This document shows positions 1 to 64,000 of a stretch of 64,000 nt of DNA, one piece after another. Made by a program: the position numbers and the translations under genes. The notes below the pieces were generated by a model. That model was not told where the DNA came from. It ran no database searches and saw nothing but the letters and a program-made list of their open reading frames with translations. This DNA comes from Deltaproteobacteria bacterium (GTDB lineage Bacteria; Desulfobacterota; Binatia; Binatales; Binataceae): assembly GCA_003135135.1 (NCBI GenBank), contig PLDK01000035.1, forward strand, positions 1 to 64,000. The letters are read 5' to 3'. The first letter of the stretch is position 1; each line of letters opens with the position of its first letter.

Positions 1-58
1 AAATAACGGGCGAGGTATCAGAGAGACGAGTAAGCCGCATCGGCGTCACTCGGCCTTC

Positions 59-103
59 AAAAAAAGAGGTGTTTCACTGGCTCAGATGAACCAGTGAAAC
101 ACC
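59..103 (-). terminator. Rho-independent terminator of the acyl-CoA dehydrogenase gene
   Basis: A perfect 13-bp inverted repeat (GGTGTTTCACTGG and its complement) encloses a 10-nt loop. On the minus strand it is followed by CT and a run of seven T. It lies 25 bp past the stop codon of the minus-strand acyl-CoA dehydrogenase gene, where an intrinsic terminator is expected. Confidence 0.9.
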
Positions 104-127
104 GCGGGGCGGGCGACCCTATAACTC

Positions 128-1315
128 TCAGCCCTTGGGGAGGAGCAGGATGCGCTCGCCGATCATGTTCTTCTGCACCGGCGAGGTGCCGCCCGCGATC
201 GTCAGCGACTCCGAGTACAGTATCCGGCGCATCCAGTCACCCTCGGGCGCGAACGGCGAATGGCCCTCGAGCAGCGCGTACTCGCCGAGCAGCCGGGTGA
301 TGAACTTGGTCATCCGCTGGCCCAAGTCGGTCGAGAGCAGCTTGGAGATCGACGCTTCGGGTCCGGGCTGCTGACCCTTGAGGCGCTTGGAGAGGCTGCG
401 CAAGCCGTTGTACTTCTTGGCGGTCGTTTCGATCGCGAACTGGGCGATTTGCTGGCGGATGTCGTTGTCCTCGATTGCCGGCCGGCCATTGAGCTGCACG
501 GCCTTGGCGACCTGGACGAGCGCATGGAGCAACTGTTCGGTGCCGCCGAGCGTCTCGCCGATGCCGAACCGCTCGTGCATCAGGGTTGCGACCAGCACCT
601 GCCATCCCATGTTGAGCGGGCCGAGCAGGTTTTCCTTGGGCACGCGCACGTCCTCGAAAAAGATCTCGTTGAACTCGCTGTCACCGGTGATCTGCTTGAG
701 CGGACGGACGCTCACGCCGGGCGATTTCATATCGACCAGCAACGCGCTCATCCCCTTGTGCTTGGGCAGGTCGGGATCGGTGCGCACGAAGAGTTGCACG
801 AAGTCCGAGCGTTGCGCGATCGTGGTCCAGACCTTCTGGCCGTTGACGATAAACTCGTCACCCTTGAGCTCGGCGCGGCACTGGATCGACGCGAGGTCCG
901 AGCCCGCGCCCGGCTCCGACATCCCCTCGCACCAGATCTCGTCGCCGGTGAGGATCGGATTGAGGTAGCGTTTTTTTTGCTCGTCGGTCCCCCATTGCAT
1001 CAGGGCCGGTCCGGTCATGATCACGCCGAGCACGTTGCATCCCATCGGCAGGTTGAGGCGGCCGAGTTCCTGCTGAAAGATGACCTGCTCGATGAAGGTG
1101 GCGCCGCGGCCGCCGTATTCCTTGGGCCAGGTCAGGCCGGCCCATCCCGCGGCGTAAAGTTTTTTGTGCCAGGCCTTGAGGCGATCCCAGATTGCGTTGC
1201 CGCTGCCGGTTTCGAGGTCGGCGGCACTGCCCATAGATTGAGGGCGATTCTCTTCGAGCCATCGCCGCACTTCCATCCGATACGCGTCCTGTTCGGGCGT
1301 CCAGGTAAAATCCAT
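128..1315 (-). CDS. acyl-CoA dehydrogenase family protein
   Basis: Flavoprotein of the acyl-CoA dehydrogenase superfamily (395 aa, usual length). These enzymes introduce a 2,3-double bond into an acyl-CoA and pass electrons to ETF. The FAD/substrate signature SEPGAGSD is at residues 133-140, between the helical N-terminal domain and the middle beta domain. The C-terminus ends in GGTSPVQKNMIGERI, the usual ACAD tail. The MCAD-type catalytic Glu site (YEGT) reads AGGT here, so the base is elsewhere or the enzyme belongs to a subgroup with divergent chemistry. That subgroup assignment is inference. The start has an AGAGGAG ribosome site. It stands alone, with a terminator after it and a palindrome upstream. 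Substrate cannot be read from sequence. Confidence 0.93.
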   Translation of the reverse strand: MDFTWTPEQDAYRMEVRRWLEENRPQSMGSAADLETGSGNAIWDRLKAWHKKLYAAGWAGLTWPKEYGGRGATFIEQVIFQQELGRLNLPMGCNVLGVIMTGPALMQWGTDEQKKRYLNPILTGDEIWCEGMSEPGAGSDLASIQCRAELKGDEFIVNGQKVWTTIAQRSDFVQLFVRTDPDLPKHKGMSALLVDMKSPGVSVRPLKQITGDSEFNEIFFEDVRVPKENLLGPLNMGWQVLVATLMHERFGIGETLGGTEQLLHALVQVAKAVQLNGRPAIEDNDIRQQIAQFAIETTAKKYNGLRSLSKRLKGQQPGPEASISKLLSTDLGQRMTKFITRLLGEYALLEGHSPFAPEGDWMRRILYSESLTIAGGTSPVQKNMIGERILLLPKG

Positions 1316-1379
1316 TTGGTTCGAAAATCTCCTCTTTCAGTACTCGGAGCCGAGGTGCCCCACCGGGTCAGTGTGGCGG

Positions 1380-1393
1380 GATACTCGAGTATC
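1380..1393. promoter_or_regulatory. 14-bp palindrome upstream of the acyl-CoA dehydrogenase gene (possible operator)
   Basis: GATACTCGAGTATC is a perfect palindrome 65-78 bp upstream of the start codon at 1315. Its place and symmetry suit a dimeric repressor such as a TetR or GntR family regulator. No such regulator gene is in the window and no clear -35/-10 pair was found beside it. Confidence 0.35.
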
Positions 1394-1490
1394 TCTTGAG
1401 TAGCGCCCATGCGGACCGCGGAGCAAGCCCCGCGCGCGGCAGGGGGCGGGGTGTCCGTGACACCTCCCAGGTCAACAGAACCCTCACCTA

Positions 1491-1509
1491 CCGACCGCCG
1501 GGCGGTCGG
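1491..1509. repeat. 19-bp palindrome, hairpin-forming
   Basis: CCGACCGCCGGGCGGTCGG is a perfect inverted repeat around a central base. It lies about 120 bp beyond the stop of the minus-strand nucleotidyltransferase gene. No T-run follows on either strand, so terminator activity is uncertain. Confidence 0.5.
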
Positions 1510-1533
1510 CCTCCTCTCCCGTAGAATAACGGG

Positions 1534-1597
1534 CGAGGTAAGATTCGGCCGAGGCAGGATTCGGGCGAGGCAAGATTCGGGCGAGGTAAGATTCGGG
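1534..1597. repeat. tandem 16-bp repeat, four units
   Basis: Four head-to-tail copies of CGAGGTAAGATTCGGG with one to three differences each. The preceding flank AATAACGGGCGAGGTA (1525-1540) recurs exactly at positions 2-17 of the window, so the motif is dispersed in this genome. With the two palindromes it fills the 311-bp gap between the acyl-CoA dehydrogenase start and the nucleotidyltransferase stop. I see no gene there. Nothing links the array to a protein, since translations through it are arginine-rich noise. Confidence 0.8.
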
Positions 1598-1626
1598 CGG
1601 GGGCGGCGCCCTGACTCGGGTGAAGT

Positions 1627-2418
1627 TCAGCTGGTGAGAATTGGCGGGGGAGGCGAGGAGGCGAACTCGGCTTTGAGCGCGTCGTAACTCTTGAGATCGT
1701 CGATGGTGCGGAAGTAGCCGCGATGGACATAGCCGAACACCGGCATTTCTTTTGCGACCATCGGCGCGAACAGGCCGGCCATCAGGCTCCAGGGCGGCGC
1801 CGGCGGCATCAGGTCGAACACCGCGCGATCCGCGACGATCACGCCGCAATACATGAACGGCGATAGCCATGGGGCAAGGTTGTCATCGAGGGCGGCCGGG
1901 TAATCGTCGTATTGAAGCGGGTCGCGGCGCGCCAGCAGACGCATCCGGCGGAGTTTTTTGCAGGCGTCGATTTCGAGGCGGCTGTAGTAATCGAGATTGG
2001 CGGGGTGGAACAGCGCGATGGTGGCGATGGCGGCGCGCTCGCGATGGAACGCGAGCATCGCGCGCAGGTCGAGATCGAGGATCGTGTCGCTGTTGGCGAT
2101 TACGAAGGTATTTTCGTTTTCGATCCCGCCCAGGAACTCCCGCAGCCCATTGAGCGGGCCGCCAGTGCCGAGCAAAACCGGCTCGGGGGCATAGGTGATG
2201 CGCAGTCCGAGCCCCGATCCGTCGCCGAGTCCTCGCGAAACGGCGGAGGCCAGATGATGGACGTTGATTACGACCTCGGTGACGCCGCCGCGCCGCAGCA
2301 TCGCAAGCGGATAATGGATCAACGGCCGGCCGCCGAGTTCGAGCATCGGTTTCGGCGTCACGTCAGTCAGCGGGCGAAGCCGCTCGCCCATCCCGGCGGC
2401 CAGTACCAATGCCTTCAT
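1627..2418 (-). CDS. murU: sugar-1-phosphate nucleotidyltransferase, MurU-like
   Basis: NTP-transferase fold enzyme (263 aa) that joins an NTP to a sugar 1-phosphate. The nucleotide-binding signature GMGERLRPLT followed by TPKPM is near residues 9-25. The product starts cleanly with MKALVLAAG. The gene just upstream on the same strand, 15 bp away, encodes an AmgK-like sugar kinase. This kinase/nucleotidyltransferase pair is the known arrangement for recycling of N-acetylmuramate to UDP-MurNAc (AmgK then MurU), bypassing MurA/MurB. MurU is inferred mainly from the pairing; another sugar-nucleotide pyrophosphorylase of the family is possible. Confidence 0.75.
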   Translation of the reverse strand: MKALVLAAGMGERLRPLTDVTPKPMLELGGRPLIHYPLAMLRRGGVTEVVINVHHLASAVSRGLGDGSGLGLRITYAPEPVLLGTGGPLNGLREFLGGIENENTFVIANSDTILDLDLRAMLAFHRERAAIATIALFHPANLDYYSRLEIDACKKLRRMRLLARRDPLQYDDYPAALDDNLAPWLSPFMYCGVIVADRAVFDLMPPAPPWSLMAGLFAPMVAKEMPVFGYVHRGYFRTIDDLKSYDALKAEFASSPPPPILTS

Positions 2419-2433
2419 TGTATAGACGCCATG

Positions 2434-3513
2434 TTAGGCGCTGAGCGCCGCGCAAAGTTCAGGGAAATCCTGCCCCATCTGCGCAAGCATCCGGCGCGCC
2501 TGTGCGAGCGCATGCGGGATGTAGGGACGGTATCCGCGCTTGCCGCCGCGCTCGAACGTCTCGAAGCGCCCGATCATCTTGAGCGCGTGCTGCAAAACGC
2601 ACAGGCGGTAGCTGCCGATGAATTCCGCCGGGGCGAGCGTGGTGGGGATGCCGCGCCGCGCGAGTCCCGCGCAATAGAAGTCGAGGATGCGTTGCTCGAT
2701 GGTCGGCGTAATGAATTCATCGGTGTCGCGGGTGGTCAGGAGCACGGCGAGATCCTGCGCGGCCGGCGCCATGAGCGCATCCTGAAAATCCAGGATTCGA
2801 ATTCGCGGACCGTCCTGGATGAACAGGTTGTGGCCGTGGTAGTCGCGATGCGAGAACACGCGCGGGAAACGATCGAGCCGCGCGGCCATCCGCGTCAGCT
2901 CGGGTGCGATGCGTGAATAGTCGGCGCCCGACGCGACGGCGGCGAGGCCGACTTCCGCAAATTCCTTCATCTCCCATTCGAACAGCCGGCCGCTGTAGGC
3001 GATCTCCCGCGCGACACATCGGCGGTCGATTTGACCGGTGCCGTCAACGTGCAGGCGGATCAGTTCGGAGGCGGCGAGCCGGAACAGGTCCGCGGCGTCG
3101 GCGCCGGGCCGGCGGACGGCGTCGAGCAGGGAGAGTTCGCCGACATCTTCGACCATCAACGCGCGCCGGGCGAGGTCCGCATCGTAGAGCGCGGGAACCG
3201 GAGCGCCGATCGACTCGAGCGCGCGATGCACGTCGATCCACGGCGGCTCGGCGCGGCGCCGTGGGACAAGATTCAGGGCGTGAACGTAACGGGGGAAGTC
3301 GTCGGGGCCGAGATCGACGAGGATGGCGGTGGCGGGCGCGCCGGTATCGCCATGCGGGGCGATGTTTACCTTTTGCTGCGCAATCGATACGCGCCAGAAA
3401 CGGCGCGTCGAGAGATCGCCGCGGAGAGCGGCGATTTTGTCGACGCGCGCGCGCGGCCATCGCCGCGCGACCACCTTTGCCGCCCATGTTTCGAACGCGT
3501 CGTCGTGTTGCAC
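2434..3513 (-). CDS. amgK: aminoglycoside-phosphotransferase-fold sugar kinase, AmgK-like
   Basis: Cytoplasmic kinase of the APH/choline kinase fold, 359 aa. The catalytic loop HRDYHGHN is at residues 222-229 and the metal-binding DFQDA at 242-246. Known AmgK enzymes phosphorylate MurNAc or GlcNAc on the anomeric carbon for the partner MurU. The adjacent nucleotidyltransferase, 15 bp downstream, supports the same role here. The start is GTG; no other in-frame start near it has a better ribosome site. Substrate specificity is inference from the pair. Confidence 0.75.
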   Translation of the reverse strand: MQHDDAFETWAAKVVARRWPRARVDKIAALRGDLSTRRFWRVSIAQQKVNIAPHGDTGAPATAILVDLGPDDFPRYVHALNLVPRRRAEPPWIDVHRALESIGAPVPALYDADLARRALMVEDVGELSLLDAVRRPGADAADLFRLAASELIRLHVDGTGQIDRRCVAREIAYSGRLFEWEMKEFAEVGLAAVASGADYSRIAPELTRMAARLDRFPRVFSHRDYHGHNLFIQDGPRIRILDFQDALMAPAAQDLAVLLTTRDTDEFITPTIEQRILDFYCAGLARRGIPTTLAPAEFIGSYRLCVLQHALKMIGRFETFERGGKRGYRPYIPHALAQARRMLAQMGQDFPELCAALSA

Positions 3514-3584
3514 GTGATGGATTGTAGCGGCGCAATAGCGGTTGCGCGAGTATCAGGAGCGCCGGTGACCAGTGAAAAGTGACA

Positions 3585-3624
3585 AGTGAAAAACCGGCGC
3601 GGCCGTTGGTGGCCGCGCCGGTTT
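3585..3624 (-). terminator. Rho-independent terminator of the DUF1329 gene
   Basis: A perfect 14-bp inverted repeat (AAACCGGCGCGGCC) with a 6-nt loop. On the minus strand the stem runs into TTTTTCACTTG. It sits about 50 bp downstream of the DUF1329 stop codon and before the AmgK-like gene, separating the two transcription units. Confidence 0.85.
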
Positions 3625-3671
3625 ATTTCTCAATCAGTCGCGCGACTTTCTTCAGTCGATCACGCCGGCCA

Positions 3672-4994
3672 TCAGTCGCCTGCTATCCCGTGCCCGCCCT
3701 CGGCCGCGCGTGCCATCGCCTCGGGAGTGAACCACTCGCGATCCACGGCGCCCATGTTGATGAACCAGCTCTCGGGTGACGGAGCGTTCAGCGACGGATG
3801 GTAGCAAACGGTGGAAAATCCGCTTTGCACGTTGGTCGTCGAGGATCCGACCTGGAACTCGCGTTTGAACGGGTAGATCGCGATGCGGGAGTCGGCGCGC
3901 GCCCGATCGGCATAGTTCATCCACGAGGTGTAGTTCATGAACAACTGGCCCCCCCGGTCATACAGGTCCACGAACATCGGGAAGTCGGCCTCCGAGTCGA
4001 TGTAGATAATTTCGCGGCTGTAAATCGGGCTGGCGTACCGACCCGGCCGTGCCTTGGCCTCGAGCAGGTAGAGCCGCCTGAGTTGCCACGGGTCGGGGCA
4101 ATGGCTTGCGCCGCCGTCGGTTGGGCAGCGCGGATCGTTCCCATGATGTACGTCGATGGCGGCGAGCATCGTCTTTTCGCCGAGGAACTTGAAGTCGTAG
4201 TCCTCGGGCTTGCCGCTCCAGCCCTCGTAATGGTTGGGATCGTAAGCCTGCGTGCCTGCCGCGGAGTCACTCAGGGTGTAACTCAGACGCCGGAGCCGGC
4301 GGGTACCGGGCTCCCAGGTCCAACTGTCGTCCTCCCTCGTTGGGCTGGAGTAGCGGAACTTGAGGATCCCGTTGCCGCGCGCATCGGCAGGGGAGAGCAC
4401 CGGATAGAGCAGCGCCTCGTAAAGGCGTCCAGTTACATTGAAGTCGGGATCGATCGGCAGCGGTTCGACTTCGGTGCGTCCGATTTCGTTGTAGCCCGCA
4501 TAGTGGCCGATCTCGATGTCATTGATCGAGAAGTACGGCTTGTTATAACCCCAGTACACGTTGTCGCAATCGAACCAGCGCAGGTCGTAGTCGTCCGTAG
4601 CTATTGGCCGGAACACTTCGTTCCAGATCACCTTCTCGGCCGCCTGCGGATCGTTGGCGTCGATGATAGGAAACGGCTGACCCGCGACGTAGCCAATCAG
4701 GCTGCGATGGTCAGGGGTCAGCCTGGTCTGGCTCGAGTACTTTTCGGTCGCCTCGGTGTAGGGCTGAGGCCAGTCGATGCGCTCGGTTGGCTCGACCTTC
4801 ATCTCCATACCGTGCAGGACGCGCATGTATGCGCCTGGTGGGAGCAGGTCCTGGACCTTGGACGCGTTGTCCGGGGTGATGAAATCCCCGGGTTTCACCT
4901 GAGCCGATGCCGGCGCGCTGGTCATCGCGACCACCAGCGTCAAAGCAGTCAGTACTGCGCCGCACCAGGCTCCCCATCCGATTGCGCGTTTCAT
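3672..4994 (-). CDS. secreted DUF1329 family protein
   Basis: Member of the DUF1329 family, 440 aa, whose members are exported and often lie near RND transporter or lipid-related genes; the molecular role is unknown. The ORF track begins 35 codons upstream, but the start at 4994 has a strong ribosome site (AAAGGGAG) and is followed at once by a signal peptide (MKRAIGWGAWCGAVLTALTL then ASAQV, cleavage near residue 31). The mature part is rich in Tyr, Trp and Asp, as expected for an extracytoplasmic beta-rich protein. It is monocistronic, with its own promoter (5071-5099) and terminator. Family assignment is by recognition of the overall pattern, not by search. Confidence 0.8.
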   Translation of the reverse strand: MKRAIGWGAWCGAVLTALTLVVAMTSAPASAQVKPGDFITPDNASKVQDLLPPGAYMRVLHGMEMKVEPTERIDWPQPYTEATEKYSSQTRLTPDHRSLIGYVAGQPFPIIDANDPQAAEKVIWNEVFRPIATDDYDLRWFDCDNVYWGYNKPYFSINDIEIGHYAGYNEIGRTEVEPLPIDPDFNVTGRLYEALLYPVLSPADARGNGILKFRYSSPTREDDSWTWEPGTRRLRRLSYTLSDSAAGTQAYDPNHYEGWSGKPEDYDFKFLGEKTMLAAIDVHHGNDPRCPTDGGASHCPDPWQLRRLYLLEAKARPGRYASPIYSREIIYIDSEADFPMFVDLYDRGGQLFMNYTSWMNYADRARADSRIAIYPFKREFQVGSSTTNVQSGFSTVCYHPSLNAPSPESWFINMGAVDREWFTPEAMARAAEGGHGIAGD

Positions 4995-5070
4995 GTTGAC
5001 TCCCTTTCGGCAAGTGGTTGCCGGAATTTGGAATTTGGTTCCGCAACAATCTTTTAACACTGTACGCAGG

Positions 5071-5099
5071 TAATTAGTCCTGCGGCTCGAAGTCGTCAA
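5071..5099 (-). promoter_or_regulatory. sigma70-type promoter for the DUF1329 gene
   Basis: On the minus strand TTGACG is followed, after exactly 17 bp, by TAATTA. The predicted transcript would start about 70 bp ahead of the ATG at 4994. Two direct repeats lie directly upstream of the -35 box. Confidence 0.65.
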
Positions 5100-5105
5100 T
5101 AGCGC

Positions 5106-5136
5106 TAATGATCACAAAAGCATTAATGATCACAAA
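5106..5136. repeat. two direct repeats TAATGATCACAAA, 18 bp apart (activator site candidate)
   Basis: Exact 13-bp copies at 5106-5118 and 5124-5136. On the minus strand each reads TTTGTGATCATTA and includes a TGTGA half-site as bound by CRP/FNR-type regulators. They lie immediately upstream of the -35 box of the DUF1329 promoter, the usual place for an activator. Confidence 0.5.
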
Positions 5137-5549
5137 CTGGTTGGGTATGCTTCAGCGCAAGCAAAATGAGGCCTGCGCACCAGCGTCAAACATGCGATGA
5201 TCCGTCGGCAACGATGACCGGCCGGAGAGATGGGTAACACTTTATCGCATTGGAACGGGGAGGAGAGCGGGGGCGGCTGCCCCCCTTGGCCGCTCCAGGG
5301 GCCCGCAGCCTGGATGACGGCCAACGAGTTTGAGGGTGACGCCATCGACGATTCCCAGGGGCGCCGGAACAATCGAGTTTTAGCGCTTCGGGGCATTCGG
5401 TTTACATGCGGGGAGCGATTGGCTAGTTTGGGCGGCGTTTTTAGTGTGTTTGAGTGACATCCGGAAAATTCAATGCGCGCGCGCCGCGCGCGCCGTCAGC
5501 TTTCGGGCTTCATCGCCCGACCCGCGGGTTATCGCCGGCCGGTCGCGCA

Positions 5550-7919
5550 ATGCGGACGCCGGGCGGCGCGGTAATCCTGCTGGCGCTGGCGGCGTTTTCG
5601 TTTTCGTTGTTCGCCGCCGCGGTCGCGCGTGCGCAGGGCCCGGCTCCGATAATCTCCAAGATTGAGATCACCGGCAACCAACGCGTCGACCAGGACGCGA
5701 TTCTGATCCACATCACGCAGCAGCCGAACCAGCCGCTCGATCAGACGGCGGTCGATGCGGACATCAAGTCGATTTACCGGATGGGGTTTTTCGAATCGGT
5801 GACCGCCCGCGTAGAGCAGCAGGGCGGCCGCAGCGTGCTGGTCTACCGGGTGAGGGAGCGCCCGCAAATTACCGACGTCAAGTTCTACGGGATGAAGGCG
5901 GTTCGGTCCAACGACGACAAGATAGTCGCGGCGGTGAAGCTGCATCCGGGGTCGATCCTCGATCCGGTCGCGGTAAAGGAGACGATCGCCGGCGTGACGC
6001 AGGTTTACGCGGACGAGGGCTACACGGACGCCAAAGTAGTCTTCAAGCCGATACCGCAGCCCGACAACACGGCGTTTGGCGAATTCGACGTGACCGAAGG
6101 GTCGAAGGTCAGGATCACCAAGATCGTGTTCGAGGGCAACAAGGCATTTTCATCGTCCATTTTGAAAGGCCAGATGCAGACGGCAACCTACAGCAAATTG
6201 CTGAGCTGGCTGACCGGATGGGGCGCGCTCGATCAGAAGAAAATGCAGGAGGACGTCGATCGGCTGACGGCGTTTTACTACGACAACGGCTACCTGAACG
6301 TGCAGGTCGCGCAGCCGCAGGTGGTGCGCAACGGCACGGAGATTACGATCCTGATAAAGATCGACGAAGGCACCCCGTACCGCGTCGGCCGAATCAACAT
6401 CGAAGGCAACCTGAAGTTTCCGCGCCGCGAACTGCGCCGGCTGCTGACGATGAAGAGCGGACAACTGTTCCGCGGCTCGGCGTTGCAGCGCCAGGTGCTC
6501 GCGCTGTCGGATTTTTACTCGAACCGGGGCTATGCGTACGTCAACATCGATCCGCGCACGCAACTGGTCCACACCACCAAGCGAGTCAACGTGGTGTTCG
6601 TGATCAATCCGGGTCACGAAGTGATAATCGACCGCGTCAATATCAGCGGCAACACCAAGACCTCGGACAAGGTAATCCGCCGCGAGATCCAGATTCAGGA
6701 GCAGGAGCCGTACAGCGCCGAAGAGATCCGGGATTCGAAGGTGCGGCTGGACCGGCTGGGATTCTTCACCGACACGCGCATCACGACCTCGCCGGCGGCG
6801 CAGCCCGACAAGATAAACCTCGACGTGAACGTGGCCGAGGGCAACACCGCGTCGTTCCAGGTGGCGGGCGGATTCGACAGCTATCAATCGCTGTTCGGCA
6901 ACTTTACGCTGGGCAACACCAACCTGTTCGGCGGGGGCGAGTCGCTGATCCTCAACGCGCAGGTCGGCTTCCTGTTCCAGAACTACAGCGTTAGTTACAC
7001 GGAGCCGTGGTTCCTGGACATGCCGCTCGCCGTGGGCCTGCGGTTGTTCGACAACAAAACTTACCTGCTGAGCTTCAACCAGTCGGCGGCGGGCTTCACC
7101 CTGACCACGACCTATCCGCTGACCGAGTTGGGCTTCAAGAAGCTGGGGCCATTCTCTCTCAAGGACGTGCAGGCGGGACTGGGCTACACCTTTCAGAGCA
7201 TAGGAATCACCGGGCTGAACCAGTATACGGCTTACAGTATCTTGCGCTACAAGGGCTACACGCAGACCTCGGAAATTACGCCGACGATACGCCGCTTCAC
7301 GGTGGATAATCCGGTCGATCCGCGCACCGGCACGGTCGAGAGTCTGAGCATGGATTTCGGCGGAGTCGGCGGCGGCCAAGAATTCATCAAGGGCGTCGCG
7401 CATTTCCGGTATTTCTACCCGTTCCTGAAGAGCCAGTCGCTGGGAACGTTCGTGGTGTCGCAGGGAATCACCTTCGGCATCGGGACCAACCTGCAAAGCG
7501 GCACCGGCGGTGAGTTGCCGCTGTACGAGCGATTCTTCCCCGGCGGCGTCGGAGGTCCCGGCGACGTGCGCGGCTATCAGCTCTATTCGTTGGGACCGCA
7601 GCATACGATATACGGCCAGAACGGCACTCCGCTGAGCGTCCAGGACCTCGGCGGCAGCAAGGAATTGTTGCTGAGCAACGAAATCACGTTCCCGATACTG
7701 TCGGGATTGGGAATCCGCGGGGTGGTATTCAGCGATGCGGGGCAAGCGTTCCTGCTCAAGGATTCGATCGCTATCGACCAGCTGCAGGCGTCGTTCGGCA
7801 TCGGCGTGCGCTGGAAATCGCCATTCGGGCCGCTGGCGGTGGATATCGCTTTCCCAATCAACCCGCGGCCGGCCGACCAGCACACCGTCTTCGAAATCGG
7901 GGCCGGCTCCCCGCTCTAG
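5550..7919 (+). CDS. bamA: outer membrane protein assembly factor BamA
   Basis: Central Omp85 subunit of the BAM complex that inserts beta-barrel proteins into the outer membrane. From the chosen ATG (789 aa) there is a signal peptide (MRTPGGAVILLALAAFSFSL, cleavage after ARA). POTRA repeats follow through roughly residue 390, beginning SKIEITGNQRV, then a 16-strand barrel domain. The Omp85 signature VRGY (in GPGDVRGYQ) is in the C-terminal third, and SYTEPWF marks early barrel strands. The ORF track starts 32 codons earlier in arginine-rich sequence that is unlikely to be coding. The gene heads bamA-skp-fabZ-lpxA-lpxI, a common arrangement, although lpxD is absent. Confidence 0.96.
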   Translation: MRTPGGAVILLALAAFSFSLFAAAVARAQGPAPIISKIEITGNQRVDQDAILIHITQQPNQPLDQTAVDADIKSIYRMGFFESVTARVEQQGGRSVLVYRVRERPQITDVKFYGMKAVRSNDDKIVAAVKLHPGSILDPVAVKETIAGVTQVYADEGYTDAKVVFKPIPQPDNTAFGEFDVTEGSKVRITKIVFEGNKAFSSSILKGQMQTATYSKLLSWLTGWGALDQKKMQEDVDRLTAFYYDNGYLNVQVAQPQVVRNGTEITILIKIDEGTPYRVGRINIEGNLKFPRRELRRLLTMKSGQLFRGSALQRQVLALSDFYSNRGYAYVNIDPRTQLVHTTKRVNVVFVINPGHEVIIDRVNISGNTKTSDKVIRREIQIQEQEPYSAEEIRDSKVRLDRLGFFTDTRITTSPAAQPDKINLDVNVAEGNTASFQVAGGFDSYQSLFGNFTLGNTNLFGGGESLILNAQVGFLFQNYSVSYTEPWFLDMPLAVGLRLFDNKTYLLSFNQSAAGFTLTTTYPLTELGFKKLGPFSLKDVQAGLGYTFQSIGITGLNQYTAYSILRYKGYTQTSEITPTIRRFTVDNPVDPRTGTVESLSMDFGGVGGGQEFIKGVAHFRYFYPFLKSQSLGTFVVSQGITFGIGTNLQSGTGGELPLYERFFPGGVGGPGDVRGYQLYSLGPQHTIYGQNGTPLSVQDLGGSKELLLSNEITFPILSGLGIRGVVFSDAGQAFLLKDSIAIDQLQASFGIGVRWKSPFGPLAVDIAFPINPRPADQHTVFEIGAGSPL

Positions 7920-8074
7920 CGTCGATCGATTTTTCGACATCGGGCGACGATGAGGGCGTGGGCAACTGGATTTGATGCTCGATGAAGTACTATTGTGTAT
8001 AGTTCACATGCACGAGCGATGCGCCGTGAGGACGCGTCCGATGCAGATAGTCAACAGGAGGCTTTCCGGGCTGT

Positions 8075-8725
8075 ATGAGGCAACGGTTGTTCATCGGTGC
8101 GTTGTTCGGTGCGTTCCTTGCGGTGACGTCCGCGGCAGTTCCCGCGCACGCCGACATGAAGTTCGCGTATGTTGACGTGCAGCGAGCGCTCAATGAGTGC
8201 GACCCCGGCAAACGGGCCAAGGCCGAATTCCAGGGCCGTGTCACATCGGTGGAGGCGAAACTGCAGCGGCAGCAAAATGAGGTCCAGTCCCTTAAAGACG
8301 AGATGGAAAAAAAGGGCATGCTGATGAACCCGGATCAGCGCCAGAGTCTGCAGGACCAGTACGTGGAAAAGCTCAAGAACTTCGAGCGCGACTACAAGGA
8401 CTCGAAGGACGAGTTGCAGGCCAAGGACCAGGCGGTCACGGCGAAAATCGTGCATGACCTTGCGCAAGTCATCCGCTCGCTTGGTGAGCGTGACGGCTAC
8501 ACGATGGTGATGGAGAAGGGATCGATCCTGTGGGGTGCTCCGGGCATCGATATTACCGACCAGGTAATTCGCAGTTACAACGCGATGCACGTGGCGATAG
8601 GCTCGGTCGGCGAAGGCCCGGGCGCGGGAATAAGGGCCGCGAGTACCCAGAGTGGGCAGGCCGGCGCGCCGGCTCCGTCGGATTTCGGCTCAGCGGCGGC
8701 CAGGCGGTCGACGATCTCGAAGTAG
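8075..8725 (+). CDS. skp: OmpH/Skp family periplasmic chaperone
   Basis: Periplasmic chaperone that binds unfolded outer-membrane proteins on their way to BamA. The 216-aa product has a signal peptide (cleavage after VPAHA, about residue 26), then FAYVDVQRALNE, the typical Skp start. A long charged coiled coil at about residues 50-120 forms the tentacle arms. An AGGAGG site lies 13 nt before the ATG. The tail after residue 185 is Ala/Gly/Ser-rich and longer than in E. coli Skp. It follows bamA by 155 bp and fabZ begins 34 bp later. Confidence 0.92.
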   Translation: MRQRLFIGALFGAFLAVTSAAVPAHADMKFAYVDVQRALNECDPGKRAKAEFQGRVTSVEAKLQRQQNEVQSLKDEMEKKGMLMNPDQRQSLQDQYVEKLKNFERDYKDSKDELQAKDQAVTAKIVHDLAQVIRSLGERDGYTMVMEKGSILWGAPGIDITDQVIRSYNAMHVAIGSVGEGPGAGIRAASTQSGQAGAPAPSDFGSAAARRSTISK

Positions 8726-8759
8726 GCCGCTCGAAACAAGATGCGCGAAGTGATTTTCG

Positions 8760-9215
8760 GTGCCTGACGACGCAAAAGTCGCTGAGCTTGGGCGCGTGTT
8801 GGGGCTGCTGCCCCATCGCTATCCGTTTCTGCTGGTCGATCGCATCATAGAACTCGTCAAGGGCCGAATCGTAACCGTCAAGAACGTCACCTTCAACGAG
8901 CCGTACTTCGCGGGGCATTTTCCCGGTCATCCGGTGATGCCGGGGGTGTTGATCGTCGAGGCGCTGGCGCAGTCGGGGGCGATCCTGGCGCTCAATGAAG
9001 TGGGGGGGGACCCGGCGCGCCTGTTCATGCTGACGGGACTGGACAAAGTGCGCTTTCGCCGCCGCGTAATCCCGGGCGATCAGCTGCGGATGGAAGTAAA
9101 AATTCTGAAATTTCATCGTCCGCTGTGGCGGATGCAGGCGGTGGCCCGCGTCGGCGACCAATTGGCGGCCCAGGCGGAATTGTCCGCGATGGAAGTCGAG
9201 GAGCAAGTCCGATAG
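8760..9215 (+). CDS. fabZ: 3-hydroxyacyl-[acyl-carrier-protein] dehydratase FabZ
   Basis: Hot-dog fold dehydratase of fatty acid synthesis that converts 3-hydroxyacyl-ACP to trans-2-enoyl-ACP, competing with LpxA for hydroxyacyl-ACP. The product is 151 aa, the usual size. [10 protein letters not shown] near residue 19 and the catalytic motif [11 protein letters not shown] with Glu in LIVEALAQ are intact. The start is GTG. The stop codon TAG overlaps the likely ATA start of lpxA, so the two are translationally coupled. Confidence 0.96.
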
Positions 9216-10006
9216 CGGGCCGAATCCATCCCTCCGCGGTCATCGACAAGCGGGCCGAACTCGACACGAGCGTCGAAGTCGGTCCGGGCGCGGTGATCGG
9301 ACCGGACGTCAGGATAGGAGCCGGCAGCGTGGTCGGCCCCTGCGCGATGATCGAGCGTAATACCACGATCGGCGAGCGCAATCGCATCTGGCAGTTCGCC
9401 GCCATCGGCGCGGAACCGCAAGACCTCAAATTCAAGGGCGAACCGTCGGTCGTCGAAATCGGCGACGACAACATGATTCGCGAGTTCGCGACCATTCACC
9501 GCGGCACCGAAGGCGGCGGGATGAAAACCAAAGTCGGCAGTCACACGCTAGTGATGACGTACGCGCACGTGGCGCACGACTGCATCATCGGCGACCACGT
9601 GATCCTGGCGGCGTGCACGGGGCTGGCCGGCCACTGCGTTATCGACGAGTACGCGATTTGCGAGGGGCAGGTCGGGGTGCATCAGTTCAGCCGCATCGGC
9701 ACTCACGCGATCGTGGCGGCTGGCGCGAAGGTGGCGCAGGACGTGCCGCCGTACTCGATGGTGGCGGGAACCGAGCGCGCGCGGCTGGCGGGCGTCAACG
9801 AAGTCGGCCTGCAGCGGCGCGGGTTCAAGCCCGAAACGATTGCGGCGCTCAAGTCGGCGATTCGCACGCTGTTCTTTTCGAAGATGCTGCGCGACGATGC
9901 CGTGAAGCAGGTGCTGGGCGAGTACGGCACGGTTGCCGAAGTCGTACGGCTGGTTGATTTCATAAACAACTCGAAGCGCGGAGTCGTCGGCCGCGAGCGT
10001 GAATAA
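9212..10006 (+). CDS. lpxA: acyl-ACP--UDP-N-acetylglucosamine O-acyltransferase LpxA
   Basis: First enzyme of lipid A synthesis: transfers a 3-hydroxyacyl chain from ACP to UDP-GlcNAc (or its 3-amino analogue). Left-handed beta-helix of hexapeptide repeats from the N-terminus to about residue 190, then a helical tail. The catalytic-His segment AHVAHDCIIGD and GVHQFSRIG are present. No ATG, GTG or TTG is in frame near the fabZ stop; the nearest is GTG 9125, giving a 90-bp overlap, no ribosome site and 29 extra residues. ATA at 9212 has GAGGAG 8 nt upstream and gives 264 aa, close to the family's roughly 262. I therefore chose ATA; identity is certain, the start is not. Confidence 0.95.
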   Translation: MAGRIHPSAVIDKRAELDTSVEVGPGAVIGPDVRIGAGSVVGPCAMIERNTTIGERNRIWQFAAIGAEPQDLKFKGEPSVVEIGDDNMIREFATIHRGTEGGGMKTKVGSHTLVMTYAHVAHDCIIGDHVILAACTGLAGHCVIDEYAICEGQVGVHQFSRIGTHAIVAAGAKVAQDVPPYSMVAGTERARLAGVNEVGLQRRGFKPETIAALKSAIRTLFFSKMLRDDAVKQVLGEYGTVAEVVRLVDFINNSKRGVVGRERE

Positions 10007-10814
10007 GCTCGGGCTCATCGCGGGCAACGGCGTCTTCCCGCTCGAAGTGGCGCGCGCCGCACGCCAGCGCGGAATCAAAGTCATCGCCGTCGCGCACCTC
10101 AATGAAAGCGACCGCGCGCTTGACTCGGCGGCCGACGAAGTCACCTGGATCAAAGTCGGCGAGCTGCAGAAAATAATCGACGTTTTCAAAAACGCGGGAG
10201 TCTCGGAAGCCGCGATGGCCGGCGGCATCTCACGCGCGCGGCTGAAAGATTCTTTCGCACCCGACGCGCGCGCGCTCAAGATGCTGGCGGGAATCGGACG
10301 CTTCAGCGACGACACTGTGCTGCGCGGCGTCGCGAGTGAAGTCGAAGCCGAAGGAATCAAAATGATCGATCCGGTCCCGATGATCGAGCATTGGCTCGCG
10401 CGCGCCGGCGTCGGCGCCGGACCCGAGCCGACTCCCGCGCAAATCCGCGATCTCGAGCTCGCATTCGCGGTCGCGCGCCGGCTCGGCAGCTACGACATCG
10501 GCCAGACGGTCGCGGTCCGCGACGGGATGGTCGCTGCGGTGGAAGCGCTGGAGGGAACCGACGCCGCGCTGCGCCGCGCAGCGGCGCTGGTGGGCGCGGG
10601 CCTGGTGGTGGCCAAGGCGGCCAAACCGGGACAGGACATGCGCTTCGACCGTCCCGCGATTGGCCCGGCTACGGTGCAATTGCTCGCCGAGATCGGCGCG
10701 GCGATGCTGGGCGTCGAAGCTCAGGTCGCGCTGATTCTCGAACGCGAGCGCACGCTGGAGTTCGCGTGCGCGAAAAACGTGACGTTATACGGCTATGCGG
10801 ATTCCAGTGGTTGA
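9999..10814 (+). CDS. lpxI: UDP-2,3-diacylglucosamine diphosphatase LpxI
   Basis: DUF1009 family enzyme (271 aa) that hydrolyses UDP-2,3-diacylglucosamine to lipid X, replacing LpxH in alphaproteobacteria and many delta-type lineages. It starts with NKLGLIAGNGVFPLEVARAARQRG, the typical N-terminus; the C-terminal half has RFDRPAIGP and related family motifs. The GTG start overlaps the lpxA end by 8 bp and the stop overlaps the next gene by 20 bp, indicating tight coupling. No lpxH-like gene is seen in the window. Confidence 0.95.
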   Translation: MNKLGLIAGNGVFPLEVARAARQRGIKVIAVAHLNESDRALDSAADEVTWIKVGELQKIIDVFKNAGVSEAAMAGGISRARLKDSFAPDARALKMLAGIGRFSDDTVLRGVASEVEAEGIKMIDPVPMIEHWLARAGVGAGPEPTPAQIRDLELAFAVARRLGSYDIGQTVAVRDGMVAAVEALEGTDAALRRAAALVGAGLVVAKAAKPGQDMRFDRPAIGPATVQLLAEIGAAMLGVEAQVALILERERTLEFACAKNVTLYGYADSSG

Positions 10815-11757
10815 GCTGCGCGCTGCAGTGATTGGTGCGGGACGCCTGGGCACGCTGCACGCGCGCAAGTACGCCGCGATTTCGGGAATCAAGCTCGCAC
10901 ACGTCGTCGATATCGACGCCGAGCGGGCGCGCGCCGTGGCAACGGAAGTTGGCGCTACGGCGCTGGCCGACTACCGGATGCTGGCGGGCAAGGTGGACCT
11001 CGTGACGGTCGCGTCGCCCGGCGTGACGCATCATGAGATCGCATCCGCGATGCTGAAATCGGGCATCGACGTGCTGCTGGAAAAGCCGATGGCCGAGACG
11101 CTGGTGCAGGCGCGTGAACTGGCCGGGCTGGCGTCGTCGAGCGGCCGCATTCTTCAGATTGGCCACCTCGAGCGGTTCAATCCGGCGGTCGTTCATCTGC
11201 ATTCGATCGTGAAAAATCCCCGCTTCGTGGAATGTCATCGGCTCGCGCCGTTCACCGAGCGCGGCACCGACGTGGATGTGGTGCTCGATCTGATGGTGCA
11301 CGACCTCGACGTGATCCTGTCGGTGGCGCCTTCGGAAGTCGTGTCGCTCGAAGCGGTCGGGGTCGCGATCCTTACCGATCGAATCGATCTCGCCAACGCG
11401 CGCATCCGCTTCCAGAGCGGTCTCATCGCGAATCTGGTCACCAGCCGCGTGGCGCCCCGGCGCGAACGCAAGATTCGCTTCTTCCAGCCCGACGCGTATA
11501 TCTCGGTTGATTACGAGGCGCGCAGCATCCAGATGTATCGCAAAACTCCGCCGGCGCCGGGCGCGCAGTTCTCCACCATCTCGGCCGAGCAGATCGAATT
11601 CGGCGAAGGCGATCCGCTCGCCGACGAAGTCAATGCGTTCGTCGCGGCCGTTCGCAGCAGGTCCACGCCGGCCGTCAGCGCCGAGGACGGACTTCGGGTG
11701 ATGGAACTAACCGAGAGAATCAAGGAAGTGATGCTGACGGATTCGGTCGCGCCTTGA
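10795..11757 (+). CDS. Gfo/Idh/MocA family oxidoreductase in the lipid A cluster (GnnA-like candidate)
   Basis: NAD(P)-dependent sugar oxidoreductase, 320 aa. The Rossmann motif AAVIGAGRLGTLHARKY is at about residues 9-25, and the family catalytic-domain motif EKPMAETL is near residue 98. It overlaps lpxI by 20 bp and follows lpxA-lpxI. In Acidithiobacillus and Leptospira a protein of this family (GnnA) oxidises UDP-GlcNAc at C3 for amide-linked lipid A. A similar role is plausible from position but the partner aminotransferase GnnB is not in the window. Another LPS-sugar dehydrogenase is possible. Confidence 0.85.
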   Translation: MRIPVVELRAAVIGAGRLGTLHARKYAAISGIKLAHVVDIDAERARAVATEVGATALADYRMLAGKVDLVTVASPGVTHHEIASAMLKSGIDVLLEKPMAETLVQARELAGLASSSGRILQIGHLERFNPAVVHLHSIVKNPRFVECHRLAPFTERGTDVDVVLDLMVHDLDVILSVAPSEVVSLEAVGVAILTDRIDLANARIRFQSGLIANLVTSRVAPRRERKIRFFQPDAYISVDYEARSIQMYRKTPPAPGAQFSTISAEQIEFGEGDPLADEVNAFVAAVRSRSTPAVSAEDGLRVMELTERIKEVMLTDSVAP

Positions 11758-11791
11758 CGCTTGCCCTGCGCTGCGACAGCATCGATTTGTG

Positions 11792-12241
11792 ATGCGTCGG
11801 ATCAGGCTCAGGATTCTCGGCGGTCTGGTGCTCGCAGCCGGCGCCGCCGCGTTTCTCATCTTCATCGCGGCCTCGGATTGCACAACGGTGACCGGCAACG
11901 ACGAAGTCGTTGTCGACGTGTCCGCGATGCGTCCCGGTAGTGCGCGGCTTTTCTCTTACACCGATGACGCAGGCAAGCGGCTGCGCTTCGTGCTCGCGCG
12001 CGGGGTCGATGGCAAGGTGCGCTCGGTGTTCGACGCATGCCGCCAGTGCTCCGCGTTCCATCGCGGCTACCGGGTGGCTGGGGGCGAACTGATTTGCCGG
12101 GTGTGCGGGAATCACTACCCAGTCGAACGGATGACGGAAGGCCAGGCGTCGTGCGTGCCCGTCAGCTTGTCGCACAAGGACGATTCCGGAATCGTGCACA
12201 TCAAGACCGCGGACCTTGAAGCCGGACATACGCTCTTCTGA
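11792..12241 (+). CDS. membrane-anchored cysteine-rich protein, DUF2318 (FtrD)-like
   Basis: A 149-aa protein with one N-terminal membrane segment (ILGGLVLAAGAAAFLIFIAA) and a periplasmic domain. The domain has paired cysteines CRQC and CRVCGNHYPV, the pattern of DUF2318 Fe-S/metal-binding proteins such as the iron-transport component FtrD. GTG at 11789 directly precedes the chosen ATG; either could serve. It is followed by SCO1/SenC and CYCGC-motif genes, so handling of copper or iron outside the cytoplasm is likely. The ligand is not readable. Confidence 0.7.
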   Translation: MRRIRLRILGGLVLAAGAAAFLIFIAASDCTTVTGNDEVVVDVSAMRPGSARLFSYTDDAGKRLRFVLARGVDGKVRSVFDACRQCSAFHRGYRVAGGELICRVCGNHYPVERMTEGQASCVPVSLSHKDDSGIVHIKTADLEAGHTLF

Positions 12242-12270
12242 CTATCTGAGTAGCTATAGCAAGACCATGG

Positions 12271-12299
12271 TTGATATTCGCAAGTTAGTAACGGATATA
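12271..12299 (+). promoter_or_regulatory. candidate sigma70 promoter of the SCO1/SenC gene
   Basis: TTGATA, 17 bp, then GATATA (overlapping TATATA) in an unusually AT-rich stretch. The -10 box ends 18 bp before the ATG at 12318, which has AGGA 6 nt upstream. This suggests the SCO1 and CYCGC-motif genes can be transcribed separately from the LPS operon. Confidence 0.5.
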
Positions 12300-12317
12300 T
12301 AACCACTAGGATATGGT

Positions 12318-12908
12318 ATGAGTATCCGGAGTAATCTCAGGTCTTTCGCTATCATCGCAGGAATGACGTCGAGCCTGTTCGCGGCTGCCGGATGCCACGG
12401 CGACTCATCCGCGACTGCGTGGAACTGTCTCACCGACACCAAGCTCGTCGATCAGCATGGCAACCAGGTCTCGCTCGCGTCGCTCAAGGGCAAACCGCTG
12501 GTGGTGGATTTCATCTATACGTCATGCCCGGGGGAGTGCAAAATGGAGACGGCGAAGTTGACGAACGTCGCGCTCCGGCTGGGGTCCGACCTCGGTTCGA
12601 AGGTCACGATCGTTTCGATCAGCGTCGATCCCGAGCATGACGGCCCCAAGCAATTGCTGGATTACGCACGTCAGCAGGGGGCGGACGAGAAAGGATGGTA
12701 TTTCCTGACCGGAGGCCCCGCCGACATCGATACAGCGCTGGCGGGCTTCAAGCTCAGCCGGCAAGTCATGCCGGATGGTTCGATTGGCCACCTGGTCGAC
12801 ATGATGCTGATCGGACCGGATGGGCGGTTGGTGCATGAATACAACGGCGAGCTCGTAAAAGCCCAGGATATCGTCGACGACGTCAGGAAGACCCTGAACA
12901 AGAGTTGA
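12318..12908 (+). CDS. SCO1/SenC family copper chaperone or thiol-disulfide protein
   Basis: Thioredoxin-fold protein of the SCO1/SenC/PrrC family (196 aa), involved in Cu delivery to cytochrome c oxidase CuA or redox sensing. An N-terminal signal ends in a lipobox-like FAAAGC, so it is probably a lipoprotein. The Cu-binding CxxxC motif is CPGEC, after VVDFIYTS, and the conserved His is in GHLVDMMLIG. All copper ligands are present. Its own promoter is visible, and the CYCGC-motif gene follows 10 bp later. No cytochrome oxidase subunit is in the window. Confidence 0.92.
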   Translation: MSIRSNLRSFAIIAGMTSSLFAAAGCHGDSSATAWNCLTDTKLVDQHGNQVSLASLKGKPLVVDFIYTSCPGECKMETAKLTNVALRLGSDLGSKVTIVSISVDPEHDGPKQLLDYARQQGADEKGWYFLTGGPADIDTALAGFKLSRQVMPDGSIGHLVDMMLIGPDGRLVHEYNGELVKAQDIVDDVRKTLNKS

Positions 12909-12918
12909 GAGATTCGCC

Positions 12919-13383
12919 ATGAGACGAGCAATTATTTTCGGCTGCTCGGTTGCGGCGATTCTGGCGCTGGCATATTTGTGGCCGTCGCTCGGCGGTTCAT
13001 CGGCGGACAACGGCGGCGCGCGCGGCGCGATGTGCATCGCGGGTCATTGCTGCTGCGCGGGACGGGCGGAGGCCGAGACCGTCGCGGCCAACGCGGCGCA
13101 GGGGCGTTTGACGCTCGACCCAAACCAGTTCACCGGTCCGGTAAAGCAGGCGTACACAATTGCGGAGAAAAACCCCGCGCTGCTGGCGGAACTGCATTGC
13201 TATTGCGGATGTGACAGGACGGAAGGTCATCAGAATCTGCTCGATTGTTATCGCGGCCGCCATGGCGAGACCTGCGAAATCTGCACCGAGGAGGCCCTGC
13301 TGGCGGATCGGATGTCGGAGCAGCGCTTGCCGCTCGATCAGATACGCGACGCGATCCGCAGGCGGTTCGCTTCCGACAACTGA
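12919..13383 (+). CDS. exported CYCGC-motif protein
   Basis: A 154-aa protein with an N-terminal membrane/signal segment (IIFGCSVAAILALAYLWPSL). It then has a Cys cluster CIAGHCCCAG and a C-terminal domain beginning CYCGCDRTEGHQNLLDCY, followed by CEICTEE. This resembles the PCYCGC-motif proteins, which are extracytoplasmic and of unknown function. The density of cysteine and histidine suggests metal binding. It is 10 bp downstream of the SCO1/SenC gene and surely co-transcribed. The extra N-terminal CxxxxCCC cluster is not part of the usual motif as I know it. Confidence 0.75.
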   Translation: MRRAIIFGCSVAAILALAYLWPSLGGSSADNGGARGAMCIAGHCCCAGRAEAETVAANAAQGRLTLDPNQFTGPVKQAYTIAEKNPALLAELHCYCGCDRTEGHQNLLDCYRGRHGETCEICTEEALLADRMSEQRLPLDQIRDAIRRRFASDN

Positions 13384-13487
13384 ATCGCACGGGCAGGGCA
13401 GGGCTGGGCTCGAATCTCGCGTTTGCAGGCCGCGTGGTCTTGGCGCTAGTCTCGATCGGCTTCAAGATAGGAATTCCGACTTGCTGC

Positions 13488-13499
13488 CTGCTATAGCAG
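13488..13499. repeat. 12-bp palindrome CTGCTATAGCAG
   Basis: Perfect palindrome in the 126-bp gap before the sulfotransferase reading frame, 10 bp before its first ATG. Its place would suit an operator. It could equally be chance; nothing else supports a function. Confidence 0.3.
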
Positions 13500-13509
13500 A
13501 CCCAGTGAT

Positions 13510-14399
13510 ATGGCGTCAGACCGCCCCATGAGGTTGCCCGATTTCATTGGGCTCGGGCCCCCCGTACCGGCACGACTTGGCTGCATCGCGTGCTTGTGGG
13601 TCATGTCGATCTGCCTTATGGAATCAAGGAGACGCAATTCTTCACCACCTATTACTCGAAGGGAATCGATTGGTATGCGCACCATTTCCGCTATGCGAAC
13701 GGTGACCGCAAGATCGCGGAGATTTGCCCGTACTTCAACGCGATGAAGGCTCCTGCGCGCATCCACCAACATCTGCCGGGCTGCAAATTCCTCGTGACGT
13801 TCCGCAATCCCGTCGATCATGCCTATTCGACTTACAAAATGCTGGTACGCGGCGCGTTCGTGCGTGGAACGTTCGATGAGGTGCTCAACCTGCGCCCGCA
13901 TATCGACGACGGCAACCGCTACGCGAAGCATCTGACGGCATGGTTTGACCAGTTCGGCCCCGAGCGTTTTCTGATCATGCGCTATGAAGAGCTGCGCGAC
14001 GATCCCCAGGGCTACCTGGACCAGGTGTGCGACTTTATTGGTACGGCGCGAATCCCGATTTCCGATCATGCCCGCAGGCAGCGGCAGGTTAATTTGATCG
14101 AGCGCGCACCGAAAAGCCGCAAGCTCGCCCAGAATGCACGGCACCTCGGATACTGGCTGAAAAGGCGTCATGCCTACGGCCTTGTCGCCGCGCTCCGACG
14201 CGCCGGCGTATGGGAATTTTGTAACGGCCGTGGCGAAATATTTCCGCCGCTTTCGCCCGAGCAGCGAGCGATGTTGACCGAGCGCTATCTACCCGAGGTC
14301 GAGGCGCTCGAGGAGCTGCTGAAGATCGATTTTTCCCAATGGAAAAAGCCCGGCGCTGTGCCGCGCCAAGCGGCGGCGCTTGGTGCCGGGGGCACCTGA
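13510..14399 (+). pseudogene. sulfotransferase, broken by a one-base frameshift
   Basis: PAPS-dependent sulfotransferase fold. The frame from ATG 13510 or 13528 gives RLPDFIGLGPP. The sequence then continues, only in the next frame, as RTGTTWLHRVLVGHVDLP and on to the stop at 14399. Joined, this is the classical 5'-phosphosulfate loop PPRTGTTWLH. The 3'-phosphate motif FRNPVDHAYSTYKM is intact in the second frame. The break is in a run of six C (13558-13563) where seven are needed. The ORF track lists only the downstream part from 13590, which lacks the PAPS loop. It may be a real mutation, a phase-variable tract or a sequencing error. Acceptor unknown. Confidence 0.88.
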
Positions 14400-14625
14400 T
14401 ATGGATGCAGTGTCCGGCCGATTGGCGAGATTAATCCCCATTAAGGCAGAGCCCCGGCCACTGCTCCCGCACGCTGGCGGCCCAGGACGGCCAAGCTTCG
14501 CTGATAAACCGGAACACCGTCAAAAGCTCAGCACCAGGACGTCAGGGCTCCAAGCCGGAAATGCGGGTTGAATCGAACCAGCATGGCTATTTGCGGCGCC
14601 GTGTTTTTCAATCACAATCCCTTCG

Positions 14626-15828
14626 ATGCCGTTGAATGCCGAAGCGCCGCCGCCGCTTGATGACCGCCTGAAAGAAACCGCACGCCGGCGCCGCATCATG
14701 ATCGTTGCGGGCGAGGCGTCGGGCGATCTTCATGGCGGCGATTTGGCGCGGGAAATTCTCGCGCGCGATCCGTCGTGCGACCTGTTCGGAATTGCGGGCG
14801 AGAAGATGCGCGCGGCCGGGGTGCGGGCGATCGTCGCGACGGAAGACATCCACGGGCTGGGACTTTCGGAACTGGCTTCCACGATTGGACGCACGATTGG
14901 CGCGTTTCGCGCCCTGCGTCGAATCATCAGGCGGGAGAAGCCGGACCTTGTGATCCTGATTGACTACGCGGAGTTCAACCTGATTCTCTCCGGCACGGCC
15001 AGGCGCGCGGGCGTGCCGGTGCTCTACTACATCACGCCGCAAGTCTGGGCGTGGCGGCGCGGCCGAATCGACAAGCTGGTGGATCGCGCGGGCCGCCTCG
15101 CGGTGGTGCTGCCGTTCGAGGCCGAACTATTCCATCGCGCGGGCGAGCGCGTTTCCTTCGTAGGGCATCCGCTGCTCGATCGGGTCGCCACGGTCCATAG
15201 CCGGGAGGAGACGCTCAAGCGCCATGGATTCCCGCCGCGGGCGCGAATCATCTCGATCCTGCCGGGCAGCCGCCGCGCCGAAGTTCGCTACCTGCTGAAT
15301 CCGATGGTCAAGGCGGCGCGGATTGTCGCGCGCGATCATGGCCTTGAAATGGCACTCGCCCTGGCGCCGACCCTGACTCAGGCCGAACTCGCCGAGGTTG
15401 GGCGCACCGATCTCGCGGGAATCAGGATTGTCGAGCGCGACACATACAACCTGGTCGCGGCGAGCGAACTCGCACTGGTTGCGTCGGGGACCGCCACGCT
15501 GGAGACGGCGCTGCTCGGATGCCCCGAAGTTATCGCCTACAAAGTGTCGCCACTTACCTATATCCTAGGGCGGATGCTGGTGACGGGAGTGGATTTTATC
15601 GGGATGCCGAATATTCTGGCGGGCCGGCAAATCGTGCCCGAACTGATCCAGCGCGACGTGACTGCGGATAAGCTGGTACGAGCCGCCGAGCCGCTCTTGA
15701 GCGACACCATACGCGCGGAAACGGTGGCCGCGCTGAAGGCGTTGCGCGAGAAGCTCGGATCGCCGGGAGCGGCGGGCCGGGTCGCGACGATCGCGCTCGA
15801 GATGATCGCGTCCAGGACGGCCGCATGA
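14626..15828 (+). CDS. lpxB: lipid-A-disaccharide synthase LpxB
   Basis: GT19 glycosyltransferase (400 aa) that condenses UDP-2,3-diacylglucosamine with lipid X to make the lipid A disaccharide, at the inner membrane surface. After a 24-residue basic extension the family start IMIVAGEASGDLHGGDLA is seen. AEVRYLLNPMVKAA and ASGTATLETAL match the C-terminal nucleotide-binding half. The stop overlaps the msbA start (ATGA). The 226 bp before it show no gene, promoter or clear repeat. Confidence 0.97.
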   Translation: MPLNAEAPPPLDDRLKETARRRRIMIVAGEASGDLHGGDLAREILARDPSCDLFGIAGEKMRAAGVRAIVATEDIHGLGLSELASTIGRTIGAFRALRRIIRREKPDLVILIDYAEFNLILSGTARRAGVPVLYYITPQVWAWRRGRIDKLVDRAGRLAVVLPFEAELFHRAGERVSFVGHPLLDRVATVHSREETLKRHGFPPRARIISILPGSRRAEVRYLLNPMVKAARIVARDHGLEMALALAPTLTQAELAEVGRTDLAGIRIVERDTYNLVAASELALVASGTATLETALLGCPEVIAYKVSPLTYILGRMLVTGVDFIGMPNILAGRQIVPELIQRDVTADKLVRAAEPLLSDTIRAETVAALKALREKLGSPGAAGRVATIALEMIASRTAA

Positions 15829-17618
15829 AGCTGCTTACCCCGTTGCAATGGCGACTGTTCGGCTACCTCCGCCGATACCTGTTCCCCTACGTGTTGTTGC
15901 TGGGCGTGGCGATGGCCTTGCTGTCGGCGGCCAGCGCCGGAATCCCGTTCATCATGAAGTTGGTGGTCGATCTGGTCGCCAATCTCAAAGTCGCTCGTCA
16001 GCTTGATGCGCACAGCGCCTCGAAGCTGCGTGAGTTCTCGCTGATGCTCGCGGGATTATTTTTGCTGCGCGCGTTCGCGAATTTTTCCGACGACTACTTG
16101 AGCTCATATATTTCGCAGAAGCTGACGATGGATATCCGGGCCGATCTGAACGAGAGCCTGCAACGTCAATCGCTGAGTTTTTTCAACCGCACGCCGACGG
16201 GTGTCATGGTTGCACGAATCATCAGCGACGTCGGCCTGGTGGTGTCGAGTCTGAGCGGCGGCGTGTTTTCGATCTTCGGCGACGGCATGTCGCTCATTGC
16301 CTTGCTGGTGACGGCTTTTTGGCTCGACTGGCAGCTCGCGATCATCGCCTTCATCGGTTTTCCGATCGTTGTTCTGCCGATCGCCAGTCTTTCGAAGAAA
16401 GTTCGCCGCGAGACCAAGAATCAGCAAAAGCAAATGAGCGGCTTGCAGTCGCTGCTGCATGAAACCTTCCAGGGGAATCGCGTCGTGAAAGCGTTCGGGA
16501 TGGAAGATTACGAGCGCGCGCGGTTCAATCACGAGCTCAAGCGGCTGTTCCGAATCTTCATGCGGGTGGCGCGGATCAAGGCGTTTACCGGGCCGCTGAT
16601 CGAAGCGCTGGGCGCGATTGCGGTGGTCGCGGTGGTCTGGTGGGCGGTGGGATCGCTGCAGGCGGGCACGCGCACGCTCGGTCAATTCGCCGGATTCTTT
16701 ACGACTATGATCCTCGTGTACCGGCCGTTTAAGGCTCTCGGCAAGACCAACAACAGCATTCAGCAGGGGATGGCTGCGGCCGAACGCGTCTTCGAGATGA
16801 TGGATCAGCCGAGCGAGGTTCCCGACGATCCCGATGGCATCGAGCTGCCGCCCGGCCCGCACCGCGTCGCGTTCGAGAACGTCAGTTTCAAGTACGGCGA
16901 CGAATGGGTGCTGCACGATATCAACCTGGAGATCGGGGTTGGCAAAGTCGTGGCGCTGGTCGGGATGAGCGGCGGCGGCAAATCCACCATTGCGGATTTG
17001 ATTCCGCGCTTTTACGACGTGCAGCAGGGACGCGTCACGGTTGACGGAATCGACATACGCAAGCTGCGGATTAAGTCGCTGCGCGCGGAGATCGGCCTGG
17101 TCACACAGAGTACGTTTCTGTTCGACGACACGATTCGCGCCAATATCGCGTACGGCAGCAGCGACAAGCATCTCGAGCGCGTAATCGCGGCCGCCAAGCT
17201 CGCCAACGCTCACGACTTCATCACGCGGCTGCCCAACGGTTACGACACGATGGTGGGCGAACTGGGCGTGCGCATGTCGGGCGGAGAACGGCAGCGAATC
17301 GCGATCGCGCGCGCGCTGCTCAAAGACGCGCCGATTCTGATCCTGGACGAGGCAACCTCGTCGCTGGACTCTGCCTCGGAGCACTCGGTGCAGGAAGCGC
17401 TCGAGCATCTGATGGCAAATCGCACGACGCTGGTGATAGCGCATCGGCTGTCCACGGTGCGCCGGGCAGACCGGATCTTCGTAGTCGTTCACGGCCGGAT
17501 AGTCGAAGACGGAACGCACGATGAATTGTTTGCGCGCGGGCAGGAGTACCGAAAGCTCTACGACCTTCAATTCATGTCCCCCGAAGATCTGGCCGGTAAT
17601 GGCGGCCTCGTCAACTGA
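15825..17618 (+). CDS. msbA: lipid A export ABC transporter, MsbA-like
   Basis: Half-size ABC exporter (597 aa) that flips lipid A-core across the inner membrane. Six transmembrane helices lie within residues 1-330. The nucleotide-binding domain has Walker A GMSGGGKST, signature MSGGERQR, Walker B LILDEATSSLD and H-loop IAHRLS. It overlaps lpxB by 4 bp (ATGA) and waaA follows closely, which supports lipid A as substrate over other lipids or drugs. Confidence 0.93.
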   Translation: MKLLTPLQWRLFGYLRRYLFPYVLLLGVAMALLSAASAGIPFIMKLVVDLVANLKVARQLDAHSASKLREFSLMLAGLFLLRAFANFSDDYLSSYISQKLTMDIRADLNESLQRQSLSFFNRTPTGVMVARIISDVGLVVSSLSGGVFSIFGDGMSLIALLVTAFWLDWQLAIIAFIGFPIVVLPIASLSKKVRRETKNQQKQMSGLQSLLHETFQGNRVVKAFGMEDYERARFNHELKRLFRIFMRVARIKAFTGPLIEALGAIAVVAVVWWAVGSLQAGTRTLGQFAGFFTTMILVYRPFKALGKTNNSIQQGMAAAERVFEMMDQPSEVPDDPDGIELPPGPHRVAFENVSFKYGDEWVLHDINLEIGVGKVVALVGMSGGGKSTIADLIPRFYDVQQGRVTVDGIDIRKLRIKSLRAEIGLVTQSTFLFDDTIRANIAYGSSDKHLERVIAAAKLANAHDFITRLPNGYDTMVGELGVRMSGGERQRIAIARALLKDAPILILDEATSSLDSASEHSVQEALEHLMANRTTLVIAHRLSTVRRADRIFVVVHGRIVEDGTHDELFARGQEYRKLYDLQFMSPEDLAGNGGLVN

Positions 17619-17670
17619 TACTCACTGATCGTAATTCGACTCGTCAGGTGTGCCGATCGACGAGCTCTCG

Positions 17671-18939
17671 ATGCTAAGCGCGCTCTACAATTTGCTGTGG
17701 TATCCGGCGCTGCCGTTTGCGCTGCTGGCCGCGCATCCGGCGAACATGCGGGACTATCGCGAGCGGATGGGGCACGGCGATTTTCCCGAGGCCGCGGGCG
17801 CGCCGCGAATCTGGATTCATGCGGCTTCGGTCGGCGAGATCGAAGCGATTCGGCCGGTCGCCAACGGTCTGCTCGAACACTATCCGGCCGCGGTCTTGGC
17901 AATCACCACGATGACGGCGGCGGGACGCGAGGCCGCCATGCGCCGAATCCCGGGGGCGGCGGCCTGGATGCTTGCGCCGCTGGACAATCAGCGCGCGGTG
18001 CGATCCTTTCTGGAGCGCGTGCAGCCGAGCATGGTGCTGATCACCGAGACTGAAATCTGGCCGAACTACTTCATCGAATCCGCGCGGGCGGGCGCGACGA
18101 TCGCGGTGGTCAACGGCCGGATGTCAGAGCGATCATTGCGTCGTTACCTGCGCGCGCGCGGCCTGTTTGAAAATGCGCTCGGCCGGGCAGCCTTGATTCT
18201 GACCCAGAGCCCGCAAGACGCGCGGCGTTATGCGGAGTTCGATCTCGCGGCAACAGTGGTGGTCACCGGCAACACCAAAATCGAAGCGGCGCAGGCGCAG
18301 ACGGCGAATGAAGAATCAATTCGTCCTGAGCTGATGGCGTTTGCACCCGGGCGGAAGATTTTTATCGCGGGATCGACGGCGGCGGGCGAGGATGCCGTGA
18401 TTGCGGGCGCGTACCGTGAACTGCGCAAGGATTTTCCGCAGCTCGCGCTGACGATAGCGCCGCGCCATCTCGAGCGCACGCCGGAAGTCGAAAAGGCGCT
18501 GCATGCGGCCTCGCTCGATTACGTGAAGGCGTCGCAGCTCAATTCACCGGGCGCGGCGCGCGACGCGGACGTTTTGATCCTCGACACCATGGGCGAGCTG
18601 CGCAGCTTCTATCGCCGCGGATCGATCGCATTCGTCGGCGGCAGCCTCGCGCCGGGACGTGGCGGGCAAAACCCGGCCGAGCCCGCGTTGGCCGATGTCC
18701 CGGTCCTGATCGGTCCGTATCACGAGAACCAGCAGCAGATAGTGTCGTCGCTGGTCAGTTCCGGCGGCGCACGAATCGTCAAAAAGGGGAGCGACATAAT
18801 CAATGAAACTTCGCAATGGCTCGCCGACGATGAGGCGCGGCAACGTGCGGGTCAATGCGCGCGCGCTGCAGTGAGCGCAGGGTCGGGTGGCGCGCGGTTC
18901 GCCTTGAAGCAGCTCGAAGGGCTCATTAATCTCGGCTGA
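17671..18939 (+). CDS. waaA: 3-deoxy-D-manno-octulosonic acid transferase WaaA
   Basis: GT30 Kdo transferase that adds Kdo to lipid IVA. The N-terminal part has a membrane anchor (LYNLLWYPALPFALLAA), then WIHAASVGEIEA containing the catalytic Glu, ETEIWPNY, and GGQNPAEPA near the C-terminus. The track starts at GTG 17650. ATG 17671 gives MLSALYNLLWY, which aligns with the start of known KdtA proteins, so I prefer it (422 aa). It ends 3 bp before lpxK. Confidence 0.95.
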   Translation: MLSALYNLLWYPALPFALLAAHPANMRDYRERMGHGDFPEAAGAPRIWIHAASVGEIEAIRPVANGLLEHYPAAVLAITTMTAAGREAAMRRIPGAAAWMLAPLDNQRAVRSFLERVQPSMVLITETEIWPNYFIESARAGATIAVVNGRMSERSLRRYLRARGLFENALGRAALILTQSPQDARRYAEFDLAATVVVTGNTKIEAAQAQTANEESIRPELMAFAPGRKIFIAGSTAAGEDAVIAGAYRELRKDFPQLALTIAPRHLERTPEVEKALHAASLDYVKASQLNSPGAARDADVLILDTMGELRSFYRRGSIAFVGGSLAPGRGGQNPAEPALADVPVLIGPYHENQQQIVSSLVSSGGARIVKKGSDIINETSQWLADDEARQRAGQCARAAVSAGSGGARFALKQLEGLINLG

Positions 18940-18942
18940 CCG

Positions 18943-20064
18943 ATGCCCTCAAACGAGCCGAGTCCGAATCGCCCGCGAATCGAGCGATTGTGGCGGCGGG
19001 ATCTTCCCGCTCCACTTCTTCCAATTTGGGCCGGGCTCGCGGCGGCGGCGGGATTCTACCGGGCCGGCGTGGCCGCACGTCATCTGTACTGGCGGATGAT
19101 GAAACGGCGGGCGCCGGTGCTGACGGTGAGCGTGGGCAACCTGACGGTCGGCGGAAACGGCAAGACGCCGTTCACGTTGTTTCTCGCCAAGCGCTTGCAG
19201 AGCCACGGCCTGCGCGTCGGAATCGTGAGCCGGGGCTACCAACGCGCGCGATCCAAAGCGCGCGCCGAACTGGTGGCCGACGGCGGCGCATTGAAAATCT
19301 CACCGGTAGACGCAGGCGACGAACCGGCGATGATGGCGAAGTCGTTCACCGGTCCGATTGCGGTTGCGCGCCGGCGCCTCGACGGTATCGAGCTGCTGAG
19401 CAAGCTCGGTCCGCTCGACGCGGTGATCCTGGACGACGGCTTTCAGCACGTGCGCTTGGATCGCGACGTGGATCTGGTGCTGGTGAGCAATGAGCGCGGC
19501 TTCGGCAACGGCTGGATGATCCCGGCCGGACCGATGCGCGAACCGATCCGCGCGGTCGGCCGCGCGGACGCGATCGTAGTGATGAACTTCGGAACTGGCG
19601 CGTCGGCAATTAGACCGTCGCAGATGAAGAAACTAACCGCGCGCAAAATATTTCACGCGTCGGTGCGGCCGCGCGCCTTGCTGGTCACCGAGAATGGGGT
19701 GTGGCGCGAAACTCCGCTGGGACTCGGCGGACGACGCGTGCTGGCGGTAAGCGGTCTGGCGGATTCAAGCGCGTTCTACGCGATGCTGCGCGAACTCGAC
19801 GCGGACCTGGTCGGCGTTTTCGATTATCCGGATCATCACGCCTACACCAACGCCGACTGGCAGGCTATGGTGAATGCGATGCGCGACATCGACTTGGTCG
19901 TCACGACCGAGAAGGACCTGGTCAAGCTGGAGCGGTTTCCGTTCCCGCGCGATTCGCTATACGCTCTCAGGCTTGAAGTAACGATGGACGCGGCCGATGC
20001 GCGCGCGCTCGACGAGTTGATACTGGATCGCATGACCGCAGCCTCGACGGCGGCGGATGCATAG
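18943..20064 (+). CDS. lpxK: tetraacyldisaccharide 4'-kinase LpxK
   Basis: Membrane-associated P-loop kinase (373 aa) that phosphorylates the 4' position of the lipid A disaccharide. Walker A lies in VGNLTVGGNGKTPF (residues about 65-78) and the conserved DDGFQH follows at about 164. An N-terminal hydrophobic helix (APLLPIWAGLAAAAGFY) is the membrane anchor. It lies 3 bp after waaA and 33 bp before the Trm112-like gene. Confidence 0.96.
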   Translation: MPSNEPSPNRPRIERLWRRDLPAPLLPIWAGLAAAAGFYRAGVAARHLYWRMMKRRAPVLTVSVGNLTVGGNGKTPFTLFLAKRLQSHGLRVGIVSRGYQRARSKARAELVADGGALKISPVDAGDEPAMMAKSFTGPIAVARRRLDGIELLSKLGPLDAVILDDGFQHVRLDRDVDLVLVSNERGFGNGWMIPAGPMREPIRAVGRADAIVVMNFGTGASAIRPSQMKKLTARKIFHASVRPRALLVTENGVWRETPLGLGGRRVLAVSGLADSSAFYAMLRELDADLVGVFDYPDHHAYTNADWQAMVNAMRDIDLVVTTEKDLVKLERFPFPRDSLYALRLEVTMDAADARALDELILDRMTAASTAADA

Positions 20065-20097
20065 AAGACGAAAGGAAATGCCTGGAGGAATTTTGCG

Positions 20098-20268
20098 ATG
20101 GCGCTGAGTCAGGAACTGCTCGACATCCTGGCGTGCCCGAAATGCAAGGGCGACCTGCATCTCAACGACAAGCAGGACGGCCTGGTCTGCAGCGCTTGCA
20201 GACTCGAGTATCCGGTGCGCGATGACATTCCAATCATGCTGATCGAGGAAGCCAAACCGATCGCGTGA
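20098..20268 (+). CDS. Trm112 family zinc-ribbon protein
   Basis: A 56-aa protein too short for the ORF track: MALSQELLDILACPKCKG onward. It has two CxxC knuckles (CPKC and CSAC) and the family ending YPVRDDIPIML. The family includes E. coli YcaR, which also sits next to lpxK; the eukaryotic homologue activates methyltransferases. A GGAGG-like site (CTGGAGGAA) precedes the ATG. The stop overlaps the next start (GTGA). Confidence 0.92.
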   Translation: MALSQELLDILACPKCKGDLHLNDKQDGLVCSACRLEYPVRDDIPIMLIEEAKPIA

Positions 20269-21518
20269 CCAATCCGCGGCGCGTGGCCGGCCGGCTTTCC
20301 GCGATGAAAACGATCGACTCCCCGCGCGCCCGCCAGTTCGCATGGCTCGCGATGGGCATCTACATCGTCGGGCTCGGCATCTCGGCAACGCTTCGCGCGC
20401 AAGGCGACTTCAATGTTTACTATCGCGCGGGCCATCGCGCACTTCACGCCCTCGCGATCTATCCGGCGGCCGACTCCGATCGTTTTCTCTACGCACCGAT
20501 CTTTGCGATCGGGTTCGCACCACTCGCGGCGCTGCCGCGCCATGTTGCGCAATTTGTCTTCTTCGCGGTCAACGCATTTTCACTGATCGAATTGATTTCA
20601 GGCGCGGGCGTGATTCTGTTCGGCCGTGAGCGGCGATTGCCGGCCGCACTGATCGTCGTCCCGGTGTTGCTGTCATCCCGATTCATCAACAACAACTTCG
20701 AGCACGGCCAGATAAATCTTCCGACCCTGGCGTTGATCGTGTGGGCGATCATTTACGCCGAAGAGTCTCGCGATGCGTGGGCGGGCCTGATGCTTGCGGC
20801 GGCGATACTGATCAAGCCGTTCGCAGTGCTGGTTGCGCTGCATCTTGCGATTCGCCGGCGCTTCGCCGTGCTCGGATGGGTGCTTGCAGCGGGAATCGCG
20901 CTGATCGTCGTGCCAATCGTGATCTTTGGACCGCGTGGATGGATCGATCAAACCGGCGCATACTTGACGGCGATCGTTTCGATGACGAATCGATATCGCA
21001 CGATGCTCACCAACCAGTCGGCCGTGTCGGCGGTCGCGCGCTTGATGAGTCTTCGCGGCGGGGCTGACGTGGAAACGTCTTCGGCCGCAACGATTGCCGG
21101 AATGGGACTCGAGATAATTCTCGTCGCGGCAGTGTCGCTCTGGGACGCGATGAGCCGCGAGCGCGGGAAGTTCGCGAGCCGCCTCGCGCTGTGCGGCTTG
21201 TTCTGCCTGATGCCCTCGTTCGCGCCGATTTCGTGGAAAAGCTACTACGCGGCGATGCTCGTGCCATACATGGCGCTGACCGCGGCGCTGTGGACCGATC
21301 GAGACGGCGGCGAGCGGCCGCCGATTTCGGTGTGGACGCTATCCGCGCTTTCCGTGTTGCTCAATCTTGCGGCGGGAAACTATTTGAACCGCATCGCGCT
21401 TTTCTACTCGGCGCATTTCCTTTCATCGCTGCTCGCGCTCGCCGCCGTGTTCGCGTTGTGGCTGCGAAGCGGGAGCGATAGCCGAAGACCGCGCATGAGC
21501 CAGGCGTCCCAAGCGTGA
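20265..21518 (+). CDS. polytopic membrane glycosyltransferase, GT87/DUF2029-like
   Basis: A 417-aa integral membrane protein with about ten hydrophobic segments and an early Asp in FNVYYRAGHRAL. This is the GT-C fold pattern of DUF2029/GT87 polyprenyl-phosphate-mannose-dependent transferases. The GTG start overlaps the Trm112 gene stop by 4 bp; ATG 20304 is an alternative. Being within the lipid A/Kdo gene string, it may add a sugar to LPS or another envelope glycan on the periplasmic side. The donor and acceptor are not known. Confidence 0.75.
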   Translation: MTNPRRVAGRLSAMKTIDSPRARQFAWLAMGIYIVGLGISATLRAQGDFNVYYRAGHRALHALAIYPAADSDRFLYAPIFAIGFAPLAALPRHVAQFVFFAVNAFSLIELISGAGVILFGRERRLPAALIVVPVLLSSRFINNNFEHGQINLPTLALIVWAIIYAEESRDAWAGLMLAAAILIKPFAVLVALHLAIRRRFAVLGWVLAAGIALIVVPIVIFGPRGWIDQTGAYLTAIVSMTNRYRTMLTNQSAVSAVARLMSLRGGADVETSSAATIAGMGLEIILVAAVSLWDAMSRERGKFASRLALCGLFCLMPSFAPISWKSYYAAMLVPYMALTAALWTDRDGGERPPISVWTLSALSVLLNLAAGNYLNRIALFYSAHFLSSLLALAAVFALWLRSGSDSRRPRMSQASQA

Positions 21519-22261
21519 GACCGCGTCAGCAAATGCAGTGGCGCTCGCTTCCGAACTTTTCGGCGTTCAAGATCGGCCGCCGGGAACTCGTGATCCATCG
21601 GGATATCGCCGCTCATGCCGCGGAGATCGTGAAAAGGCTCGGCGAGCTGGCGGCCGCATCGGAAGCGGGCGCGGGGAATCGCCGGAGCGCATTCCGGCTG
21701 AAGCTCGATGGCGGGCTCGAGCTGTTCGCGCGCCGGGGCCGGCGCGGCGGAATGATCGGTTCGATCCTGAGCGACGTTTACGCGGGCATGACGCCACGCC
21801 CGCTGACTGAACTCGGCCTGACAGTTGAAGCGATGCGGCGCGGAATTCCAGTGGCGGAGCCGATGGGCGCCATGATCGAATGGATCGGTCCCGCTCTCTA
21901 TCGAGGATTTTTTCTGACTCGGGCGGTGCGCGGAATGACGCTGTGGGAGTTCCTGAAGACGGACGACGATCCGATCGTTCGCGGTCATGTTCTCAGGCAA
22001 GCGCGCTCAGCGATCGACACGATGCACAACCAGGGGCTCTTTCACGCCGATCTCAATCTGCACAACTTGCTGGTGACGCAAGCGCGCGAGAGTTTCACCG
22101 TGATCATTATCGACCTGGACAAGTCGCGGCTGTTCGATGCGCCGTTGTCGGCTGCGATGCGCCGGGCGAACGCGGCGCGCTTGGTACGGTCGGCGCGCAA
22201 GCTCGATCCGTCCGGGCGATCTATCGACGCGGCCGCGCTGTCGATTCTGCAGCAGGGGTGA
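21515..22261 (+). CDS. Kdo/LPS kinase family protein (KdkA/WaaP-like)
   Basis: Protein-kinase-fold enzyme of 248 aa. The catalytic loop HADLNLHNLLV and the metal motif IIDLDKSRLF are those of the Kdo kinase/WaaP (Lip-kinase) family, which phosphorylates Kdo or heptose of LPS. The GTG start overlaps the preceding gene stop (GTGA). It is the last gene of the lpxB-to-kinase operon and faces the convergent ridA. Substrate Kdo is the simplest inference because waaA is in the same operon. Confidence 0.85.
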   Translation: MRPRQQMQWRSLPNFSAFKIGRRELVIHRDIAAHAAEIVKRLGELAAASEAGAGNRRSAFRLKLDGGLELFARRGRRGGMIGSILSDVYAGMTPRPLTELGLTVEAMRRGIPVAEPMGAMIEWIGPALYRGFFLTRAVRGMTLWEFLKTDDDPIVRGHVLRQARSAIDTMHNQGLFHADLNLHNLLVTQARESFTVIIIDLDKSRLFDAPLSAAMRRANAARLVRSARKLDPSGRSIDAAALSILQQG

Positions 22262-22263
22262 CC

Positions 22264-22281
22264 GCAGGGGGTGACCCCTGC
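22264..22281 (+). repeat. short copy of the dispersed GCAGGGG/CCCCTGC hairpin
   Basis: GCAGGGG, a GTGA loop, then CCCCTGC, 3 bp past a stop codon in the gap between convergent genes. It matches block 3 of the composite intergenic repeat seen at 36706, 40566 and 41750. A second hairpin (GCCCGCC, TT, GGCGGGT) lies beside it at about 22296-22314. Together they may end both transcripts. Confidence 0.6.
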
Positions 22282-22349
22282 ACCCAGTATTAAGGCCGCC
22301 CGCCGTTGGCGGGTGCGACCCCCTGCGGCGAGCGCGCGGGTTCCCTTTT

Positions 22350-22733
22350 TCAGTCGCGTTTCAGCGCGATCGCGTCGATCTCGATTCGCGCGTGGCGCGG
22401 CAGCGCCGCCACCTGCACGGTCGAGCGGGCCGGATACGGCGGATCGAAATGCTCTGCGTACACGCGGTTGACGATTTTAAAGTCGGCGAGATCGATCATG
22501 AAGATGGTGGTCTTGACCACGTCGACGAAATCCAGTCCCGCAGCCGCGAGCACTTCGCCGAGGTTCTGGAGCACGCGCCGAGTCTCGAATTCGATCCCGC
22601 CTTCGACCAGAGTGCCCGACGCCGGGTCAAGACCGACCTGCCCGGAGCAAAAGACCATCCCGTGTTGCTCGACCGCCTGCGAATACGGACCGATCGCGGC
22701 TGGCGCCTGCCTGGTGTGAATCGAGGTTTTCAT
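22350..22733 (-). CDS. ridA: RidA family enamine/imine deaminase
   Basis: Small trimeric cytosolic enzyme (127 aa) of the YjgF/YER057c family that hydrolyses reactive 2-aminoacrylate from PLP enzymes. Family motifs are present: APAAIGPYSQAVE at the N-terminus, FCSGQVGLDP, and the substrate-binding Arg region RSTVQVAALPRHARIEIDAIA at the C-terminus. It is 36 bp downstream of rel/spoT on the same strand. Confidence 0.95.
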   Translation of the reverse strand: MKTSIHTRQAPAAIGPYSQAVEQHGMVFCSGQVGLDPASGTLVEGGIEFETRRVLQNLGEVLAAAGLDFVDVVKTTIFMIDLADFKIVNRVYAEHFDPPYPARSTVQVAALPRHARIEIDAIALKRD

Positions 22734-22769
22734 TTTGGAATCCCGCGGAGTAGTTGCGCGCGCTCGAAA

Positions 22770-24986
22770 TCAATGGCGATTGCCGTTTTGCTGGCCGAGG
22801 CGCGACACGCGCATGACGCCGTCGATCGCGCCGATCGAGTTCATCAGGTTGTTCAATTGACGGGCGCTGGACACGCTGACCTCGAAGACCGCCAGCGCGC
22901 GTCCGTCGGCGCCGTGAGTTTTCACTTCGGCGGTCGATATATTCACGCCCGCTGAGGCGATCGCCTTGGTCATCGCGGCGAGCAAGCCCGGCTGATCGGC
23001 GCATAGCACTTCGAGCCGAATCGGACGCGGCGCTTCCTCGCCGTCCTTCCATACCACGGGCACGCGCCGATCCGGATCGGTGTTGAGCGCATGCGCGCAT
23101 CCCGCGACGTGCACCGTAACGCCGCGTCCGCGCGTGATGAAGCCGGTGATCGCCTCGCCCGGGAGCGGATTGCAGCATCGCGCGAACCGCACCAGCATGT
23201 CGCCGACGCCAGAGACCACGACCGCACCGCTGGCGGATTTGCGCGCTTCCTTGGCGGCGCGCTCTCTTTGCGCGGGACCGAGCGGCGTCGGCAGTTTCTC
23301 GGGACGATAGAGTTTCAGCTCAGTGGGCGTCAGCAATTTCGCGAGCAACTGGGCAGGCGTGATTATTCCGTAGCCGACCGCGGCGAGCAGGCTTTCGACG
23401 TCGCGCTGCGAGAACTCGGCGAGCACTGCGTCGAGACGCTTGCTTGATCTAAGCTGCGTGACGCTGAGCTTGACGGGTTCGAGCTCGCGATCGAGCAGTG
23501 ATATTCCGAGATCGCGGGAGCGTTCCGCTTGTTGGCTGCGCAGCCATTGACGGATGCGCGATTTAGCACGCGCGGTGGCGGCGTAGTTGGTCCAGTCCTT
23601 GCCCGGCACCTGCTTTTCTGAGGTCAGCACCTCGACCGTATCACCCGATCGAAGCCGGTAGCGCAGCGGCACCATCCGTCCGTTGACGCGCGCGCCGGCG
23701 AGATGGTTGCCGACCTGGGAGTGAATTCGGTAGGCGAAGTCGATCACGGTCGAGCCGAGCGGAAAATCGAAGACGTCGCCCTTGGGCGTGAAGACGAAAA
23801 CTTCCTCGGGAAACAGATCGTCCTTGACGGTGGAGAGAAATTCCTGGGGGTCCTTGAGATTCTGCTGCCATTCGATCAGGCGCCGCAGCCATGCAAAGCG
23901 CTCGGTCTCCTTGACCTCCCTGGAGTTGCCATCCTTGTAGCTCCAGTGCGCCGCGATTCCTTCCTCGGCCACCTTGTGCATCTCGCGGGTACGAATCTGC
24001 ACTTCCATCCGCTGGCCGCGCGGACCGATCACGGTGGTGTGCAGCGACTGATACATGTTGGCCTTGGGCAGGGCGATGTAATCCTTGAAGCGACCGGGGA
24101 CCGGCTTCCAGTTGGCGTGCACGACGCCGAGCGCCTCGTAACATTCGCGCACCGTGTTCACGATGATGCGGAACGCGACCAGGTCGTAGATTTCCTCGAA
24201 GCTCAGCCCCATCTCCTGCATCTTGGAGTGAATCGAAAAGAAATGTTTGGGCCGGCCGGTGACCTCGGCCGTGACCCCGCTGTCGGAGAGGCGGCGCGAC
24301 AGGATTTCAATGACGGTGGCGATGTACTCCTCGCGCTCCTGGCGTTTGGCCGCGACGAAGGCCTTCAGCGACTGGTACGCAGTTGGATTCAGATAGCGAA
24401 ACGCCAGGTCCTCGAGCTCCGACTTGAGCCAGTAGATTCCGAGGCGATGAGCGATCGGCGCGTAAATTTCCATCGTCTCGCGCGCGATCTCCAGCTGGCG
24501 GTCGGCGGCGAGATGGTCGAGCGTGCGCATATTGTGCAGACGGTCGGCGAGCTTGATCAGCACGACGCGGATGTCGTGGGCCATCGCGATGATCATCTTG
24601 CGGAAATTCTCGGCCTGCTTTTCCTCGCGGCTCTGGAACGTGATCTTCGAGACCTTGGTCACGCCGTCAACGAGCTGCGCGACCTCGGCGCCGAAATCCG
24701 CCTGCACCTCCGCGAGCGAGGCGTGGGTATCCTCGACGACGTCGTGCAGCAAGCCGGTGATGATCGAAGGCACGTCGAGCTTGAGCTGCGCGATGATCGT
24801 CGCGACGTTGAGCGGATGCGTGACGTAGGGTTCGCCCGATTCGCGCTTCTGATCTACATGCATCCGCGCCGAGTAGTCGTACGCGCGGCGGATCAGACCG
24901 ATGTCGGCCTGTGGATTGTAGGTCTGCACCCGCGCGATGAGGGCGGCGAGTTGGTCAGGAGTACTACTTTGCGCTAGCTCTTCCAC
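22770..24986 (-). CDS. spoT: bifunctional (p)ppGpp synthetase/hydrolase
   Basis: Stringent-response enzyme of the long RelA/SpoT family (738 aa). The hydrolase domain carries the HD box LLHDVVEDT near residue 85. The synthetase domain has RFKDYIALPKANMYQSLHT; RxKD rather than ExDD is typical of bifunctional Rel. A TGS domain (VFVFTPKGDVFDFP) and a C-terminal ACT domain follow. Both catalytic halves look intact. The start overlaps the end of gmk by 13 bp; rpoZ, which often lies between them, is absent. Confidence 0.96.
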   Translation of the reverse strand: MEELAQSSTPDQLAALIARVQTYNPQADIGLIRRAYDYSARMHVDQKRESGEPYVTHPLNVATIIAQLKLDVPSIITGLLHDVVEDTHASLAEVQADFGAEVAQLVDGVTKVSKITFQSREEKQAENFRKMIIAMAHDIRVVLIKLADRLHNMRTLDHLAADRQLEIARETMEIYAPIAHRLGIYWLKSELEDLAFRYLNPTAYQSLKAFVAAKRQEREEYIATVIEILSRRLSDSGVTAEVTGRPKHFFSIHSKMQEMGLSFEEIYDLVAFRIIVNTVRECYEALGVVHANWKPVPGRFKDYIALPKANMYQSLHTTVIGPRGQRMEVQIRTREMHKVAEEGIAAHWSYKDGNSREVKETERFAWLRRLIEWQQNLKDPQEFLSTVKDDLFPEEVFVFTPKGDVFDFPLGSTVIDFAYRIHSQVGNHLAGARVNGRMVPLRYRLRSGDTVEVLTSEKQVPGKDWTNYAATARAKSRIRQWLRSQQAERSRDLGISLLDRELEPVKLSVTQLRSSKRLDAVLAEFSQRDVESLLAAVGYGIITPAQLLAKLLTPTELKLYRPEKLPTPLGPAQRERAAKEARKSASGAVVVSGVGDMLVRFARCCNPLPGEAITGFITRGRGVTVHVAGCAHALNTDPDRRVPVVWKDGEEAPRPIRLEVLCADQPGLLAAMTKAIASAGVNISTAEVKTHGADGRALAVFEVSVSSARQLNNLMNSIGAIDGVMRVSRLGQQNGNRH

Positions 24987-25618
24987 GGCGCGAATTCGCC
25001 GCGCAGCCGGCCGACCTTGAGCCGCTCTGCGTTTACGATCGTTTCCAGCCGCGCGACGGATTCATGAAGCTGGGCGTTGACTATCAGGTAGTCGTATTCG
25101 GGATAGGCTTGGGCTTCGTCGCGCGCCTTGCGAAGCCGGTGCTGAATCTTCGATTCTTCCTCGGTGCCGCGCCCGCGCAGACGCCCCTCGAGTTCGGCGA
25201 AGGTCGGTGGCAGAACAAAAATCGCGACCGCATCGCGGGGATACATTGCGCGAATCTGGCGAGCGCCCTGGATGTCGATGTCGAGCAGGATGTCGCGGCC
25301 GGAAGTGATCGCGGCGTCGAGCGGCGCTCGCGGCGTGCCGTAGGAGGATTCGAACACACGCGCCCATTCGGCGAGTTCGCCGGATGCTTGCCTGCGTTTG
25401 AACTCCTCTTCGCTCACAAAGCTGTAGTCGATTCCGTCCGCCTCGCCTTCTCGCGGCGCGCGCGTGGTCAACGATACGGAAAACTCCAAGTCCGCGATGG
25501 CCTTGAGCGACGCGCGCCAAATCGTGGTCTTGCCGGCCCCAGAAGGCGCCGAAAGGATAAAAATTATACCGCGTCTCGGCGGCAAAGAATCACGTGATTT
25601 CAACGGTATAGAAGCCAT
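24974..25618 (-). CDS. gmk: guanylate kinase
   Basis: Cytosolic kinase converting GMP to GDP, 214 aa. P-loop SAPSGAGKTT is at about residues 23-32. The GMP-binding region includes SLTTRAPREGEADGIDYSFVSEEEF, and GRGTEEESKIQHRLRKA contains the lid arginines. It lies 31 bp downstream of yicC and overlaps spoT, so GMP metabolism and (p)ppGpp synthesis are co-expressed. Confidence 0.97.
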   Translation of the reverse strand: MASIPLKSRDSLPPRRGIIFILSAPSGAGKTTIWRASLKAIADLEFSVSLTTRAPREGEADGIDYSFVSEEEFKRRQASGELAEWARVFESSYGTPRAPLDAAITSGRDILLDIDIQGARQIRAMYPRDAVAIFVLPPTFAELEGRLRGRGTEEESKIQHRLRKARDEAQAYPEYDYLIVNAQLHESVARLETIVNAERLKVGRLRGEFAPWKS

Positions 25619-25649
25619 TAACCGGGTGCAAAGGCCGCTTTACTATATC

Positions 25650-26525
25650 CTATTCGACGTTCTGGACCTGCTCGCGCATCTTTTCGGCTTCCGCCTTCAC
25701 TTCAACGGTTACCTGGGAAAGTGCCGCGTTCTGCGACTTCGAACCCATCGTATTTACTTCGCGATTGATTTCCTGGAGCAGAAATTCAATCGACTTCCCG
25801 ACCTGTCCCTTGCGCTTGAGGAGTGCCTTGAGGCCGTCGAGATGCGTGCGCAGACGCATGATCTCTTCGCTGATATCGCCGTGCTGCGAGGCCGACGACG
25901 CTTCCTCATAGAGGCGTTTCTCGTTGACCGGCAAGTCCGCCAGGAGTTCGCGAATCCGCTTGTGAAAATTTTCCATGATTTCCGCGCGCGTCTGCTCGGC
26001 CAGCCGTTCAATTTTCGGGATCGCCGCTTCGATATTGCGGACCCGCGCGGCAAAATCGTCGTGCACGCTGCGGCCTTCACGCACCCGCTCGGCATCCAGC
26101 GCTTTCAACGCGCGAACCAAAGCCTTGTGGCCAAGCGTGAATGCCGCGGCCGAGTCATGCTCCTCCTCAACGACGTGAAAAATTTCAGGCCGGTTGAGGA
26201 TCGATCCAATTTCCGGATTGCCGTTGAGATGAAGCTGCTTGCCGAGACGGCGCAGTTCGGCGACGTACAAATTAGCCAGCCGGTCGTTCACCTCGAGCCG
26301 CACCGGCGGCGGTTTCAGCGCAACCGACTTGATAAAAATTTCGACCCGCCCGCGCGCCACGACATTTTGCACGGTTTTGCGAATCTCGGCCTCATGCTCG
26401 CCCCATCCGCGCGGCACCGTCAGCTTGAGTTCGAAAAATCGCTGGTTCAGAGCGCGCACTTCGACAGTCACGCGAGTGCCGTCCTGCTCAGCGATAGCCC
26501 TGCCGAACCCGGTCATGCTTTTCAT
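25650..26525 (-). CDS. yicC: YicC family endoribonuclease
   Basis: YicC/YloC family protein (291 aa), shown in E. coli to be an endoribonuclease acting on certain small RNAs. The N-terminus MKSMTGFGRA is the family hallmark and fixes the start 13 codons into the track ORF. The C-terminal DUF1732 part is present (EILMRLRTHLDG-like EEIMRLRTHLDGLKALL, ending in VEVKAEAEKMREQVQNVE). The order yicC-gmk-spoT-ridA is widely conserved. Confidence 0.95.
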   Translation of the reverse strand: MKSMTGFGRAIAEQDGTRVTVEVRALNQRFFELKLTVPRGWGEHEAEIRKTVQNVVARGRVEIFIKSVALKPPPVRLEVNDRLANLYVAELRRLGKQLHLNGNPEIGSILNRPEIFHVVEEEHDSAAAFTLGHKALVRALKALDAERVREGRSVHDDFAARVRNIEAAIPKIERLAEQTRAEIMENFHKRIRELLADLPVNEKRLYEEASSASQHGDISEEIMRLRTHLDGLKALLKRKGQVGKSIEFLLQEINREVNTMGSKSQNAALSQVTVEVKAEAEKMREQVQNVE

Positions 26526-26530
26526 GTGAC

Positions 26531-27733
26531 TCAGTCCCTTTCCTCCCGCGTTTTTCCCACACACGCGCGATAGAGCGCGAGTGTCCGCGTGGTCATCTTA
26601 GCCATCGAATAATTTTCTACGGCGCGAGCCCGCGCCCCCGCGCTCATCTGCGATCTTAGCGCTGGCCACTGCGCCAGCCGGCCGATCGCCGACGCAATTG
26701 CTTCAGGATTTGCCGGCGGCACGATGATTCCAGTGTACTCACCTTCAACCACTTCGCGCAGGCCGCCAACGTCGCTTGCGACTACTGGAAGCGCGCTCGC
26801 CATGGCTTCCAGAGCAGCCACGCCGAGCCCTTCTTTCAGCGACGGCATCGCGAAGCAATCCGACGCCCACAGAAGTTCGCGCGGGTCGTCGATCCTGCCG
26901 AGCAGCTTGACGCGCTCGGCGCATCCGAGTTTTGCGATTGCGCGTTCGAGGTCTCCGCGAATCGATCCGTGACCCGCGATGAAGCATTTCAGCTTGCCGG
27001 ACGGCGCGGTTGACGCGAGCTGCGCGATCGCCTCGATGAGATAGCGATGGCCCTTGCGCGGCTCGAGTGCGCCAACCGCAGAAATCACGAACTCGCCATA
27101 AGATATTCCGAGCGCGATCCGTGCGCGCACGCGTTCCTCCGCCGTGGGCGGCCGGAATCGGTCGCAAGCCACGCCGCTATGAACAACCGTGACGCGCTCG
27201 CGATCGACGCCCGCGGCCGCGAGCGAATCGGCAACGCCGCCGGAGATCGCGACCACGCCATCGACCGCGCGATTGAACAGGTACGGCGCGAAAACGCGGT
27301 TGGGCCTGTAGTCCATCCGCCGCGTAACGACCAGCGCACGCGCGAAGCCGCGCGCAAACGGCGCCATCGAATGCGCGCGCGAGGTGTGGAAATGAACGAC
27401 GTCATAGCGTTCACGTTTGAGAATCGCGCGCAGCCGGATGCCGGCTGCCAGGTCGATGGCGTTGCGGATGCGCAGCGGATGGCATCTTATGCCTGCGGCG
27501 ACAGCCCGCTCCCAGAGCCGTCCCGCGGGATCGCAAATCAACTCCGCACGATGACCGCCGCCGGCCAGCGCAATCGTCAAGCCATGCACCTGGCTCTCGC
27601 CCCCGGCGAAGCCGAGTTCGGGATCGACGCCGGCGATGCTCAGCGCCGGGGCGTCAGCCGTGTTGCTATTGGGAGGCACTTGGATGGCGTCGTCATGCTG
27701 AACTGTCTGCGTCATATTACAGTTTGATCGCAT
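26531..27733 (-). CDS. glycosyltransferase family 4 protein
   Basis: GT-B fold retaining glycosyltransferase, 400 aa. N-terminal half includes GGESQVHGLTIAL and RYDVVHFHTSRAH. The C-terminal half has SAVGALEPRKGHRYLIEA and MPSLKEGLGVAALEAMA, the E-x7-E motif of GT4. The true start is ATG 27733, overlapping the stop of the GT2 gene (TGATG); the first 170 codons of the track ORF are a shadow. ATG 27715 is an alternative. It belongs to a four-gene chain for LPS core assembly. Donor sugar unknown. Confidence 0.88.
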   Translation of the reverse strand: MRSNCNMTQTVQHDDAIQVPPNSNTADAPALSIAGVDPELGFAGGESQVHGLTIALAGGGHRAELICDPAGRLWERAVAAGIRCHPLRIRNAIDLAAGIRLRAILKRERYDVVHFHTSRAHSMAPFARGFARALVVTRRMDYRPNRVFAPYLFNRAVDGVVAISGGVADSLAAAGVDRERVTVVHSGVACDRFRPPTAEERVRARIALGISYGEFVISAVGALEPRKGHRYLIEAIAQLASTAPSGKLKCFIAGHGSIRGDLERAIAKLGCAERVKLLGRIDDPRELLWASDCFAMPSLKEGLGVAALEAMASALPVVASDVGGLREVVEGEYTGIIVPPANPEAIASAIGRLAQWPALRSQMSAGARARAVENYSMAKMTTRTLALYRACVGKTREERD

Positions 27734-28425
27734 CAATCGAAAAATCTGTAATACAGGATTGCGCACACCGCGGTCAGCGCGTCGCGAAGGCCGATCTTCT
27801 TGCCCTCTTCGTAGGTCCGGCCCGCGTACGACACCGGCACCTCGTAGATTCGCCATCGCGCGCGCGCCGCTTTGGCGGTGATCTCGGGCTCGAAGGTGAA
27901 GCGATTGGCGTTGAGCTTGAGCGTAATCAATTTCGCGCGCACGAAACCCTTCATCCCGGTTTCCATGTCGGTCAGATTGAGATTGCTTAACATGTTGGAG
28001 AGCAGCGTCACCGCGCGGTTCGCCACGTAATGCCAGAAGAACATGACGCGATGCGGCCCGGAGAGAAAGCGCGAGCCGTAAACCATGTCGGCACGGCCGT
28101 CGAGCAGCGGCCCAATCATCGTGGCGTAATCCCTGGGATCGTATTCGAGGTCGGCGTCCTGCACGAAGAGGTAAGGATTTTTCGCGGCGGCGAAGCCGAG
28201 CCGGAGCGCGGCGCCTTTGCCGCGATTGACGGTGTGAAAAAAACATTGAACGCGCGGATGGCTGAACTCGCGCAGATACTTGGTAGTGCCGTCGGTCGAA
28301 GCGTCATCGACGACGATGACCTCGGGATCAAAGCCGCAATCCAGCACGCGCTCGATTACGCGGCCGATCGTCGTGACTTCGTTGTACACCGGAATCACCA
28401 CGGAAATTCTGGTCCGCTCGGCCAT
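27733..28425 (-). CDS. glycosyltransferase family 2, dolichyl/polyprenyl-phosphate sugar synthase-like
   Basis: GT-A fold transferase (230 aa) with ISVVIPVYNEVTTIGRVIERVL at the N-terminus, the DDAST motif, and the DxD-type DADLEYDPRDY. This pattern fits polyprenyl-phosphate mannose or glucose synthases and related LPS transferases. No membrane tail is present. The start at 28425 overlaps the stop of the previous gene (TGATG). Its product could be the donor for the GT87-like protein at 20.3 kb; that link is inference only. Confidence 0.88.
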   Translation of the reverse strand: MAERTRISVVIPVYNEVTTIGRVIERVLDCGFDPEVIVVDDASTDGTTKYLREFSHPRVQCFFHTVNRGKGAALRLGFAAAKNPYLFVQDADLEYDPRDYATMIGPLLDGRADMVYGSRFLSGPHRVMFFWHYVANRAVTLLSNMLSNLNLTDMETGMKGFVRAKLITLKLNANRFTFEPEITAKAARARWRIYEVPVSYAGRTYEEGKKIGLRDALTAVCAILYYRFFD

Positions 28426-29309
28426 CAGCTCCCTCGCACCTCCCGATGCGGCGCCACAGACGCCGATGCGCGGGCTGCCATCGCGGCGGCTTTGCGTTGC
28501 GTCCCGATTCTGGCCGCAAGCATCGCGGCAACGCGGCGGCGTACCGCGCGTCCGCGTCGCGCGGAAAACGCGGCGGCGTAGCCGCACCACACGCGCATCC
28601 GATCCGTATTCGTGACGCCGCCGAGCTCGAGCTGCCCCAGCTGAACGAGATTGCGCATCCGCGGCCGCTCGAAGCGGCTCAGAATCGTGCGCCGGGTGCG
28701 TTCATGATCGATGAAAGCGAATTGCGGCGGCGCGAGTCCGGTGACGAAGATGTTGAACGGCGTCAGGTCGCCGTGGATGTATCCGGCGCGATGCAATCGT
28801 GCGACCTCCGCGCCGAGCGCGCGCAACACGACGCGCCGGGACGCGAGCTTCGCGCGCCTCAAATAGCGCGCAAGATTAGACCCGTCAACGCGCGCGGTTA
28901 CTATGATCTCGCGTCCGCCGCGGCGCTCGGCGCCGAGCAGCAGAATTTCCGGGACTCCCACGCCGTCGGCGCGGAGACTCTCCGATATCGACGCAACGTG
29001 CGCCCCGCGCGTCCGCTTGAACATCCGCCTGATTCGATTCAGGCCGCGGATTGGGTCGAGCACTTTGAAATAGGCGTTCGGACCCCCAACCTGATCGAAA
29101 TGCTCGAACCATGTCTCGGCATGACGCGAGCGGCGGATGCTGTTCGCCAAGGTGCCGTCGATGGCGGCCAATGCGGAAACGATCAGGCTCTCGCGATACT
29201 CCTCTGAAAATCGCGCGGCGGAGCCCGGGATGAAGAAGGTCCATCCTCCGCGCGTCAACGGCGCCCCGTCAAAGCCCGTCATCCGCCAGCTCATCTTGCG
29301 CCAGGTCAT
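28425..29309 (-). CDS. LPS core kinase, WaaP/Kdo kinase-like
   Basis: Protein-kinase-like fold enzyme of 294 aa. The catalytic loop HRAGYIHGDLTPFNIFV and the following FAFIDHERTRR are the family marks. WaaP-type enzymes phosphorylate heptose of the LPS inner core, and the heptosyltransferase gene directly upstream (ATGA overlap) supports a heptose substrate. The start at 29309 is chosen for that overlap; the longer ORF contains a shadow. The C-terminal part is very rich in Ala and Arg. This is the second kinase of this family in the window. Confidence 0.8.
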   Translation of the reverse strand: MTWRKMSWRMTGFDGAPLTRGGWTFFIPGSAARFSEEYRESLIVSALAAIDGTLANSIRRSRHAETWFEHFDQVGGPNAYFKVLDPIRGLNRIRRMFKRTRGAHVASISESLRADGVGVPEILLLGAERRGGREIIVTARVDGSNLARYLRRAKLASRRVVLRALGAEVARLHRAGYIHGDLTPFNIFVTGLAPPQFAFIDHERTRRTILSRFERPRMRNLVQLGQLELGGVTNTDRMRVWCGYAAAFSARRGRAVRRRVAAMLAARIGTQRKAAAMAARASASVAPHREVRGS

Positions 29310-30412
29310 CCGGCCGCTCCACGCATCGCGAGCGCGCGCCTCAAGTTGACAGTGACTTCTTCGGGGGATATTCGCCGCATGCATTCGCGCCCGACGGGGC
29401 ATTGACGAAGATAGCAGGGTTGACACGGGATCGCGCCGCTGATTGCGAGCTCGGCAAAGCCCCATGGTGCGGAACGCTCGGCGGCGGTGGCGCCCCACAG
29501 CGATACAACCGGGCATCCCACGGCGGCCGCGATATGCATCGGGCCGGAGTCGGGTCCGAAGGCGACGGCGCATTCGGGAAAGATCGCGATCAGATCGCGG
29601 ATCGAGGTGCGTCCGGCCAGATTGAGCGCGGGGACGCCGTTGAGATGGCGCATGACTTCGCCGGCGAGGTTGGTTTCGCCGGGGCCGCCGAGCAACACGG
29701 GGAATAGCGCCGGGCTGCCGGCGTCGGGTCGCGCGAGGTTGCGGATTACCGCGGCGGTCGATTCAGGAAAGTAGATGCGGCTTGGCCACGACGAGCCAAG
29801 GATCACCGCCATGATCGGCCGCGGCGCCTCGCGCAGCATCTCGAGCGCGCGGGCTCGTTCCGTGTCCGTCGCGGCGAGTCCGAATTCGATCGGTGATTGC
29901 GCGATTCCGAGCGCGTCGCCGAACGCCTGGTATTGCAGGAGCTTCAGGCGCTTGTTCGGCTGCGGCGCGATCCAATGATTCGAAAAGAGGTGGTTGAACT
30001 CCTTGGTGTTCGGCTTGGCGAAGCCAAAACGAACCGCGGCGCCCGAGATTCGCGACGTGAGACCGCTTTTGAGATGACGCTGAAGGTCTATCGCCAGATC
30101 AAAATGTCCCTTGCGAATTCGCCACAGAAACCCCAGGAACGTCCACGGCGCGTGCGCGCGATCGTACACGATCGCTTCGTCGAGCCATCGATGGTGGTCG
30201 AGTAATCCGCGGGACTTGGGTTCCACGGCCCACGCGATGTGCGCGTCGGGCCACGCATTGCGAATACGCCCGAGCAAAGGAAGCGCGCGAACCACGTCGC
30301 CGATCGCCCCGAGCAGCACTATCAGCACACGACGCGGCGGCGGCGCGATTTGCGTGGCGATGGCTTCAGGGGAGGACATTTTGAGACTGGCCGACGTTGG
30401 CTTGCGCTCCAA
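29306..30412 (-). CDS. glycosyltransferase family 9 heptosyltransferase
   Basis: GT9 enzyme of 368 aa that transfers L,D-heptose from ADP-heptose to the LPS inner core (WaaC/WaaF/WaaQ group). N-terminal VLIVLLGAIGDVVRALPLL and the C-terminal ADP-heptose site AFGPDSGPMHIAAAVGCPVVSLWG are clear. Which heptose it adds cannot be told. It heads the chain hept-kinase-GT2-GT4, all overlapping. MSSPEA at 30379 is an alternative start. Confidence 0.92.
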   Translation of the reverse strand: MERKPTSASLKMSSPEAIATQIAPPPRRVLIVLLGAIGDVVRALPLLGRIRNAWPDAHIAWAVEPKSRGLLDHHRWLDEAIVYDRAHAPWTFLGFLWRIRKGHFDLAIDLQRHLKSGLTSRISGAAVRFGFAKPNTKEFNHLFSNHWIAPQPNKRLKLLQYQAFGDALGIAQSPIEFGLAATDTERARALEMLREAPRPIMAVILGSSWPSRIYFPESTAAVIRNLARPDAGSPALFPVLLGGPGETNLAGEVMRHLNGVPALNLAGRTSIRDLIAIFPECAVAFGPDSGPMHIAAAVGCPVVSLWGATAAERSAPWGFAELAISGAIPCQPCYLRQCPVGRECMRRISPEEVTVNLRRALAMRGAAG

Positions 30413-30529
30413 CGCTCGATGATAACGACGCGGACCGGCGCCGCAAAGGGTGTGTGTTGCTAAGGAAGACGTTGGCGATTGGCGGCGGACAAGAGACGCG
30501 GCGCTGACGATGCAATCGGCGCCGACCCG

Positions 30530-31744
30530 CTAGCGATCGCACTCGCCGCCGATCATGTTGATCATTCCGAACGTCGCGATGATGTCCGGGATCATGCGGC
30601 CTATGAGCATCTTGTTGAGCGCGCCCATCCCGAGAAAGCACGGCGGCCGCACCCGCACGCGATATGGCCGGCCGCTGCCGTCGCTCACGATGTAAAAGCC
30701 CAACTCGCCGTTGGCGGCTTCGACCGCCTGGTAAACCTCTCCGGCGGGCACGTGGATGCCCTCCATGATCAGCTTGAAGTGGTTCATCAGGCCTTCGATC
30801 GAGTTGTACACCTTCTGCTTGTCGGGCAGCACGACCTTGGGATCGGTGATGGTGACGGGACCTTCAGGGATCGCCGCGAGCGCTTGCTCGATGATGCGCT
30901 TGGACTGATACATCTCCTGGAAGCGGACGTTGAAGCGATCGTAATTGTCGCCGCGGTCCCCGGTCGGGATCTCGAACTGCATCCGGTCATACACCAGGTA
31001 CGGATGCGCCTTGCGAACGTCGTAAGCCACGCCGGCGGCGCGCAGCAGCGGACCGCTCAGCCCGTAGGAGATTGCCTCCGGCTGCGACAGCTTCCCGACT
31101 CCCGCCATCCGGTCGATGAATACGCGGTTGCGGCTGAGCATCTTGTCGCAGTCGCTGAGCACCTGATCGAGACGCGCGAACGCAGCTTTGATCCGATCGG
31201 TGAAGTCCGCGGGCAGGTCATGGGTCACGCCGCCCACGCGGCACCATGTCACGGTGACTCGCGCGCCGGTCACAGCCTCGATCAAGTCGTAGAGAAACTC
31301 GCGCGCCTCCACCATGTACATCCCGGCCGTGGAGCCGCCGACCTCGTGCGCCGCCATCCCGAGGCAGGTCAAGTGATCGGCGATGCGCGAAACTTCGCTC
31401 ATGATCATGCGCACGTACTTGCATCGCTCGGTCGTGTCGATGCCGAGCAGGCGCTCGACGGCGAGCGCGAAGCCGACGTTGTTGATGCATGGCGAGGCGT
31501 AATTCAGCCGGTCGGTGTACGGGAAGCATTGCGTCCAGGTCCCCTGCTCGCACATCTTTTCGAATCCGCGATGCAGGAATCCGACCTCGACGTCGCAATC
31601 GACGATCCGCTCGCCGTCGAGCTTGAGATTGAACTTGATGGTGCCGTGGGCGGCGGGATGCGACGGCCCCATCTGCAGTTCCATGATCTCGTCGGAGGGG
31701 TCCGACGGTACGATTTTGTCCTTCCAGCGCGCCGGTAGTGCCAT
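30530..31744 (-). CDS. nuoD: NADH-quinone oxidoreductase subunit D
   Basis: 49-kDa subunit of respiratory complex I (404 aa), forming part of the quinone site with NuoB. It begins with the typical MELQMGPSHPAAHGTIKF region and VGFLHRGFEK. The C-terminal CFLGMGALNKMLIGRMIPDIIATFG and final GECDR are canonical. It is 21 bp after nuoC. No further nuo gene follows; a heptosyltransferase gene is next. Confidence 0.97.
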   Translation of the reverse strand: MALPARWKDKIVPSDPSDEIMELQMGPSHPAAHGTIKFNLKLDGERIVDCDVEVGFLHRGFEKMCEQGTWTQCFPYTDRLNYASPCINNVGFALAVERLLGIDTTERCKYVRMIMSEVSRIADHLTCLGMAAHEVGGSTAGMYMVEAREFLYDLIEAVTGARVTVTWCRVGGVTHDLPADFTDRIKAAFARLDQVLSDCDKMLSRNRVFIDRMAGVGKLSQPEAISYGLSGPLLRAAGVAYDVRKAHPYLVYDRMQFEIPTGDRGDNYDRFNVRFQEMYQSKRIIEQALAAIPEGPVTITDPKVVLPDKQKVYNSIEGLMNHFKLIMEGIHVPAGEVYQAVEAANGELGFYIVSDGSGRPYRVRVRPPCFLGMGALNKMLIGRMIPDIIATFGMINMIGGECDR

Positions 31745-31765
31745 GGCTTGTATCGGGTCGTGTCT

Positions 31766-32266
31766 TCAGCGCGAGGAGCGAATCGGATTCACGACCGGGT
31801 CGATCTCCGGGACGATCGGTTGGCGTTTGTTGTATTGGTAGTCCTTGCGCAGCGGATGACCCTCGAAGGAGTCGTACATCAGGATGCGGCGCAAATCGGG
31901 ATGGCCCTTGAAGACGATTCCGAACATGTCGAAGCATTCGCGCTCGAGCCAGTCGGCGGCGCCCCACACGCCAACGACGCTGTGGACCCATGGATCGTCG
32001 CCGTCCACGCGGATCTTGACGCGGATGCGATGGGCGAGGTTGAGCGAGTTCAGTTGATAGACGACCTCGAAGCGCGGCTTGCGCTCGGGCCAATCGACGG
32101 CGGTCACGTCGGTCAGGAAATTGAAATCGAAGTCAGGCTCGTCGCGCAGGGCGCGGAAAAAATCATACGCGCGTTCGCGATCGATGGTGAAAGTTTCCTC
32201 GTCGCGCGCATTTTGCGCGTCGAGGATTTCCCCGCCAAAGCGTGCTTTTATTTTTTCAATCAGCAT
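31766..32266 (-). CDS. nuoC: NADH-quinone oxidoreductase subunit C
   Basis: 30-kDa peripheral subunit of complex I, 166 aa, separate from NuoD (not fused as in E. coli). The hallmark WLERECFDMFGIVFKGHPDLRRILM is near residues 106-130, and GHPLRKDY is close to the C-terminus. It is 9 bp downstream of nuoA, where nuoB normally lies. Confidence 0.96.
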   Translation of the reverse strand: MLIEKIKARFGGEILDAQNARDEETFTIDRERAYDFFRALRDEPDFDFNFLTDVTAVDWPERKPRFEVVYQLNSLNLAHRIRVKIRVDGDDPWVHSVVGVWGAADWLERECFDMFGIVFKGHPDLRRILMYDSFEGHPLRKDYQYNKRQPIVPEIDPVVNPIRSSR

Positions 32267-32275
32267 CGATCGCCG

Positions 32276-32632
32276 CTAGTCCCAATCGAGCGCGCCGCGC
32301 TCCCAGGCGTAGACCAGGCCGACGCAGAGAATCGCAATGAAGATAAGCGCCTCGACGAAGCCGAACATTCCCAGGTAGCGCAGTTCGACCGCCCACGGAT
32401 ACAGAAAAATCACCTCGACGTCGAAGATCAGAAACAGAATTGCCGTCAGGTAGAAGCGCACCGAGAACCGACCCCACGCCGAACCGCTCGGCGCGTTGCC
32501 GCATTCGAAAGCCTCGCTCTTGACCGCGGCGCCGGCACGTTTGGGACCGATCAGCATGTTGATCGTGCACATGACGCCGACGATCACGCCGGCCACCACC
32601 AGGGTCACAGCCACGGGATACCAGGTTGTCAT
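32276..32632 (-). CDS. nuoA: NADH-quinone oxidoreductase subunit A
   Basis: Small membrane subunit of complex I (118 aa, three transmembrane helices). The conserved loop EAFECGNAPSGSAWGRFSVRFYLTAILFLIFDVE is intact, including the quinone-site-linked Cys. An AAGGAG site is about 23 bp upstream of the ATG, rather far. It is the first gene of nuoA-nuoC-nuoD. Confidence 0.96.
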   Translation of the reverse strand: MTTWYPVAVTLVVAGVIVGVMCTINMLIGPKRAGAAVKSEAFECGNAPSGSAWGRFSVRFYLTAILFLIFDVEVIFLYPWAVELRYLGMFGFVEALIFIAILCVGLVYAWERGALDWD

Positions 32633-32721
32633 TTTCGATCCGCCTACAAGCGCTCCTTATCTCGATATCAATACCTCATGAGCGGGTCTTTTGGAACGAT
32701 CGCCGACTTTTCAGGGAGCCT

Positions 32722-32742
32722 GTTGAAAAAGCAATTTTCAAC
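32722..32742. repeat. 8-bp hairpin between lpxL-like gene and nuoA
   Basis: GTTGAAAA, AGCAA, TTTTCAAC in the 198-bp gap between the acyltransferase stop and the nuoA start. No T-run follows on the minus strand, so it is a weak terminator candidate. The rest of the gap shows no confident promoter. Confidence 0.4.
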
Positions 32743-32830
32743 CGCTGCTCGCTCCCGCTGGTCGCCGGTTGGCGCGGGGACATGGGTAACAGGCGTGCGA
32801 GATAATCTCAGAAAGAGCGATCTTCGCGCG

Positions 32831-33751
32831 CTAGTAGAAGCGGGACTGGCCGGGCGGGCGGGTTTTCCAGCGGCGGTGAATCCAGTTCCAATGATCGGGA
32901 TGCTTGCGGATCATCTGCTCGATCGCGTCGGTGTAGCGCTGCGTGTACTCGCGCACCGCAGCCTCGCGATTGCGAGTCTTCTCGGCGTAAATTGCGGGCA
33001 GAATGGTGATCTTGTGATGAATCGAGTCGCCCTCGCGCACCATGAACGCCGGCAGCACGGGCGCGCCCGTGGCGATCGACAGCCGCGCCATGCCGTCGCT
33101 GGTGCAGGCCGGCATCCCGAAGAAATCGACGAACACGCCCTTGCGCACGTCGAGGTCGAGCGCAAGTGCGATCATCCAGTTCTGCCGCAGCATCCGCATC
33201 ATCTCGCGCCCGCCCGCCTTGCGCGCGATGAGTCTGTTCCCATGGCGGATTCGCTCGGCGCAAACGGCCGCGTCGACCAGCGGATTGCGCAGCGGACGAT
33301 GAACCATGGCGAGGTGGTAGCCGTAGATGGAGTGCGCGATCGGCAGCAGCTCGAAATTTCCGAAATGTCCGGTCAGCACCAGAATGCCGCGGCCGTTGGA
33401 GCGCCGTTCGGCCTCGTCCCAATTCTCCTTGCCATCGTAGGTAACGACCTGCTCGATGTTGGCGCGGCTGAGTTCGGGCAAGTGGGTCCATTCGGCGAGC
33501 ACGCGGCCCCAACTGCGATACATCTTGCGCAGGATTGCCAGGCGCGCCACCGGGGTCATCTCGGGGAAAGCGATCTCGAGGTTCTTGAGCGCGATCGGCC
33601 GGTTGGGGCGATCGAAATTCATCGCCCATCCTCCCAGCCGCGCGCCCGCACGCACCGCCCGTTCTAACGGCATCGCACGCAGCGCCGCGGTGACGGCGGA
33701 TATGCCCGTATATTCGATTCGGGCCTGAAAGGGACCGATTTGCCTGGCCAT
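32831..33751 (-). CDS. lysophospholipid/lipid A acyltransferase, LpxL (HtrB)-like
   Basis: Membrane-associated acyltransferase of the LpxL/LpxM family, 306 aa. The catalytic H-x4-E motif is in LVLTGHFGNFELLPIA (about residues 125-140), and the family segment RKGVFVDFFGMPACTSDGMARLS follows. Such enzymes add secondary acyl chains to Kdo-lipid A. It is apart from the main lpx operon, with its own upstream gap. Confidence 0.9.
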   Translation of the reverse strand: MARQIGPFQARIEYTGISAVTAALRAMPLERAVRAGARLGGWAMNFDRPNRPIALKNLEIAFPEMTPVARLAILRKMYRSWGRVLAEWTHLPELSRANIEQVVTYDGKENWDEAERRSNGRGILVLTGHFGNFELLPIAHSIYGYHLAMVHRPLRNPLVDAAVCAERIRHGNRLIARKAGGREMMRMLRQNWMIALALDLDVRKGVFVDFFGMPACTSDGMARLSIATGAPVLPAFMVREGDSIHHKITILPAIYAEKTRNREAAVREYTQRYTDAIEQMIRKHPDHWNWIHRRWKTRPPGQSRFY

Positions 33752-33775
33752 GTTTAATTGCAGCTTTTAAGCATG

Positions 33776-33796
33776 CGAAACCCCTTGCGGGTTTCG
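33776..33796. repeat. hairpin related to block 4 of the dispersed repeat
   Basis: CGAAACCC, a short loop, GGGTTTCG in the 115 bp between gspD and the acyltransferase gene. The same 8-bp arms form a hairpin at 40597-40617. It may help end the gspD transcript, but no U-run follows. Confidence 0.45.
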
Positions 33797-33866
33797 TGTT
33801 TCACTGATTCCCGCCGGCTAAGACAAAGATGCGGGCTTCGCCCTGTCAGAACAGCTAGCGGGAAAG

Positions 33867-36536
33867 TCAGGGGGCGATGCCGGGGGTTACGCCCGCAGTG
33901 GCGGCGGCCGCTGGTGCTGCCGAGACTTTGCCGGCGCCGGAATCCAGCGGCGCGGCAGGCCCCGAGGTAACAAATCGTTGCGACGACGCCGAGTACGGCG
34001 GGGCGCTCGCCGTGGTCGCCGAAGTCGAAGTCGAGTAGCTGGTCGTCGTCCTGTTCATCGAGGTCGGACCGACCTCAGGGCTATTGAAGGGGGTTTCGCT
34101 TTCGCTGCCGTCGGTCGCGGACCCGATTCCGGCGCCCGGATTTTCGGTGCCCGCAGGATACGGAACAGCACCCTCGGGCGCGTTCAGATCGGCCTTGGGA
34201 GAAACAGGAATCGAGAAGCTCGGCTTGTAGATCTGGCGGATCTGCGAGGCGGGCATATCGTGAATTTCCTTGCGGCCGAGCGAGTTGACGAACTCCTGGC
34301 GCTCGTCGAGGGCGAGATCGCGCAGCTGGCTCTTGTTGCGAACTATATGCGGCGTCAGGAAGACGATCAGGTTGTCCTTCTGCTTGTCGCTGCTCTTGTT
34401 GCTGAAAAAGTTTCCGATTACCGGGATGTCGGAAATGAACGGAACGCCCTGATTATCAACCGTATCCTGGCTGGAGAGCAGGCCGCCGATAACCGCGGTG
34501 CGATGGTTCTGGATCATCACGCTGGTCGAGGCGGACCGAATGGTCGTGGTAGGACCTAGCGTGTTGTTCGCGGTGCCGTTGACGACGTTGGAAACTTCCT
34601 CATAGAGGTCGAGCTTGACGTAGTCGCCCTCGGAGACCTGCGGCACGATGTCGAGCGTGATGCCGACGTTCTGGCGCTCGACCGAGTTGAAGATTTGTCC
34701 GGGTAATCCGGCGTTGGCCGCCGACGAGCCGACGAAAGGCAGGTTCTCGCCCACCACGATCATCGCTTCTTCATTGTCGGAGGTGAGCAGAGTCGGCGCG
34801 GAGAGCACGTCGGCATGAGTGTCGGTTTCAAGTGCCATGAGAAGCACGGCATCGCAGGGCAGGCTCACGTTGCCGGTAGTGGTGGTGCTCGTCGTCGTCC
34901 CGGTGGCGGCGGTAGCCGCAGCCAGAGCCGCGGCAGAAACCGTACAGGTGGTATTCGAGGCGAGGCCGAGGCCCAGACCGGTCACACCGAGCGGGTTGGA
35001 AAGCGCACTCTGAAGCTGCCCGAAATCAACCGTGCCGAAGCCGAGTACGCTTCCTCCCCCCACGGCCGCGTTGAAATTGACGCCGATCTGGCGCTGGCGC
35101 TCGGCGCTGACCTCGACGATGACGGCCTGGACGAAAATCTGGACGCGCGGGGTGTCGAGTTCGTCGATAATCTGCTTGAGGGTCTGCCAATCCTGCGGCG
35201 ACGCGCTGATAACCATCGCGTTGGTCGCGGGATCGGCGGTGACATTTACCGGATAAGAGAAATCAACGGTCTTGCCCTGAGAGCTGGCCGACGCCGGACC
35301 GGTGCTGCTCGACGAGCCGCCGCGGCTGATCATCCCGCCGCCGCCACCGCCGCCACCACTGCCGCCGAAGCCGCCGGAGCCGTTCGTACCGCCCATGCTC
35401 GAGCTGCCGCCCATGCTGCCCATCCCGCCCATGCTGCTGCCGCCCATCCCGCCCGAGCTGCCACCCATTCCGCCAAAGCCCGAGCTGCTGCCGCCCATTC
35501 CACCGCTGGCAGCGCTGTTAAAGCTCGAGCGGCCGAGCGATCCCTTGCCTGTTGTGGGCGACATAGTGCTCGGGCCGCCGCCGCCGTTGAGCAGGGTGTT
35601 GAGCACCTGGACCATCTCGAGCGCCTGCGCGTTCTTGAGCCGATAGACGTGGATTCGTGAGGTGGCCATCGGCGGATTAACGTCGAGCTTGGCGACTATT
35701 TCCTGGATCTCACGCATCTGAATCGGCGGCGCCATCACGATAAGGCAATTGGTGCGTTCGTCGGGGATAACCTTGTAACCCGTCCCTGCCCCGCCGGTGG
35801 CCGACGGCGCGACGCCCATTTGAGGCCGTACCCCCTGCGCGCCTGCGCCGGCGCCTTGCATCTTGGCCGTCATGAGCGCATCGATCTCGGGCGCAAGCTC
35901 AGTGGCAAACGCAAGCTTGAGCGGAATCACCACGATGGTCTGCTGTTCGCCGCGCACGTCGAGGCTGCCGATTATCTGCAGCAGTCTTTCGACGTTGTAG
36001 GCGTCGTCGGTGACGATCACGGTGTTGTCCATCGGAAACGCGGCGACCAGACCGTCGTGCGAAACCATCGGCTGGATCACGCTGATCACCGAAGCGGCGT
36101 CGATATTCTTAAGCCGGATCATCCGGGTGACATACTCATCGCCCTTGGTCTCGGCGGGGACTTGCGATTCGGTAAGCGCGGCGGAGGAGCGCACGTTGCG
36201 CGCGGGCACAATCTTGATGATCTTGCCGGCCTGAACGGTGGTGAAGCCTTTTACCTGGAGCGCGGATTGAAAGATCTGGTAGGCCTGATCGGGAGTGACC
36301 TTGCTCGGCGAGATGATGGTGATCTTGCCACGCACGGATTCGTCGATGATGAAGTTGCGGCCGGTGATCTCGCTGATGAACTTGGCAAGAACGGGAATCT
36401 CCACGTTCTGGAAGTTCATCGTAATTGTATTATGCGCAGGTAATTCCGCGGGATCTTCGCCGAACGCGGGGGAGCTAAGGTTGCCGACGCAAATCAGCAG
36501 CGCGGCGGCAAACGCCCCAGCCAAAAGTCGGTTCAT
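33867..36536 (-). CDS. gspD: type II secretion system secretin GspD
   Basis: Outer-membrane channel of type II secretion (889 aa from the chosen start). ATG 36536 has GGAGGAAG upstream and opens a signal peptide (MNRLLAGAFAAALLICVGNL, cleavage after AFG). The N0 domain begins ITMNFQNVEIPVLAKFI, then several N/KH domains and the C-terminal secretin domain with the VPFISDIPVIGNFF motif. A Gly/Ser/Met-rich segment of about 65 residues (GGMGGSS repeats) interrupts the N-domain region, and the last 120 residues are low-complexity Ser/Thr/Pro. No other gsp gene is beside it. Confidence 0.94.
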   Translation of the reverse strand: MNRLLAGAFAAALLICVGNLSSPAFGEDPAELPAHNTITMNFQNVEIPVLAKFISEITGRNFIIDESVRGKITIISPSKVTPDQAYQIFQSALQVKGFTTVQAGKIIKIVPARNVRSSAALTESQVPAETKGDEYVTRMIRLKNIDAASVISVIQPMVSHDGLVAAFPMDNTVIVTDDAYNVERLLQIIGSLDVRGEQQTIVVIPLKLAFATELAPEIDALMTAKMQGAGAGAQGVRPQMGVAPSATGGAGTGYKVIPDERTNCLIVMAPPIQMREIQEIVAKLDVNPPMATSRIHVYRLKNAQALEMVQVLNTLLNGGGGPSTMSPTTGKGSLGRSSFNSAASGGMGGSSSGFGGMGGSSGGMGGSSMGGMGSMGGSSSMGGTNGSGGFGGSGGGGGGGGMISRGGSSSSTGPASASSQGKTVDFSYPVNVTADPATNAMVISASPQDWQTLKQIIDELDTPRVQIFVQAVIVEVSAERQRQIGVNFNAAVGGGSVLGFGTVDFGQLQSALSNPLGVTGLGLGLASNTTCTVSAAALAAATAATGTTTSTTTTGNVSLPCDAVLLMALETDTHADVLSAPTLLTSDNEEAMIVVGENLPFVGSSAANAGLPGQIFNSVERQNVGITLDIVPQVSEGDYVKLDLYEEVSNVVNGTANNTLGPTTTIRSASTSVMIQNHRTAVIGGLLSSQDTVDNQGVPFISDIPVIGNFFSNKSSDKQKDNLIVFLTPHIVRNKSQLRDLALDERQEFVNSLGRKEIHDMPASQIRQIYKPSFSIPVSPKADLNAPEGAVPYPAGTENPGAGIGSATDGSESETPFNSPEVGPTSMNRTTTSYSTSTSATTASAPPYSASSQRFVTSGPAAPLDSGAGKVSAAPAAAATAGVTPGIAP

Positions 36537-36705
36537 CCGGACTTCCTCCGCATTTCGGGTCAAAACGTCGTGAGCATATTTCACGGCCGCTGCGCAGCGC
36601 AACCCGGAATTGTTGCAATGGCCGCGAGCCTCGGCGACTATGACGATCACCGAGACGATCTCCGACCCGATTTGATTCAACCGAACACAGAAGAAAGGAA
36701 AGAAC

Positions 36706-36850
36706 CGGGTCCCTTCGCTGCGCTCAGGATGACCCCAAAAGAAAGTTCTCACAGGCCGAAGCCCGCATCCCGCGGCGGTGCCGATTCTCTCAGCCCTGCG
36801 GTGCAGGGGTCACCCCTGCAAACCCACGGCGGGTTTCGCATACAATTTTA
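36706..36850 (+). repeat. composite intergenic repeat, full copy 1
   Basis: Four blocks in order. (1) TCCCTTCGCTGCGCTCAGGATGAC at 36709-36732. (2) GCCCGCATCCCGCGG at 36761-36775. (3) The palindrome TGCAGGGGTCACCCCTGCA at 36802-36820. (4) AAACCCACGGCGGGTTTCGCATACAATTTTA at 36820-36850, with a 6-bp hairpin. The same order recurs at 41750-41875. It fills much of the 326-bp gap between divergent gspD and lolC, which otherwise holds no gene. Block 4 ends 13 bp before the lolC start. Confidence 0.8.
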
Positions 36851-36862
36851 AATGGTGACGCG

Positions 36863-38143
36863 TTGCGCTACGAATTCCTGATTGGCCTGCGATATTTGCG
36901 CGCGCGGCGGCGCGAACGGTTCGTCTCGCTTATCGCGATCATCTCGCTGGCCGGGATAGCCTTTGGGACGTTCGCGTTGTCGCTGGCGCTATCGGTGATG
37001 AGCGGATTCGAGAACAATCTGCGCGGCCTGTTGCTCACGTTTACGCCGCAGATAACCATCGAGCGCAGCGACCGCGGGGTGTGGAATCCCGCCGAGCTCG
37101 AGAATCGGATCGCCGCGCTGCCGGGAGTGGCGGCGTCGGCGCCGTTCGTCACCTCGCAGGTGATGGCGGTCTCGAGCACGGACTCGGGCGGCGCGGGCCT
37201 CGTGTCTGGCGGAATTATCCGCGGGGTCCAGCCGCACAACAATGCGGTGCTCAAGGAACTAAGCGACACGCTGGAGAACGGGACGCTCGCGGACCTCGAG
37301 ACGACGCATCCGGTGACGATCGTGGACAAAGGCGTCAAGCGCCAGGTCGAACTGCCCGGCGCGATCATCGGCAAATCGCTGGCGTTCGAGCTTGGGGTAA
37401 GGCCGGGCGACCCGGTAATCCTGATTTCGCCGGCGAGTCTGGGAACCGGAATCGGGCCTCCGCGCCTCAAGCGATTCGTGGTGACCGGGTTCTTTCACTC
37501 GGGCATGTACGAGTTCGATTCCACGCTGATCTTCGTCGCATTGAAGGACGGACGCGCGTTGCTGGCCGACGATGCGTCGCTCGAAAGCGGGCTCGAGTTG
37601 CGGCTGGTAAACATGTTCGACGCGCCGGCGATTCGCGGCCGGATCGCGGCGATGGCGGGGCGTGACTTCGAAGTCTCCGATTGGACCACGGCCAACGCGC
37701 CGCTGTTCTCCGCGCTCAAGCTGGAGAAGTTCACCTATTTCATGGTGCTGCTGCTGATCGTGCTGGTGGCGGCCTTCAACATTATTGCGACGCAGGTGAT
37801 GGTGGTGATGGAGCGGCGCAAGGAGATTGCGATCCTGCGCACGATGGGTGCGCGCGCGGCGTCGATTGCGGCAATCTTTCTGTGCCAGGGCGCGGCGCTG
37901 GGCGTGGTCGGCACGATCTTGGGCGATGGCGCCGGGTTCGTGACGGCGTACCTGGTAGGCAGGTATCATTTGATTCATCTGCCGGCCGACATGTTCATGG
38001 TGAACGCGGTGCCGGTGGAGCTGAATCCATGGAACTTCATCGCGGTTGCGGCGGCGACGATCGTGCTATGCCTGCTGGCGTCGATCTACCCGGCATTGCA
38101 GGCGGCGAGGCTCTCGCCGGTCGAGGTGATTCGCTATGAGTGA
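36863..38143 (+). CDS. lolC: lipoprotein-releasing ABC transporter permease LolC/LolE
   Basis: Inner-membrane permease of the LolCDE-type system that releases outer-membrane lipoproteins to LolA (426 aa). N-terminal YEFLIGLRYLRARRRERFVSLIAIISLAGIAFG is typical, with a large periplasmic domain (about residues 45-270) and three C-terminal transmembrane segments. The start is TTG; no other start is in frame nearby. It overlaps lolD by 8 bp. One permease gene suggests a homodimeric LolF-like form, an inference. Confidence 0.93.
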   Translation: MRYEFLIGLRYLRARRRERFVSLIAIISLAGIAFGTFALSLALSVMSGFENNLRGLLLTFTPQITIERSDRGVWNPAELENRIAALPGVAASAPFVTSQVMAVSSTDSGGAGLVSGGIIRGVQPHNNAVLKELSDTLENGTLADLETTHPVTIVDKGVKRQVELPGAIIGKSLAFELGVRPGDPVILISPASLGTGIGPPRLKRFVVTGFFHSGMYEFDSTLIFVALKDGRALLADDASLESGLELRLVNMFDAPAIRGRIAAMAGRDFEVSDWTTANAPLFSALKLEKFTYFMVLLLIVLVAAFNIIATQVMVVMERRKEIAILRTMGARAASIAAIFLCQGAALGVVGTILGDGAGFVTAYLVGRYHLIHLPADMFMVNAVPVELNPWNFIAVAAATIVLCLLASIYPALQAARLSPVEVIRYE

Positions 38144-38891
38144 GGGGCGAGGCGCGGCGGGATCGAAAGCAAAACCCAACAATCCCAACGGGCGTCTGAT
38201 CGAGGTGCGCGGCCTCGACAAGACATTCTATGACGCCGATCGTGAGATTCGTGTGCTGCACGGTCTCGATCTGACCGTCCAGGCCGGCGACGAGATCGCC
38301 ATCGTCGGTCAATCGGGAACCGGCAAATCCACCCTGCTCCATATCATGGGGAGCCTCGAAGAGCCGACCGCGGGCAAGATTTATTTCGAGGGCGAGGATT
38401 TGTTCGCGCTCGATCAGAAATCGCTGGCGGAGTTCCGCAACCTGAAACTCGGCTTCGTTTTCCAGTTCCATTACCTGCTGGCTGACTTCACGGCGCTGGA
38501 AAACGTGATGATGCCGGCGTTGATCAGCCGCATCAACGACGCCGAAGCGAGCCGGCGGGCGGCCGAGATGCTGGAGATCGTCGGGCTGGGCAACAAGCTC
38601 CGCCGCCGGCCGGCGGAACTCTCCGGCGGCGAACAGCAGCGCGTCGCGGTGGCGCGCGCGGTGGTCCTGCGGCCCAAGCTGCTGCTCGCCGACGAGCCGA
38701 CCGGCAATCTCGATCCGCATACCGCCGAAGAAGTCCACGAGCTGTTTCACAAGCTCAATCGCGAGCTCGGGATCACGCTGGTGATCGCAACCCATAACGA
38801 GCAGTTGACGCGCAGCGTCGGACGCGCGCTGCGGCTGTATGAAGGAAAGCTGGTGGACGAGCGCCCGCCGGGGCCATCCCCTGCCCCCTGA
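38136..38891 (+). CDS. lolD: lipoprotein-releasing ABC transporter ATP-binding protein LolD
   Basis: ATPase of the lipoprotein release complex, 251 aa. Walker A GQSGTGKST, signature LSGGEQQRVAVARA, and Walker B LLLADEPTGNLD are present. A 20-residue Lys/Asn-rich N-terminal extension precedes LIEVRGLDKTFY. It overlaps the lolC-type permease gene by 8 bp. Confidence 0.95.
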   Translation: MSEGRGAAGSKAKPNNPNGRLIEVRGLDKTFYDADREIRVLHGLDLTVQAGDEIAIVGQSGTGKSTLLHIMGSLEEPTAGKIYFEGEDLFALDQKSLAEFRNLKLGFVFQFHYLLADFTALENVMMPALISRINDAEASRRAAEMLEIVGLGNKLRRRPAELSGGEQQRVAVARAVVLRPKLLLADEPTGNLDPHTAEEVHELFHKLNRELGITLVIATHNEQLTRSVGRALRLYEGKLVDERPPGPSPAP

Positions 38892-38898
38892 GACTCGA

Positions 38899-38917
38899 AG
38901 GGCCCTGTAAGGGCCCT
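38899..38917. terminator. short hairpin between convergent genes (possible bidirectional terminator)
   Basis: AGGGCCC, TGTAA, GGGCCCT: a 7-bp GC-rich stem just after the lolD stop and before the stop of the opposing small gene. No long T-run on either strand, so efficiency is doubtful. Confidence 0.4.
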
Positions 38918-38924
38918 ATCCAGT

Positions 38925-39278
38925 TTAATACGGGGCGCTGTGTGGTGATGCGACCGCTTTGTCCACCTCGCTCAGCGGGAAGTCCTCGCCCTTGTTGAGC
39001 TTGTCCATCAGGTGTTTGATTTCATCAATCTTGTTGTCGTAGGTGGCCTGCGTCAGCGGTTCCTGCGACCATCCCTGGCGCGCGATCTTGTCGTGCTGCT
39101 TGGCATCCTGAAGCTTTTTCATTAGTGCCGCTTTGTCAGCCGGCGACAGGCTCGATGCCATCGGCGCGCTCGCCGCCATACCCGGTGCCGGCTGCGCAAA
39201 CGATACCCCATGCTGCACGGGAGCACTCATCCCGGCCAACGCTATCAATGCTACAATCGCGGTCTTCCGCATGCCCAT
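38925..39278 (-). CDS. small exported protein of unknown function
   Basis: 117-aa protein that I do not recognise. The start at 39278 has GGAGGAAGG upstream and leads into a signal peptide (MRKTAIVALIALAGMSAPVQ, cleavage near SFAQ). The mature part is charged and helical: PADKAALMKKLQDAKQHDKIARQG, then IDEIKHLMDKLNKGEDFPLSEVDKA. The regular heptad-like spacing suggests a helical hairpin. It is monocistronic and convergent with lolD. Confidence 0.75.
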   Translation of the reverse strand: MGMRKTAIVALIALAGMSAPVQHGVSFAQPAPGMAASAPMASSLSPADKAALMKKLQDAKQHDKIARQGWSQEPLTQATYDNKIDEIKHLMDKLNKGEDFPLSEVDKAVASPHSAPY

Positions 39279-39434
39279 GATTTTTCCTTCCTCCCGATGG
39301 TCGCGTCCGAATATTGGCCGCACCAGTTGGTCAGTCGTGCCAAATCAAGGTTACCGAGGCATTAACGGCTGGTTGACGCCAAGTGAAATTGTCAAATCGT
39401 GATCGCGCCGCGCGATTGTTCCCCGCGCCACGGG

Positions 39435-40421
39435 CTACTTGCCCAGCGTGATCAGCATGGGGACGTTGAGCAATGTCTTGCTGCCGTCGATTTTTACAAT
39501 TGGCGCCGTGTCGTTGTCACCGGGGACCGGCGGCGCGAACTTGCAGACGCTGCTCAAGCCGGAACCGGAATTCGAGACGTAAACGTAGCCGTGCGAATCG
39601 ACCGCGACGCCCTGCGGTTTATCGAGTTCGGTATTGCTTCCGGCGATCGTCGCGATCGGTGGGGTATCGGCCAGCGGCCCGGCCGCCAGCGGCGCGTATT
39701 CCGTAACGCTGTCATTGCCGGAGTTGGCAACGTAGATGTTGCCGTTGCGGTCCAGCGCGATTCCCACCGGGGAGTTCAGGACGGTTGAGCCGCCGCCGAT
39801 CGACGCGTTCGGCTCAACGTTATTGCTGCCGGCCGCAGGCGACGCGAATTCCTCCACCGTCTGGCTGAAATTATTCACCACGAAAATGTTGTTGCTTGAA
39901 TCGACCACGATTCCTTCGGGAACACTGAGCCCGGTATCGGCTCCGCCGATAGTGGCAGTCGGCGCCGGATCGTTGTTGCCCGGCGCGAGCGGTGCGAACT
40001 CCTCGACCGAGTTCACGTAGGGATCGCTGTTGGTGACATAGACGTTATCTTTTGAATCGAGCGCAATTCCGAAGGGGTACACCATCGCCGTCGTCGTGCC
40101 GGTAATCTCCGCGCTGGGGGTCGCGTCGCCTTTTTTACTGGGAGAATACTTGGTGACGACGCCGGGCCACACGTCGCCCACAACGAACACGTTACCGTGC
40201 TTATCGACCGCGACGCCCTGGGGATTCGATAACTCCGTCTTCGCGCCTAAAATTTGCCGCTTGGGCTCGATGTCGGCCTTCTTGCCGGGATTATAGATCG
40301 TTACCGAATAGTTGCCGGTGTTTACGACATACAGTGTGTCGCCGGCTAGGGCACGGCTTGCGCCCGCAAGCATCACCAATGCGGGTACGATTGTCAGCAG
40401 AGCACGGACCGTAAATCTCAT
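39435..40421 (-). CDS. exported NHL-repeat beta-propeller protein
   Basis: 328-aa secreted protein. The start at 40421 has GGGAG upstream and opens a signal peptide (cleavage after SRALA). The mature part is built of about six to seven repeats of about 45 residues with patterns such as PQGVAVDKHGNVFVV, PFGIALDSKDNVYVTN and PVGIALDRNGNIYVANSG. This is the NHL/SMP-30-like propeller signature. Such proteins bind ligands or other proteins; no catalytic site is evident. Confidence 0.85.
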   Translation of the reverse strand: MRFTVRALLTIVPALVMLAGASRALAGDTLYVVNTGNYSVTIYNPGKKADIEPKRQILGAKTELSNPQGVAVDKHGNVFVVGDVWPGVVTKYSPSKKGDATPSAEITGTTTAMVYPFGIALDSKDNVYVTNSDPYVNSVEEFAPLAPGNNDPAPTATIGGADTGLSVPEGIVVDSSNNIFVVNNFSQTVEEFASPAAGSNNVEPNASIGGGSTVLNSPVGIALDRNGNIYVANSGNDSVTEYAPLAAGPLADTPPIATIAGSNTELDKPQGVAVDSHGYVYVSNSGSGLSSVCKFAPPVPGDNDTAPIVKIDGSKTLLNVPMLITLGK

Positions 40422-40565
40422 CGGAAAAATCCCACTCCCATGATCCGCGAGCTGATCGAATCGGGCGCTCATCTACCACACGATGGCAAGATTCCGTAAT
40501 CCCACCCGCCGCCGCGTAGTCGCGAAAAGATGCGTTGCGCAGATTTTCGCGTCTTCTCAATACCG

Positions 40566-40626
40566 GGTGCAGGGGTCACCCCTGCCCAGGGAAGCGCGAA
40601 ACCCACGGCGGGTTTCGCATACAATT
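40566..40626 (+). repeat. composite intergenic repeat, partial copy (blocks 3 and 4)
   Basis: GTGCAGGGGTCACCCCTGC (40567-40585), then CGAAACCCACGGCGGGTTTCGCATACAATT. The last 24 bases match the copy at 36706-36850 exactly, but here the two blocks are 11 bp further apart. It lies in the 250-bp gap between the NHL gene start and the esterase-like stop; no gene is seen in that gap. Confidence 0.8.
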
Positions 40627-40671
40627 AAGTTCCTCTTGACTTAGCTCGGCTTCAACGCGCGTGACCCCTGC

Positions 40672-41583
40672 TCACCGCTGCCCCCTGCCTTTTCCGCCGG
40701 GTGCCGCAACCATCATCTTGATAAGCTCTTCCGTGATTCTCGGCTCCAGTCCCTCGGTGTGGCCCTTATCCAGGCGCACGACGTCGGCGATCAGGCGTCC
40801 GCCTCGGGCTTTGGGATAGAGATATACTTCGGTCCTGCCCGGCCGAGGCGACAGACCCCAGGCCCGGTTCGATTTCCCTTCGCGGATGGTGTCATAGATT
40901 TGGCCGGGCTCGTCATCGACCACATCGGCCAGCCTTACCCGCGTGCCGGCCCCGTATTTGTCGGCCCATGGCGAAGTCGATGGCAGCGCGACCATCTCAT
41001 GCTCGCCCGTCGCGAAGATGAAGGAGATGTCGCAGTCGGGCGCCGTGGCGCGGCCTGGCCGGGGTGCGTCGCCTCCCTGGGACGGCATCGGGGGCATCGG
41101 CGCACCCATGACGGGGACGAAGAAGGACGCCGGGAGCTCGATCGGCCCGATCCGCCCGCCAGAGAGGCTGAGCCAGCCGTCGACTCGGTCCTTGAAGAAG
41201 TCGTCACCGAGGATGCGGTTCGCCGTCATGCCGCCCTGGGAATGGCCAACGAGCCAGAACGAGGCGATATTGTCCTTCCCATACCTGTCGAACACATAGT
41301 CCACGATATTGCGCAGATGGGCGTCATCCGCCTTTCCCACCCAGTGCCGAAACGGTTCCTTGGTGGCCGCCGACGGCGTGGCTATTACCAGCCGATACTT
41401 CTCTTTGTATTGGTAGGCCGGAAAGTAGGCGCGCTGCCATGCGCCGATCGAACCACCCCCGTGCAGGCTTAAGAGGAACACCACCTTGTCGCCGGGCTTA
41501 AGGTCGTCCGGATCGTCCAGATAGAACTTGCGACCGGTCTTTTCGTCCACCGCGCTGATACTGCCCACGCTCGTTTCCTCCAA
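40672..41583 (-). CDS. alpha/beta-hydrolase, PHB depolymerase/esterase-like
   Basis: 303-aa alpha/beta-hydrolase fold protein. The oxyanion-side motif SLHGGG is near residue 41, the nucleophile elbow GHSQGG near 114-119, and a C-terminal GHTEG may give the catalytic His. The overall pattern is that of esterase/poly(3-hydroxybutyrate) depolymerase family proteins. No signal peptide is seen, so it is probably cytoplasmic. Substrate unknown. It stands alone between two repeat-containing gaps. Confidence 0.72.
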   Translation of the reverse strand: MEETSVGSISAVDEKTGRKFYLDDPDDLKPGDKVVFLLSLHGGGSIGAWQRAYFPAYQYKEKYRLVIATPSAATKEPFRHWVGKADDAHLRNIVDYVFDRYGKDNIASFWLVGHSQGGMTANRILGDDFFKDRVDGWLSLSGGRIGPIELPASFFVPVMGAPMPPMPSQGGDAPRPGRATAPDCDISFIFATGEHEMVALPSTSPWADKYGAGTRVRLADVVDDEPGQIYDTIREGKSNRAWGLSPRPGRTEVYLYPKARGGRLIADVVRLDKGHTEGLEPRITEELIKMMVAAPGGKGRGQR

Positions 41584-41749
41584 CCCGCCGGCTTAAGCCG
41601 TGATGTCCGGTTAACTCTCCGGCTTCACCTCGCCTTCTAGTCTCAAGCAGCCTCCCCGGCAAGGTCTTATCCCGGCCTTGCCCCACGATCGGCCTCCTTG
41701 TATCTGTGAAAGCAGAGACGAGGTAACCACCCCCTTCCCACTTCTAAAA

Positions 41750-41875
41750 GGGTCCTTCGAGTACTCAGGATAAACTCCGCCCGCATCCCGCGGCCGGGGC
41801 CGCGCGCGACAACGGAGCGCGGCCTTAACGGTGGGTGCAGGGCTCAGCCCTGCCACGGTGGGTTTCACATTCATT
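41750..41875 (+). repeat. composite intergenic repeat, full copy 2 (diverged)
   Basis: Blocks in the same order as at 36706. (1) GGTCCTTCGAGTACTCAGGATAA at 41751-41773. (2) GCCCGCATCCCGCGG exact at 41779-41793. (3) GCAGGGCTCAGCCCTGC at 41837-41853. (4) CACGGTGGGTTTCACATTCATT at 41854-41875. Compensating changes keep the block 3 palindrome perfect. It occupies the middle of the 457-bp gap 41584-42040. That gap also has GAAGCGCAAGCGCTTC (41949-41964), a 7-bp hairpin, and no recognisable gene. Confidence 0.75.
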
Positions 41876-42040
41876 TGGCGCTGGGCGTTTGCCGCCGGCG
41901 CCTTCCACCTGAGATTCGAGCCAGTCAGGCGGCGCGGATGATGAGGAGGAAGCGCAAGCGCTTCATGCTGACGACTCGGTAGCTATAAGTTCGCTTGCGC
42001 GAGCGCGGTTTGGGAGTAGCCGGAGTGCAACGCTGGGTAG

Positions 42041-42637
42041 TTATTTCCCGCCGTGCTGGATGTATTGTCCGACGGTCCACAGCGTCCTCATGAAGGTGTT
42101 GATGCCGGCGCCCTTGCGCATGAACTCGGGCGCCTTTACCCCCAACGCCTTGCTCGGGTCGGCCGACACGCTCACGTAGCGAATTTCCGTCGATTTCCCA
42201 TCCTTTGACGGGCTCAAAACGTAATCCGCGTGGAACTTGACCGGCGCGTTGGCGGTGCTCTCGGCCGTGATGGTCTGCTTGCCCGGGTCGAACGTGAATT
42301 TTACCACGAGCGGTTTCGTGCCCGGGTTGATACCCGTCGCTCCATGGTACTCGACCACTTTGCCCGTGGCGCTATTCGACAGTACCTTGACGCTCGTGAT
42401 CTCCGCAGCGTACTTGCTGAGCTTCTCGGGATTAGTCAGTGCCTCGTAGACTTTCGCTTCAGGTGCGTTCAGGCTCGCGGCCAATTCGAGGCGCATGTTG
42501 CCGTCCTTGTCCATCGAGCTCTTCTCATTCTCGAAGTTCGGTTGGATGTCATCCGCGTACGCTCGAGTTCCCAAAAACGTCAAGAGTGTCAGACCAAGCA
42601 TCAAAATCGTCAACGAACGCGCGAACCTCGAAGACAT
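42041..42637 (-). CDS. exported SRPBCC/START-like fold protein
   Basis: 198-aa protein with a signal peptide (MSSRFARSLTILMLGLTLLT, cleavage after RAYA). It then has an SRPBCC-type pattern: LAASLNAPEAKVYEALTNPEKLSKYAAEI and later FMRKGAGINTFMRTLWTVGQ. The START/SRPBCC fold binds hydrophobic ligands; a periplasmic lipid-binding role is inference. The start at 42637 has GGAAGGGG upstream. It is monocistronic. Confidence 0.72.
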   Translation of the reverse strand: MSSRFARSLTILMLGLTLLTFLGTRAYADDIQPNFENEKSSMDKDGNMRLELAASLNAPEAKVYEALTNPEKLSKYAAEITSVKVLSNSATGKVVEYHGATGINPGTKPLVVKFTFDPGKQTITAESTANAPVKFHADYVLSPSKDGKSTEIRYVSVSADPSKALGVKAPEFMRKGAGINTFMRTLWTVGQYIQHGGK

Positions 42638-42856
42638 TATGGTTCCCCTTCCGAGAAGATCTGTTCGGTTATCGGCGGCGTGAATTCTGAAGCACGGCCG
42701 CCCGCCGGTCAAGGGATCGCTGCCAGGATCTCATTCGCCGCGCCGTGGCCGCGATCGCCCTGTCCCTGAGGTTTTAGCCCGGTCCTGGCCCACCGTGTTT
42801 CGCCGCCGCCGCCCGAGAAAAGTTCAACGCAAGCACGAGCGGTCTCGCTCACGACA

Positions 42857-43930
42857 TTAGCCTTCGGTTAGGCGGGCATGATGCCAGGTCTGGACCGCCT
42901 CGGAGAGCGCCATCAGGCACACGCCGGTCGCGAACGGCGCAGTCCCGACTTCGATCGAATTGTAAAAGGCAAAATCCCCCGGCGGCGTTTGCTGCGATAC
43001 GCCCGTGAACGTGCCGTGCGAGTCGACGTTCGCGCAAATCGCGCCTAGCGCGCGCGAGTATGCCTCGCGCGCGCGCGCCTCGTCGAGACCGCGCAGCCGG
43101 GCCCGAATCGCGCGGCCGAGCGCGAGCGCGAATCCGGCCGCCGCCGACGCCTCGAGGTACGAATCGTCGCGATCGATCACGGTGTGCCACAAGCCGGACT
43201 CGTCCTGCAGCGACGCGACTTTGTTGAGCTGGAGCGCCAGCGCCTCGCGTATCTTGTCAACCTTTGCAGCAAGCGGTTGAAGCACGCCGGCCGCCTCGAT
43301 TTCGGCGATCACTTGCGGCGCCGCGATCGAAAACCAGCTGTTGCCGCGCGCCCACAGACACGGCGAATGCGAGTTGCGGTCAACGTAGGCGACGTGCCAG
43401 AAAAGTCCGCTGCCGGAGTCGGCCAGATGATCGCGATGAACGATCATCTGATCGGCTGCGCGCTCGATCATCGCGGCGTCGCCGGAGATTCGGCCGAGCA
43501 ATGCGATCGCGGGCGCGGTGAAGTAGCAGACGTCGATCCACACTTCGAGGGCCGGCGGATGCGGGACGAAAGCGCCGTCGGGAGTGCGCACGGCGGTATT
43601 TTCCATGAAGCCGACGATCGCGCGCGCGTAATCCAGGTAGCGCGGATCGCGGGTCTCCAGGTGCAGGTCGAGCGCCGGGAGCGCTTCGGCCGCCCAGAAC
43701 CAGAACCATCCGCTGGTGCGCGGACCGGTTGCGAGCTTTGGCGCGAACCATCGCGCGGCCGCCTCGATCGGGGCGTCGGTCTTGAGCGCGAGCGCGGCGT
43801 AAACGAGGCCGTCGCACAGAATCGCGTCGCCCCAATGAGGCTGCTTGGCGAGCAGTTCGCGGCTGGCGCTGGCGGTCAGGCGCTCGAGCGCGCCGCGGAG
43901 TTCATCATATTTTACAAAAGCTTGGCGCAA
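42857..43930 (-). CDS. glycoside hydrolase family 88/105-like (alpha/alpha)6 barrel protein
   Basis: 357-aa protein with the pattern of unsaturated uronyl/rhamnogalacturonyl hydrolases (GH88/GH105), for example WARGNSWF near the middle and repeated Trp/Tyr-rich helices. No signal peptide. The track starts at GTG 43984, only 2 bp from the divergent DUF971 start and without a ribosome site. TTG 43930 has GGAG 8 nt upstream and is my choice. The catalytic Asp residues were not verified. It is not next to any polysaccharide lyase, so the substrate is uncertain. Confidence 0.65.
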   Translation of the reverse strand: MRQAFVKYDELRGALERLTASASRELLAKQPHWGDAILCDGLVYAALALKTDAPIEAAARWFAPKLATGPRTSGWFWFWAAEALPALDLHLETRDPRYLDYARAIVGFMENTAVRTPDGAFVPHPPALEVWIDVCYFTAPAIALLGRISGDAAMIERAADQMIVHRDHLADSGSGLFWHVAYVDRNSHSPCLWARGNSWFSIAAPQVIAEIEAAGVLQPLAAKVDKIREALALQLNKVASLQDESGLWHTVIDRDDSYLEASAAAGFALALGRAIRARLRGLDEARAREAYSRALGAICANVDSHGTFTGVSQQTPPGDFAFYNSIEVGTAPFATGVCLMALSEAVQTWHHARLTEG

Positions 43931-43986
43931 GATAACGTCTCCACAGCGGGCGTCGCGGGAGATATACTTGCGCAGAGACTGCACCG

Positions 43987-44322
43987 ATGGCGATTATCAA
44001 GTCAAAGACTCCGAAGATCAAAGGGCTTCACGAAGTGGGGCGCTACGCCGTCGGCGTGCAATGGGTTGACGGTCACGACAGCATTTTTCCGCTGGATAAT
44101 TTGCGCCGCGGATGCCCGTGCGACGCGTGCAAGGGCAACGTGGACGGCGATGTGCCGCCCGCGAGCGTCCGCATGCGGCAGCTTGCGCGGCTGGGCGAAG
44201 CGGCGGTGTTTATCGGATGGGTCGACGGCCACGAGACCATCTACACGATGCCCCAGCTCAGGAATCTCTGCCGATGCGCATATTGCGTGGGCGAGCCCGA
44301 GCGTCCGATCACCGGCGATTGA
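43987..44322 (+). CDS. DUF971 domain protein with two cysteine clusters
   Basis: 111-aa DUF971 (GBBH-like N-terminal) protein, a small family often near Fe-S carrier or quinone genes. Two similar halves are visible: VQWVDGHDSIFPLDNLRRGCPCDAC and IGWVDGHETIYTMPQLRNLCRCAYC. Each carries a CxCxxC cluster. Metal or Fe-S binding is plausible. Its stop codon directly abuts the stop of the convergent TPR gene (0 bp between). Confidence 0.85.
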   Translation: MAIIKSKTPKIKGLHEVGRYAVGVQWVDGHDSIFPLDNLRRGCPCDACKGNVDGDVPPASVRMRQLARLGEAAVFIGWVDGHETIYTMPQLRNLCRCAYCVGEPERPITGD

Positions 44323-44985
44323 CTAGGGCGTGGTGCTTGCCGGCGGCGGTTTTTGCGAATGCTTGACGATACTGCCGCGGCCGCTTGAGCCGCCGTTGAG
44401 CGCGTCGAGATTTACCTGCGCGACTTTCAGCTTGGGATTGAGCTTGAGGGCCTTCTCCCAGGCTTCTTCGGCTTCGCCGAAGCGCTGCAAATCGTTCAGC
44501 GCCATGCCCTTGGCGTTATAGAGCCGCGCGTTGGAAGGGTCCTTGATTATTCCGGCGTTGGCCGCGAGCAGTGCGTCCTCAGCGTCGCCGACGCGCAGGA
44601 ACACGTCGGCCAGCTCGATGAAGTTGCCGCCCGACGGATTCAGCTCGGTCGCCGTGCGGTACATCCGGATCGCGCTGTCGCCGTCGCGCAGCACACCATC
44701 GCAGAAGCCGAGGTCCACGTACGCTGAATCGTTTCGCGGATCGATGCGCAGCGCCTCATGCAGCTTGTCCATCGCCTCGCGGATTTTTTTGCTGTCGACG
44801 GGATCAGCCTGACCAGCCTGCATGACCAGCTTTTCCGCCTCGGCAACGACCGCGTCGGATGCGGCGCGATTCGCGCCGGCCGCGTAACTCGAAGCCGCGA
44901 TCGACAGGGCTCCCAATGCGGCCATCGCGGCGGCGAGCATCACCGCCAGATTCAATCGCGAGTTGCCGCGCAATCGATAAACCAT
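44323..44985 (-). CDS. exported TPR-repeat protein
   Basis: 220-aa protein with an N-terminal signal/anchor (NLAVMLAAAMAALGALSIAASS). Three to four tetratricopeptide repeats follow, e.g. NDSAYVDLGFCDGVLRDGDSAIRMYRTATELNPSG and ARLYNAKGMALNDLQRFGEAEEAWEKALKLNPK. TPR domains mediate protein binding; the partner is unknown. The start at 44985 is followed at once by the basic signal region; the track ORF begins 20 codons earlier. Confidence 0.85.
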   Translation of the reverse strand: MVYRLRGNSRLNLAVMLAAAMAALGALSIAASSYAAGANRAASDAVVAEAEKLVMQAGQADPVDSKKIREAMDKLHEALRIDPRNDSAYVDLGFCDGVLRDGDSAIRMYRTATELNPSGGNFIELADVFLRVGDAEDALLAANAGIIKDPSNARLYNAKGMALNDLQRFGEAEEAWEKALKLNPKLKVAQVNLDALNGGSSGRGSIVKHSQKPPPASTTP

Positions 44986-45116
44986 GTTCACGCCACCATT
45001 CACCCCAATACCCAATGATAATAGGCGCTGCGTACAGATTGGCAAGATTGAGCGCCCGTCCAGCCCGGCCAGGTGTTTAGTTGTTTCACGCGGGCTGCTT
45101 CGATAGCTATGGATTC

Positions 45117-46112
45117 GTGCCCCGCGATTCGTTCAATCGTCAGATAGATTACCTGCGGTTATCGGTAATCGACAGATGCAACCTGCGATGCGTTTACTGT
45201 ATGCCGCTGGAGGGTTTGCGCTTTCTTCCCAACGACGAGTTGCTGACTCCGGCGGAGTTCGAAACCGTCGCGCGCGCCGCGGTCGGCGTGGGCTTTCGAA
45301 AATTCCGGCTGACGGGAGGCGAGCCTACCTTGCGGCTCGATCTCGTGGAGATTGTCGAGCGGCTCGCACGCGTGCCCGGAGTGGACGGCCTGGCGCTGAC
45401 CACCAACGCTCTTCTGCTCACGGAGCTTGGGCCGGCGCTGAAACGCGCGGGACTGAATCGAATCAACGTGCATCTCGACAGCCTGGACCCCGCGACCGTC
45501 GAGCGGCAGATGCGATGGGGCAGCTTCGAGAAAATCTGGCGCGGGATAGTCGCGGCCGAAGCGGCGGGCCTGACGCCTATCAAGCTCAACTCGGTGGTGA
45601 CGGCCGGCTACAACGAATCCGACGTCGTCGAGCTGGCGCGGCTGACGCTCGAGCGCGACTGGCACGTGCGATTCATCGAGCTGATGCCGCTGGGCGGCGG
45701 CGAATGCGCGACGTTGTCGATGAAGCGCTACGTGTCCAACATCGAGACCCGGCGCAGAATCGAGGCGGCGCTCGGCGCGCTCACCGAAATCCCGTCGGAA
45801 AATCCGGCCGACGAATCGCGCAACTTCCGGCTGGCGGGCGCGCGCGGCGTGGTCGGCTTCATCAGTCCGGTCAGCGAGCCTTACTGCGGGACCTGCAACC
45901 GGATGCGGCTGACGGCGGACGGAAAATTCCACCTGTGCCTGCTCAATGACGACGAACTCGACGTGCGCCGCGCGCTGCGCTCGAATTCAGGCGACGTGAT
46001 CGCCGACGTGGCGCGAATCCTCAAGCGCGCGGTCGAGTTGAAGCCCACAGGGCATCACCTGCTCGAGGGGCGCTCGACGCAAGATCGTTCGATGTACCAG
46101 ATCGGCGGCTAA
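45117..46112 (+). CDS. moaA: GTP 3',8-cyclase MoaA
   Basis: Radical SAM enzyme starting molybdenum cofactor synthesis (GTP to 3',8-cH2GTP). The SAM cluster motif CNLRCVYC follows RQIDYLRLSVIDR; GGEPTLR binds SAM. The C-terminal second cluster is CGTCNRMRLTADGKFHLCL, and the protein ends with the required GG. The start is uncertain: GTG 45117 gives VPRDSFNRQIDYLRLS, matching the family (331 aa), whereas the track uses TTG 45081. No moaC, moaE or moeA is nearby. Confidence 0.95.
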   Translation: MPRDSFNRQIDYLRLSVIDRCNLRCVYCMPLEGLRFLPNDELLTPAEFETVARAAVGVGFRKFRLTGGEPTLRLDLVEIVERLARVPGVDGLALTTNALLLTELGPALKRAGLNRINVHLDSLDPATVERQMRWGSFEKIWRGIVAAEAAGLTPIKLNSVVTAGYNESDVVELARLTLERDWHVRFIELMPLGGGECATLSMKRYVSNIETRRRIEAALGALTEIPSENPADESRNFRLAGARGVVGFISPVSEPYCGTCNRMRLTADGKFHLCLLNDDELDVRRALRSNSGDVIADVARILKRAVELKPTGHHLLEGRSTQDRSMYQIGG

Positions 46113-46173
46113 GTCAGCCTTTCAGGGGACGCACTGAAGGGTGCAGCGCGTAAACTATTCGGACGCCTCAACT

Positions 46174-46668
46174 TCAATCGGGAATCAGTTGCTCGAAGAC
46201 TCGGCCCAAGATGGATTCGTCGAGAGGGAGTCCCTCCGATTCGGGTAGCGAAACCGTGTCGGGCGGATCCTTGAGATTGCTGATAGCGAATCGCCCAGGT
46301 TTATTCGAGGCGCGAAGCTTCCAATCGGAAAGCGTAGGGCCTCCGGTCCACAAAAGCGTTGCGAAAGCCTGGCCGCATTCGATTTTCACAGAATTGTTGT
46401 CCGGCGTCGTAGCTTTCACCGTGATAAGAAGCTGATCGTTTAGAAGAATCTTCAAATTTTCAAGTTCGTAGGGACCTTCGACCGGGCCCGTCAACGATAC
46501 GCGACGGCTGGGCTCGAGCGTGCAACGAACTCGCGCGCCAAACTCCCTCTCTGCATACGCTTTAATGCACTCGTTGAGTTGATGCACGGCTTCTTTGTAC
46601 GCAACAAATCTGTCCTTCGCTTCGTTACTCTTTTGTGTCCAAGCCTCCAACTTATCCTTTGCCGACAT
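46174..46668 (-). CDS. protein of unknown function
   Basis: 164-aa cytosolic protein that I do not recognise. ATG 46668 has AAGGAGAG upstream at good spacing; the track ORF begins 15 codons earlier. The first 45 residues are a charged helix (DKLEAWTQKSNEAKDRFVAYKEAVHQL), probably coiled coil. The rest looks like a small beta domain (LLITVKATTPDNNSVKIECGQAFATLLW). Base composition is clearly less GC-rich than its neighbours, with many A/T third positions, which hints at later acquisition. Confidence 0.7.
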   Translation of the reverse strand: MSAKDKLEAWTQKSNEAKDRFVAYKEAVHQLNECIKAYAEREFGARVRCTLEPSRRVSLTGPVEGPYELENLKILLNDQLLITVKATTPDNNSVKIECGQAFATLLWTGGPTLSDWKLRASNKPGRFAISNLKDPPDTVSLPESEGLPLDESILGRVFEQLIPD

Positions 46669-46805
46669 GCTCACTCTCCTTGAGGGCACGCAACTAACGC
46701 GTTGCCCAGTCAATAGTACTCGACTTGACGATCGCTGGCCACGCGGTCAAGAGGAAGTCATCGCGCGCGCCGTGCGCCGTCCGCGACCGTGGCTGATACG
46801 CTCCG

Positions 46806-47906
46806 TCAGCGTTCTTCGCCGAACAGGAAGATCGAGACCGCGATCATCGCGAACATGAAATTGGGAATCCACGCGGCGACCACCGCCGGCAGCAGCGCCG
46901 AACGGCCCAGCGCGGACGTGATTCCGAGCGAGGTCCAGTAGGCGAAGCCGATCACGATTGCCAGCCCGAAGCTCCGCCCGAGGCTCAGGTTGCGCGGCAG
47001 CGGATCGAGGCTGAGCGCCATCCCGAGCGCGGCCATTATCAGGCACGCCAGCGGCATCGCGTACTTAAGATCGCGATCGACTACGTAGCCGCCCGGGTCG
47101 AGTCCCTTGCTGCGCAAATCGGCGATGTAGCGGTCGAGCTCCCACAAGCTGAACTCCTCCGGGTCGAAGCGCAGCAGGCCGAAATCGGCAGGAGTCAGTC
47201 CAAGCTGGAGGCGCTCGGCGCCAGTGTTGGTCACGGTGCCGCCCTCGGCGATCTGGAACGAATTCAACCCGCTCTCAACCCAGCCGTGGCCGTCCCATCT
47301 TGCGCCCGCCGCATGTTCGAGGTCCTTGAGTCCGAAAGCGTCATCGAGTTGATAGTGGGTGATGCCGGCGAGCCGCGAGTTTTTCTGGTCGTAGCTGTCA
47401 ACCGAAATGAATCCGTCGCGCACGCGCACCCAGATGCGCCGGTTGGCGAAGACCGCCTTGAGCTGATGCTTCTTGAGTTCCACCGCGTAGATATATTTCG
47501 CCTGGCGGGTCGCGGCCGGAACCACTGTTTCGCTGATGAAAAAATCAAAACCCGAAATCAATACCGCGACTATCAGCACCGGCATCGCCATCCCGAGCCG
47601 GCTGATGCCGAGTTGCTGGCAGGCCAGCACCTCTCCCGACCGATTGAGCAGCGCGAAGCCAAGCAACACGCCGGCCAGACTCGCCACCGGCAGAACCTGC
47701 GAGACGATCAGCGGCAGCTTGAGCGCGAAGTATTCGAGGCCCAATAACCCCAGCCCGCCGTAGCGGATCAAATCGTCGAATCGATCGAACATGTCGCCGA
47801 GCAGATAGGCCGCCGTGAAAGCCGCCAGGCAAACCATGAACGGGCCGAAGAACTGGCCGGCGATGAAGCGGTCCATCACCGGCGAAAGGCGCGGTTGAAA
47901 TTTCAT
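46806..47906 (-). CDS. lptG: LPS export ABC transporter permease LptG
   Basis: YjgP/YjgQ family inner-membrane permease (366 aa) of the LptB2FGC complex that extracts LPS from the inner membrane. Typical start PVMDRFIAGQFFGPFMVCLAAF, three N-terminal helices, a periplasmic beta-jellyroll (about 130-260) and three C-terminal helices. The start at 47906 overlaps the lptF stop (ATGA); the 51 extra codons of the track ORF are shadow. LptA, LptB and LptC are not in the window. Confidence 0.93.
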   Translation of the reverse strand: MKFQPRLSPVMDRFIAGQFFGPFMVCLAAFTAAYLLGDMFDRFDDLIRYGGLGLLGLEYFALKLPLIVSQVLPVASLAGVLLGFALLNRSGEVLACQQLGISRLGMAMPVLIVAVLISGFDFFISETVVPAATRQAKYIYAVELKKHQLKAVFANRRIWVRVRDGFISVDSYDQKNSRLAGITHYQLDDAFGLKDLEHAAGARWDGHGWVESGLNSFQIAEGGTVTNTGAERLQLGLTPADFGLLRFDPEEFSLWELDRYIADLRSKGLDPGGYVVDRDLKYAMPLACLIMAALGMALSLDPLPRNLSLGRSFGLAIVIGFAYWTSLGITSALGRSALLPAVVAAWIPNFMFAMIAVSIFLFGEER

Positions 47907-49093
47907 GCGGCCTGCCTGCTGCGTTCGTAGCGCTCGACGAGATCCCAGAGGATGTCGCCGGGGCCGCGGCCCTGGTCGCCCTTGTCGGACGCGGCGCGAT
48001 AGAAGAACCAGAATGCCAGCGCCATGAATACGATGTCCGGGAGGCTCATCGCGACCCACGCGTCGAGCTTGCCGCGCTGCGCCAGCGTCTCGCCCACGCG
48101 CATCAGCGAGTAATAGAGAAAGAACAGCGCGACGCTGACGCCGAAGCGCTCCGAATGGCCGCCGCGCGCCGGTTTGAGGCCGAGCGAGATGCCCAGCAGC
48201 GCGAACAGCATCGTGGCGAACGGGACGGTAAACTTGCTCGCCATCTCGGTTTCGGCGGCGTAGTCGGGGTTCCCTTTGGCGCGCGCCGCCTTGATGTCGG
48301 CGTGCAGTACCGGGTACGTCATCTCGCCGGGATCCTGCTCGCCCACGTCCATCCCGGCCTCGGGACGGACGCTGAGATCGTAGGTCTTGAAACTGGTCAC
48401 GTGAGTCACGTTGTTGGCGGGCTCGGCGCCGAAGATCGAACCGTCGAACAGCCGCAGCGTGATCGACTTGTCATGCGGGTCGGGCACTATCGACCCATGC
48501 TTGGCGATTATCGTGTTCTGGTTGCGCGGATCGCGCGCGTCCGAGATCAAGACGCCCTTCAAACTGGAATCGGTATCGGACATCTCGTCGACATAAACGA
48601 CCAGGCCGGGGAAATTGCTGTTGAAGACTTTTTCCTTCAGCCCGGCGCTGGTCCGGGTCTGGCTGAGTTCGTAGAGTTTGTTGCGCAGATTGGAATTCGC
48701 CCACGGCCTCAGCGAGAACGCGAAGTAGCTCGAAAGCGCGTACACGCCCAGCGCCACCAGCATCACGGGCACCGCCAGCCGATACAAGCTGATGCCGCAG
48801 GCGCGCGCCGCGGTCATCTCCTGGTCGCTCGACATCCGCCCGAATCCCATCAACACTCCGAGCAGCACCGCCATCGGAAACGTGAGTTCCAGAAAGGCCG
48901 GCATGATGTACCCGATGATCCCCACCACCTCGGCGAGGCTGACGCCGTGATTGACGACCATGTCCATCAGCTTCAGCAACTTGCCCGTGACCAGCGCGAA
49001 GGTCAGCAGGCCGACGTCGACCGCGAACGGCCCCAGCACCTCGCGCGCGACGTAGCGGTCGATGATGGCAAATCCTGGGATTGCTAGTCTCAT
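47903..49093 (-). CDS. lptF: LPS export ABC transporter permease LptF
   Basis: Partner permease of LptG, 396 aa, same YjgP/YjgQ fold. N-terminal IIDRYVAREVLGPFAVDVGLLTFALVTGKLLKL and GFGRMSSDQEMTAARACGISLYRLA (coupling-helix region for LptB) are typical. It starts at ATG 49093 and shares ATGA with lptG. A 136-bp divergent gap separates it from rlmB; no clear promoter was picked out there. Confidence 0.94.
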   Translation of the reverse strand: MRLAIPGFAIIDRYVAREVLGPFAVDVGLLTFALVTGKLLKLMDMVVNHGVSLAEVVGIIGYIMPAFLELTFPMAVLLGVLMGFGRMSSDQEMTAARACGISLYRLAVPVMLVALGVYALSSYFAFSLRPWANSNLRNKLYELSQTRTSAGLKEKVFNSNFPGLVVYVDEMSDTDSSLKGVLISDARDPRNQNTIIAKHGSIVPDPHDKSITLRLFDGSIFGAEPANNVTHVTSFKTYDLSVRPEAGMDVGEQDPGEMTYPVLHADIKAARAKGNPDYAAETEMASKFTVPFATMLFALLGISLGLKPARGGHSERFGVSVALFFLYYSLMRVGETLAQRGKLDAWVAMSLPDIVFMALAFWFFYRAASDKGDQGRGPGDILWDLVERYERSRQAA

Positions 49094-49229
49094 GGTCAGA
49101 TCCCTGCCGCCGGCAAGGAGTCGCGCTCAAGTTTAGACATCCCGGCGCGCGATTGAAACTTGGGCATTCGATTTTCTTCTCGCCGACCGGGACAGCTACT
49201 TGCGCGGCGCTCTGATAGTATCGCCCCCG

Positions 49230-50141
49230 ATGAGAGACTTTCGCGACAAGGGCCGCAATCCACGCTTCGACCGCAACGCGCCGACTCCACCGCGCCGCCA
49301 TTCGCCCGCGCCCAATCCCAAACCGGCGGCGGCGCCGGCCCCTGCGCGCGATTATCGGCGTGCGGATGCGGACGAGCGCGAGAGTCGGCCCGCCAGCGCC
49401 AACGATCGCGAAATAGTCTATGGCGTCGAGCCGATCCGCGAGCTGGTCGCCGCCGCGCCCGGCTCGATTCGAGTGCTCTACGTGAAATCCGGCGATGAGC
49501 GGCGCTTCGCGGCTGAGATCGATCTCGTCAGAACCGGCGGCGGCCGCGTCGAATTCGCCGATGAAGCCGGATTGGAGCGATTGGCGGGACCGGCCGCCCG
49601 CCATCAGGGGATCGCGGCCCTGATGCGCGAGTACGAGTACACGCCGCTCGAGCAGATTCTCGCCGACGCGCCCGATCCGATCGTGCTGGTGGACGGCGTC
49701 ACCGATCCGCGCAACCTGGGCGCCCTGATGCGCTCGGCGGAAGGCGCCGGCGTCGGCGCGATCGTCATCGCGAAGGACCGAACGGCGGGTATCACGCCCG
49801 CGGCGGTCAAGTCGTCGGCCGGTGCGTGGGTACATCTGAAGATCGCGCGATGCGGCAACGTCGCGCGCACCATCGAGCAGTTGAAAGAGGCGGGCTACTG
49901 GACCGCGGCGCTCGCGCCCGGCGGCGATACGTCGATCTACGCGCTCGACACCTCGCGCAAGCTGGCGATCATCGTCGGCTCCGAGGGGCGCGGCGTTCGC
50001 GATATCGTGAAGAAGGGTGCGGATTTTGTCGTGAGCATCCCGATGCGCGGGAAGGTCGGCTCGCTCAACGTGTCGGTCGCCGCCGCGGTGGCGCTGTTCG
50101 AAATCGCTCGCCGCCGCTGCGCCGCGAAGCAGCCAGGTTAG
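49230..50141 (+). CDS. rlmB: 23S rRNA (guanosine-2'-O-)-methyltransferase RlmB
   Basis: SpoU/TrmH family SAM-dependent 2'-O-methyltransferase, 303 aa. After a 60-residue Arg/Pro/Ala-rich basic tail come the substrate-binding domain (VYGVEPIRELVAAAPGSIRVLYV) and the knotted catalytic domain. Motifs are DGVTDPRNLGALMRSAEGAGV, IVGSEGRGVR and IPMRGKVGSLNVSVAAAVALFE. ATG 49230 is preferred to TTG 49200. The basic tail is longer than in E. coli RlmB. Confidence 0.93.
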   Translation: MRDFRDKGRNPRFDRNAPTPPRRHSPAPNPKPAAAPAPARDYRRADADERESRPASANDREIVYGVEPIRELVAAAPGSIRVLYVKSGDERRFAAEIDLVRTGGGRVEFADEAGLERLAGPAARHQGIAALMREYEYTPLEQILADAPDPIVLVDGVTDPRNLGALMRSAEGAGVGAIVIAKDRTAGITPAAVKSSAGAWVHLKIARCGNVARTIEQLKEAGYWTAALAPGGDTSIYALDTSRKLAIIVGSEGRGVRDIVKKGADFVVSIPMRGKVGSLNVSVAAAVALFEIARRRCAAKQPG

Positions 50142-50144
50142 CGC

Positions 50145-50453
50145 CTAAGAACTTTGCGATCTGCTCTTGGCGATCTTTTTTGACGCCGCCAGCGCTTGCT
50201 TCACAGTGTTCATCCAGTTGGTTTCGCACTGGCTCGTGATTTTTCTCATCCCGCCGACCTGCTGGCTGGCCTGCTTCATCTGCGTTTTCAGCAGTAGGGC
50301 TCCCCTGGTGAGATGCGGATGCATTCCATGCACGTTGAGGTCCGACAGCGTCTTGGCGATCAGCTTGAGTTCGCCCTTGATGCGGTCGGCGTAAACCCGG
50401 GCCCATTCGAGATCGATCAGGGCGCTGCTGGCGGGTGACTTGAGTTTAGTCAT
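50145..50453 (-). CDS. small protein of unknown function
   Basis: 102-aa basic helical protein, convergent with rlmB with only 3 bp between stops. ATG 50453 begins MTKLKSPASSALIDLEWAR; the longer track ORF has an unlikely N-terminus. Sequence such as RIKGELKLIAKTLSDLNVHGMHPHLTRGALLLKTQMKQAS suggests two or three helices. I do not recognise a family. Confidence 0.6.
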   Translation of the reverse strand: MTKLKSPASSALIDLEWARVYADRIKGELKLIAKTLSDLNVHGMHPHLTRGALLLKTQMKQASQQVGGMRKITSQCETNWMNTVKQALAASKKIAKSRSQSS

Positions 50454-50606
50454 GCCCAACACTGTCGGCGTCGAGACCCAAGATCGCAAGTATCGCGCTG
50501 TTACTTGGGGAACAGCGACGTTCAGTTTTCGCGGCGCAATTGTCGAATGCGACTGCCGCCCGCGGTCGCCGGGATGCAAGAAACAGACCCTGAAACGCCG
50601 TTCGGC

Positions 50607-50635
50607 TTGACAGTTGCGGCGGCGGCGAATAACTT
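50607..50635 (+). promoter_or_regulatory. sigma70 promoter of the tRNA/rpmG/secE operon
   Basis: Consensus TTGACA, exactly 17 bp, then TAACTT. The start point would be about 50642, 13 nt before the first tRNA gene. This is the best promoter in the window and suits a strongly expressed stable-RNA operon. The rest of the 201-bp gap before it has no gene. Confidence 0.8.
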
Positions 50636-50654
50636 TCTCCTCTTAACGTCGTTT

Positions 50655-50726
50655 GCCGATGTAGCTCAACGGTAGAGCACCTGATTTGTAATCAGGTGGT
50701 TGCGAGTTCGATTCTCGCCATCGGCT
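50655..50726 (+). tRNA. tRNA-Thr (anticodon TGT)
   Basis: Complete cloverleaf: acceptor GCCGATG/CATCGGC, D-stem GCTC/GAGC, anticodon stem CCTGA/TCAGG with loop TTTGTAA, T-arm GCGAG-TTCGATT-CTCGC. The 3' CCA is not encoded. First of four tRNAs in a row. Confidence 0.97.
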
Positions 50727-50749
50727 TGGTCGGCACGATAGCCTTGGGA

Positions 50750-50835
<86 letters not shown>

Positions 50836-50861
50836 GTATAATGATGAGTTCGACGGAGAGA

Positions 50862-50937
50862 GCGGGAATAGCTCAGTTGGTAGAGCGCGAGCCTTCCAAG
50901 CTCGGGGTCGCGGGTTCGAGTCCCGTTTCCCGCTCCA
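50862..50937 (+). tRNA. tRNA-Gly (anticodon TCC)
   Basis: Acceptor GCGGGAA/TTCCCGC, D-loop AGTTGGTA, anticodon loop CTTCCAA, T-loop TTCGAGT, encoded TCCA end. Confidence 0.97.
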
Positions 50938-51039
50938 AAAAAAACCATCCGGCGATGGGCCGGAGCGACGGCAGTTTTTTTGGCGAACGGAATTTTCTTT
51001 TTTGGGAGAACGATTGCTCCGGTTGAGCAGAGCACGAAT

Positions 51040-51112
<73 letters not shown>

Positions 51113-51164
51113 TTCCAAATTCGCGCCGGCTGAGCGGCGAAAAAGTTTTTCGAGGCGGACGACA

Positions 51165-51320
51165 ATGAGAGATCTGATTTCGCTTTCGTGCGACGGTTGC
51201 AAATCACGCAACTACACCACGACCAAGAACAAGAAGACGCAGACCGACAAATTTTCAATCAAGAAATTCTGTCCGAAGTGCCGCGCGCACACCGTACACA
51301 AGGAAGGCAAAATTACCTGA
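51165..51320 (+). CDS. rpmG: 50S ribosomal protein L33
   Basis: 51-aa zinc-ribbon ribosomal protein, too short for the ORF track. It reads MRDLISLSCDGCKSRNYTTTKNKK and has both CxxC knuckles (CDGC and CPKC), so it is the zinc-binding form. It lies between tRNA-Thr(GGT) and tRNA-Trp, as in many bacteria. Confidence 0.96.
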   Translation: MRDLISLSCDGCKSRNYTTTKNKKTQTDKFSIKKFCPKCRAHTVHKEGKIT

Positions 51321-51363
51321 TGGGTAGAGTCGGTCCCGGCGCGCGCTGGGGACACTGAAAAAA

Positions 51364-51440
51364 GGGTCAGTAGCTCCAATTGGCAGAGCATCGGACTCCA
51401 AATCCGAGGGTTCCAGGTTCGACTCCTGGCTGGCCCGCCA
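51364..51440 (+). tRNA. tRNA-Trp (anticodon CCA)
   Basis: Acceptor GGGTCAG/CTGGCCC with one T-G pair, anticodon stem TCGGA/TCCGA with loop CTCCAAA, T-loop TTCGACT, encoded GCCA end. Placed just before secE, the usual trpT position. Confidence 0.97.
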
Positions 51441-51496
51441 AAAATGACAGCGGTTTAACCGAAGCAATCACGCGGTTCTTGATTTAGGCACGAAAT

Positions 51497-51700
51497 ATGG
51501 ATAGTGTGAAAAGTTACTTCAATCAGGGCGTAAGTTTCGTCACGGAAGCATGGACGGAGCTTGCGAAGGTCCATTACCCCTCGCCCAAGGAAACCATGCA
51601 GGCCACGATTGTGGTCGTGGGTTTGACGTTTGTGATGGCTTTGTGGCTCGGAGTGATCGACTTTTTCGCGGTTCGCGGCGTGCAGATGCTGCTCCGCTAG
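51497..51700 (+). CDS. secE: preprotein translocase subunit SecE
   Basis: 67-aa single-spanning clamp subunit of the SecYEG channel. The amphipathic helix VSFVTEAWTELAKVHYPSPKETMQAT and the single transmembrane helix VVVGLTFVMALWLGVIDFF are the complete minimal SecE. It lies between tRNA-Trp and nusG. Confidence 0.96.
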   Translation: MDSVKSYFNQGVSFVTEAWTELAKVHYPSPKETMQATIVVVGLTFVMALWLGVIDFFAVRGVQMLLR

Positions 51701-51774
51701 GGACTAACGACCGGACGCGAAGACTGCTGACTCTCAACGAAGATTGCTCATTGTGGTGAAGACTGCTCATTCAA

Positions 51775-52338
51775 ATGACTGAACCGATTACCGAGACCGC
51801 CAAGCCCACGATGAAATGGTATGTCGTCCATACCTATTCGGGCTACGAGCACAAGGCCAAGGCCGCGCTCGAGGAGCGGGTGCGCTCGCTGCACAAGGAA
51901 GAGAAAATCGGCAAGGTGCTGGTGCCCATTGAGCGCGTGCAGGAACTCGGCAAGGGCGGCGCGCGCAAGGTTTCCAGCCGCAAGTTTTTCCCCGGATACA
52001 TCTTCGTGCAGATGGTGCTCGACGATGAGACCTGGCACGTCATCAAGAACACGCCGAAAATTACCGGCTTCGTCGGGCATTCCACCAATCCGCCCGAAGT
52101 TCCGATGTCCGAAGTCGCAGAGATCGAGCAGCAGATGGAAGAAGGGGCGCTGCGGCCCAAGCCCAAGGTGCTGTTCGAGGTGGGCGAGGCGATCAAAGTC
52201 GTTGACGGCCCCTTCCAGGACTTCAACGGCACCGTCGAAGAAGTCAAGCCCGAAAAGGGCAAGGTGCGCGTTCTGATCTCGATCTTCGGCCGCGCAACTC
52301 CGGTCGAACTGGACTTTGTGCAGGTAGAGAAGGCCTGA
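51775..52338 (+). CDS. nusG: transcription termination/antitermination factor NusG
   Basis: 187-aa factor binding RNA polymerase and Rho or S10. The NGN domain begins WYVVHTYSGYEHKAKAAL and includes FFPGYIFVQM. The C-terminal KOW domain has VVDGPFQDFNGTVEEV. Usual length. It follows secE by 74 bp and precedes rplK. Confidence 0.97.
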   Translation: MTEPITETAKPTMKWYVVHTYSGYEHKAKAALEERVRSLHKEEKIGKVLVPIERVQELGKGGARKVSSRKFFPGYIFVQMVLDDETWHVIKNTPKITGFVGHSTNPPEVPMSEVAEIEQQMEEGALRPKPKVLFEVGEAIKVVDGPFQDFNGTVEEVKPEKGKVRVLISIFGRATPVELDFVQVEKA

Positions 52339-52427
52339 AGCAACGAAAAAACACTCGATTCGCCGGATGCGCGCGGCTCGCGCGTGCAAGCGGCGTTCGC
52401 GACTGAGCAACCAGGAACGATTTTAAA

Positions 52428-52853
52428 GTGGCTAAGAAAGTAGTCGGATCGATCAAGCTGCAGATTCCGGCCGGCGCGGCGAATCCCTCGCCGCCGGTGG
52501 GCCCCGCGCTCGGACAGCGCGGCGTCAATATCATGGAGTTCTGCAAGGCCTTCAACGCCCAGACCCAGAACATGCAGGGCCTCGTCATCCCGGTGGTAGT
52601 CACCGTCTATGCCGACCGCTCGTTCACCTTCATCACCAAGAGCCCGCCCGCGTCGATTCTGCTGCTGCGCGCGGCAGGAATCGAAAAGGGCTCGCCGATG
52701 CCCAACAAGAACAAGGTCGGCAAGGTCACCCGCGCGCAGGTCGAGGAAATCGCCAAGACCAAGCTCAAGGACCTGACTGCGGCCGACCTCGCTGCCGCCG
52801 TCAATACCGTTTCGGGCACCGCCCGCAGCATGGGCATCGACGTCACCGATTAA
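52428..52853 (+). CDS. rplK: 50S ribosomal protein L11
   Basis: 141-aa ribosomal protein of the GTPase-associated centre. [34 protein letters not shown] and the C-terminal rRNA-binding [10 protein letters not shown] are canonical. Start is GTG ([11 protein letters not shown]). rplA begins 11 bp later. Confidence 0.98.
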
Positions 52854-52864
52854 GGCTAAAAAAG

Positions 52865-53578
52865 ATGGCAGGCAAGAAATACAAGGAAGCGGCCAAGAAG
52901 ATCGATCGCGAAAAGCGCTACACGCTCGAAGAAGCGGTCAAGCTGGTCGTCGATAACAAGGTCGCCAAGTTCGACGAGACCGTCGAGATAGCGGTGCGGC
53001 TCGGCGTCGATCCGCGCCAGGCCGACCAGAACGTGCGCGGCACTATCGTGCTTCCGCATGGAACCGGCGCGGTGGCGCGGGTGCTGGTGGTAGCCAAGGG
53101 CGAGAAAGAGCGCGAGGCGCGCGAGGCGGGTGCGGACTTCGTCGGCGGCGACGAGATCATAAAGAAGATCCAGGAAGAGAACTGGCTCGACTTCGACCGC
53201 GTCATCGCCACGCCCGACATGATGGGCCAGGTCGGACGGATCGGCAAAATTCTCGGCCCCCGCGGCCTGATGCCCAATCCCAAGGTTGGCACCGTCACGT
53301 TCGACGTCGCCAAGGCGGTCGCCGAGATCAAGGCCGGCAAGGTGGACTACCGCGTCGACAAGGCCGGCGTCGTGCACGCGCGGGTGGGCAAGCTGAGTTT
53401 CGGCCAGTCGAAGCTGCTCGACAACGTGCGCGCGATCCTCGGCGCGATCGTTCGCTCCAAGCCCGCCAGCGCCAAGGGTAATTACGTTCGCAGCGTCGCG
53501 ATTTCCTCGACGATGGGCCCGGGAGTGCGCGTCGATACGGCGCAGGCGGCGCCCAAGGCGCTCGCGGCCGCCGCATAA
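52865..53578 (+). CDS. rplA: 50S ribosomal protein L1
   Basis: 237-aa L1-stalk protein that in many bacteria also represses its own operon by binding m[28 protein letters not shown] and [15 protein letters not shown] are conserved. It follows rplK by 11 bp. No L1-site mimic was checked in the rplK leader. Confidence 0.98.
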
Positions 53579-53613
53579 GGTTTCGTTCGTTGGAGCTGGA
53601 TCGGTATAATTAG

Positions 53614-54195
53614 ATGAACAAATCAGAGAAAACCGCGCTGGTCGAAGATCTTAACCAGAGTTTCGGCCGCGCCAGTATCGCGCTCGTGTCCGAATACCGC
53701 GGGATGACGGCGGCGGAATCGACCGAGATGCGCAAGCGCTTGCGCGCCGTGCGCGGCGAGATGCGCGTGGCCAAGAACACCCTGGTCCGCCGCGCCATCA
53801 AGGGCACCGCCTACGAGGCGCTCGACAGCAACCTCGGCGGACAGGTCGGGCTCATCCTCAGTTACGAGGATCCGGTCGTGCTGGCCAAGACCTTCGCGTC
53901 GTTCGGGCCGCTGGGCGACAAGCTCAAGCTGCGCGGTGCGGTGCTCGACGGCAAGGCGCTCACGCCTGCCGAGGTCCAGGCGCTGGCGACGTTGCCGTCG
54001 CGCGAGGTGATTTTCGGCCAGTTGCTCGGCGTGTTGAACGCGCCGGCGACTCAGTTGGTACGCCTGCTCAACGAGCCGGGCTCGTACCTGGCGCGCGTGA
54101 TCGACGCGATTGGAAAAAAGAACGGCGCCGGCGCTGCGGCTCCAGTCCCGGCGGCCGAGGCTGAGGCGGCTCCGGCCGCTGCGCCGCAAGGCTGA
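53614..54195 (+). CDS. rplJ: 50S ribosomal protein L10
   Basis: 193-aa stalk base protein. Conserved YRGMTAAESTEMRKRLR and VAKNTLVRRAIKGT near the N-terminus; the helical C-terminus that binds L12 dimers ends in an Ala/Pro/Glu-rich tail (VPAAEAEAAPAAAPQG) longer than in E. coli L10. Confidence 0.97.
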   Translation: MNKSEKTALVEDLNQSFGRASIALVSEYRGMTAAESTEMRKRLRAVRGEMRVAKNTLVRRAIKGTAYEALDSNLGGQVGLILSYEDPVVLAKTFASFGPLGDKLKLRGAVLDGKALTPAEVQALATLPSREVIFGQLLGVLNAPATQLVRLLNEPGSYLARVIDAIGKKNGAGAAAPVPAAEAEAAPAAAPQG

Positions 54196-54212
54196 CAAGA
54201 TTCGTGATGTTC

Positions 54213-54231
54213 GCGTGCGCGCGTCGCACGC
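54213..54231 (+). promoter_or_regulatory. GC-rich hairpin in the rplJ-rplL spacer
   Basis: GCGTGCG, CGCGT, CGCACGC in the 131-bp spacer. It may act as an RNA processing or partial termination site that sets the L12:L10 ratio. No T-run follows. This role is inference from position. Confidence 0.35.
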
Positions 54232-54326
54232 GCGACGATAACGTTAATAAGTAGTTCGACTAAAAAAAGAAAATCCTGGGGCGCTCCCACATCTCCCCGG
54301 ATGCGTGAACAAGGAGAGAAGGTAAC

Positions 54327-54716
54327 ATGGCAGAAGCACAACTCAGCCGCGATCAGGTGAAGGATTATCTGAAGAACCTCAGCCTGATCGATGCAGCGGC
54401 GCTGGTTAAGGAACTCGAGACCGAGCTCGGCGTATCGGCTGCGGCTCCGGTCGCGGCGGCTGCCGCTCCGGCAGCCGGCGGTGCGGCCGCGGCGGCGCCC
54501 GAGAAAGAAGAGTTCAACGTCGTGCTGACGGGTTCGGGCGACAAGAAGATCCAGGTGATCAAGGTCGTGCGCGAATTGACCGGACTGGGCCTCAAGGAGG
54601 CCAAGGACCTGGTCGATGGAGCGCCGAAGGCGGTCAAAGAGGGCGTCAACAAAGCCGAGGCCGAAGAGATCAAGAAGAAGCTCGAAGCCGCCGGCGGCAG
54701 CGTGGAGCTGAAGTAG
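54327..54716 (+). CDS. rplL: 50S ribosomal protein L7/L12
   Basis: 129-aa stalk protein: N-terminal dimerisation helices ([21 protein letters not shown]), an Ala/Pro/Gly-rich hinge, and the C-terminal factor-binding domain ([40 protein letters not shown]). A strong AGGAGAGAAGG site precedes the ATG, as expected for the multi-copy protein. Confidence 0.98.
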
Positions 54717-54906
54717 GAAGGATTTAGTCCTTTTGACGCACAACAAAGGGTCGGGAAATTCACGAGGCGCGGGACTCCCAGGCGCGCGCGGATTTCAAAC
54801 GGTCTTTATCGATGAAGCCGTGGGCACGGGGGAAACCTCCGCGCCCGCGTCCTCTATTGCTTCACGGCGCGCCGAAGTTTGTGGCGCACGCACGGTGAGG
54901 TAGCTG

Positions 54907-59016
<4,110 letters not shown>

Positions 59017-59037
59017 GGCCAGGGAGTTATTAAAGAG

Positions 59038-63323
<4,286 letters not shown>

Positions 63324-63327
<4 letters not shown>

Positions 63328-63352
63328 CACGGCGGGTCAGGTCCCATACATA
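63324..63352 (+). promoter_or_regulatory. sigma70 promoter of the rpsL-rpsG operon
   Basis: Consensus TTGACA, exactly 17 bp, then TACATA. The -35 box overlaps the rpoC stop codon. The start point would be about 63359, directly before a terminator-like hairpin, leaving a leader of about 165 nt to rpsL. Confidence 0.7.
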
Positions 63353-63361
63353 ATGATGTTT

Positions 63362-63397
63362 CCCCCAAGGGCATAAGTGTCCTTGGGGGGTTTGTTT
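63362..63397 (+). terminator. intrinsic terminator/attenuator between rpoC and rpsL
   Basis: Perfect 9-bp stem CCCCCAAGG/CCTTGGGGG with a 10-nt loop, followed by GTTTGTTTG. It ends the rpoBC transcript or attenuates transcripts from the promoter immediately upstream, or both. Confidence 0.75.
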
Positions 63398-63526
63398 GAA
63401 CACCGCGTCCCACTGGAGGCAATCCGGCGTACCGGGCCGGCGCGATGCGAGCGCCGAGTGGTCCCGAGAGCCGGCGAACGCCCAGTGGATACGCCACTCG
63501 AAGCGGAAGAGAACGAGAATTATAAC

Positions 63527-63898
<372 letters not shown>

Positions 63899-63904
63899 AG
63901 TTAT

Positions 63905-64000
63905 ATGTCGCGCAAAGGACAAATTCGCGTCCGCGAAATTCCAGCGGATCCCAAGTATCACGACCGTACCGTCGCGAAGTTCATGAACGTCGTGATGCAA
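63905..64000 (+). CDS. rpsG: 30S ribosomal protein S7 (5' part, cut by window end)
   Basis: First 32 codons only: MSRKGQIRVREIPADPKYHD and VAKFMNVVMQ, the S7 N-terminus. Not in the ORF track. It completes the rpsL-rpsG order of the str operon; fusA and tuf would normally follow outside the window. Confidence 0.95.
   Translation, partial: MSRKGQIRVREIPADPKYHDRTVAKFMNVVMQ

Follow-up and report, generated by a model that had tools for sequence, protein, structure and literature searches.

The window is a stretch of 64,000 nucleotides from contig C26 of a genome (G000, 3.73 Mb) whose host is most likely a Candidatus Binatus species of the family Binataceae, and to which six genomes (G001 to G006) are congeners. 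On its + strand, positions 11792-13383 hold three open reading frames for an FtrD-like protein (FtrD), a SCO1/SenC protein (SCO) and a CYCXC/OS_HP4 protein (CYC), so that the preliminary description of a cysteine-rich trio between gfo/idh and lpxB was borne out in its frames, profiles and cysteine clusters (Table 1). FtrD scored 66.5 bits against PF10080 (cut-off 26.3), SCO scored 86.9 bits against SCO1-SenC PF02630 (cut-off 22.8), and CYC scored 35.6 bits against PCYCGC PF13798 (cut-off 25) and 110.3 bits against CYCXC NF041379 (cut-off 90). Alignment with Bacillus subtilis Sco confirmed that the SCO has all copper ligands, as had been claimed, and CYC indeed carries an additional CIAGHCCC cluster (C39, C44-46) besides CYCGC (C94, 96, 98), C110 and C119xxC122. 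All three products are predicted to be membrane-anchored or lipoproteins and to face the periplasm. Purifying selection was detected on all three genes, with dN/dS values of 0.29-0.51 as compared with 0.15-0.22 for LpxB (pairs with G001, G005 and G006), and FtrD changes at a higher rate than the genes next to it (0.43-0.51 within the close group). A sulfotransferase ORF (PF13469; window 13527-14399) lies between CYC and lpxB and is missing at the same place in G001, G002, G005 and G006; its frame seems to be interrupted close to the 5' end by a small frameshift, and its true start is thus uncertain.

Table 1. Positions in the window of the trio, its cysteine and ligand motifs, the spacer and the flanking genes.
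Feature	Position	Strand	Remarks
gfo/idh oxidoreductase	10795..11757	+	left flank of insertion site; profile match, junction comparison
FtrD-like protein (PF10080)	11792..12241	+	N-terminal membrane anchor and periplasmic domain, predicted Rieske-like fold
FtrD C83-x-x-C86	12038..12049	+	at first Rieske ligand position; invariant in 17 homologues
FtrD C102-x-x-C105	12095..12106	+	at second Rieske ligand position; invariant in 17 homologues
AT-rich spacer, deletion scar	12242..12317	no strand	left: FtrD-SCOa junction with remnant of SCOa start; right: SCOb leader
SCO1/SenC lipoprotein, a copper chaperone of the SCOb type (from the CYC-linked clade)	12318..12908	+	profile, PDB relatives, tree
SCO copper ligands C70-x-x-x-C74	12525..12539	+	alignment with Bacillus subtilis Sco
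SCO copper ligand H158	12789..12791	+	alignment with Bacillus subtilis Sco
CYCXC/OS_HP4 (PCYCGC) membrane-anchored protein	12919..13383	+	SCO-linked paralogue; Cys form of selenoprotein family
CYC CIAGHCCC cluster	13033..13056	+	lies between the membrane anchor and the domain; C-x-x-G-x-C-C conserved among SCO-linked paralogues
CYCGC motif (C94, C96, C98)	13198..13212	+	three Cys invariant in 40 homologues
CYC C119-x-x-C122	13273..13284	+	first Cys is Sec (UGA) in relatives from other families of the class
lpxB	14626..15828	+	right flank of insertion site; sequence identity across family, junction comparison

The gfo/idh-lpxB junction was compared across genomes of the family Binataceae, in which the relatives that have a name in public records are metagenome-assembled genomes (MAGs) and the genes of the relatives were called by a simple home-made caller and tblastn. 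In about ten genomes from several genera the junction was empty, with gfo/idh directly abutting lpxB, and in the genera g2, g7, g14 and g17 it held SCO alone. FtrD-SCO together with a putative outer-membrane protein (OMP), CopC and CopD was found in G003 and G004 and also in the named MAGs L187 and L188, and the longest arrangement, FtrD-SCOa-small protein-OMP-CopC-CopD-SCOb-CYC, in G002. FtrD-SCO-CYC occupied the junction in the window genome, G001 and G005, and FtrD-SCO in G006, where SCOb was kept without CYC. CopC and CopD of the copper loci were confirmed by Pfam; CopC is present in G002-G004 and missing from G000, G001, G005 and G006, and CopD, which G002-G004 also have, gave only marginal matches in G000, on other contigs. 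In the copper operons a small exported protein of about 84-108 amino acids, with an xICHPxQ/P-type motif, a PDPPPPK-like end and no Pfam match, recurs between FtrD and the outer-membrane gene (L037:3953-4237, L186:8124-8450, L190, L194, L196, L197, L199, L204 and L206). Two putative outer-membrane proteins, likewise with no Pfam match, recur in Binataceae copper loci (L037:4364-5245 and L034:9049-9867), and in two MAGs the copper operon is split between SCO and OMP by a gene, encoded on the other strand, that resembles nucleotide-sugar epimerases (L187:8030-8974 and L188:2490-3440).

The relation between the long arrangement and the trio is recorded in the 76 bp spacer between FtrD and SCO (38% GC vs 62%). 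In a sequence alignment the beginning of the spacer, CTATCTGAGTAGCTATAGCAAG and shortly afterwards ATGGTTGATATTCGC, matches G002 at the junction of FtrD and SCOa and G003 at the start of SCOa (ATGGTTGATTTCCGC), and its end, GGATATGGTATGAGTATCC...GTAATCTCAG, matches G002 at the SCOb leader and start. Since the spacer thus joins an FtrD-SCOa junction to an SCOb leader, both ends of a deleted SCOa-OMP-CopC-CopD stretch are kept in the window. As far as sequence can tell, this alignment demonstrates that the trio derives from FtrD-SCOa-(small protein)-OMP-CopC-CopD-SCOb-CYC through a deletion that reached from SCOa to CopD. LpxB identity to the window decreases from 95-96% in G001, G005 and G006 to 92% in G002 and 80-83% in G003 and G004, and with this order it is parsimonious to assume one deletion, in the common ancestor of the four genomes with the reduced form, and a later loss of CYC in G006. 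The preliminary description had taken the AT-rich spacer for a promoter that suggested independent control. No sigma-70-like site was found in it, its length is not conserved (it is shorter in two congeners) and it is accounted for as a deletion scar, for which reasons this proposal was abandoned. The deletion of SCOa through CopD, the loss of CYC in G006 and dN/dS values relaxed compared with LpxB would also fit a decaying remnant with little function left after the loss of CopC and CopD; however, all three frames are intact in three species, dN/dS is well below 1 and the key cysteines are kept, and we therefore consider such decay very unlikely.

Our comparison of gene neighbourhoods and trees indicated that SCO and CYC belong together. 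The trio is syntenic in G000, G001 and G005, occurs in G002 with the extra copper genes, and recurs at other sites in genus g17 (G034:C9, G034:C209 and G025:C41), with an FtrD-like gene within about 3.5 kb, in genomes whose estimated contamination is 5-8%. SCO and CYC are adjacent at each of these g17 sites, and a decayed copy of the pair is found at G025:C220. Conservation of the neighbours, which the preliminary description had put forward as the test of its grouping, therefore holds in four Binatus genomes and at other g17 sites. In a tree built from 38 SCO domains, the SCO of the window fell into one group with the copy of G006 and with the SCOs linked to CYC in G001, G002 (SCOb), G005, G025 and G034 (support 100/99), a second CYC-linked set was the sister of this group (94/85), and the resident junction SCOs, including SCOa of G002, formed a separate clade (98/93). 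The SCO-linked CYCs likewise clustered, with moderate support (two changes, one intruder). Judged by these groupings and by gene order, the data show SCOb and CYC to be co-inherited as a pair, and the fact that CYC travels as a fixed pair with SCO suggests that it is the redox partner of SCO.

The cysteines of CYC speak for a redox activity. Those of the CYCGC motif as well as C110, C119 and C122 are invariant in 40 homologues, when in-frame TGA is read as Cys/Sec, and in genomes of families f2 and f5 such an in-frame TGA stands at the first position of C119xxC122. Interchange of cysteine and selenocysteine at a given position is characteristic of redox-active residues, and the correspondence of C119-x-x-C122 to U-x-x-C in selenoprotein relatives thus marks CYC as redox-active. 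The window CYC has a Cys codon at the Sec position and hence is not the selenoprotein form, although Cys forms count as members of NF041379, as the family model is named '(seleno)protein'. The gene selA was not found in G000 or G001 and is present in most of the family, and selenocysteine use may therefore have been lost recently in these two genomes; loss of the selenocysteine machinery was rejected as the cause of the Cys form, since most Binataceae keep selA yet use Cys. The AF2 model of CYC reached a pLDDT of about 97-98 over residues 71-150; this predicted fold had no PDB match in Foldseek, and profile searches of PDB sequences with CYC and FtrD gave no meaningful match. A CcmH-like identity, suspected from a C-terminal CxxC followed by two helices, was discarded, as no CcmH appeared among the Foldseek PDB matches even at E<=10. 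OS_HP4 has been listed with its UxxC motif and no function (PMC13188914, PMC9312934). CYC resembles OS_HP4/CYCXC proteins in exceeding the family cut-offs (PF13798/NF041379) and in its U/CxxC motif, and differs from the selenoproteins among them in being a Cys form and an SCO-linked paralogue with an added CxxGxCCC cluster.

Away from SCO, CYC is found in other company. In most genomes of the Binataceae it stands in a nadA-nudix-CYC-DedA string without SCO, and the basal role of CYC is accordingly not specific to SCO; this basal copy (G000:C1:32503-32766 in the window genome, and family-wide) is part of a conserved nadA-nudix-CYC-DedA-histidine kinase-response regulator string. In other families of the phylum CYC precedes TPR, ResB, CcsA, ResA-like and CcdA-like genes, downstream of Rnf-like genes, and is also found near a P-type ATPase of the copper type that has two HMA domains (TPR, ResB, CcsA, thioredoxin-like and ATPase neighbours were assigned by Pfam, CcdA and Rnf by sequence appearance only). 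The place of CYC before these TPR-ResB-CcsA-ResA-CcdA-like genes in several families, and the fact that most Binataceae CYC copies are not SCO-linked, would agree with a general periplasmic role in thiol-disulfide exchange or cytochrome c maturation, with copper genes as incidental neighbours. The shared inheritance of SCOb and CYC and the repeated linkage of FtrD with CopC, CopD and SCO argue against such a role for the trio, which we regard as rather unlikely.

FtrD contains two CxxC motifs, both invariant among 17 homologues. Its AF2 model (mean pLDDT 85) matched Rieske ferredoxins in Foldseek with a probability of 1.00 (best E 3.9e-4; TM-score by target 0.55-0.58 for several), and in the hhalign alignment C83 coincides with the first Rieske Cys and C102xxC105G with CxxHG, at a weak score and in a consistent register. 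As both Rieske His are replaced by Cys (CxxC...CxxC vs CxH...CxxH), FtrD is to be regarded as Rieske-like and not as a Rieske protein. According to PMC11966278, the FtrD/DUF2318 family is not a member of any known redox family, and its Campylobacter member FetA belongs to the iron uptake cluster FetMP-FetABCDEF (PMC10783030). The PF10080 domain with two CxxC motifs is what FtrD has in common with the FtrABCD and FetMP-FetABCDEF systems of ferrous iron uptake, and would be the reason to assign the trio to iron uptake as well. However, no FTR1-type permease lies next to the trio, the FTR1 permeases of G000 being on contigs C46 and C28, and the partners of FtrD in the Binataceae are SCO, CopC and CopD: among 24 FtrD-like loci in this family and its close kin, 19 are beside SCO or CopC/CopD, four are without them and one is on a contig ending too early to tell. 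Iron uptake is thus, in our estimate, the most improbable function of the trio. Elsewhere in the phylum the best-scoring PF10080 loci had no SCO, CopC, CopD or FTR1 match within 1.5 kb, and the recurrent neighbours of PF10080 genes look, by sequence appearance, like ABC transporter permeases and ATPases; these loci resemble the Campylobacter Fet cluster. FtrD/DUF2318, known from iron uptake, is met here in copper operons and with a Rieske-like predicted fold.

In summary, the explanation that we favour, and hold to be somewhat more probable than its negation, is that the trio represents a copper-metallation cassette in reduced form, with CYC as redox partner of SCO, and that it serves oxidases in trans. 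SCO would bind copper and help to load it into the copper sites of haem-copper oxidases whose genes lie elsewhere, CYC would act through C119-x-x-C122 as the thiol partner that keeps the SCO CxxxC reduced or resolves mixed disulfides, and FtrD, as a Rieske-like four-cysteine protein, may supply or store electrons for copper handling. Points against this explanation are that CYC stands without SCO in most genomes of the family and that G006 has SCOb without CYC, as well as the fast evolution of FtrD, the moderate support for the CYC clustering and the weak score of the Rieske profile match. Reduction of SCO by CYC is proposed on the precedent of Bradyrhizobium, where TlpA reduces ScoI (PMC6696091). 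As in the TlpA-ScoI-CoxB system of CuA assembly, a membrane-anchored thiol reductant would be combined with a SCO chaperone that serves the copper sites of oxidases (PMC6696091); in contrast to it, the reductant is not a thioredoxin but a protein of different fold, without PDB match and with a Cys/Sec U/CxxC motif, and the CYC and SCO genes are adjacent. The preliminary description had suggested instead a relay of copper or iron among the three proteins, the copper part of which is supported by the CopC, CopD and SCO partners; its iron part is not supported, as no FTR1 lies nearby. In such a relay the CxxGxCCC cluster of CYC and the FtrD cysteines would bind Cu(I) and load SCO, copper being passed from hand to hand, and the copper gene context, the extra C-x-x-G-x-C-C cluster of SCO-linked CYC copies and a SCO with all ligands are in its favour. 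However, the conserved core motif of CYC is a Cys/Sec redox pair, its UxxC form indicating thiol redox rather than metal passing, and the FtrD cysteines are at Rieske positions, suggesting a fixed cofactor; we thus consider the relay unlikely, though worth keeping in mind. The widespread CYCXC/PCYCGC family, of which a selenoprotein form exists, has no function published in the literature searched, and the pairing with SCO together with the place before cytochrome c maturation genes elsewhere provides a first testable role for it.

Moreover, the G002 operon resembles the Bacillus subtilis system of YcnJ (CopC-CopD) and Sco/CtaK, which supports haem-copper oxidases under copper limitation (PMC13344008), in having CopC, CopD and SCO. 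It differs from YcnJ systems in its FtrD-like protein, OMP and CYC, which are not reported for them, and the window genome differs further in that CopC and a confident CopD have been lost from it. According to a recent study of CopC-CopD import (PMC13344008), no associated reductase is known for YcnJ, and FtrD beside CopC-CopD is a candidate for one. More speculatively, and with only a small chance of being right, the copper-import and metallation operon of the Binatia could have a redox arm of its own, in which FtrD (Rieske fold, four Cys ligands) would provide electrons to CopC-CopD and SCO or act as their periplasmic Cu(II) reductase, with CYC as a dedicated SCO reductase.

With regard to the targets, it had been pointed out that no oxidase gene is nearby, which is correct; four COX1-type haem-copper oxidase genes are present in G000, none of them adjacent to the trio. 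The SCO is expected to bind copper and to take part in oxidase assembly, and the likeliest setting appears to be that the trio acts in trans on these haem-copper oxidases. A copper monooxygenase (PmoA) was dismissed as the target, being absent from the window genome and not tracking CopCD in its presence across the family. A second SCO is encoded on G000:C38, beside TlpA and a CoxII-like protein. The CoxII-like protein next to this second SCO (G000:C38; L034:7366-7674) has an altered CuA motif (GNCDSRCGCATVCM), in which a His is missing and an extra Cys is present.
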